Source: a virus. From it: 30,679 nucleotides of DNA. Both the position numbers and the translations under genes were made by a program. The DNA is taken from positions 1 to 30,679 of the IMG/VR virus record IMGVR_UViG_3300042870_000046; one strand, 5' to 3'. Below the pieces are notes generated by a model. The model worked only from the letters and a program-made list of their open reading frames with translations. It was not told the DNA's origin and did no database searches. How positions within the stretch are numbered: the stretch's first letter is position 1; the number at the start of each line of letters is the position of its first letter. Shown in pieces: positions 1-30,679 of the stretch.

Positions 1-57
1 CAAGAAAAGTACTACTGCATTGTTGCTACTAAAGCAAGACCTTTAGATATCAAGTAA
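1..57 (+). CDS. 3' end of an unidentified gene
   Basis: An open frame enters from the left edge and stops at TAA 55-57, leaving only 18 residues that end in ATKARPLDIK. This is too short to identify. It is believable as a real gene end because a strong terminator hairpin starts seven bases after the stop codon and the next gene has its own late-type promoter. Confidence 0.5.
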   Translation, partial: QEKYYCIVATKARPLDIK

Positions 58-63
58 AAAAAC

Positions 64-90
64 ACTCCCACTGACAGTGGGAGTATTTTT
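64..90 (+). terminator. Rho-independent terminator upstream of terminase gene
   Basis: The arms ACTCCCACTG (64-73) and CAGTGGGAGT (75-84) form a perfect inverted repeat; in practice this is an 8-bp stem with a TGACA loop. It is followed by ATTTTT. It closes the upstream transcription unit, so the terminase depends on the late box that starts in the T tract. Confidence 0.85.
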
Positions 91-97
91 ATAAATA
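90..97 (+). promoter_or_regulatory. T4-type late promoter box (TATAAATA)
   Basis: This is an exact match to the T4 late promoter TATAAATA. T4 late transcription starts about six bases after the box, which here is position 103, the A of the terminase ATG. There is no Shine-Dalgarno sequence between box and start, so the message is predicted to be leaderless. Confidence 0.75.
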
Positions 98-102
98 TTA
101 CT

Positions 103-1650
103 ATGGCAAATACACCCACCTTAATCAAAGATCCCTATAAGAAGACGGTCTTCAAGAATCAAAAAGAACTTGATGACTTTATGAAGTGTTGTGATCCGGA
201 AACGGGTTATCTTTATTTTATGGATAACTTCTTTATCATTCAGCACCCTACTAAGGGTAGTATGAACTATCACCCTTGGGAGTTCCAAGAACGATTAATT
301 GATACATACCATCGCTATCGTTTCTCTATCTCATTGATGCCTAGACAGTCCGGTAAGTCAACGTCAGCCGCAGGGTATTTGCTTTGGTATGCGATGTTTG
401 TCCCCGACTCTACTATTCTAATTGCAGCACACAAGTACACCGGTGCACAAGAAATTATGCAGCGTATACGATATGCGTATGAAAATTGTCCAGACCACAT
501 TAAAGCTGGCGTAACCACTTACAACAAGGGTTCGCTAGACTTTGAGAACGGATCACGCATTGTGTCTGCTACTACGACTGAAAACACAGGTCGTGGTATG
601 TCTATCACACTTCTATATCTTGACGAATTTGCTTTCGTCCGTCCTTCAATCGCACAAGAATTCTGGACTTCTATCACTCCTACTCTATCAACTGGTGGTA
701 AGGCAATCATCACTTCAACTCCAAACAGTGACGAAGACCAGTTCGCTCTTATTTGGAAAGGTGCAAACAAGACCGAAGACGAATTCGGTAATACTACTGA
801 GTTAGGTGTTAACGGCTTTAGAGCATTTAGAGCATACTGGACTGAACAACCTGGTCGTGATCAAAAATGGGCTGATGAAATGAAAGCTCAACTCGGCGAT
901 GACAGATTCAATCGTGAAATCGGTTGTGAGTTCATCATTGCAGACGAAACACTAATCAATCCAAACACATTACTCATGCTTGAGGGCATTGAACCTAACA
1001 ATAGAATGGGACAAGTACGCTGGTACAAACTACCTGAGAAAGGCAGACTATACGTAGTTGCTCTCGATCCATCATTGGGTACAGGCGGTGACCCTGCTGC
1101 TATTCAAATCTTTGAAGCAAGTACTACTACTCAGATTGGTGAGTGGAAACACAACAAGACTGACATACCTAGTCAGATTAAATTACTTGCTGAGATTTGT
1201 AAGTATATCTCAGAAAAAACTAAAGAACCAAACAATATCTACTACTCAATAGAAAACAATGGTATTGGACAAGCTGCTATCGTATCACTAAACGAATACG
1301 GTGAATCAAATATACCGGGCGTCTTTATTAGTGAATCAGGTAAAGGTAAACGCGGATTCACTACTACTAATAAGCCTAAGCTTGCTGCTTGTGCTAAGTT
1401 CAAGACATTGCTAGAGTCAAAGAAGATGACTATTCACAGCCGTTCTCTTATTAGTGAGTTGAAGGCGTTTGTTGCGTCTGGCGGAAGCTATGCAGCTAAG
1501 ATAGGGGACACCGATGACTTAGTAATGTCATCCCTATTAGCAGTCAGAATGATGACGCAATTAGCAGACTATCACGGAGACTTAGAGAGTCAAATTCGTG
1601 ACCACGATGAGATGGTAATGCCTTTACCGTTCTTTGCCGTGCTAGGCTAA
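103..1650 (+). CDS. 17: Terminase large subunit (T4 gp17-like)
   Basis: DNA-packaging motor ATPase and headful nuclease, acting at the prohead portal. The 515-aa protein has a Walker A-like motif PRQSGKST (residues 80-87), Walker B LLYLDE (170-175) and the coupling motif TSTPN (204-208). The C-terminal RNase H-fold nuclease begins at VALDPSLGTGGD (Asp322, Asp330), with a later acidic site around GDTDDLVMSS. The length is somewhat below T4 gp17 (610 aa), as is common in marine relatives. ATG 103 follows a late box by five bases and has no ribosome-binding site. The small terminase subunit is not in this window. Confidence 0.96.
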   Translation: MANTPTLIKDPYKKTVFKNQKELDDFMKCCDPETGYLYFMDNFFIIQHPTKGSMNYHPWEFQERLIDTYHRYRFSISLMPRQSGKSTSAAGYLLWYAMFVPDSTILIAAHKYTGAQEIMQRIRYAYENCPDHIKAGVTTYNKGSLDFENGSRIVSATTTENTGRGMSITLLYLDEFAFVRPSIAQEFWTSITPTLSTGGKAIITSTPNSDEDQFALIWKGANKTEDEFGNTTELGVNGFRAFRAYWTEQPGRDQKWADEMKAQLGDDRFNREIGCEFIIADETLINPNTLLMLEGIEPNNRMGQVRWYKLPEKGRLYVVALDPSLGTGGDPAAIQIFEASTTTQIGEWKHNKTDIPSQIKLLAEICKYISEKTKEPNNIYYSIENNGIGQAAIVSLNEYGESNIPGVFISESGKGKRGFTTTNKPKLAACAKFKTLLESKKMTIHSRSLISELKAFVASGGSYAAKIGDTDDLVMSSLLAVRMMTQLADYHGDLESQIRDHDEMVMPLPFFAVLG

Positions 1651-1655
1651 ATTGG

Positions 1656-1663
1656 GATAAATA
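1656..1663 (+). promoter_or_regulatory. Late promoter box (GATAAATA)
   Basis: GATAAATACT lies in the 18-bp gap between the terminase stop and the next ATG. The predicted transcription start is 1669, the A of the downstream ATG, with no Shine-Dalgarno sequence present. The geometry is the same as at 90-97. Confidence 0.65.
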
Positions 1664-1668
1664 CTAAC

Positions 1669-3465
1669 ATGGCACAAGACACTGAAACTTTTAATGGCGA
1701 ACTATACAATCTTCTTAAAGTAAGAGGTTATAAACCTGTCCCACTCAATTCACAGAATCAAAGAGTTGGCGCAAGTCAAGAAGCAGATGTCATTGAATTC
1801 ACCTTTACTAAAGACGGTGAAGACTACGGTAAAGTTTGGGTGAGCATAGATGATGCCAGTAGCGTAAAAATCTACTTTGATGATGAGCAGCAAGATAGTC
1901 CAGATACTACTACACCGGGTACAGAATATGATGATACATGGACTGGACTATTAAAGTTTATTAAGGCTTGGGCCCAACGCAGACAATTGAGCTTTGAATT
2001 AACAAACAAAGATAGATTAGGCGATGATATGAGACAACGGGACTACTATAAAATGAAAGAAAAGCTAGGCGAAGGTTACTATTCAATGGGTAAGAAAGCA
2101 TCTTACAATGATGCTGTTCCTAATGTAAAAATTGTTTTACAACACAACCGCGCACTTGAAGAAGGTGAGCAACGCTATCGCAATGTTGCTCGTATCTTCC
2201 TTGAGAATGCTGACGGCGAAAGATTCTTAGCTCCAACCACTAAACCTGGCATTGCTCGTGTATATGCTCGCCACATCGCTGAAGGCGGAGTTCCCAATGA
2301 TGATCGTTGGAACCATATTAAATCCGTTTGCGAAGATTACAATAAGATGGCTGGCTTTGTCCGCGCCACTCGTAACAAAGAATTTAACGAATCAGCACAA
2401 GATTTAATCAACGAAGGTGCTAATCACTATACCAACCTTCGTGAAACACTTCATAAGCTAACAGGTCACCGTGGTTACCATGCTTACTTTGAATCATGGA
2501 CACCTTCTCTAATGGAAGACGAAGGGGAAGACCTTGCAATCAACGAACTTTTCGTTCAGGAAACAGTGGATCCTCGCATTGAAAGCGTAATGCCAATCTT
2601 GTCTAAGTTGCGTAAGAATGTAGCTGAGATGAGCGAAGTAGATACTCTTGCAGAGTGGGCTGATTCCATCATTAGTGAAAAGCTAGAAATGGATTCGACT
2701 ACAAAAAGCATGGCAGTCCCTGCTGACGAAATGCTTGACGAAGCTCCAGGCGCAGAAACATTATCACATAATCAATCAACTGAAAAGTCAAACTTAAAAG
2801 CATTTGACCTTGAAGAGGGCGATGTTGTTCCATTCAAGAAGAAAGATGATGAAGATGACGATGATTGGATTCCGTCAATTGAAGACTTTGAGCAGGAAGA
2901 AAAACACCGTAATCGCAAACGCACCCCTGCAAACGATGTAAACGAAATGGATAAGAGTCCAAAAGCTAACCCATATAGTGGGCAGGGGCATCGTAAGGGC
3001 GATGACCATGCAGGTAAGCCACAGCACACTGCTAAAATGCTAGCTGCTAAACAGGCAGTTAAGATGGCTAGAAAGACACTTGACAAAGCGTTCAAGGGCG
3101 ATGTTGAAGAAAACTTTATCAGCATGGCCCCTCAAGCAGTAGCAGAAGAAGAAGTTGAAGAAAGCGGATTGCAGGCATATCTCGGTAAAAAGAAATATGG
3201 CGAAAAGGGCATGAAAGCACTTCAACAAGCAGGTCGTGATGGCGCAAGCAAAGAGAAGATGGCAACAATCCGTGCAAAGCATGATAAGCTTGATGAAGTA
3301 CAAGTAGAAGAAGATTTAGACGCAAACCAAAAGCGTGTAGGTCAGCTTGGTCCTACTGAAAAAGTAAAGAACAACAACATTGGTAAACTCGTTGGGGCAA
3401 ACGAATCAACAGAAATTGCTCCAGAACTAGCTCGTATTATTGAAATGGCTAGATTCAAAAGATAA
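1669..3465 (+). CDS. Large virion-associated or scaffold-like protein, function unknown
   Basis: A 598-aa hydrophilic protein whose exact role I do not recognise. The first third looks globular and includes a segment rich in aromatic and charged residues. The second half is low-complexity and strongly charged, with an acidic run KKKDDEDDDDW, and it ends in short conserved-looking blocks: GKKKYGEKGMKALQQAG, then DANQKRVGQLGPTEKV and GKLVGANES. From memory, such blocks recur at the ends of several marine T4-like virion proteins. The late box upstream and position after terminase suggest a late, capsid-related product. ATG 1669 is predicted to be leaderless. Confidence 0.75.
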   Translation: MAQDTETFNGELYNLLKVRGYKPVPLNSQNQRVGASQEADVIEFTFTKDGEDYGKVWVSIDDASSVKIYFDDEQQDSPDTTTPGTEYDDTWTGLLKFIKAWAQRRQLSFELTNKDRLGDDMRQRDYYKMKEKLGEGYYSMGKKASYNDAVPNVKIVLQHNRALEEGEQRYRNVARIFLENADGERFLAPTTKPGIARVYARHIAEGGVPNDDRWNHIKSVCEDYNKMAGFVRATRNKEFNESAQDLINEGANHYTNLRETLHKLTGHRGYHAYFESWTPSLMEDEGEDLAINELFVQETVDPRIESVMPILSKLRKNVAEMSEVDTLAEWADSIISEKLEMDSTTKSMAVPADEMLDEAPGAETLSHNQSTEKSNLKAFDLEEGDVVPFKKKDDEDDDDWIPSIEDFEQEEKHRNRKRTPANDVNEMDKSPKANPYSGQGHRKGDDHAGKPQHTAKMLAAKQAVKMARKTLDKAFKGDVEENFISMAPQAVAEEEVEESGLQAYLGKKKYGEKGMKALQQAGRDGASKEKMATIRAKHDKLDEVQVEEDLDANQKRVGQLGPTEKVKNNNIGKLVGANESTEIAPELARIIEMARFKR

Positions 3466-3474
3466 CAACATTTT

Positions 3475-3511
3475 GGGCGCATAGTGTAAAATATTAATAT
3501 ATTATGCACCC
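3475..3511 (+). other. Intergenic stem-loop before gp32 promoter
   Basis: GGGCGCATA (3475-3483) pairs with TATGCACCC (3503-3511) with one C-A mismatch, around a 19-base AT-rich loop. No T tract follows, so it is not a standard terminator. It separates the late virion gene from the gp32 promoter and could be a processing or partial termination signal. Confidence 0.45.
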
Positions 3512-3518
3512 AATTAAG

Positions 3519-3547
3519 TTGTAAATACATTGCACATGAGTTATAAC
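3519..3547 (+). promoter_or_regulatory. Sigma70-like promoter for gp32
   Basis: TTGTAA (3519-3524), 17 bases, TATAAC (3542-3547). The start is predicted near 3554, giving a leader of about 80 bases before the gp32 ATG. The same -35 hexamer TTGTAA is used at 9324-9329. Confidence 0.65.
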
Positions 3548-3561
3548 AGAACTTGTGTGTA

Positions 3562-3576
3562 GTTGTCTCCGACAAC
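3562..3576 (+). promoter_or_regulatory. Hairpin near 5' end of gp32 leader, candidate autoregulatory operator
   Basis: GTTGTC, loop TCC, GACAAC form a perfect 6-bp stem about eight bases from the predicted 5' end. The leader after it is A-rich and unstructured up to AAAAAGGAG before the ATG. The segment TCTCC (3566-3570) is complementary to GGAGA at the ribosome-binding site. T4 gp32 represses its own translation through a 5' pseudoknot followed by unstructured RNA; this arrangement resembles that, but the role is inferred. Confidence 0.45.
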
Positions 3577-3634
3577 GAAACATAAAAACACTAACAAAGC
3601 TCAACTTAGGCACATTTAAAAAGGAGAAAACAAA

Positions 3635-4639
3635 ATGGCTAGTCTAGCAGAAATCCGGGCCCGTCTTACGGCTCAAGAAAATAAGAATCAGAACAACGGT
3701 CCTCGCACACAATCTGATAACGCAATCTACCCCCACTGGAATATCTCAGAAGGTTCAACGGCAACTGTTCGTTTCCTTCCTGATGCCGATGAAACTAACG
3801 AATGGGGATTTTGGGTCGAGCGTCAAATCATCAAGCTCCCATTTAATGGCGTTAAGGGTGATCCTAATGTAAAGCAAATTACTGTTCAGGTACCGTGCGT
3901 TGAAATGTACGGCGAAAATTGTCCTGTTCTTGCAGAAGTTCGCCCATGGTACAAAGATGAAACCCTTAAGGAACTTGCAAGCAAGTATTGGAAGAAGCGT
4001 TCATACATCTTTCAAGGCTTTGTTCGCACTAACCCAATGGGAGACGATCAGACTCCGGCAAACCCTATTCGTCGTTTCATCATTAGCCCGCAGATTCAGA
4101 CAATCATCAAGGCATCATTGATGGATCCTGAGTTGGAAAACATTCCAACTGACTATGTAAGTGGTCTTGATTTTAACATCAAGAAGACAAGCAAAGGCGG
4201 ATATGCTGACTATTCGACTTCTAACTGGGCCCGCAAGGAAACCCCGTTGACCGAAGCTGAACAGGCTGCAATTGATGCACATGGTCTTTACAATCTTAAG
4301 GACTTCTTGCCGAAGAAGCCAAGCGAAGCAGAACTTCGCATCATCAAGGAAATGTTCGAAGCATCTGTTGATGGTCGTCCTTATGACAATGAGCGCTGGG
4401 GCGCTTACTATCGTCCTTATGGGCTTGAAGCTCCAGCTGGCACTTCAAGTGCAGCAACTACTGAGTCGGTTCCTCCGAAAGTAGTTGACTATGAGCCAAG
4501 TCACGGCGCTCATTCACGGCCTCCTGTAGATGACACTCCTCCGTTTGAAACTGATGAACCAGTTAAGGTTCCAGAGTCAACTTCAAGCGATAAGGCACAA
4601 GACATTCTTGCAATGATTCGTGCCCGTCAGGCTAAGTAA
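3635..4639 (+). CDS. 32: Single-stranded DNA-binding protein (T4 gp32-like)
   Basis: Coats ssDNA during replication and recombination and organises UvsX, UvsY and gp61/gp41. The 334-aa protein has a basic N-terminus (SLAEIRARL) that would serve cooperative binding. An OB-fold core follows, with the HWNISEGSTATVRFLP block and CVEMYGENCPVL. Only two cysteines (88 and 96) are obvious in the zinc region, fewer than the T4 site uses. The C-terminus is acidic and proline-rich (DDTPPFETDEP), then ends DILAMIRARQAK. A good ribosome-binding site (AAAAAGGAG) precedes ATG 3635. It has its own promoter and structured leader. Confidence 0.9.
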   Translation: MASLAEIRARLTAQENKNQNNGPRTQSDNAIYPHWNISEGSTATVRFLPDADETNEWGFWVERQIIKLPFNGVKGDPNVKQITVQVPCVEMYGENCPVLAEVRPWYKDETLKELASKYWKKRSYIFQGFVRTNPMGDDQTPANPIRRFIISPQIQTIIKASLMDPELENIPTDYVSGLDFNIKKTSKGGYADYSTSNWARKETPLTEAEQAAIDAHGLYNLKDFLPKKPSEAELRIIKEMFEASVDGRPYDNERWGAYYRPYGLEAPAGTSSAATTESVPPKVVDYEPSHGAHSRPPVDDTPPFETDEPVKVPESTSSDKAQDILAMIRARQAK

Positions 4640-4648
4640 AACTTAGTA

Positions 4649-4670
4649 GGGGGAGGGGCAACTCTCCCCC
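4649..4670 (+). terminator. G/C-rich hairpin after gp32 (weak terminator or mRNA stabiliser)
   Basis: GGGGGAG (4649-4655) pairs with CTCCCCC (4664-4670) around an eight-base loop. It lies ten bases after the gp32 stop. No T tract follows, so partial termination, or protection of the abundant gp32 message from 3' decay, is more likely than full termination. Confidence 0.5.
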
Positions 4671-4690
4671 AATTGACACGGAGAAATTTC

Positions 4691-4921
4691 ATGACAACAG
4701 CAGAAGATAGGTATAGAGCTATCAAACAAAGCAGAAAGATGTTAGAGGAACTTTGCGATCCAGGCAAAACTCCTCGTGTTCCAAGTATTGTTCGTGACCG
4801 TGCAAGATCAATTCTCCGTCATTATCCTTCAGATTTTGACTTAGATACCATTGCAGAAAATAGTCCCGAATTACTTGAAAAAAAATCAAATACTGATAAG
4901 CTCTTAAAAATTATAAGATAG
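4691..4921 (+). CDS. Small BPSL0761-like conserved protein
   Basis: 76 residues starting MTTAEDRYRAIKQSRKMLEEL. The block LCDPGKTPRVPSIVRDRARS, followed by LRHYPSDFDL, matches what I remember of the small BPSL0761 family, found in bacteria and in marine T4-like phages; its biochemical role is unknown. ATG 4691 is preferred over an in-frame TTG at 4673 because CGGAGA (4679-4684) sits at the right distance. Being between gp32 and UvsX suggests a link to replication or recombination, but that is context only. Confidence 0.75.
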   Translation: MTTAEDRYRAIKQSRKMLEELCDPGKTPRVPSIVRDRARSILRHYPSDFDLDTIAENSPELLEKKSNTDKLLKIIR

Positions 4922-4930
4922 GAAAAAACA

Positions 4931-6004
4931 TTGGCAAAACCATTTGATATTAGTAAGTTCCGTAAGGATATTACTAAGGCAATCGACGGCCTTAGTATCG
5001 GATTTAATGATCCAACTGATTGGATCAGCACAGGCAACTATGCACTCAATTACCGCATTAGTGGTGATTTCAACAAAGGTATTCCTCTCGGCAAGGTTAC
5101 AGTCTTCGCCGGTGAATCAGGTGCAGGCAAGTCCTACATCTGTTCAGGAAATATCGTAAAACACGCCCAGCAGCAGGGTATCTATGTTGTACTAATCGAC
5201 AGCGAAAACGCACTTGACGAATCTTGGCTTCATGCACTAGGTGTTGACACTGGTGAAGACAAGCTCCTTAAGATGAACATGGCAATGATTGATGACGTTG
5301 CAAAGACAATTTCGGACTTCATGAAGGGCTATAAAGCTATGAATGAAGAAGACAAGCCTAAGGTTCTGTTCGTCATTGACTCGCTTGGCATGTTGCTCAC
5401 TCCGACTGATGTTAATCAGTTCGAAGCAGGTGATATGAAGGGTGACATGGGTCGTAAGCCTAAGGCATTGACTTCACTCGTTCGTAACTGCGTAAACATG
5501 TTTGGTTCAAACAATGTCGGGCTTGTAGCAACTAATCACACTTATGCGTCACAGGATATGTTTGACCCTGACGATAAGATTTCAGGTGGTCAGGGCTTCA
5601 TCTACGCATCATCTATCGTTGTTGCAATGAAGAAGCTTAAGCTCAAGGAAGACGAAGACGGCAATAAGGTTTCTCAGGTAAATGGTATTCGTGCTGCTTG
5701 TAAGGTCATGAAGACTCGTTACGCAAAGCCTTTTGAATCTGTTCAAGTCAAGATTCCTTATACTACAGGTATGAGTCCTTACTCAGGTCTCACTGATATG
5801 TGTGAAGCATTGAAGATGCTCAACAAAGAAGGCAACTCGCTTGTTTATACTAAGCTTGATGGAACTATCATTAAGAAGTTCCGTAAGGGTTGGGAAGCAA
5901 ATGATGACGGTTGTCTTGATGCTATCATGGACGAGTTTGAAAGAAAACAACAAAAGGCATCTGCCCTTATTGTTGACGAAGTAGAAGAGGAAATGGCAGA
6001 ATGA
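4931..6004 (+). CDS. uvsX: UvsX, RecA-family recombinase
   Basis: Strand-exchange protein for recombination-dependent replication. The 357-aa protein has Walker A GESGAGKS (residues 61-68), Walker B in KVLFVIDSLGML (about 144-155), an ATNHTYASQ segment and an SGGQGFIYASS block like the RecA DNA-binding loop region. The tail is acidic (DEVEEEMAE). The start is TTG 4931, preceded by AGGAAAAAACA. The stop overlaps the next ATG. gp32, UvsX and UvsY stand close together here, matching their joint role in presynaptic filament assembly. Confidence 0.95.
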   Translation: MAKPFDISKFRKDITKAIDGLSIGFNDPTDWISTGNYALNYRISGDFNKGIPLGKVTVFAGESGAGKSYICSGNIVKHAQQQGIYVVLIDSENALDESWLHALGVDTGEDKLLKMNMAMIDDVAKTISDFMKGYKAMNEEDKPKVLFVIDSLGMLLTPTDVNQFEAGDMKGDMGRKPKALTSLVRNCVNMFGSNNVGLVATNHTYASQDMFDPDDKISGGQGFIYASSIVVAMKKLKLKEDEDGNKVSQVNGIRAACKVMKTRYAKPFESVQVKIPYTTGMSPYSGLTDMCEALKMLNKEGNSLVYTKLDGTIIKKFRKGWEANDDGCLDAIMDEFERKQQKASALIVDEVEEEMAE

Positions 6005-6282
6005 GTCTCCCTCTTATCAACGAAATCTGGAAACTTTTAAAGACCAGTATTGAAGCTGGTGACACTGATGGTGCCGCCGAAACATTAGTCAATTATCTTG
6101 TTGAGGAAGATTTTTCTCCGGCAGAGATTAAACAGGCCTTTCGTGGTGATAAGGATATTAAAGATGCATTAGATTTCTTTATGGAGACTCCTGATGATGG
6201 ATTATATCACGAACCGGATGATGATCTATTCTTAGATGAGTATGACCTTGATGATGATGACGAACACGACGATTATTATTAA
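6001..6282 (+). CDS. Small acidic conserved protein between UvsX and UvsY
   Basis: 93 residues, overlapping the uvsX stop by ATGA and sharing its last base with the uvsY start. The N-terminal 60 residues look helical (INEIWKLLKTSIEAGD, LVNYLVEEDFSPAEIKQAF). The last 30 residues are almost all Asp and Glu with Tyr (DEYDLDDDDEHDDYY). The acidic tail could mimic nucleic acid or bind a gp32-like basic surface. I know of similar proteins at this place in marine T4-like phages but no assigned function. Confidence 0.75.
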   Translation: MSLPLINEIWKLLKTSIEAGDTDGAAETLVNYLVEEDFSPAEIKQAFRGDKDIKDALDFFMETPDDGLYHEPDDDLFLDEYDLDDDDEHDDYY

Positions 6283-6740
6283 TGACTTGGTACAGTAAAG
6301 TAACCACTGACCTAAGCAACTTGCCGGACTTCATTTCTCACTATGAAAGTGAGTTGATTTCAGCAAAGAGCGATGTAAAGGTGTATGGCAATGTTGAAAA
6401 GAACATTGCCGCACTACCTGGAGTAACCGAGTATCGTTTCAACCAACTACAAGAGGTTGAAGCGGTACTCAGGTACCTCGAAATTCAACTGCGTAAGATT
6501 CGCAGAAAGCATTTTCAAAAGTATCTTGAAAAGTATAATCGTAACCTGTCTAGCCGTGACGCTGAAAAGTATGTTGATGGTGAGGATGAAGTTATTGACT
6601 ATGAAGTGTTGATTAACGAAGTAGCCTTGCTTCGTAATAAGTGGACAGGTATCATCAAGGCACTAGAGTCAAAGAACTTTATGCTTGGGCATGTAGTTCG
6701 TCTAAGAACCGCTGGTATGGAAGATATCTCAATTGGGTAA
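6282..6740 (+). CDS. uvsY: UvsY-like recombination mediator
   Basis: 152 residues, mostly helical and charged, close to the 137 aa of T4 UvsY, which loads UvsX onto gp32-covered ssDNA. Supporting features are the basic helix YLEIQLRKIRRKHFQKYLEKY (about residues 65-85) and a C-terminal segment that includes ALESKNFMLGHVVRLR. The ATG overlaps the previous stop (TAATG). Identification rests on size, composition, that C-terminal block and position two genes after uvsX; sequence similarity to T4 UvsY itself is weak by eye. Confidence 0.7.
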   Translation: MTWYSKVTTDLSNLPDFISHYESELISAKSDVKVYGNVEKNIAALPGVTEYRFNQLQEVEAVLRYLEIQLRKIRRKHFQKYLEKYNRNLSSRDAEKYVDGEDEVIDYEVLINEVALLRNKWTGIIKALESKNFMLGHVVRLRTAGMEDISIG

Positions 6741-6783
6741 CCACATACTTGATTTTTAACCTATAACATAGTAGACATAGAAT

Positions 6784-7518
6784 ATGACATACAAACTTGC
6801 AACATTAGCTTCGGTCTTTGATACTATTGATACTCCATATAGAATGAGAGTATCAGAACCAGAGAACATAACCTTCAATGAAGATCCGCTAGTGCTTAGT
6901 TGTACTCAATATCGTCTTAGTACAGAAGTCATCAATCCTGATGAGACAAGGCGGCATTATAGTATAAAAACAGATTCCGTCGCATTGCAAAAACTCGCAA
7001 CTCAAGAAGACCGTGATTTAGCAGCAACAATCCGTACTTATTACGGGGGCAAGATTGCCTTTGCTAAGCTTCGCGGCAATAAGATGAGTAAATTTAGAAA
7101 AGATTTGGCTAAGTTTATCAGTATTGAATGGAATAGCCCAGCCGAAATTTCAGAAAATTTTGTAGGTATGATTTACAAGCTTCCGTATTTCTATGAGCAT
7201 GATTTGCTTTTGGTCAATGAGGTATTTGAAACTGAATATCACGAAATCAAAAAGCCGCAGCGCAATAAAGATGAGGTAACACTTACATATATTCGGTCTG
7301 TGAACGAATACCAAAAGAAAAATCCTAGCATTAAATATTGGTTCAAAGACGAACATAGTAATCGCATTTGCGTTTCTGTTGAAAAAATGAATCCACTTAT
7401 TCCCGCTTGGGAAGAGTGTATTAAGAAGCCAGTAACTATCAAGGGTAACTACATAGAACGGGCATATGATACATTGCATTTCTATCGGGTTAATCCCGGT
7501 TGGAAGATTATCGGTTGA
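6784..7518 (+). CDS. Conserved phage protein of unknown function
   Basis: 244 residues with no motif I recognise. It begins MTYKLATLASVFDTI, has a basic central stretch (KLRGNKMSKFRKDLAKF) and aromatic-rich C-terminal segments (IKYWFKDEHSN, YDTLHFYRVNPGWKIIG). No membrane segment or signal peptide is seen. It lies downstream of uvsY in the recombination block. There is no Shine-Dalgarno sequence before ATG 6784. A weak promoter (TTGATT 6749-6754, 17 bases, TAGACA 6772-6777) would place transcription start at the ATG, but this is tentative. Confidence 0.65.
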   Translation: MTYKLATLASVFDTIDTPYRMRVSEPENITFNEDPLVLSCTQYRLSTEVINPDETRRHYSIKTDSVALQKLATQEDRDLAATIRTYYGGKIAFAKLRGNKMSKFRKDLAKFISIEWNSPAEISENFVGMIYKLPYFYEHDLLLVNEVFETEYHEIKKPQRNKDEVTLTYIRSVNEYQKKNPSIKYWFKDEHSNRICVSVEKMNPLIPAWEECIKKPVTIKGNYIERAYDTLHFYRVNPGWKIIG

Positions 7519-7543
7519 CATATACATAAAAGGATGTTATAAC
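7515..7543 (+). promoter_or_regulatory. Consensus-like sigma70 promoter
   Basis: TTGACA (7515-7520), 17 bases, TATAAC (7538-7543), with TG two bases before the -10. The -35 overlaps the stop of the preceding gene. The -10 ends only two bases before ATG 7546, so transcription should start inside that gene. The promoter may therefore serve the membrane-protein gene at 7691, while the 7546 gene is read from further upstream. Confidence 0.6.
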
Positions 7544-7545
7544 TA

Positions 7546-7725
7546 ATGAGTGATGAAAAGTTGAAGAATCATATTGAACAGCTTAAGCGTAAGCACTACA
7601 ATATCCAATTAGAAATTAATCAGCTTATTCATACACATGGACCCGAAGACGAAATCAATCGTCTTAAGAAAGAAAAGTTGAGGATTAAAGATGAACTTAG
7701 AAACTGTGAACACAAATTATCTTGA
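7546..7725 (+). CDS. Small DUF465 (YdcH)-like coiled-coil protein
   Basis: 59 residues, too short for routine gene calling. It begins MSDEKLKNHIEQLKRKHY and ends RIKDELRNCEHKLS. Two amphipathic helices are separated by IHTHGPEDEINRL. The segment DEINRLKKEKLRIKDEL resembles the ending of the bacterial DUF465/YdcH family, small helical-hairpin proteins of unknown function. AAAGGA (7528-7533) lies upstream, somewhat distant. Its last 35 bases overlap the next gene in another frame. A promoter -10 element abuts its ATG, which is unusual. Confidence 0.65.
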   Translation: MSDEKLKNHIEQLKRKHYNIQLEINQLIHTHGPEDEINRLKKEKLRIKDELRNCEHKLS

Positions 7726-7969
7726 TACCATTCGTGAATTTGCTGATAAGCATTACCTTAATGCATGTAAGTGGGTTGGAACTGCTGCTACTATCGTAGG
7801 CGCACTTGCTACTGCTGGTGGATTTGACCCAATCAACATTGTCGCATTTAATGTTGGTGCTGCATTTTGGCTTCTCGCTAGCATTCGTATGAAGGATTCT
7901 GCATCGATGGCAGTTAACGCAGGTCTCCTTGGTATCTTTGCACTCGGTGCGCTTGTTAGGTTTATTTAA
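7691..7969 (+). CDS. Small membrane protein, paralogue of the one at 18954
   Basis: 92 residues. After a 25-residue polar N-terminus come three hydrophobic segments: WVGTAATIVGALATAGG, NIVAFNVGAAFWLLASI and AVNAGLLGIFALGALVRF, so it is probably an inner-membrane protein. GAGGATTAAAG precedes ATG 7691. It starts inside the preceding DUF465-like gene. The pattern KW(V/L)GTA...G...ASxxxxD/E is shared with the 67-aa protein at 18954-19157, so the two are duplicates that diverged. Its function is unknown; superinfection exclusion or membrane stress are possibilities without direct evidence. Confidence 0.7.
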   Translation: MNLETVNTNYLDTIREFADKHYLNACKWVGTAATIVGALATAGGFDPINIVAFNVGAAFWLLASIRMKDSASMAVNAGLLGIFALGALVRFI

Positions 7970-7971
7970 TT

Positions 7972-8172
7972 ATGAAAGACAATATCGTATCTGCCCTTAA
8001 GGCTAGCTTTGAAACAAGCATTCAAAAGCATAAGTTGAATATTGACATTATGCTCAATAACCCAATGGCTATCCATGAACACACTGACTTTATGGGCGCT
8101 GTTGAACTTGAACTTGCACAGATTGCCGAGTACGAAGACAAGCTAGAAGCACTTACGAAATATTTTTCGTAA
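7972..8172 (+). CDS. 66-aa conserved small phage protein
   Basis: A helical protein beginning MKDNIVSALKASFETSIQKH, with a middle loop AIHEHTDFMGAVE and ending AQIAEYEDKLEALTKYFS. I recall similar short proteins in marine T4-like phages, with no known function. It starts two bases after the membrane-protein stop, so translation is probably coupled. The last codons form half of a perfect inverted repeat. Confidence 0.65.
   Translation: MKDNIVSALKASFETSIQKHKLNIDIMLNNPMAIHEHTDFMGAVELELAQIAEYEDKLEALTKYFS
8153..8172 (+). other. Perfect inverted repeat over a stop codon
   Basis: TTACGAAA (8153-8160) and TTTCGTAA (8165-8172) form an 8-bp stem around TATT, and the stop codon TAA lies in the right arm. 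No T tract follows directly. It sits 15 bases before the -35 of the next promoter and may help separate the two units. Confidence 0.5.
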
Positions 8173-8187
8173 AAGGCATCTTTTCGG

Positions 8188-8216
8188 TTGACATTACCCT
8201 CCCGATTTGATATAAC
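8188..8216 (+). promoter_or_regulatory. Strong sigma70-like promoter for AAA+ gene
   Basis: A perfect TTGACA (8188-8193), exactly 17 bases, then TATAAC (8211-8216), with TG two bases before the -10. The predicted start is near 8223, giving a 30-base leader with GAAAGG (8238-8243) before ATG 8253. It is among the best host-like promoters in the window. Confidence 0.8.
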
Positions 8217-8252
8217 AGTAATTGTTGAAACGCTGTTGAAAGGCTTTTGAGT

Positions 8253-9257
8253 ATGACTACTGTTCTTGTCAAGTCGGGTGAGTATCGTAATCTCCCAGTT
8301 ATCAATACCCAGTTCACTCTCGTTGAGGGTATCAAGCACGGCGCAAAGGGCGCATATATCACTGTGAAGAATGAGGGTCAGTTCCCCCATCAGATTGATA
8401 AGGTCAAGATTCGCATTGAAGGTCCTGACGCAATCGAAGTCAACGGTGTTGCTACTGCTGCAACTACTGTTACTGAATCCGATAGCGAAGCGATGGATCG
8501 CATTGCTACTCGCTTCGAAATCCTCGATGAAATGTCCGCTGCTTGTATCAAGGGCGATATTCGTGCGATGATTGTTTCGGGTCCTCCGGGCGTAGGTAAG
8601 TCGTTCGGCGTTGAGCAGCAGCTTGACAAGTCCTCATTGTTTGACAAGCTTTCTAACAAGCGTCAAAAGTATGAAGTTGTTAAGGGTGCAATGACTGCAC
8701 TCGGTCTGTATGCCCAGCTGTATCGTTACAGCGAAAAGGGTAACATCCTTGTGTTTGATGACTGCGATAGCGTGTTCGGTGACGAACTCTCGCTGAACAT
8801 TCTCAAGGCTGCTCTTGATAGCGGTAAGCGTCGGCGCATTTGTTGGAACTCGGACTCACGCCTTCTGCGTGACGAAGGTATCCCTAACTCGTTCGACTTC
8901 AAGGGTGGTGCAATCTTCATCACGAACCTCAAGTTTGAGAATGTCAAGTCTAAGAAGCTGCAAGATCACCTTGAGGCTTTGGAATCACGCTGTCACTTCA
9001 TCGACTTGACCATTGATACCGAGCGTGATAAGATGCTGCGTATTCGTCAGGTCAACCGCGATGCTGATGGTGGTCTGTTCAAGGACTACAACTTCCAGAA
9101 CAATGAAGGTGCAGCAGTCCTCGACTTCATGCAAGAAAATCAGAAGCGTTTGCGTGAACTGTCAATCCGTACTGCACTCAAGATTGCTGACTTGGTTAAG
9201 ATTTCCCCGAACAAGTGGCAAGCACTCGCTATCAGCACTGTGATGAAGCGGGGATAA
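8253..9257 (+). CDS. AAA+ ATPase of T4-like phages, role unknown
   Basis: 334 residues. An N-terminal beta-rich region of about 70 residues contains a segment starting YITVKNEG. The AAA+ core follows, with Walker A GPPGVGKS (residues 110-117), Walker B NILVFDDCDSVF (about 164-175), and a sensor-type stretch after the SRLLRDEGIP block. There is no WVEKYRP-type N-terminus, so it is not the gp44 clamp loader. ATG 8253 is chosen over TTG 8247 because GAAAGG lies nine bases before it but only three before the TTG. It is a single-gene unit between its own promoter and terminator, suggesting strong early expression. It is often annotated simply as AAA ATPase; a remodelling role is inferred. Confidence 0.85.
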   Translation: MTTVLVKSGEYRNLPVINTQFTLVEGIKHGAKGAYITVKNEGQFPHQIDKVKIRIEGPDAIEVNGVATAATTVTESDSEAMDRIATRFEILDEMSAACIKGDIRAMIVSGPPGVGKSFGVEQQLDKSSLFDKLSNKRQKYEVVKGAMTALGLYAQLYRYSEKGNILVFDDCDSVFGDELSLNILKAALDSGKRRRICWNSDSRLLRDEGIPNSFDFKGGAIFITNLKFENVKSKKLQDHLEALESRCHFIDLTIDTERDKMLRIRQVNRDADGGLFKDYNFQNNEGAAVLDFMQENQKRLRELSIRTALKIADLVKISPNKWQALAISTVMKRG

Positions 9258-9287
9258 TTTACATAATAACAGCCTTTCAATAACCTT

Positions 9288-9313
9288 GTGGGGACTTCGG
9301 TCCCTACTTTTTT
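9288..9313 (+). terminator. UUCG-capped rho-independent terminator
   Basis: GTGGGGAC (9288-9295), loop TTCG, GTCCCTAC (9300-9307), with one G-U pair, followed by six T. The C(UUCG)G cap is the very stable tetraloop common in T4 RNAs. It ends the AAA+ unit. Confidence 0.93.
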
Positions 9314-9323
9314 GCCAGAATGC

Positions 9324-9352
9324 TTGTAATCAGCAAATAACGGTGCTATAAT
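9324..9352 (+). promoter_or_regulatory. Extended -10 promoter for HARP-like/uvsW unit
   Basis: TTGTAA (9324-9329), 17 bases, TATAAT (9347-9352), preceded by TGC (extended -10). The -10 is directly followed by ATG 9353. Transcription starting about seven bases after the -10 falls on 9359, the A of a second in-frame ATG. Confidence 0.75.
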
Positions 9353-9358
9353 ATGAAT

Positions 9359-10354
9359 ATGAAGAACAAAGAACAGCTCCTATATTTCTTCCTGCAGGGT
9401 AAGATTAGCTTGAGTCAGTATGACTACAAGTTCATGGCCAACCTGCAAACTATGATACAGAATAGTTCCAGAGTAACAAGCAACCAAGCTGATTTGTTTG
9501 ATAAGCTTATTAGCAAGTATAAAAAGCAGCTTACTAAGAATGGACTCGTCAAGGAAGAACTAAAGACGCTGCCATGGAAGACTATGATAGTCGAAAGCAC
9601 ACCTGAATATACTGGTGCAAGTGTTCGTTTAAATGACGATGAAATCCTTATCAAAGTGCCATTCAATAAATCTTTTATTAGTCAGTTTAGATTAGTTGAA
9701 AACAATAATTTTGTATGGGACAGCACTGAAAAGTTGTATCGTGCTAAATTCAACACACTAAGTTTGAAGGTAGCCTATAATATTCTTCCTGAATATTTTG
9801 ACCATGTTAGGTATTGTGACAGCTTGCAACCCATCTTAACTGAATTGCAGCAATATCAAAATTTGATGTGGAACCCTACTGCTAAAAAGTTTAATGATAG
9901 ACTTTTGATAGGTGCATGTAATAGTATTTTAGGTTCTATGATAGCTGATACTGATTTGGACATTACTCCTAGTAATCTGTTTAAGCTAGTACGAATGGGT
10001 ATCAGAATTGACCCAGAGGTTTACGATGGCAATGAAAAACTCAAGTTTGCATCAACTGATTTCTATGAAACTGACCTTGCTGTTAGTGAAACAGTAATAT
10101 CTTGGATGAGAAACATCGGGTGCAGTAATGTTGTATTAGGTCGCGGCATTAGGTCAGTGCCTTGGAAACAAGAAATCACTGATATTGTTGAAAAGTACGG
10201 CATGAAGGTACATGGGCCGCTTAGTTACGGGTCCAATACGGGTCCTGGAATTACTATGCTGTTACAGCAAGTGTCCTCAAACGACAAGACAGTTCCCGAT
10301 TCAATAAGTAAAACTATCGTGATCAAGGATTCACGACCGATAGAGGTTAAATGA
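9359..10354 (+). CDS. UvsW-partner protein with HARP-like segment
   Basis: 331 residues from ATG 9359 (333 from ATG 9353). The upstream ATG abuts the promoter -10 and should not be in the mRNA, so 9359 is preferred; there is no Shine-Dalgarno sequence. Residues about 90-145 (ILIKVPFNKSFISQFR, then FVWDSTEKLYRAKF) recall the HARP domain of SMARCAL1-type annealing helicases, where a strand-and-aromatic pattern precedes the motor. The remainder is unrecognised. It overlaps uvsW by four bases (ATGA), so the pair probably acts together on branched DNA. The HARP likeness is by eye only. Confidence 0.65.
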   Translation: MKNKEQLLYFFLQGKISLSQYDYKFMANLQTMIQNSSRVTSNQADLFDKLISKYKKQLTKNGLVKEELKTLPWKTMIVESTPEYTGASVRLNDDEILIKVPFNKSFISQFRLVENNNFVWDSTEKLYRAKFNTLSLKVAYNILPEYFDHVRYCDSLQPILTELQQYQNLMWNPTAKKFNDRLLIGACNSILGSMIADTDLDITPSNLFKLVRMGIRIDPEVYDGNEKLKFASTDFYETDLAVSETVISWMRNIGCSNVVLGRGIRSVPWKQEITDIVEKYGMKVHGPLSYGSNTGPGITMLLQQVSSNDKTVPDSISKTIVIKDSRPIEVK

Positions 10355-11805
10355 CAGAAGTTAAAATCATAATTAAAGACGAAGTTAATGTAAAAGTCGA
10401 GGGCCTAGAAGTAGGAGACCGTCGAGCATTGATGAAGATGTTTGAGTTTGAAAAGCCGGGGGCGAGATATCTCCCAGCAGTTCGCCTCGGTCGATGGAAC
10501 GGCAAGATTAGTTATTTTAGTCTTGGTGGAAGTACCTATGTAAATCTGTTAGAACAAATCATTACCTATCTATATGATAAGGGACATGATATTGAACTTG
10601 TAGATTTGCGGCAGTCACATGAGGAACTTAAGTTCGAGCGCATCAAAGAAGATTCGTTCGCTGGTACAGTGTGGCCAAAAGGTCATGAACGAGAAGGCCA
10701 GCCTATCGTACTGCGTGACTATCAGGTTGAGATTGTTAACAACTTCTTAGAGAATCCTCAATGCCTACAGGAAGTTGCAACAGGCGCTGGCAAAACGCTG
10801 ATGACTGCTGCTCTATCTAAGTCCGTAGAGCACCTAGGACGCTCCCTAGTGATTGTCCCCAACAAGAGTCTTGTTACACAAACAGAAGCAGACTACATCA
10901 ACTTAGGATTGGATGTCGGCGTCTACTTTGGTGACCGTAAGGATTACGGCAAAACGCACACTATCTGCACATGGCAAAGCTTGAACAATCTATTCAAGAA
11001 CACAGACAAGGGTGAAGAAACTCTTGACGAATTCTTCTTTGAAGATATTGCGTGTGTCATTGTTGACGAAGTTCACATGGCTAAGGCTGATGTACTCAAG
11101 ACAATGCTTACTGGAGTGTTCAGTAACATTCCTATTCGCTGGGGACTGACAGGAACCATTCCTAAAGATAAGATGGATCAAGTATCATTGCTTGTATCAC
11201 TCGGTCCCGTTATCGGTAAGCTATCAGCAAAAGAACTACAAGACAGAGGCGTACTCGCACAATGTCATGTTAATATTGTTCAGCTTAAGGATAAGGTTGA
11301 GTTCACTAATTATCAGTCCGAGCTAAAGCACTTACTTGAGGATCCTAATCGCCTCGATACAATTGCTGCATTAATCGAAAAAGTGAATCTGACTGGAAAC
11401 ACTCTCGTACTCGTTGACCGAGTGAATGCAGGTAAAGAGATTGTAAGTAGATTAGGTTCCAATGCAGTGTTCGTCAATGGCGGTACTGGTCTAACAGAAA
11501 GAAAGGCAGAATATGATGAGGTTGCCACGAGTGACGATAAAATTATTGTCGCAACATACGGCGTTGCGGCTGTCGGTATTAATATTCCTAGGATCTTTAA
11601 TTTGGTTCTTATTGAGCCTGGCAAATCGTTTGTACGAGTTATTCAGTCAATAGGCAGGGGTATTCGTAAAGCAGAAGATAAGGACCATGTACAGATTTGG
11701 GATATCACTAGTTCGTGTAAGTTTGCGAAGAGGCACTTAACACAAAGAAAGACTTTCTATAAGGAAGCAAACTATCCGTTTACGGTAGAGAAATTGGATT
11801 ATTAA
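10351..11805 (+). CDS. uvsW: UvsW, superfamily 2 DNA/RNA helicase
   Basis: Branch-migration and R-loop unwinding helicase that in T4 turns off origin replication and restarts stalled forks. 484 aa against 503 in T4. An N-terminal domain (about 1-115) is followed by a Q-like motif LRDYQ, motif I ATGAGKT (143-149), motif II DEVH (239-242), motif III LTGT (266-269), and motifs V and VI in ATYGVAAVGINIP and QSIGRGIRK. ATG 10351 overlaps the stop of the partner gene. In T4 uvsW is late; here it follows a sigma70-like promoter, so its timing may differ. Confidence 0.94.
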   Translation: MTEVKIIIKDEVNVKVEGLEVGDRRALMKMFEFEKPGARYLPAVRLGRWNGKISYFSLGGSTYVNLLEQIITYLYDKGHDIELVDLRQSHEELKFERIKEDSFAGTVWPKGHEREGQPIVLRDYQVEIVNNFLENPQCLQEVATGAGKTLMTAALSKSVEHLGRSLVIVPNKSLVTQTEADYINLGLDVGVYFGDRKDYGKTHTICTWQSLNNLFKNTDKGEETLDEFFFEDIACVIVDEVHMAKADVLKTMLTGVFSNIPIRWGLTGTIPKDKMDQVSLLVSLGPVIGKLSAKELQDRGVLAQCHVNIVQLKDKVEFTNYQSELKHLLEDPNRLDTIAALIEKVNLTGNTLVLVDRVNAGKEIVSRLGSNAVFVNGGTGLTERKAEYDEVATSDDKIIVATYGVAAVGINIPRIFNLVLIEPGKSFVRVIQSIGRGIRKAEDKDHVQIWDITSSCKFAKRHLTQRKTFYKEANYPFTVEKLDY

Positions 11806-11809
11806 TATG

Positions 11810-11838
11810 TTGACAAACCTCACAAATAATGCTAGAGT
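11810..11838 (+). promoter_or_regulatory. Promoter of the long early operon
   Basis: Perfect TTGACA (11810-11815), 17 bases, TAGAGT (11833-11838), preceded by TGC (extended -10). Start is predicted at 11845, which is the A of the next ATG. It would drive the closely packed genes as far as the terminator at 20213-20230. Confidence 0.7.
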
Positions 11839-11844
11839 TGTAAA

Positions 11845-12345
11845 ATGCGTATACTAACACTTGAAAACGAATTCTATAATCTGGAAACAATGCCAGAAGA
11901 AATAGACGATTTGCGTTTTGCTATTCTAGATAATAGTAACCCGCAGAATGTAGACTATCATTTTATTCCATTGATTTTCTTAGAATCATTTAATAGTCCT
12001 GCTCTTGTACTTAAAATAGCAGACAAGGTAATCAAGATGCCGATTGATTGGCAAGTGCTGATAGGTGAACAAGACCATGGTGATCTAGAAGCGTTGCCGC
12101 TATCAAGCTTGAATGACAGAGGCTTTAATGCGTTTCAGTTTAATCCTAGAACATCCTTTTCCCCTTCATTTCTTCCTATTGAGATTCTAGATATTTATCC
12201 AGATGTTACTTGGTATAGCCCTAGATTACGAAATGGGCAATTTCTAAGTGTACCCATAGATGAGCATGAAAACCCTAGGTGCGTCTATTTCGTTAAAGAA
12301 ATTAGTAGGAACTGTGAAGTAGTAGATTACAGTCAGGCGTTTTAA
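11845..12345 (+). CDS. Conserved unknown protein after uvsW
   Basis: 166 residues, probably globular and cytoplasmic. Notable blocks are YHFIPLIFLESFNSPALVLKI, KMPIDWQVLIGEQDHGDLEALP, SSLNDRGFNAF and YFVKEISRNCEVVDYSQAF. I recognise it as a protein kept right after uvsW in many marine T4-like phages, with similar blocks, so it is likely to matter; no function is known to me. ATG 11845 has no ribosome-binding site and coincides with the predicted transcription start (leaderless). Confidence 0.75.
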   Translation: MRILTLENEFYNLETMPEEIDDLRFAILDNSNPQNVDYHFIPLIFLESFNSPALVLKIADKVIKMPIDWQVLIGEQDHGDLEALPLSSLNDRGFNAFQFNPRTSFSPSFLPIEILDIYPDVTWYSPRLRNGQFLSVPIDEHENPRCVYFVKEISRNCEVVDYSQAF

Positions 12346-12347
12346 TT

Positions 12348-12503
12348 ATGAATAGACTTATTGCATTAGTATCAGTGGTGTTGTTTTGGATTTTTCTTCC
12401 TGTTATAATGATTGGGTTAACTGTTGCTTTTTGTGCAGCGATGTTTTATGCAGGAAGTCAAGTAATTTATGCGTATGTTCTCAACCAACTTAATGAAAGG
12501 TAA
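12348..12503 (+). CDS. Tiny single-span membrane protein
   Basis: 51 residues, starting two bases after the previous stop and ending one base before the next ATG. MNRLIAL is followed by a long hydrophobic stretch from VSVVLFWIF to AAMFYAG (about residues 8-36, one or two spans), then a polar tail (YVLNQLNER). The spacing fits a translated gene in an operon. The function is unknown; the shape resembles small phage membrane proteins that affect the host envelope. Confidence 0.55.
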   Translation: MNRLIALVSVVLFWIFLPVIMIGLTVAFCAAMFYAGSQVIYAYVLNQLNER

Positions 12504-12504
12504 A

Positions 12505-12630
12505 ATGATGATTACTATTAAAGAAGTAAACAACTTTAAAAAGATGAATAAGAAGTCCGATGTTATGGGCGTCATTCGTACTTTATATCCTAATATTGAG
12601 GTGATGATTACTAAGAAAGGTGAAAAGTAA
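12505..12630 (+). CDS. Tiny basic protein, 41 aa
   Basis: Starts MMITIKEVNNFKKMNKKSDVM and ends EVMITKKGEK; lysine-rich with a hydrophobic IRTLYPNIEV segment. AAAGG (12496-12500) lies four bases before ATG 12505; using ATG 12508 gives better spacing. The stop TAA shares its last base with the next ATG (TAATG). Tight packing on both sides supports it being translated; the function is unknown. Confidence 0.5.
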   Translation: MMITIKEVNNFKKMNKKSDVMGVIRTLYPNIEVMITKKGEK

Positions 12631-13232
12631 TGAAATATCGTATTGAAATTGGAGGCCGCGGCGGCGAAGTTGTTATTGGTACTGTGCAGAGCGATTTTTA
12701 TGATCTAGTACAGGAAAATGAAATTGATTTTGATGACTATGCTTGGAATAGTGATTTCTTTGAAGAAAACGAAGGTGTAGAAATTCCAGAAGACATTCGT
12801 CCTTTTGAACCAGGTGAATGGTTTGACCATGATGATCTTGGTCATAACAATGGGCCAGCAGTAGATGATTGTTACATTTCAATAACTGATGAAAATGATA
12901 ATGTCATTTATGATGCTCTTACATTAGATCAGTTTTATGATTTGGGTGCTGACAGTGAGCAGACCGAAGAAGTCTATCCACAAGAAACTCTAGAAGACGG
13001 AGATGTATATTTTATCGGGCAGAGTTTTGAGAAAGGTCACTTCCTTTCGTTTGAATGTGAAGATGAAGCTTTTGATCCTAAGAAGCTTATGTTCATGACT
13101 AGTGATTACGATGGTTGGGAACTTGTAACCGGGCTGACATATAATAGCCAAACTCTTGATGATTTGGGTGAACTGTCTACTAGTGGTAAGGGTTCTGAAT
13201 TCCAACTGATTCAAGTTGAGAAAGAAATTTAA
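12630..13232 (+). CDS. Acidic conserved phage protein
   Basis: 200 residues with a very high content of Asp and Glu. It opens with MKYRIEIGGRGGEVVIGTV, then acidic stretches FDDYAWNSDFFEENEGVEIPED and DHDDLGHNNGP. A second part holds DEAFDPKKLMFMTSDYDGWELV and a C-terminal TSGKGSEFQLIQVE block. I recall this N-terminal block in other T4-like phages without a known role. The acidic surface could mimic DNA, but nothing proves this. The ATG overlaps the previous stop, and its own stop overlaps a further possible start (TAATG 13232). Confidence 0.7.
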   Translation: MKYRIEIGGRGGEVVIGTVQSDFYDLVQENEIDFDDYAWNSDFFEENEGVEIPEDIRPFEPGEWFDHDDLGHNNGPAVDDCYISITDENDNVIYDALTLDQFYDLGADSEQTEEVYPQETLEDGDVYFIGQSFEKGHFLSFECEDEAFDPKKLMFMTSDYDGWELVTGLTYNSQTLDDLGELSTSGKGSEFQLIQVEKEI

Positions 13233-13360
13233 TGTCATCTGGGCAGACCTTAGGTCAAGCAAAGTATAACAGAACGATTGCTGGCACTCCTCCCAGTGCT
13301 GGTGTGTTTAGACTTGATACAGCTAGGACCCGCAAGGTACATAAAGAGAAGGAAAAGAAG

Positions 13361-13648
13361 ATGGGTTGGTTTAAAAGAAAGTTTGCACAGTGGTCCCGCG
13401 AAGCATGGGAAAGCGGACAGAAGGCAGAAGTATATGCTACTGATTCGATAAGACCTCACGAAGGTCTTAACGGCAAGACTAGCGTTCGTTTCACTATTTA
13501 CCCTGCTTCGGGCGGCTTTGTCATCGAACATTACAAGCAAGACCGCTTTAAAGACGGTGACGGTCCCACTCTCACTATTGTCAACAGTAGCGAAGATATT
13601 GGTCAGGCAGTTGAACACATTCTTGCAATTGAGGCACTAAAGGCATAA
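13361..13648 (+). CDS. Small conserved protein, MGWFKRKF type
   Basis: 95 residues from ATG 13361, preceded by GAGAAGGAAAAGAAG, a strong purine ribosome-binding site. The frame is open back to ATG 13232 (43 more codons, overlapping the previous stop as TAATG), so a longer 138-aa form is possible. I prefer 13361 because the segment KRKFAQWSREAWES looks like a natural N-terminal amphipathic helix and the upstream codons look like leader sequence with a hairpin (13281-13302). The segment VRFTIYPASGGFVIEHY is the beta-rich core. The function is unknown. Confidence 0.65.
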   Translation: MGWFKRKFAQWSREAWESGQKAEVYATDSIRPHEGLNGKTSVRFTIYPASGGFVIEHYKQDRFKDGDGPTLTIVNSSEDIGQAVEHILAIEALKA

Positions 13649-14235
13649 TGGCTAAAGAAAAACTATCAGCAGACGAAAAGTTTGAGAAGATTGATTTTGA
13701 TCTTTTTGAAGCACTTGCGGCTATTGACCGCAAGGACTATTCGTATTATGATAGATTAACTCCTGAACAGCAAAAGAAGTTCGTGCCCTTCATGTTAATT
13801 CATTGGGTCAGTGCTATTAAGGGAAGCGGCGAGTTGCAAAGCTATTATCTGCAAAGCACTGAATACCATGCTAACAAGTATTTCTTTAACGAAAGTGTGC
13901 AGAAGAATCCTAAACTACAATGGTTGATGTTATGTGCTGCTAGTCCTGGACTAGGTAAGCAATTTCATCAATGGATTCCGCATATTCGTGATAGAGTTAG
14001 TAAGTTGAAAGAATCTCCTAAGACTAAGGAGATAAAAGATTATTACAAGAAAGTCTATCCCAAAGCAAGTGATAGTGACCTAACTGCCATCAGTGAAGTT
14101 TTTGTTGACAATCACAAGAAAAAGATGTATATTGCTAATACATTCCCCGAATTAAAGTTTGATGAGATTGAGTTGTTAAGTGAGCTTATTACAGATAAAG
14201 ACATCGAAGACTACGAAAAAGAACTCGGAAACTAA
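13648..14235 (+). CDS. 62: Clamp-loader small subunit (T4 gp62-like)
   Basis: 195 residues against 187 in T4. gp62 pairs with four gp44 ATPase subunits to load the gp45 sliding clamp. Compared from memory with T4 gp62, the order FEAL/AAI, then QQKKFVPFMLIHWVSAI, then LQSTEYHANKYF, then LQWLMLCAASPGLGKQFHQW follows the T4 layout (YSKFMVENALSQF, then YAMN, then FNYLMAAVPRGKRYGKW). The C-terminal helices are charged. ATG overlaps the previous stop (TAATG). gp44 and gp45 are not in the window. Confidence 0.75.
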   Translation: MAKEKLSADEKFEKIDFDLFEALAAIDRKDYSYYDRLTPEQQKKFVPFMLIHWVSAIKGSGELQSYYLQSTEYHANKYFFNESVQKNPKLQWLMLCAASPGLGKQFHQWIPHIRDRVSKLKESPKTKEIKDYYKKVYPKASDSDLTAISEVFVDNHKKKMYIANTFPELKFDEIELLSELITDKDIEDYEKELGN

Positions 14236-14911
14236 GTCCGAGTTTTCTTGTGAGTTTTGCAATCGTAGCTTCCAGCGTGAAACTACTTTAATCAAACACC
14301 TATGTGAAAACAAGCGTAGATGGCAAGATAAAGATCAGCCTGGCAATCGCATCGGCTTTCAGTCTTGGGTAAACTTTTACATTAAAAATACTGGTACTAA
14401 GAAAAAGAAAACTTACATAGATTTTACTAAAAGTGCGTATTATATCGCCTTTGTTAAGTTTGGCCATTACTGCGTTGATATCAAGTGTATCAATGTAACT
14501 CGGTATGCCGATTGGTTACTAAAGAACCAAATCAAAATTGATAGCTGGTGCAGCGACACAAATTATACTAAATTTCTTATTGACTATTTGAAAGTAGAAG
14601 ATCCGTTGGATGCTGTTGCTCGTAGTATTGAATTTACAATAGAATTAGCTAAAACTGCTGGAATACAAAGCAATGATGCATTGCGATATGCAAATAGAAA
14701 CAAACTTGCATATGCAATTACTAGCGGTAAAATTAGTCCGTGGATGTTGTATCAGAGTGAGAGCGGAGTCAAGTTCTTGGAAGAACTTGACGAAAGCCAG
14801 CAGAAGATGATCATTGACTATATCAATCCAGAACAATGGGCTATCAAGTTCAAGCGTAATACTGAAATGGTTGCGCAGGTCAAGGAACTGCTGAATGCCG
14901 CAGGCTATTGA
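14180..14911 (+). CDS. C2HC/C2H2-type zinc-finger protein, conserved in T4-like phages
   Basis: 243 residues from GTG 14180, overlapping gp62 by 56 bases in another frame. A zinc-finger-like segment CEFCNRSFQRETTLIKHLC gives C-x2-C-x12-H-x3-C ligands near the N-terminus, followed by a basic ENKRRW. The rest is helical with conserved-looking blocks YYIAFVKFGHYC and AYAITSGKISPWMLYQSESG. It probably binds nucleic acid; the role is unknown. No ATG exists before the finger, so the start is GTG or the protein arises by frameshift from gp62. A terminator-like hairpin lies inside its 5' end. Confidence 0.75.
   Translation: MSLLQIKTSKTTKKNSETKSEFSCEFCNRSFQRETTLIKHLCENKRRWQDKDQPGNRIGFQSWVNFYIKNTGTKKKKTYIDFTKSAYYIAFVKFGHYCVDIKCINVTRYADWLLKNQIKIDSWCSDTNYTKFLIDYLKVEDPLDAVARSIEFTIELAKTAGIQSNDALRYANRNKLAYAITSGKISPWMLYQSESGVKFLEELDESQQKMIIDYINPEQWAIKFKRNTEMVAQVKELLNAAGY
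14220..14248 (+). terminator. Terminator-like hairpin over gp62 stop, inside next gene
   Basis: AACTCGGA (14222-14229) pairs with TCCGAGTT (14237-14244) around AACTAAG; an A-T and a G-T pair can extend the stem. A short TTTTCTT run overlaps and follows. The gp62 stop lies in the loop. It could attenuate transcription into the downstream half of the operon. Confidence 0.5.
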
Positions 14912-15146
14912 TACTTACAAAGTAGTTCGTCGCGGCCAGAAATACTGCGTGAGAGTGCGTGGGGTACTTAACACTACTGATTCATTTAACTGGTGTAAAG
15001 AGCGTAACATGAGTTACCATATCAAGCGGAGGTTTAATGTAGGATATACTTGGGATAGTGAAGGACTCTATAGAAGCCGTTGGGACTATGACTTCATCTT
15101 TGACGAAAAGAAAGAAGCACTGACCTTTATTCTAGGATATCTATGA
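14895..15146 (+). CDS. Tiny-ORF cassette member 1 (C-terminal FxLxW-type motif)
   Basis: 83 residues, starting 17 bases before the stop of the zinc-finger gene. The pattern is NWCKERN, then aromatic residues (YTWDSEGLYRSRWDYDF), then a terminal FDEKKEALTFILGYL. The ending matches the common form acidic-x-x-F/W-x-L-x-aromatic of the six following proteins. I do not know a function. It ends in ATGA, overlapping the next start, so translation is coupled. Confidence 0.65.
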   Translation: MPQAIDTYKVVRRGQKYCVRVRGVLNTTDSFNWCKERNMSYHIKRRFNVGYTWDSEGLYRSRWDYDFIFDEKKEALTFILGYL

Positions 15147-15361
15147 ACAAGTACTTTCATATGGATGCTAAACTATTTGATTCGTGGACTGACCTATTGA
15201 TTGATAAGTCTTACGACTACCGGCAGATTGGCATTTCAAATGAACACTGTAATCAAATATCCGAACCGGAGTACGGTCTACGATTGGTTAACTGGCCCGA
15301 TAAAGCATTTGAAGTTGTTGACGAACACAAGTATACGATTTTCTTGTTGAGATACCGATGA
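15143..15361 (+). CDS. Tiny-ORF cassette member 2
   Basis: 72 residues starting MNKYFHMDAKLFDSWTDLL, ending EVVDEHKYTIFLLRYR. The last 12 residues follow the cassette pattern (acidic residues, aromatic-hydrophobic x-L-x-aromatic). It overlaps the previous and the next genes by four bases (ATGA on both sides). The function is unknown; it probably belongs with its neighbours to a diverged duplicate family. Confidence 0.6.
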   Translation: MNKYFHMDAKLFDSWTDLLIDKSYDYRQIGISNEHCNQISEPEYGLRLVNWPDKAFEVVDEHKYTIFLLRYR

Positions 15362-15549
15362 GATTTTTGTGTAGTGCCGGCTTCATGTCTCCGTTCGTAA
15401 TTGTTAAGGATTACAACTATTACCTAACCAATGAACCAGAAATAAGTGAGTGGGCTGATAGATGTACTCCAGGATGGACTCTAACCGGAATGATATTAAT
15501 GTTTAAAAGCGATCAAGATAGATTGGCGTTTATATTAAGGTGGGGCTGA
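15358..15549 (+). CDS. Tiny-ORF cassette member 3
   Basis: 63 residues, MRFLCSAGFMSPFVIVKDYN at the start and FKSDQDRLAFILRWG at the end. The ending is one of the clearest cases of the shared motif. A short middle EISEWADRCTPGW corresponds to the W-C region of the others. The stop TGA shares a base with the next ATG (TGATG). Confidence 0.6.
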   Translation: MRFLCSAGFMSPFVIVKDYNYYLTNEPEISEWADRCTPGWTLTGMILMFKSDQDRLAFILRWG

Positions 15550-15752
15550 TGTATACGCTGTGCATAAACGATAAGAACAACCAAACTCAAACATGGTGGT
15601 TTAATTTTTTGTTTAGTCTCGATAATACTGATGTGAAAACAGGATTAAAAAAGTGGGGAGGAAGGGTTGAGTATGATAGAAGTGGATACAGCGACACTAT
15701 CATGTTTGACAAAGAAGAAGACTTAGTATGGTTTCTATTAAAATGGGCATGA
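15549..15752 (+). CDS. Tiny-ORF cassette member 4
   Basis: 67 residues from ATG 15549. An in-frame GTG at 15540 exists, but the ATG overlapping the previous stop fits the cassette rule. It contains QTWWFNFLFSLDN, KKWGGRVEYDRSGYSD and ends FDKEEDLVWFLLKWA. It overlaps the next gene by ATGA. Confidence 0.6.
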   Translation: MYTLCINDKNNQTQTWWFNFLFSLDNTDVKTGLKKWGGRVEYDRSGYSDTIMFDKEEDLVWFLLKWA

Positions 15753-16147
15753 TTGACGATCTTAAAAAACGCTGGAAAGGCTACAAAGAGAAACGCTTCC
15801 TAGAAAACTATGGTTGCACTACCTGGCGTGAATACGAACGCAAGTATGATCCCGATGTTGGGTTTAGAGCAAGATGGGCGCACACATTCTATTACGGGTA
15901 CCCTCAGATACTTCCAATAGAACCAAATGGGATCGCACTTTATGGACTAAAATATCATGACCTCATTGATAAAATGATGGAATGGTGTGAACAGAATTGT
16001 CAAGGTAAGTGGCGCAATGATTGGCATCGCGGATTCTGGGATGGTCAAGGAAACTACGAACTGAATAGCATTGGCGGTGGCGATATGATGTTCTTTGCAT
16101 TCAAAGAAGATGCAGATTACATTTGGTTCAACCTAACTTGGCAATGA
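15749..16147 (+). CDS. Tiny-ORF cassette member 5 (largest)
   Basis: 132 residues from ATG 15749; an upstream in-frame ATG at 15728 lies inside the previous gene's motif codons and is rejected. It has a basic N-terminus (MIDDLKKRWKGYKEKRF), a middle LPIEPNGIALYGLKYH, then MMEWCEQN, a Trp-rich stretch (WRNDWHRGFWDGQ) and the ending FKEDADYIWFNLTWQ. It is the fullest version of the family: the W-C-x-x-N block, aromatic linker and acidic/aromatic tail are all present. Confidence 0.65.
   Translation: MIDDLKKRWKGYKEKRFLENYGCTTWREYERKYDPDVGFRARWAHTFYYGYPQILPIEPNGIALYGLKYHDLIDKMMEWCEQNCQGKWRNDWHRGFWDGQGNYELNSIGGGDMMFFAFKEDADYIWFNLTWQ
16115..16141 (+). repeat. Direct repeat at tiny-ORF junction, copy 1
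   Basis: The stretch from GATTACATT through TGGTTCAACCTAACTTGG encodes the terminal motif DYIWFNLTW. It is nearly identical in DNA to 16351-16377. The next start codon follows three bases later. Similar but weaker junctions lie at 15729-15746 and near 15524. Confidence 0.6.
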
Positions 16148-16383
16148 ATTACTATGATGAAAAGAATGGATGGGAACACACTAAGCCGGGTTGGCACGAA
16201 GTAATTATCCCAGCTCGACAATTTCGGGAGGCGGTGGACAAACACACTGAAATGTTAGACTGGATATACGATAACATAGGGAAATGTGAACACCATTGCA
16301 GATGGCAGTTTGATAACAATAGTTTGCGATACAAGTTTAGATATGAGAGAGATTATATATGGTTCAAACTAACATGGGGCTAA
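16144..16383 (+). CDS. Tiny-ORF cassette member 6
   Basis: 79 residues from ATG 16144 (ATGA overlap). It begins MNYYDEKNGWEHTKPGWHEV and has EMLDWIYDNIGKCEHHCRW, where two His and two Cys occur close together, which could bind metal though no other member shows this. It ends FRYERDYIWFKLTWG, almost the same as member 5. The stop is TAATG with the next start. Confidence 0.65.
   Translation: MNYYDEKNGWEHTKPGWHEVIIPARQFREAVDKHTEMLDWIYDNIGKCEHHCRWQFDNNSLRYKFRYERDYIWFKLTWG
16351..16377 (+). repeat. Direct repeat at tiny-ORF junction, copy 2
   Basis: GATTATATA through TGGTTCAAACTAACATGG encodes DYIWFKLTW at the end of member 6. It differs from copy 1 (16115-16141) at only four of 27 bases, much closer than the rest of the two genes, suggesting recent duplication or gene conversion at the junction. 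Confidence 0.6.
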
Positions 16384-16640
16384 TGACAATGCAAGAAGAA
16401 ATTATTGATGTAGTCCCACAGACTCAGAAGATTAAGAAGAAGATTGCTGTGGATGGTGTTTGGGAAGACAGAATGTTCATTCGCATCCCTACTGGTCCAG
16501 AACGCATGGGCCCAGGCGAATTAGAAGTGTGGTGCCGCAAAAATTACGGCGCACCCCGCTATCTTAGTCCTTGGTTCAAAGTATCGGGATATATAATGCT
16601 TGACGAAAAAACATATGTGCATTGGAAGTTGTGTGAATGA
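16383..16640 (+). CDS. Tiny-ORF cassette member 7
   Basis: 85 residues from ATG 16383 (TAATG with the previous stop). It starts MTMQEEIIDVV, has a lysine-rich KIKKKIAVDG, then GPGELEVWCRKNYGAPRY matching the W-C-x-x-N block of members 1 and 5, and ends MLDEKTYVHWKLCE, a relaxed form of the terminal motif. The last 8 bases overlap the dioxygenase gene. Confidence 0.6.
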   Translation: MTMQEEIIDVVPQTQKIKKKIAVDGVWEDRMFIRIPTGPERMGPGELEVWCRKNYGAPRYLSPWFKVSGYIMLDEKTYVHWKLCE

Positions 16641-17322
16641 GTTAACTGAAGGCGAGGGATATCTATTCCTTGAGAACATTATACCTGACGACTTAATTGA
16701 TAGTATCAATAGTAAGTTAGATACCCTGTATCCTGTTAGAGCAACTAGCTCAGGCAAGACCTACGCAGAAGGTGATAAAATTAAAGACTTGCCTGACATT
16801 AGTTATTGGTGGAGTCAGATGGTTATGGATTGGCCAGAAGTAATCGCCGCCAATAATATATTGCTGCCGATTATAGGTGAGCAGCTAGATAATGCTGTAT
16901 TTTATGCCAGTGACATTGTAACAGTTAATGGTGATACTAAACTGGTAAATCCGCATGTTGACACTCCTCATAGATTCAAGCGATGGAATACAGATGAGCG
17001 ATTGTTAGGTGTACAGTGCATTATATCATTACAAGACACTACCCCTGAAATGGGAGCGACGGGTTATGTACCGAACAGTCATGAGCCTGATTGGGATATT
17101 GATTTGTGTTACAACGGTGCATACAACAAATATTTTTGGGACTTTCACGAACAGCAATACATGACTAAGGGCAGCGTACTAATGTACAACTGTAGATTGC
17201 TACATTCTAGTATGCCAAATTATTTACCCGAAAGTCGCCCAATGCTCTTGCTTAATTACCTAAACGGTGATATAGTGGAAGATGTTACAAAGCTAGATAA
17301 TTTTTGGAGTTCTAATGGCTAA
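16633..17322 (+). CDS. PhyH-type Fe(II)/2-oxoglutarate dioxygenase
   Basis: 229 residues from GTG 16633; ATG 16615 and ATG 16600 are in frame but lie in the previous gene, and MNELTEGEGYLFLENII looks like the usual PhyH start. The double-stranded beta-helix shows the iron site H-x-D in NPHVDTPH (His108, Asp110) and a distal His191 in LLHSSMPN, with the 2-oxoglutarate arginine in ESRPMLLLNY (Arg202). Such enzymes hydroxylate small molecules or modified bases; they are common in marine phages and the substrate here is unknown. It sits inside a long early operon with nucleotide-metabolism genes. Confidence 0.85.
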   Translation: MNELTEGEGYLFLENIIPDDLIDSINSKLDTLYPVRATSSGKTYAEGDKIKDLPDISYWWSQMVMDWPEVIAANNILLPIIGEQLDNAVFYASDIVTVNGDTKLVNPHVDTPHRFKRWNTDERLLGVQCIISLQDTTPEMGATGYVPNSHEPDWDIDLCYNGAYNKYFWDFHEQQYMTKGSVLMYNCRLLHSSMPNYLPESRPMLLLNYLNGDIVEDVTKLDNFWSSNG

Positions 17323-17869
17323 TCATATTATGATCGATATGGAAACACTCAGTACCGATGTTTCTACAGTAATACTTACAATTGGTGCTGTGCGTTTTGA
17401 CCCTCGCGGTGTCGGCGTAATTGAAAAACTTGAGCTTCGTCCAACTATGGAAGAACAGACTGAAATTTTCAATCGCACTATCAGCGATGACACGCTTCGC
17501 TGGTGGGGCGAACAGAGTCCCGAAGCTATCGAAGAAGCGATGGGCGACCGTGACCGTATCTCTTATAAGGAAGCAATGGAAAAGCTTTATCAGTTCTGCT
17601 GGAACCGCGGTGACAAAGTTTGGTCTAACGGATCCGGCTTTGATATCGTGATTGCAGAAAGCGCATTCCGTGACCATGACATGAAGTATCCTTGGCAGTT
17701 TTGGAATGTGCGTGATTGTCGCACTATCTATGACCTTGCTGGAGTCTCGTTGAAAGACGGTGGACATGTCACGAGCCACAAAGCAGTAGAAGATGCCGAG
17801 CGTCAGGCTATTGTTGTGCAGAAAGCTTATCAGAAACTTATTCAAGCAGGCATGACTCACATTCGATGA
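17315..17869 (+). CDS. DEDDh 3'-5' exonuclease, RNase AS/exonuclease VIII-like
   Basis: 184 residues. Exo I motif IMIDMETLS (Asp8, Glu10), Exo II SNGSGFDIVI (Asp110) and Exo III SHKAVEDAERQA (His155, Asp160) give a complete DEDDh set. The TISDDTLRWWGEQSPEA block is typical of the small phage and mycobacterial 3'-5' exoribonuclease (RNase AS) group. The substrate may be RNA 3' ends or ssDNA. It overlaps its neighbours by eight and four bases. T4 itself uses DexA for a comparable role; this is a different, shorter family. Confidence 0.85.
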   Translation: MANHIMIDMETLSTDVSTVILTIGAVRFDPRGVGVIEKLELRPTMEEQTEIFNRTISDDTLRWWGEQSPEAIEEAMGDRDRISYKEAMEKLYQFCWNRGDKVWSNGSGFDIVIAESAFRDHDMKYPWQFWNVRDCRTIYDLAGVSLKDGGHVTSHKAVEDAERQAIVVQKAYQKLIQAGMTHIR

Positions 17870-18441
17870 AAATTGATAGTGATATTGACATTGACTTAGG
17901 TGACCGCAACAAACTGCTAGCGGTCATCAAGCATGTCCCTGCTGCAATGAAAAATGTAGACCCTATACGAAAGCACCCTACAGGTGTTTACATCACTGAT
18001 ATTCCATATGATCCAATAAACAATATGTCTGCATTACATTATGTTGACGCAGAAAAACGAGGCTATTTTAAACTGGATTTGCTTAATGTTCATGTGTATG
18101 AACAAGTAAAAGATGAAAACCATTTAATAGAATTGATGGCCGAACCAGATTGGTCTATGCTGAAAGAACGCAGTACAGTGGAGAAACTTATACACTTGGG
18201 TAATTCGTATGACCTTATTCAACGAATGCCCGAACCAATCGATAGTATTCCTAGACTAGCAATGTTTCTTGCTGCAATTCGTCCTGCAAAGAGACACCTA
18301 TTGGGAAGAACTTTCAAAGAAATTAATGATACAGTGTGGGATAAGGATCACACTGGATACAGTTTTAAACGCAGCCACGCTGTAGCATATGCACAATTGG
18401 TTGTCGTACATATGAATCTATTAAGGGAAAAGAATGATTAA
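17866..18441 (+). CDS. Miniature DnaE/PolC (family C DNA polymerase)-like protein
   Basis: 191 residues that keep, in the right order, several signature segments of bacterial Pol III alpha: DSDIDIDLGDR (residues 4-14; like PDFDVDF...R, bearing the first two catalytic Asp), KHPTGVYI (36-43; like KHAGGVVI), GYFKLDLLNV (66-75; like GLVKFDFLGL, third catalytic Asp = Asp71), IPRLAMFLAAIRPA (128-141; like ALVALFRPG) and GYSFKRSHAVAYA (164-176; like GYGFNKSHSAAYA). The roughly 1000-residue polymerase is otherwise absent. T4-like phages replicate with a family B polymerase, so this is not the replicase. Activity and role are unknown. It overlaps by ATGA and eight bases with its neighbours. Confidence 0.7.
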   Translation: MKIDSDIDIDLGDRNKLLAVIKHVPAAMKNVDPIRKHPTGVYITDIPYDPINNMSALHYVDAEKRGYFKLDLLNVHVYEQVKDENHLIELMAEPDWSMLKERSTVEKLIHLGNSYDLIQRMPEPIDSIPRLAMFLAAIRPAKRHLLGRTFKEINDTVWDKDHTGYSFKRSHAVAYAQLVVVHMNLLREKND

Positions 18442-18967
18442 AGAATCTATTGTTGAAATTCCAAATTGGCCTGTAGAAGGTGTAAACTTTAAAGACCTCA
18501 GCAAAGTATTGACTAAGCCCGGCGATTTCCGATGGGCGCTAGATCGGTTTAAGATGTTTATGGCGGTCAATGAAGTTGAATGTATCGTTGCACCTGACGC
18601 ACGAGGGTTTATTTGGGGCGCACCTGTTGCTGCTGAACTTGAATTGCCATTTCATATGATTCGTAAGCCTGGCAAGCTACCGCCCCCAGTCATTAGCCAA
18701 TCATACGAGTATGAATATGATAGCGGAACACTAGAAATTAAAGGTGATACTGACATTGGTGAAGGTACTAGAGTTGGTATAATCGATGACGTTAATGCTA
18801 CCGGAGGGACAGCATTAGCAACTATTCAACTATTGAGCAGAATTGGCGTAAGACCGAAGGATATTTTTTATGCAAGTGTTATTGACCTCTCGTATCTCAA
18901 CGGGAGCAACAAGATTCGTGAAACAGGTACAACAGTTTTATCACTTGTATCATATGAATCTGATTAA
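18434..18967 (+). CDS. apt: Adenine phosphoribosyltransferase-like enzyme
   Basis: Salvages adenine with PRPP to AMP. 177 residues, the usual APRT size. Features: PDARGFIWGAPVA (54-66), the RKPGKLPPP loop (77-85) typical of APRT, and the PRPP-binding motif VGIIDDVNATGGTAL (114-128). Together with the MTA/SAH nucleosidase two genes later, which releases adenine, it would form a short adenine-recycling route during infection. It overlaps the preceding gene by eight bases. Confidence 0.9.
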   Translation: MIKESIVEIPNWPVEGVNFKDLSKVLTKPGDFRWALDRFKMFMAVNEVECIVAPDARGFIWGAPVAAELELPFHMIRKPGKLPPPVISQSYEYEYDSGTLEIKGDTDIGEGTRVGIIDDVNATGGTALATIQLLSRIGVRPKDIFYASVIDLSYLNGSNKIRETGTTVLSLVSYESD

Positions 18968-19157
18968 ATGGTTAGGTACAGCAGGCGTAATTATAGCAAC
19001 AATTCTTAGAGCATTTGGTTACCACACAGAAGATATGATTGTCGGGTTCATGGGAACCGCTTTATGGGCCTATGCTTCTTATGTAGAGCGTGACCGCGCA
19101 CTATTGACTTGCAACATCTTTATTCTCGCTGTTCTATTATATGGAATTTTTACATGA
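18954..19157 (+). CDS. Small membrane protein, paralogue of 7691-7969
   Basis: 67 residues from ATG 18954; the frame opens earlier, at 18870, inside apt, but MNLIKWLGTAGVII aligns with the paralogue, which supports the later start. Two or three hydrophobic spans: WLGTAGVIIATILRAFG, DMIVGFMGTALWAYASY and LTCNIFILAVLLYGIF. The motif KWLGTA...GxxxWAxASY repeats that of the 7691 gene. It lies between two metabolic enzymes and overlaps both (14 and four bases). Confidence 0.65.
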   Translation: MNLIKWLGTAGVIIATILRAFGYHTEDMIVGFMGTALWAYASYVERDRALLTCNIFILAVLLYGIFT

Positions 19158-19690
19158 ATGATATTATTTTATTAGCAATGCCCGAAGAAGCACCTAATCT
19201 TGTAGGCAAAGAAGGTGTATTCTTCACGGGTGTTGGTAAAGTAAACGCTGCTATTGTTGCTGCTACACTGATTGAACGATATAAGCCTAAGCGAGTTTTT
19301 AACTTCGGTACTGCTGGCGGCATAACTGCAACTCACGGAGGCATCTATAAGTGTACTACTTTTAATCAACGTGACGTTATCTTGGGCGGCTGCATTGTAG
19401 GACCGCAAGCAGAAATTCTACATCAACCTATTATAACAGGCGACGATGGCTGGTCACTGAGTACAGGTGACAATTTTGTAACTGACACCTATAATATCAA
19501 TGCTGATCTAGTTGATATGGAAGCGTTTGCTATCGCTAAAGCATGTCAAGTAGCAAATGTAGAATTCATTTGTCACAAGTATATCAGTGACATGGCTAAC
19601 GATGAAGCACCCGACCATTTTGTAGACCATGTCCATAAAGGTGAAGACCATTATATTGCTATTTTGAAAGAATACGGAGTACACCTGTGA
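19154..19690 (+). CDS. MTA/SAH nucleosidase-like (phosphorylase superfamily)
   Basis: 178 residues from ATG 19154 (ATGA overlap with the previous stop). Features of the PNP/UDP superfamily: N-terminal IILLAMPEEA with the Glu used in catalysis, GVGKVNAA (26-33), VFNFGTAGGI (48-57), VDMEAFAIAKAC (120-131, substrate-ribose Glu) and ISDMAND (144-150, with the catalytic-type Asp). It is shorter than the roughly 230-aa bacterial enzyme because loops are reduced. It would split 5'-methylthioadenosine or S-adenosylhomocysteine and free adenine for the nearby APRT. Substrate preference cannot be read from the sequence. Confidence 0.8.
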   Translation: MNDIILLAMPEEAPNLVGKEGVFFTGVGKVNAAIVAATLIERYKPKRVFNFGTAGGITATHGGIYKCTTFNQRDVILGGCIVGPQAEILHQPIITGDDGWSLSTGDNFVTDTYNINADLVDMEAFAIAKACQVANVEFICHKYISDMANDEAPDHFVDHVHKGEDHYIAILKEYGVHL

Positions 19691-20196
19691 ATCTAACCCT
19701 GCTTGAAGAAAACAATCCGCAACTACTTGAAGTTTCAGAAGAATGGAACTTTAGAATTGACGGCAGCCCTGAGGAACTTGTCAGGGCTATGTCAAAGTTT
19801 ATGACTGACAACGGTGGAGTAGGTCTTGCTGCCCCTCAGTTAGGAATCAAGAAGCGCATCTTTATAATGGGTAATTTCATTAAGTTGGTCGTTTGTATTA
19901 ATCCTAAGATTGTCTCATTAGCTGATGACCGTAAAAATGATCTTGAGGGCTGTCTAAGCTTCCCTGATTTGTTTATGAGAGTAAAACGCCCCACAGGCGC
20001 GGTAGTACAGTATTATACAGTCTCAGGTGAATTGATTGAGCGTGAATTGACTGGGCTTGAATGTAGAGTATTCTTGCATGAATATGATCATCTGATCGGA
20101 GTAACATTTGATCAGCGAGTAGGTAACTTGTCATTTAAAATGGCTAAGGATAAACGCAAAAAAGAAGCAAAGAAGCTATCTAGGGTATCCGTTTAA
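19687..20196 (+). CDS. def: Peptide deformylase
   Basis: Removes the N-formyl group from new proteins. 169 residues with all three motifs: GGVGLAAPQLG (43-53), EGCLSFP (87-93, metal Cys89) and HEYDHL (131-136, metal His131/His135 and catalytic Glu132). The start is GTG 19687, overlapping the previous stop. Marine phages, especially cyanophages, often carry short deformylases; this one has a lysine-rich tail (KDKRKKEAKKL). It is the last gene of the long early operon: a terminator follows 16 bases after its stop, and the opposite-strand gene overlaps its end by 17 bases. Confidence 0.95.
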   Translation: MNLTLLEENNPQLLEVSEEWNFRIDGSPEELVRAMSKFMTDNGGVGLAAPQLGIKKRIFIMGNFIKLVVCINPKIVSLADDRKNDLEGCLSFPDLFMRVKRPTGAVVQYYTVSGELIERELTGLECRVFLHEYDHLIGVTFDQRVGNLSFKMAKDKRKKEAKKLSRVSV

Positions 20197-20563
20197 CAAG
20201 AGTGATGCTTCTACGCTTGGAGCGTTTTTTAATGAACTCATTCATACTAACGATTGGGCCATGCAGAATATCTAAACTTTTGTTGTTAAATGTTCGTATG
20301 TAGGGTTTAAATATCATCCATTCTTCTTTGAGAAAAATGTTAATGGGTATTGTTCTGTTTGATTCCCACCACCATATATCACCTAATTCTAGATATCTTG
20401 TTCTCAGTGAAGGGATAACTATTGCACCATAATCGTAGATTGATGTTACGGTATCATCCCTATTCTGAATAATTCCAACATAGTCTTGACCGGCGTAGGA
20501 ACAGATAGAAATATAGGGGTGATTCTCACTCAGTTTTTTGAAAAAATCTTCATTCATATTCAT
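20180..20563 (-). CDS. Lone minus-strand conserved phage protein
   Basis: 127 residues on the reverse strand, the only such gene here. It starts MNMNEDFFKKLSENHPYISI, contains AGQDYVGIIQNRDD, LELGDIWWWESNRTIPINIF and ends in a basic stretch (KKRSKRRSITLVKRIP). I recall a similar protein with the WWWxSNRxIP block in marine T4-like phages; the function is unknown. Upstream on its own strand, TGTAAATATAG just before the ATG resembles a late box but is imperfect. Its 3' end overlaps def convergently, and a plus-strand terminator lies within its codons. Confidence 0.75.
   Translation of the reverse strand: MNMNEDFFKKLSENHPYISICSYAGQDYVGIIQNRDDTVTSIYDYGAIVIPSLRTRYLELGDIWWWESNRTIPINIFLKEEWMIFKPYIRTFNNKSLDILHGPIVSMNEFIKKRSKRRSITLVKRIP
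20213..20230 (+). terminator. Plus-strand terminator after def, embedded in antisense gene
   Basis: ACGCT (20213-20217), loop TGG, AGCGT (20221-20225), then T through 20230. It follows the def stop by 16 bases. On the other strand the same bases encode the KKRSKR part of the minus-strand protein. Confidence 0.75.
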
Positions 20564-20602
20564 CTATATTTACACCGGTTAACCCAAAGTAATTATTTCG
20601 GG

Positions 20603-20610
20603 AATAAATA
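20603..20610 (+). promoter_or_regulatory. Late promoter box (AATAAATA)
   Basis: AATAAATACT, with a predicted start near 20616. It gives a 13-base leader carrying GAGGAG (20618-20623) before ATG 20629, so this late gene has a leader and ribosome-binding site. Confidence 0.7.
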
Positions 20611-20628
20611 CTTAACTGAGGAGATTTA

Positions 20629-21396
20629 ATGTATACAACATCAGTTTATATTTATACGCAACGACAAACAGTTGTACTCCTCTCTGGAAACTCACCGAGG
20701 AAGTATATGCCTGTATATGCCAAACCATTAACACTCAATAAGGGTGTAGATAATAAAATTCAGTTTCAGTTCTTAAATCAAGAACAGAAGCCAGTAGACA
20801 TTACAGGTAAGAGTATTACTTGTAGGATCCTTAACTATAACGGAACCCAAGTTCTTGTTAGAAAAGCATTGGACTTAGACTTTGCACTAACCGGCATTGC
20901 CTCACTAAATCTTAATGCGGCTGATATCGAAGATATTGACCCGCAAAAAGCGTACTATTCATTAGAGATTCCGGTAGGTCAGTTCGACTATCCAGTGTTT
21001 GTTGATTCGAATGCTGGTGCTAGAGGCGACATGAACATTGTCAATAGTGTTCTTCCATCATTTGTTCCGTCACAGGCAGTAACTATTCCTACAGGACAAC
21101 CGTTCCCTAATATTAGTAATAGCTCAGGTAATACAAATCTTGTGTACTATACTAGTATAATCAATACGCAGGATAATCCTGTATTAACTATCCAAACACA
21201 TTACGATGAATATTATGGCAACGTTGCCATCTTAGGTTCAAGTATCGTAGATGGCGACTTTTATGTCATTGAGGAAGATAACGAACTAGCCGATATCACT
21301 GAAACTAAAGGCTATACTATTCACGGCTATCATCCTTTCGTTAAGGTTCAATTTACAAGTAATTCAGGTGCGGTAACCAATATACTTGCACGATAA
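20629..21396 (+). CDS. Virion structural protein with baseplate/fibre-type N-terminal fold
   Basis: 255 residues. The first part (MYTTSVYIYTQRQTVVLL) leads to LNKGVDNKIQFQFLNQEQ, KPVDITGKSITCRIL and YYSLEIPVGQF, an immunoglobulin-like beta pattern resembling the N-terminal domain of BppU-type baseplate proteins. The second part begins after VNSVLPSFVPSQAVTIPTG and includes YYTSIINTQD and a C-terminal beta domain with HGYHPFVKVQF. I know such proteins as virion components of marine T4-like phages; whether it sits in baseplate, neck or fibre is not clear. It has a late box and a strong ribosome-binding site. Confidence 0.75.
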   Translation: MYTTSVYIYTQRQTVVLLSGNSPRKYMPVYAKPLTLNKGVDNKIQFQFLNQEQKPVDITGKSITCRILNYNGTQVLVRKALDLDFALTGIASLNLNAADIEDIDPQKAYYSLEIPVGQFDYPVFVDSNAGARGDMNIVNSVLPSFVPSQAVTIPTGQPFPNISNSSGNTNLVYYTSIINTQDNPVLTIQTHYDEYYGNVAILGSSIVDGDFYVIEEDNELADITETKGYTIHGYHPFVKVQFTSNSGAVTNILAR

Positions 21397-21414
21397 CGAA
21401 TTTAGTGTTATAGT
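21386..21414 (+). promoter_or_regulatory. Extended -10 promoter for primase-helicase unit
   Basis: TATAGT (21409-21414), preceded by TGT (extended -10), with a weak -35 TTGCAC (21386-21391) 17 bases upstream. The predicted start at 21421 is the A of the primase ATG. The -35 lies over the end of the preceding virion gene. Confidence 0.6.
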
Positions 21415-21420
21415 CAATTA

Positions 21421-22392
21421 ATGTTTGATATCCTAACCATTATTCCGGGAAAGAAGAAGCTTACCCAAAGCGGCTGGACAAGTTTCAACGCGGTCTGCTG
21501 TCATCACCGCGGGCACAAGGCTGACAAGAGAAGCAGAGCCGGTATTAGATTTGACGGCGAAAATTGGAGCTATCACTGTTTCAATTGTGATTTCAAAGCT
21601 GGCTTTCAGTTAGGAAAAAGTATCAGTCGTAACACAAGACAGTTACTTGAATGGTGCGGAATAGAACAGAATCAGATTTCTAAATGGAATATTGAAAGCC
21701 TACAGCAACGAGATTTGCTTGATATCATTAAGGTTCGCAAGGAAAAGAAGAAAGTAAAGTTCAAAGAACTTGAACTTCCTGATGCTGAACTTATTGACCC
21801 AAATAACGAGAAACACAAAGTATTCATAGATTATCTGCATGGTCGTGCGATTAAGTATGACGAATATCCTTTTATGGTTACTCCTAATGAACAAGGCAGA
21901 AACAACAACAGAATCATTGTTCCTTATACATTTGAAGGCAAGATGGTAGGGCACACAAGTAGATATCTTGATAACAGAACTCCTAAGTTCATTAAAGAGC
22001 AACAAACAGGATATGTATTTGGCTATGATTTTCAGAAGCCGAATTGGGAAGTTTGTTTAGTCGTTGAGGGTATCTTTGATGCCCTTTCAATTAACGCCTG
22101 TGCGCTAACCCATGATACAATAAGCGATGAGCAAGCAGAGATACTACGCAGACTTAATCGCAAGGTCATTGTTGTTCCGGACTTAGATAAGACTGGGCTA
22201 GCAATTTGTGACAGAGCATTGGAGTTGGGCTTTCATATTTCAATACCCAATTGGGATGACGGTATTAAAGACACGAATGATGCTGTGGTCAAGTATGGTA
22301 AATTGCCCACGCTATTGAGTATCTTACAGAACGCAACTAATAGTAAGATTAAATTAGAGTTACAAAGGAAGAAAATTGCTAAAAGAATATAA
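21421..22392 (+). CDS. 61: DNA primase (T4 gp61-like)
   Basis: Makes RNA primers for lagging-strand synthesis with gp41. 323 residues against 342 in T4. The N-terminal zinc ribbon shows CCHH (26-29) and CFNC (53-56); the TOPRIM-type core has VVEGIFDALS (Glu216) and VVPDLDKTG (Asp254, Asp256). The C-terminus is basic. ATG 21421 has no Shine-Dalgarno sequence and matches the predicted transcription start, so it is probably leaderless. It overlaps the helicase gene by 17 bases, and the two products act as one primosome. Confidence 0.93.
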   Translation: MFDILTIIPGKKKLTQSGWTSFNAVCCHHRGHKADKRSRAGIRFDGENWSYHCFNCDFKAGFQLGKSISRNTRQLLEWCGIEQNQISKWNIESLQQRDLLDIIKVRKEKKKVKFKELELPDAELIDPNNEKHKVFIDYLHGRAIKYDEYPFMVTPNEQGRNNNRIIVPYTFEGKMVGHTSRYLDNRTPKFIKEQQTGYVFGYDFQKPNWEVCLVVEGIFDALSINACALTHDTISDEQAEILRRLNRKVIVVPDLDKTGLAICDRALELGFHISIPNWDDGIKDTNDAVVKYGKLPTLLSILQNATNSKIKLELQRKKIAKRI

Positions 22393-23785
22393 CACAGAAG
22401 TACAACGACTATTCCTTCAAATGATGGTCACTAACGCGGAGCTTTATACCCGTGTAATGAATATCATGAATCCAGAAAACTTTGATCGTAGTCTTAGGAA
22501 TGTTGCGGAATTTATTGTTGAGCATACTGCAAAGTATAGCATTATGCCTGATCCTACGCAGATAAAAGCAACAACTAGTGAATCTATTGAACCTATTCAA
22601 GACTTGACTGATGGGCATTACGAATGGTTCTTAGAAGAATTCGAGTCATTCACTAAGCGTCAGGAGCTGGAGAGAGCTATTCTTAAAGCAGCAGATATGC
22701 TTGAAAAGGGTGAGTTTGATCCAGTTGAGCAACTAATCAAGAACGCTGTTCAAATCAGTCTACAGCGTGACATGGGTACAGATTACTTTGCTGACCCTAA
22801 GGATCGATTGAACAAATATTTCAATGCAGGTGGTCAGGTGTCTACTGGTTGGCCTCAGCTTGATAGAGTCATGTACGGTGGTATGAGTCGCGGGGAACTC
22901 AACATCTTTGCAGGTGGCTCTGGTTCTGGTAAATCTCTCGTCATGATGAATATCGCCCTTAATTGGCTTAAGCAGGGACTTAGCGGAGTCTACATCACTC
23001 TTGAACTTAGTGAAGAACTTACTTCGCTGCGTACTGATGCCATGCTCACAAATATGAGTACAAGAGACATTCGTAAAAATATGGATGACACTGAACTCAG
23101 AGTTAAGATGGCAGGAAAGAAAATGGGGCAGTATCGTGTTAAGGGCCTGCCTGCACAAAGTAATGTCAATGCTATTCGTAGTTATATTAAAGAAGTTCAA
23201 ATTCAGACTGGTCTAAAAGTTGATTTCGTGATGATTGATTATCTTGATCTTGTCATGCCAGTCAGTGTTAAAGTCAATCCAAACGACCAGTTCATTAAGG
23301 ACAAGTATGTATCAGAAGAACTTCGCAATTTGGCAAAAGAGCTAGGCGTTCTATTGATTACTGCATCGCAGTTAAATCGTTCAGCAGTTGAAGAAATCGA
23401 ATTCGATCACAGTCACATTGCAGGTGGTATTTCTAAGATTAATACTGCTGACTATGTGTTTGGTATCTTCACAAGTCGTAGTATGCGTGAACGCGGCAAG
23501 TATCAGATTCAGTGCATGAAGTCTCGTAGTTCAACTGGTGTCGGGCAAAAGATCGACCTTGAATATAACATCGAAACTATGCGTATTACTGATGAGGATC
23601 CAGAAGAAGGTAGACAGCAGCCGTCCCCAAATCAGATTTTAAGCCAAATTAAGACTACTAGCCAAGTAGGTTCTACTAACGAAGTAGTACACAGTACGAT
23701 TGGTCAATCGGAAAATAGAGTAGTAGCAGATGTAAATGGCGCAAAATTAAAGTCTTTATTGAGTTCACTTAAGAAACAAAATTAA
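22376..23785 (+). CDS. 41: Replicative DnaB-type helicase (T4 gp41-like)
   Basis: Hexameric 5'-3' helicase of the replication fork. 469 residues against 475 in T4. An N-terminal helical collar is followed by the RecA-like motor: STGWPQLDRVMYGGM, Walker A GGSGSGKS (180-187), TLELSEE, Walker B FVMIDYLDL (284-292), the ITASQLNRS segment (motif III) and an arginine-finger region near CMKSRSSTG. The tail after EDPEEGRQQP is probably flexible. The start is TTG 22376 with AAAGGAAG just upstream, inside the primase end; no ATG fits as well. Confidence 0.95.
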   Translation: MLKEYNTEVQRLFLQMMVTNAELYTRVMNIMNPENFDRSLRNVAEFIVEHTAKYSIMPDPTQIKATTSESIEPIQDLTDGHYEWFLEEFESFTKRQELERAILKAADMLEKGEFDPVEQLIKNAVQISLQRDMGTDYFADPKDRLNKYFNAGGQVSTGWPQLDRVMYGGMSRGELNIFAGGSGSGKSLVMMNIALNWLKQGLSGVYITLELSEELTSLRTDAMLTNMSTRDIRKNMDDTELRVKMAGKKMGQYRVKGLPAQSNVNAIRSYIKEVQIQTGLKVDFVMIDYLDLVMPVSVKVNPNDQFIKDKYVSEELRNLAKELGVLLITASQLNRSAVEEIEFDHSHIAGGISKINTADYVFGIFTSRSMRERGKYQIQCMKSRSSTGVGQKIDLEYNIETMRITDEDPEEGRQQPSPNQILSQIKTTSQVGSTNEVVHSTIGQSENRVVADVNGAKLKSLLSSLKKQN

Positions 23786-23787
23786 GT

Positions 23788-23807
23788 TGATAGAATAAAT
23801 ACTATCA
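23788..23807 (+). promoter_or_regulatory. Late promoter box within an inverted repeat
   Basis: AATAAATA (23794-23801) is flanked exactly by TGATAG (23788-23793) and CTATCA (23802-23807). Transcription should begin near 23807, giving a short leader with AGGA (23810-23813) before ATG 23826. The repeat may be chance or an operator-like element. Confidence 0.65.
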
Positions 23808-23825
23808 GCAGGATCTTTACTTATT

Positions 23826-24065
23826 ATGCAAAAGAAAACAAAAAGTCTTTTAGAAGAACTCCAATCCTTTGGAGACATCCGTGACATCAACAACATTATA
23901 GAAAACCGTGCTTCTAATATTATTACTAGTGCCATAAACTTAATTGAATTGATGCAGAAAAACTATCCTTCAGATAAAGCTGAATTACTTGAGAAGAAAT
24001 TGCTAAGTGCAATTAAAAGTAAAGATCAAGATAGATTTACTAAATCCTTGAGGAAAAAGAAATGA
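23826..24065 (+). CDS. Small late protein, 79 aa, virion or head-core type
   Basis: 79 residues, helical and basic, starting MQKKTKSLLEELQSFG and ending KDQDRFTKSLRKKK. No domain is recognised. It follows a late box and is the first gene of a four-gene late operon. Its stop overlaps the next start (ATGA). Similar small proteins occur near structural genes in marine T4-like phages; a role in head assembly is only a guess. Confidence 0.65.
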   Translation: MQKKTKSLLEELQSFGDIRDINNIIENRASNIITSAINLIELMQKNYPSDKAELLEKKLLSAIKSKDQDRFTKSLRKKK

Positions 24066-24910
24066 ACTTAACCGAGCTTAATAAAATTGAAGAAGGAAGA
24101 TTTGCCGACGCCGCTAAGAGCATGGTCCCTGGAATCAGGGGATTAGTGAGTGGCCAAGGAAAGAATCAAACTAAGGTTCAAGACATTTTTATTAAAGATT
24201 TCGTGCAAGACGCAACAACCTCATTGAAGAATGGTCTTGCGGGCGGGCTAATTCAACTACCTCAGAAGACTTCGGGCGCTCCTGCTGATACTCCGCCAGC
24301 CGCTAGCACTCCTGCTACTCCGTCCGCGCCGCCGCCCGCTGCCAATCCTAAGGCGCCGGCCGAAAAACAGCCATACAAGTGGGCCCCTAAGGGAATGAAA
24401 GTAAATCCTGATACTAAACTAAGTAGCCTAGGAGCAACCGGCGATTTAGCAGAATCTAAATATGAAAATTTGAATAAAATATTTGAAAGCATCGTAAACA
24501 TTGATGAGCAAGCCGATGTGATGTCCATGTCTGATTATTTGATGAGTTGGTTCTCTCAGTATATGCAAGGTGTAGCATGGGAAGGAAGTAAAGCCATCGT
24601 AAAAAATAAGATTGATGCTTTTGTAAAAGATTATCCTGCTAAGCAATATGATCATCTAACAAATTTAGCACGAACTGCATTAGCTCTCTCGAAAGCTGCT
24701 ACACCTGCCGGTGCCCCTAAAGAATTTACACAGATGAGACAAACATCAGGGCAAGATGTGCAGCAAGGATATGAAGAAATTAAAGCTGCATTAGATGAGC
24801 TAGCAAAAATTAATCCTGATCTGTATAACAAGTTCATCAAAACATTGCGTCCTGTAGCAGCACAGCCTGGTGCTAGCGCGGGTCTCGTTGAACAAAAGAA
24901 ACGCAAATGA
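24062..24910 (+). CDS. Late protein with Pro/Ala linker, probably virion-associated
   Basis: 282 residues. The N-terminal 70 residues are followed by a proline/alanine-rich linker (73-102, with ASTPATPSAPPPAANPKAP), then a helical C-terminal part with YMQGVAWEGSKAIV and ALDELAKINPDLYNKFIKTL. The order suggests two domains joined by a flexible tether. GAGGAAAAAG precedes the ATG. The linker DNA is markedly richer in G+C than its surroundings. The function is unknown; late operon position and tether fit a virion component. Confidence 0.65.
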   Translation: MNLTELNKIEEGRFADAAKSMVPGIRGLVSGQGKNQTKVQDIFIKDFVQDATTSLKNGLAGGLIQLPQKTSGAPADTPPAASTPATPSAPPPAANPKAPAEKQPYKWAPKGMKVNPDTKLSSLGATGDLAESKYENLNKIFESIVNIDEQADVMSMSDYLMSWFSQYMQGVAWEGSKAIVKNKIDAFVKDYPAKQYDHLTNLARTALALSKAATPAGAPKEFTQMRQTSGQDVQQGYEEIKAALDELAKINPDLYNKFIKTLRPVAAQPGASAGLVEQKKRK

Positions 24911-25773
24911 TTAGATTAACTGAAGGTGGCGCAATGGCGGGCGTGGGAGCTATCCATGCTGATGAGATTGGACCCACTTTGGATAAGTTAGAAAAGATTT
25001 TAGGCATTGACCTCAAAAACAATACGCTCGGCAGTGTAGGTAAAAAAGAGTTTTCCGGTGACATTGATATTGCACTAGATATAAAAACTGAGGATCTTCC
25101 TGCGTTTGTAAAGAAGCTTGAAAGTATTCCTGAGGTACTTGACATTGCTAAAAGCTCAGTAATCATGACTAAGGTTAAGATTGCTGATTACGATCCTAAC
25201 AAAAAAGTAGAGGGTAAGCCAAGAACAGGCTATGTTCAGGTAGACTTCATGCCCGGCGATCCGGGTTGGTTGAAGACATTTTATCATGCTCCTCACGAGA
25301 AAGACAGTAAGTATAAGGGTGTTTTTAGAAATATTCTTATGTCTAGCATTGCAGCACATTTGGATCGTAAAGACTCGGCACAGAAAATCAGTGATGGCAG
25401 ACCGATGCAGTCTGAAAGATACATGTGGAGCCCCACAGACGGATTGATTAAGGTATTAAGAACTCCTGAACCTAATAAGAAGGGTGACGGATACACTAAA
25501 AAGAATAACAACAAAATCATTGATGGTCCATACAAGAATCCGGATGAGATTGCAAAAGTTCTACAGCTAGACTCTGCTGATGATTTATATTCATACGAAA
25601 CACTACGCAAAGCAATGGATAAAAATTATCCATCTGAATTAGTTAATGCTATGCTTAAAGACTTTGCAGAAAATTCGGTAATTAAAGATATCGGAGTCCC
25701 GACTGACATCAAACTTAGTGAGAGTGTGGGAACAGGTGATTGGTTCAGAACACTGTTGGATATCGTAAAATGA
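24907..25773 (+). CDS. Nucleotidyltransferase-like protein (Pol beta superfamily motif)
   Basis: 288 residues. A Pol beta-type signature is seen: LGSVGKKEFSGDIDIALD (41-58), i.e. G-S followed by D-x-D (Asp52, Asp54), and a third acidic position in YVQVDFMPGD (Asp113). The C-terminal half holds YMWSPTDGLIKVL and a lysine-rich stretch. Such enzymes add nucleotides to RNA, protein or small molecules; the substrate is unknown. It overlaps by four bases with both neighbours, next to a ligase-fold protein, which suggests a two-step reaction. Late expression is inferred from the operon promoter. Confidence 0.75.
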   Translation: MIRLTEGGAMAGVGAIHADEIGPTLDKLEKILGIDLKNNTLGSVGKKEFSGDIDIALDIKTEDLPAFVKKLESIPEVLDIAKSSVIMTKVKIADYDPNKKVEGKPRTGYVQVDFMPGDPGWLKTFYHAPHEKDSKYKGVFRNILMSSIAAHLDRKDSAQKISDGRPMQSERYMWSPTDGLIKVLRTPEPNKKGDGYTKKNNNKIIDGPYKNPDEIAKVLQLDSADDLYSYETLRKAMDKNYPSELVNAMLKDFAENSVIKDIGVPTDIKLSESVGTGDWFRTLLDIVK

Positions 25774-26861
25774 GAATATCAGAAGTTCTACACGAATCAA
25801 TTCTATTAGAAGCTAAAAATCCTCGTACTCCTCACCCTGAGGACTCCGTATTTAATGGCATCGGTGCTGCGAGAGACGCAGTTAATTCTATGTATTATGT
25901 CATAGAAAATCCAGAAACACTCACTATCAAGTGGGATGGCTTCCCTGCTCTTATCTTTGGCTATAATGATAAAGGACAATTCACTGTATCAGACAAGTAC
26001 ATGTTTGACAAGGGCCAAGAATATCTTGGTACAAGTCCAAAGTTTTGGCAAGAGTATGATGCTAGTAGAGGCAAGAGCCGCCCTGACCTATACCCAAAGT
26101 TGAACAGTATTTGGAATGGATTGAAAGCCGCAGTAGGTAGTAGCAAAGGTTTCTTTTGGGGAGACTTAATGTGGGCAGATCAACTACAGAATCAAAATGG
26201 TAAGCTCGTATTCAAGCCCAATACCGTAACTTATGCTATTCCCGTTAACAGTGACTTAGGTAAAACTATTGCTAGCACAAAGGGCGGCGTTGCAGTTCAC
26301 CAATATTTCTCAGACATTACATCAACACCGAGTCCTTGGAATAGTCAAGGGCTAGCGGGCAATAGAGAGGTTGCTATTCTTACTCCTAATATGGGAATAG
26401 AGTTCGCATTGTCTGCTCCGAAAGGTGAAGTCTCTAAAGTTAATAGAGCATTAGCACAGAACAGCCAACTAGACGCATTCTTAGGTGGTATGGATGGTGT
26501 TGCTAGAGCAGCATTGCAGAAATACTTAGGACATATTGCTACTAATCAGACTGACCTTCCTATTGAACAATGGCTACAAAATAATGTAAGCGCAAAGCAA
26601 TATCGTTTCTTGATCGGTGACGGTGATGGATATCTTGTTCAGAACAAAGAACAGCTTGACGCATTATTTGAACTATATTTTGCGATAGCAGGTCTTAAGA
26701 ATAACTTAGCCAATCAATTAGAAAATCAAGTACAAGGCGTAGAACAGTCAATCAATGATAGACCCGGCGGTGAAGGATTTGTATTCAATACACCTAACGG
26801 ACTAGTCAAATTAGTCAATCGCGGTGGCTTTAGTGCTGCTCATTTTGGTAAAAAAAAGTAA
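25770..26861 (+). CDS. KxDG-motif covalent nucleotidyltransferase-like (ligase-fold) protein
   Basis: 363 residues from ATG 25770 (ATGA overlap); an ATG at 25740 is rejected because it lies inside the previous gene. Motifs of the ligase/capping superfamily are present: I TIKWDGFPAL (Lys54-Trp-Asp-Gly57), III GFFWGDLMW (127-135), IV EGFVF (335-339) and V VKLV (346-349), in the proper order. It is not similar by eye to T4 DNA ligase or Rnl1/Rnl2. I believe it belongs to a marine-phage family listed as DUF6267. Substrate unknown: RNA, DNA or protein nucleotidylation are all possible. Confidence 0.75.
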   Translation: MRISEVLHESILLEAKNPRTPHPEDSVFNGIGAARDAVNSMYYVIENPETLTIKWDGFPALIFGYNDKGQFTVSDKYMFDKGQEYLGTSPKFWQEYDASRGKSRPDLYPKLNSIWNGLKAAVGSSKGFFWGDLMWADQLQNQNGKLVFKPNTVTYAIPVNSDLGKTIASTKGGVAVHQYFSDITSTPSPWNSQGLAGNREVAILTPNMGIEFALSAPKGEVSKVNRALAQNSQLDAFLGGMDGVARAALQKYLGHIATNQTDLPIEQWLQNNVSAKQYRFLIGDGDGYLVQNKEQLDALFELYFAIAGLKNNLANQLENQVQGVEQSINDRPGGEGFVFNTPNGLVKLVNRGGFSAAHFGKKK

Positions 26862-26888
26862 CCCAAAACCACATTTTTTTCGTTCAGG

Positions 26889-26896
26889 CATAAATA
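26889..26896 (+). promoter_or_regulatory. Late promoter box (CATAAATA)
   Basis: CATAAATAAT with predicted start near 26902, one base before a stable hairpin. It serves the single gene at 26938-27312, which has its own terminator. Confidence 0.7.
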
Positions 26897-26902
26897 ATAG
26901 TA

Positions 26903-26916
26903 TGAGCTTCGGCTCA
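26903..26916 (+). promoter_or_regulatory. 5'-terminal UUCG hairpin of a late mRNA
   Basis: TGAGC (26903-26907), loop TTCG, GCTCA (26912-26916). It would sit at or within one or two bases of the 5' end of the transcript, a place where stems block RppH/RNase E entry and stabilise mRNA. AAGGA (26924-26928) follows as ribosome-binding site. Confidence 0.65.
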
Positions 26917-26937
26917 CTTTTATAAGGAAATAATACA

Positions 26938-27312
26938 ATGGCACAATTTACAAGAGTTAATGGTGACTTCCAGCAAGTTCTAAACTTAGATACCGGTTCG
27001 TACACCAACGAAGGTTCAACTTCAGCAATCGATTCGGCTGTAACTGTACAGCCTCAGGGTCCAAAGCTTGACTTCTTCACCATCACAGGTAACGGTTCAC
27101 AGGTAGCTGACAACATCAATGCAGTATTCCAGACTGTTCAGCAGCTTGCAACTGTATACATCTATGAGTATACTAACGCAACTGACGATACACTAGCTGT
27201 TGCTGTATATCCAGTAGCTGCATGGACTACAACTACACTTGACAACGCTTTGTCAAATGCATGGACTTCAGCAAACGTTGCTGTAACTGCAACTGCAACT
27301 TTCACTAACTAA
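26938..27312 (+). CDS. Small abundant virion structural protein
   Basis: 124 residues, low in charge and rich in Thr, Val and Ala: MAQFTRVNGDFQQVLNLDTG, KLDFFTITGNGSQVADNINAV, QLATVYIYEYTN and a C-terminal AVTATATFTN. I recognise this as a virion protein found in many marine T4-like phages; its exact place (for example head decoration) is not settled to my knowledge. It is expressed alone: late box, 5' stable hairpin, good ribosome-binding site nine bases before the ATG and a strong terminator, all fitting high late expression. Confidence 0.8.
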   Translation: MAQFTRVNGDFQQVLNLDTGSYTNEGSTSAIDSAVTVQPQGPKLDFFTITGNGSQVADNINAVFQTVQQLATVYIYEYTNATDDTLAVAVYPVAAWTTTTLDNALSNAWTSANVAVTATATFTN

Positions 27313-27338
27313 TAGTTAGTAAAACTACTACAACAAGG

Positions 27339-27371
27339 ACCCGGGGATATTAATTTATTCCCGGGTTTTTT
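27339..27371 (+). terminator. Strong rho-independent terminator
   Basis: ACCCGGG (27339-27345) pairs with CCCGGGT (27360-27366) around a 14-base AT-rich loop, followed directly by T up to 27371. It ends the small virion gene unit just before the next late box. Confidence 0.9.
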
Positions 27372-27376
27372 ATTAC

Positions 27377-27384
27377 TCTAAATA
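27377..27384 (+). promoter_or_regulatory. Late promoter variant (TCTAAATA)
   Basis: CTAAATA variant of the late box, six bases after the terminator T run. The predicted start at 27390 is the A of the next ATG, with no ribosome-binding site, as at 103 and 1669. Confidence 0.55.
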
Positions 27385-27389
27385 TTGAT

Positions 27390-27824
27390 ATGCATAGAAT
27401 CAGATGTTACACACTGTTCGACATTACCAAGACTGGAGTCCTTAATCGTTCCAGTCCAGTCGGAGATGACATAGCATCTTGGATAAAGCAACGAAATACG
27501 CAATGTAATTTTGATACGATCTTACAGGTAATATCTCTAAGATCACAACCAGAAGGTGTCAACTCACCTACTAGACTAGAATTGACTGATACTAACGCTG
27601 ATATATTTGGCTTTTTGTATGATATAGAAAAAGTAAATTTATGGAAATTTGAGTTTGAGGTGCAGCATTCAAGTGTGTTCGAGAACGGTATAATTCCACT
27701 AGGCGCACTATATAAAGATTGTGAAGGTGTACCCATGATCATGTGTGAAAATCAACACTCACTTTGTCCAAAATTTCTAGACATTAGTCCAGAACTTAAG
27801 AATATATATTTTGAGGTTTTATAA
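27390..27824 (+). CDS. Conserved late phage protein, MHRIRCYTLFDIT type
   Basis: 144 residues. The N-terminus MHRIRCYTLFDITKTGVLNR and the segment ASWIKQRNTQCNFDTILQVISLR are blocks I recall from many marine T4-like phages, without an assigned role. The C-terminal half (VNLWKFEFEVQHSSVF, CENQHSLCPKF) has several Cys and His but no clear metal motif. Predicted leaderless from the late box. It shares one base with the next gene (TAATG). Confidence 0.75.
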   Translation: MHRIRCYTLFDITKTGVLNRSSPVGDDIASWIKQRNTQCNFDTILQVISLRSQPEGVNSPTRLELTDTNADIFGFLYDIEKVNLWKFEFEVQHSSVFENGIIPLGALYKDCEGVPMIMCENQHSLCPKFLDISPELKNIYFEVL

Positions 27825-28306
27825 TGAGCATTAAAGCACTATCAAATTTTATCGACAGCGAGTTAGATACTGACTTACAAGAAGTCCTATTTACCAAAGA
27901 CAATCAAGGTAAATACTATTTGTTTGGTAAATATGTTATCGTGCGACTTAATAATCTCTACAAAGTGTATTGCCTTGATACTCGAAATAAAGTAGATTTT
28001 TTAAGTCTTAAGAATGCTACTGCTTGGTGCGTACTCCGTAACTCAGGCGATAATCAAGGCGCGTCACGAATACATAATTTAGACTTAAAACTTTCAAGTA
28101 TAGACATAGACATTGCAGTACACAAAAACAAAATCAAAAATGCAAAAAGTAATTTTGGAACACTGATTTCCATTACTAAGCTACAAGAAGACACCTACAA
28201 AAGAAGATGGTTAGTCTCAGAACTTTCTCACTACATCAACCAATCGAAAAGAATCCAAAACAATAAATTTAATGCCAAAGATTCTAAAATTAGAAACCAA
28301 AGATAA
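27824..28306 (+). CDS. Conserved late phage protein paired with previous gene
   Basis: 160 residues starting MSIKALSNFIDSELDTDLQEV. A beta-type N-terminal half (YYLFGKYVIVRLNNLYKVYCLD, ATAWCVLRNSG) is followed by a long basic helical tail (HKNKIKNAKSNF, YINQSKRIQNNKFNAKDSKIRNQR). The function is unknown; the basic tail could bind DNA or a capsid surface. It starts at the TAATG overlap, so it is probably co-translated with the previous protein. The next late box lies within its last bases. Confidence 0.7.
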   Translation: MSIKALSNFIDSELDTDLQEVLFTKDNQGKYYLFGKYVIVRLNNLYKVYCLDTRNKVDFLSLKNATAWCVLRNSGDNQGASRIHNLDLKLSSIDIDIAVHKNKIKNAKSNFGTLISITKLQEDTYKRRWLVSELSHYINQSKRIQNNKFNAKDSKIRNQR

Positions 28307-28309
28307 ATA
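28302..28309 (+). promoter_or_regulatory. Late promoter box (GATAAATA)
   Basis: GATAAATACT at the end of the previous gene, with AAAG and CTTT on either side. The start is predicted near 28315, giving a 21-base leader with GGGA (28322-28325) before ATG 28336. Confidence 0.65.
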
Positions 28310-28335
28310 CTTTACAACACTGGGAAAAATAACCT

Positions 28336-29037
28336 ATGAAACTTAATGATCTTGAAACAAAAAATGTCGCAGTCAAAGCTCTAAAAGAAAGCTTTTCAAT
28401 GGACTTCGATGTTTCCAATTTAGATAAAAGCAAAACACGAGCAATGCTAACCAAAGTCAAGGGACTTATTTCAGAGTCAAAGAAGACTCCGGAATTTCAT
28501 CGGGCACAACATAATCCAGCTTACCTAAAGCTAGTATTCATGGAACAAGCACTGAGTCAGCATATGAAAGTAGCTAAGGCTCCTCGTATCGTTTTTGAAA
28601 ACGAAGAAGTAGAAAAGTCGCAAGTAATCCTTGCTGCACAAGACATGATTGATTCCGTACAGAAGATGTACGAAGATGTAAACGATATGCTTGTTAAGGA
28701 ACTTCCTGCTTTGGTAGATTCGATTCAGAGCGAAATCGGTGCAAATGAAAGTCAATCATTTAGCCAAACTTCAACCGATGCATTAACTCAGCTTAACGCT
28801 GCCCTACAGCAAGCTCAAACTTCACTTAAGGGTGCATTGGGCGGCTTAACTGGTCAAGCCGGTGACGCTTTCGCTGCACCTGTTGACGGTCTCGGTGGCG
28901 AAGAAGAAGTTGATGTCGATCTTGATCTTGATCTAGATGCTGAAGCACCCGCTGAAGAACCTGCTGCTGAACTACCTCCTGTTCCGGATTTGGATGACGA
29001 AGAATCAATGGGAATGGTTGGCAGAGCAAAGAGATAA
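28336..29037 (+). CDS. Late virion or prohead-core-type protein with acidic tail
   Basis: 233 residues. Helical N-terminal two thirds: MKLNDLETKNVAVKALKESF, LVFMEQALSQHMK, EEVEKSQVILAAQDMIDSVQKM, KELPALVDSIQSEIG. A Gln/Ala/Gly-rich connector leads to an acidic tail (EEEVDVDLDLDLDAEAPAEEPA) ending GMVGRAKR. The build resembles scaffold or core proteins, and I recall it being kept in marine T4-like phages, but its role is not proven. The tail DNA contains a GATCTT hexamer repeat (28919-28935). Confidence 0.7.
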   Translation: MKLNDLETKNVAVKALKESFSMDFDVSNLDKSKTRAMLTKVKGLISESKKTPEFHRAQHNPAYLKLVFMEQALSQHMKVAKAPRIVFENEEVEKSQVILAAQDMIDSVQKMYEDVNDMLVKELPALVDSIQSEIGANESQSFSQTSTDALTQLNAALQQAQTSLKGALGGLTGQAGDAFAAPVDGLGGEEEVDVDLDLDLDAEAPAEEPAAELPPVPDLDDEESMGMVGRAKR

Positions 29038-29043
29038 GCAGCT

Positions 29044-29385
29044 ATGCTTCTCTTTGAATTCGATGCTAAACAAGAAGATACGCTAGTACCAAAAATTGTT
29101 GCATTGACTAATCAATTACAGCAAGAAATTGACGGCGGTGAGATTGATCCAAACAATTACACCGTCGATGATTTGTTGGATTATTTTCAACAATATGATG
29201 TAATTCTTGATGTAGACAATCTATACGACATGCTTCAGGTTCCTCCACTCAGTGATGTAGTCACTAATATACAAGGTGACAAAGTAGTATTCAAAGGTTA
29301 CGATTCTAAAAATGTGTTAGATAGACCCGAAGGCGACGATAAGAAAACAGTTGCTCAAATGGCTAAACGAGCAATGAAAACTTAA
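29044..29385 (+). CDS. Small acidic conserved late protein
   Basis: 113 residues beginning MLLFEFDAKQEDTLVPKIVAL. Helices DDLLDYFQQYDVILDVDNLYDML are followed by VPPLSDVVTNIQGDKVVFKGYD and a basic end (KKTVAQMAKRAMKT). It starts six bases after the previous stop, in the same late unit. The function is unknown; the size and company suggest a head or core protein. Confidence 0.65.
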   Translation: MLLFEFDAKQEDTLVPKIVALTNQLQQEIDGGEIDPNNYTVDDLLDYFQQYDVILDVDNLYDMLQVPPLSDVVTNIQGDKVVFKGYDSKNVLDRPEGDDKKTVAQMAKRAMKT

Positions 29386-29394
29386 CCTTTATAC

Positions 29395-29422
29395 TTGACT
29401 TCTTATAATATTGTGCTATAAT
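29395..29422 (+). promoter_or_regulatory. Extended -10 promoter for SGNH/exonuclease unit
   Basis: TTGACT (29395-29400), 16 bases, TATAAT (29417-29422), with TGC before the -10. It shares GTGCTATAAT with the promoter at 9324-9352. Start is predicted near 29429-29430, at the next ATG. Confidence 0.75.
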
Positions 29423-29429
29423 TGATTAT

Positions 29430-30089
29430 ATGAGTAGTAATTTCTCACACTTAGTGGTAAACGGATGTAGTTTCACATATTGTGAAGGCCTTCAATATCC
29501 TCTACTAGAAGGATGGCCAAAGTTACTAGCTGAAAAGTTAGATGTTCCACTAATAAATCTTGCTAAACCCGGCACCGGAAATGATCGCATTGTGCGAACT
29601 ACTGTAGAGCATATCTATAAGAATCCACTACCTAACCCGCTTTATATCATAGCATTCTCACACTCGTCTAGGAGAGAGGAATACTACAGATTTTTCCGCG
29701 GCGCGCCGCTTAATGATTACCAACAGTTGCATTTTAATCAACCTACAGACCTATCGGAGAGTGTTCGTTTCTTTGTTGAAAATTATAATCCAACCGTTTA
29801 TAGTCAGCAAAAGATTCGGTTGTGGCTAAGTATGGTCAATACTTTTAAAGCAAATAATATTTCATATCTAACTACTGATTTCATACCAGATTTGCCAAAA
29901 GATATCATCAAACTTAAAAACAGTTACAGTGAATTGTGGGATGCTGTAAATAACGATCCTAATCGAATAATTGACCTAGAACAACTAACCAGAGGCCTTG
30001 ATAAACTACCATGCGGACATGAGGATTATCCGGCAATGCCAATACTAGCAAACTACATACATGAAGAAATAAGGAAAAGATGGCAGTAA
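29430..30089 (+). CDS. SGNH/GDSL-like protein
   Basis: 219 residues. Block I is VNGCSFTYCEG (residues 10-20) with the Ser nucleophile in GCSFT; NLAKPGTGNDRI supplies the Gly and Asn of later blocks; the C-terminal GHEDYPAMPILANYI would carry the Asp/His pair (His adjacent in GHEDYP). Marine phages often have such proteins; known SGNH enzymes remove acyl groups, but the target here is unknown and the block V fit is loose. ATG 29430 lacks a Shine-Dalgarno sequence and matches the predicted transcription start. It overlaps the exonuclease gene by ten bases. Confidence 0.75.
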   Translation: MSSNFSHLVVNGCSFTYCEGLQYPLLEGWPKLLAEKLDVPLINLAKPGTGNDRIVRTTVEHIYKNPLPNPLYIIAFSHSSRREEYYRFFRGAPLNDYQQLHFNQPTDLSESVRFFVENYNPTVYSQQKIRLWLSMVNTFKANNISYLTTDFIPDLPKDIIKLKNSYSELWDAVNNDPNRIIDLEQLTRGLDKLPCGHEDYPAMPILANYIHEEIRKRWQ

Positions 30090-30679
30090 CAAATAGATTC
30101 CTATATGAGGAAATGAAACGAGAAACAACTAATGAAGGTCGTAAATACTTAGCACCAGATGGTGCTAAGTTACCTAGTGTTACTACTATATTAGATGCAA
30201 CTAAAACACTTGAAGCAAAGAAAGCCTTAATTGATTGGCGGCGCCGAGTAGGTGAGCAAAAAGCTAAAGAAATTACTACAGAAGCGGCTGGCCGCGGCAC
30301 TAGAATGCATAAGTATCTTGAGAACTTTGTTCTAACAGGAGAAACAGGTGAGCCCGGAAGCAATCCGTATAGCAAGCAATCACATCAGATGGCGCATACA
30401 ATCATATCTCAAGGCTTATCCAACTGCCCCGAGTTCTGGGGCACGGAAGTATCTCTATATTTTCCTAAAGTTTATGCTGGGACCACAGACTTAGTTGGAC
30501 TACATGCTGGCGACGAAGCTATACTTGACTTCAAACAAACAAACAAGCTTAAAAAGCGTGAATGGATTGAAGACTATTTCCTTCAGTTGACAGCATATGC
30601 TAACGCACACAATGAAGTTTATGGTACAAAGATTCGCAAGGGCGTAATCCTTATGTGCAGTGCTGCAAACGAGTATCAA
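30080..30679 (+). CDS. PD-(D/E)XK (RecB/MGME1-like) exonuclease, 3' part missing
   Basis: 200 residues are visible; the frame is open at the window end. ATG 30080 follows AAGGAAAAG. Motifs in order: PSVTTIL, GRGTRMHKYLE (71-81, His77), EFWGTEVSLYF (Glu123), YAGTTDLVG (Asp137), AILDFKQTNK (Asp150-x-Lys152) and YFLQLTAYA (Gln169). This is the full PD-(D/E)XK exonuclease core as in RecB-family and MGME1-like enzymes of phages. It probably trims or recycles DNA in recombination or host-DNA degradation. Confidence 0.88.
   Translation, partial: MAVTNRFLYEEMKRETTNEGRKYLAPDGAKLPSVTTILDATKTLEAKKALIDWRRRVGEQKAKEITTEAAGRGTRMHKYLENFVLTGETGEPGSNPYSKQSHQMAHTIISQGLSNCPEFWGTEVSLYFPKVYAGTTDLVGLHAGDEAILDFKQTNKLKKREWIEDYFLQLTAYANAHNEVYGTKIRKGVILMCSAANEYQ

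Follow-up and report, generated by a model that had tools for sequence, protein, structure and literature searches.

End-healing or nucleotide-adding enzymes are coupled to ligases in T4 Pnkp-Rnl1 and in the kinetoplastid RET2-REL editing pair. African swine fever virus encodes a minimal viral PolX, some eukaryotic viruses carry repair enzymes in their virions, and the known injected functions of phages include host RNA polymerase modification and restriction inhibition. Phage T4 packages Alt and its internal proteins by means of N-terminal capsid-targeting sequences of 10-19 residues, which gp21 removes after L/I-X-E (PMC9026906; PMC5694885). The sections drawn on here of the account of polyvalent ejected proteins (Iyer 2017, PMC5512222) describe ejected multi-enzyme cargo that includes Pol beta NTases, ARTs, kinases and GNATs, and the pair analysed here, if ejected, would resemble it in this respect; neither an NTase-ligase pair nor DUF6267 is described in those sections.

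We analysed a 30.7-kb virus record (the window). Because it contains profile matches to a T4-type terminase, a primase and a DnaB-type helicase together with a gp32-like match, the window is a fragment of a T4-like phage. Contigs of close relatives reach 267 kb. The two genes of interest, encoding a nucleotidyltransferase (NT) and a ligase-type protein (LIG), lie about 1.1 kb downstream of the primase and helicase genes (Table 1), so that the first-pass annotation was inaccurate in placing them away from replication genes. Its description of neighbouring genes with a four-base overlap and with NTase and ligase motifs was confirmed; LIG starts at ATG 25770 and the overlap is ATGA. The slot is marked by the small phrog_11854-type protein, which is kept upstream of NT/LIG in many relatives; in PA5oct a small phrog_11854-like protein was recognised in the slot by position and likeness. 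From its N-terminal pattern, the 282-aa protein encoded just before NT is a candidate for a further cargo or core protein. The T4-type late promoter sequence TATAAATA occurs twice in the window against 2.6 expected by chance, with no copy upstream of the pair, and sigma-70-like sites in the window are not above chance.

Table 1. Features of the NT/LIG region (positions in the window)
Feature	Position	Strand	Basis
Primase gene	21421-22392		Profile match
DnaB-type helicase gene	22376-23785		Profile match
Small conserved protein, PHROG 11854 (phrog_11854) "virion structural protein", between helicase and pair	23826..24065	+	PHROG match
Upstream late-type protein, 282 aa, capsid-targeting-like start MNLTELNKIEE	24062..24910	+	ORF, N-terminal pattern
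NT, 288 aa, DNA polymerase X-like (Pol beta superfamily) nucleotidyltransferase, palm + thumb	24907..25773	+	ORF, AlphaFold2, Foldseek/VIA to pol beta and lambda
NT L4-T5-E6, [LI]xE before G7-G8, putative prohead-protease-type site	24916..24924	+	Sequence pattern
NT catalytic D52-x-D54	25060..25068	+	73/73 in alignment
NT third catalytic Asp, D113	25243..25245	+	72/73 in alignment
LIG, 363 aa, DUF6267 protein, RNA-ligase-type adenylyltransferase core	25770..26861	+	Pfam PF19782, AlphaFold2, VIA
LIG N-terminal peptide MRISEVLHESILLE, capsid-targeting-like; [LI]xE sites ending E9, E14	25770..25811	+	Sequence pattern
LIG H22-x-E24-D25 motif, start of folded core	25833..25844	+	H, E 78/79 (one gap); D 76/79
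LIG motif I K54-W-D-G57; Lys54 predicted AMP acceptor	25929..25940	+	K, D, G 79/79
LIG D132 of GDL, motif III-like (Glu in classical ligases)	26163..26165	+	79/79
LIG motif IV E335-G336	26772..26777	+	79/79
LIG motif V K347; Val349 replaces second Lys of classical KxK	26808..26810	+	K 79/79; V 74, I 5
Hairpin with T-rich tail, terminator-like, just 3' of LIG	26903..26916	+	Consensus match only

NT carries the motifs G42-S43...G51-D52-I-D54 and Q111-V-D113, and its AlphaFold2 model (mean pLDDT 93.4) sets them on a palm fold, which is the GS...[D/E]xD plus third acidic residue arrangement of the Pol beta nucleotidyltransferase superfamily. The Foldseek matches of the model were DNA polymerases beta and lambda (E 5.6e-5, probability 1.00). 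With VIA, model residues 1-231 were superposed on pol lambda 333-575 with a Z of 10.0 over 181 residues of palm and thumb at 4.0 A. The model thus gives good support to a Pol beta-superfamily fold with a DNA polymerase beta/lambda-like palm and thumb, and the NTase assignment made in the first pass held. No CCA-adding or other NTase family was among the structural matches listed. NT has no Pfam match at E<=1 and no significant PHROG match, and so is not a member of DNA polymerase family X by profile; in a profile search against PDB sequences the best match was pol lambda at E 0.15-0.76, none being significant. NT shares with pol beta and pol lambda a palm that bears GS...GDxD and the third Asp, and a thumb. 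However, it is without a lyase domain, has extra C-terminal helices, has a ligase as neighbour or fusion partner and shows no detectable sequence-profile match to family X.

LIG belongs by profile to DUF6267 (PF19782; E 3.5e-34, 119.2 bits against a cut-off of 27, residues 22-363 on 6-376 of 376) and also to PHROG 455 (phrog_455), both of which carry no function annotation. Its motifs K54-W-D-G57, G131-D132-L, E335-G-F-V-F and V346-K347-L-V349 follow the order of the covalent nucleotidyltransferase (ligase/capping) superfamily, though with Asp in motif III and a single Lys in motif V. The AlphaFold2 model (mean pLDDT 93.6) has the adenylyltransferase domain of this superfamily. Foldseek alone was weak (best match an archaeal RNA ligase, E 0.23). 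After re-alignment with VIA, the best 48 entries were all nucleic-acid ligases, with Z from 8.4 to 4.8, and unrelated folds began at Z 4.6. The top match was the Naegleria RNA ligase (Z 8.4, 182 residues, 3.7 A), this best Z lying near the level of unrelated folds. The T. brucei editing ligase REL1 (Z 7.5) and Trl1 were also among the closest, and DNA ligases reached Z 6.7. An RNA-ligase-type adenylyltransferase core is therefore well supported by the model, in line with the ligase fold that the first-pass annotation had expected of the second gene, and DUF6267/phrog_455 is here tied to an RNA-ligase fold and an NTase partner.

LIG gave no match to Pfam RNA_ligase (PF09414) and no significant profile match to a solved ligase among PDB sequences, and NCBIfam gave nothing meaningful for the proteins searched. 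LIG amounts to the adenylyltransferase core alone, into which a large helical insertion (about residues 205-325) is set ahead of motif IV; neither an OB fold nor any other partner domain was identified. Its core shows the same succession of KxDG, an acidic residue resembling motif III, EG and K as the nick-sealing RNA ligases (Naegleria Rnl, T. brucei REL1, T4 Rnl2/PF09414). It differs from them in the helical insertion, the Asp in motif III, the single motif V Lys and a chain that ends after motif V. DUF6267 is widespread in marine T4-like cyanophages, and 465 phage records match its S-CAM9 copy.

The catalytic residues are near-invariant in alignments of 73 diverse NTs and 79 diverse LIGs (Table 1), and Q111 of NT is found in all 73. 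Against homologues of 79-98% identity, dN/dS was 0.02-0.05 for NT and 0.04-0.10 for LIG. Both proteins are therefore under strong purifying selection with their active-site residues intact, and the motifs read in the first pass are not chance. Structure prediction of both proteins, proposed there as a check, gave confident models; the second protein did not turn out to lack an adenylation core, and the D-x-D residues were not lost in homologues of the first.

The adjacency of NT and LIG is kept in relatives. Among 58 NT clusters, 17 are fused to DUF6267, 17 are adjacent to it, 9 lie within 3.5 kb, 8 are with a second ligase subfamily, 6 are without a ligase and 1 was undetermined. Since some of these loci had been found using LIG itself, the count was repeated with the loci found by the NT-only query. 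In the 57 determinable clusters, DUF6267 was adjacent in 23, fused in 8 and nearby in 3, and another ligase was present in 8, so that a ligase is adjacent, fused or nearby in 42 of 57; the remaining 15 are without a ligase. One fusion (L042:7182-9032) joins NT and DUF6267 in a single polypeptide of 617 aa. Fused genes occupy the same slot, with the small virion-protein gene upstream and the same downstream gene. The partnership is not obligatory: some DUF6267 loci are without NT, several phage groups have NT without a ligase, and no KxDG neighbour was seen for the Lak megaphage NT homologue.

In the jumbo phages PA5oct, Atu_ph07 and Phosso and in five IMG/VR contigs, NT lies beside a KxDG protein that was not recognised as DUF6267. 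Profile alignment with hhalign shows homology between this second subfamily and DUF6267 (probability 96.8, E 3e-10), with the H-x-E-D, KxDG, EG and K motifs in common; H-x-E-D, which begins the folded core of LIG, is thus also present in the PA5oct-type ligases. Five of six members matched Pfam RNA_ligase at E 1.4e-4 to 0.085 (best 22.5 bits, under the cut-off of 27), and the subfamily also matches RNA_lig_T4_1. A BFVD structure search linked LIG to the members from PA5oct and Atu_ph07, of which the second has the UniProt name RNA ligase. Comparison of these loci gives good support to a real NTase-ligase partnership, as first proposed, both through fusion and through this parallel pairing. In 84,980 species genomes one match was found, on a 5.6-kb contig of a Planctomycetota MAG; because its gene context is that of a phage locus of our set (L076-type), we read it as a stray phage contig and not as a cellular origin.

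Both folded cores are preceded by short peptides with [LI]xE. Residues 1-6 of the NT model have pLDDT <50; in LIG, residues 1-17 have pLDDT <50 and are predicted to be disordered. An [LI]xE-GG start was found in 51 of 77 distinct NT ORFs, whereas over the other 26,585 residues of these ORFs a slightly relaxed version of the pattern turns up 11 times. Within the 20 residues before the LIG core, [LI]xE is present in 55 of 61 free and 19 of 19 NT-fused proteins, against about 7-10% of equal windows elsewhere. Of the distinct proteins encoded downstream of the helicase, 141 of 626 have the targeting-like start M[KRN]xx[EDQ][LIVFM], compared with 5 of 212 upstream (~1.5% expected), an enrichment of about ten-fold (Fisher p 3e-14) which, like the [LI]xE counts, uses related sequences that are not independent events. 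Because [LI]xE also precedes the core in the NT-fused proteins, the fusions resemble polyproteins open to cleavage by a prohead protease.

A short N-terminal peptide with an L/I-X-E site makes NT and LIG similar, by sequence resemblance only, to the T4 internal head proteins and Alt (PMC9026906). They differ from these in being other enzymes, in a targeting peptide that merely resembles that of T4 and in processing that is predicted; the NT peptide, at 6 aa, is shorter than the 10-19 of T4. Of the virion link that the first-pass annotation had drawn, the link itself gained from the capsid-targeting-like N-termini and the prohead-protease-type sites, whereas a packaging step or a late defence in the producing cell was less supported. 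Because of these N-termini and conserved sites, we consider that the better-supported form of the link would be one in which the pair travels in the head and is delivered to the next cell.

More direct, though thinner, evidence comes from virion proteomes of other phages. The PA5oct NT homologue EST35_0231 was ESI-MS/MS-positive in virions, in a list that also holds likely contaminants (RNR, FtsH, DNA ligase). The ligase-like EST35_0228 was not detected in virion MS of the same phage. Around the PA5oct NT, 14 of 22 genes were MS-flagged, compared with 21 of 63 and 23 of 59 features in the flanking 50-kb stretches. The N-terminal motif was not enriched among the MS-detected PA5oct proteins (4/52 vs 3/86, p 0.43). 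In cyanophage S-CREM2 a cytidylyltransferase was found in virions (PMC10665884), and this is the partner type to which DUF6267 is fused in S-PM2. Overall, packaging of the pair in the head is moderately supported.

Because of the folds, the linkage, the [LI]xE sites and the virion detection of the PA5oct NT, we take the pair to be, probably, cargo that is packaged in the head, ejected, and used to extend and seal broken nucleic acid. The computation shows the genes with their folds and conserved active sites, their linkage, both physical and evolutionary, and the conservation of the [LI]xE sites; packaging, ejection, catalysis and substrate we infer. In the fuller model that we tentatively favour, NT and LIG would be the halves of a single extend-and-seal unit. 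Both would probably be expressed late. Their short targeting peptides would draw them into the prohead, and the prohead protease would trim them after [LI]xE. On ejection into the next host along with the genome, they would act ahead of any phage gene expression. The palm-plus-thumb, polymerase X-like NT would add nucleotides to a 3' end or a short gap, and the RNA-ligase-type LIG would adenylate itself on Lys54, activate the 5' phosphate and seal the break. For a system that fills or extends a break before closing it, one would expect just such a combination of a palm-thumb enzyme of polymerase X type with a ligase core. Against this model, the HIGH-type enzyme that is the other partner of DUF6267 has no obvious role in such a pathway, NT occurs without a ligase in the 15 clusters counted above, and LIG is without the second motif V lysine. 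A more specific form, somewhat unlikely as it stands, is that large T4-like phages carry an in-head fill-and-seal kit of a minimal polymerase X-like enzyme and a DUF6267 ligase, sometimes as a polyprotein split by the prohead protease, which would mend the damaged genome or defence-cut host RNA at entry, ahead of phage gene expression.

The unit would resemble T4 Pnkp-Rnl1 and RET2-REL in coupling a nucleotide-adding or end-healing enzyme to a ligase. It is unlike them in that no kinase/phosphatase is seen, delivery in the virion is possible and the NTase is of another type. A function closer to these systems, in which the pair, delivered with the DNA or made late, would rebuild and reseal tRNA of host or phage, or another RNA, after cleavage by an abortive-infection nuclease of the host, NT extending the RNA and LIG being a true RNA ligase, is unlikely but has points in its favour. 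LIG is structurally nearest to RNA ligases (Naegleria Rnl, T. brucei REL1, Trl1), and the second ligase subfamily carries the RNA_ligase and RNA_lig_T4_1 matches and the UniProt name given above. However, the scores of DNA ligases against LIG are only a little lower, and among the top matches listed NT is nearest to polymerases beta and lambda, not to CCA-adding or poly(A) enzymes. In the loci inspected, no polynucleotide kinase/phosphatase or 2',3'-cyclic phosphate enzyme lies beside the pair.

More doubtful is the idea that both enzymes are head-packaged modifiers that move NMP onto host proteins or small molecules. We keep it because ejected polyvalent proteins, in the sections of PMC5512222 drawn on here, include Pol beta-superfamily nucleotidyltransferases predicted to modify proteins, and because neighbours in the same slot look by inspection like ADP-ribosyltransferases (L030, L031, L181, Atu_ph07), a kinase and an acetyltransferase; a further partner of DUF6267 is the HIGH-type nucleotidyltransferase. 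These neighbour assignments were made by eye, however, the ART-like and kinase-like proteins being without a Pfam match, and where a thumb-bearing polymerase-type NTase is conserved as the partner of a ligase core, or fused to one, this is typical of the repair of gaps or ends in nucleic acid and not of protein modification. That the two are ordinary, unpackaged replication or recombination enzymes expressed with the primase and helicase, with [LI]xE peptides that are disordered linkers conserved for other reasons, is improbable: the position directly downstream of those genes, the absence of EST35_0228 from virion MS and the PA5oct motif comparison would fit, but [LI]xE is kept before the core even within all 19 fusions and targeting-like starts are concentrated in the block downstream of the helicase.

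Ejected enzyme cargo is already known. In a full-text literature search of partial coverage, we did not find descriptions of an NTase-ligase pair as cargo, of the ligase-type fold or a function of DUF6267, or of NT-DUF6267 fusions. The ligase-fold assignment, the fusion partner and the predicted processing site make DUF6267 directly testable by biochemistry. If the head-packaged pair is truly ejected, nucleic-acid repair would join the known injected functions of phages, in parallel with the virion-carried repair enzymes of some eukaryotic viruses. In T4-like cyanophages, DUF6267 adjoins a HIGH-type cytidylyltransferase, the two being fused in S-PM2, and on one 221-kb contig (L244) NT, ligase and HIGH enzyme stand in a row.

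In the related phage loci L069-L072 (e.g. L071:8001-10000), the Pol beta-type nucleotidyltransferase (NT) is 77-78% identical to that of the window and the flanking genes are mostly 60-82% identical. Identity falls to just 27-29% for the DUF6267 ligase-type gene that occupies this slot. The pattern resembles replacement of the ligase gene by a distant version.

Other combinations were also observed. At L049:7059-9008, an NT-like gene is immediately followed by one for a 650-aa protein with two tandem ligase-type domains (KVDG...EGLVL, then KWDG...EGFVV). Three unrelated nucleotidyltransferase folds come together on a 221-kb contig (L244:7007-9349), where the genes for NT, an RNA-ligase-like protein and a HIGH-type (CTP_transf_like) nucleotidyltransferase are consecutive. 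A second NTase-like family, with the motif GGWDTTLTQ...YGDIDLQM, lies between NT and DUF6267 or nearby; for its L035 copy, neither PHROG nor NCBIfam gave a match.

Another phage group (L076-L093, L204, L207, L241) has NT but no ligase. Here NT either adjoins a protein of 800-1400 aa that carries a HIGH-type motif at its N-terminus or is fused behind a domain LEIFADRLFAKVGIDVEFTRHFLDRVND. The NT homologue of a Prevotella Lak megaphage has no KxDG neighbour within 7 kb to either side.

Tandem paralogues that by eye resemble ADP-ribosyltransferases, with capsid-targeting-like starts, adjoin NT or the ligase in three loci. The L031 copy matches phrog_12810, a family without assigned function. In the window itself, adjoining genes form a metabolic cluster, as judged by matches.

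Locations of neighbouring and related features
Feature	Location	Remark
Second NTase-like family	L035:943-1953	
Second NTase-like family	L142:2941-3966	
Second NTase-like family	L197:3696-4712	
Second NTase-like family	L037:6658-7992	
NT homologue	L279:6866-7840	Lak-B6
ADP-ribosyltransferase-like paralogues	L119:9576-14508	Atu_ph07; by eye
ADP-ribosyltransferase-like paralogues	L030:6482-8001	by eye
ADP-ribosyltransferase-like paralogues	L031:6092-6844	by eye
PhyH-type oxygenase match	within window 16600-19690	metabolic cluster
Rv2179c-like exoribonuclease match	within window 16600-19690	metabolic cluster
Phosphoribosyltransferase match	within window 16600-19690	metabolic cluster
Nucleoside phosphorylase match	within window 16600-19690	metabolic cluster
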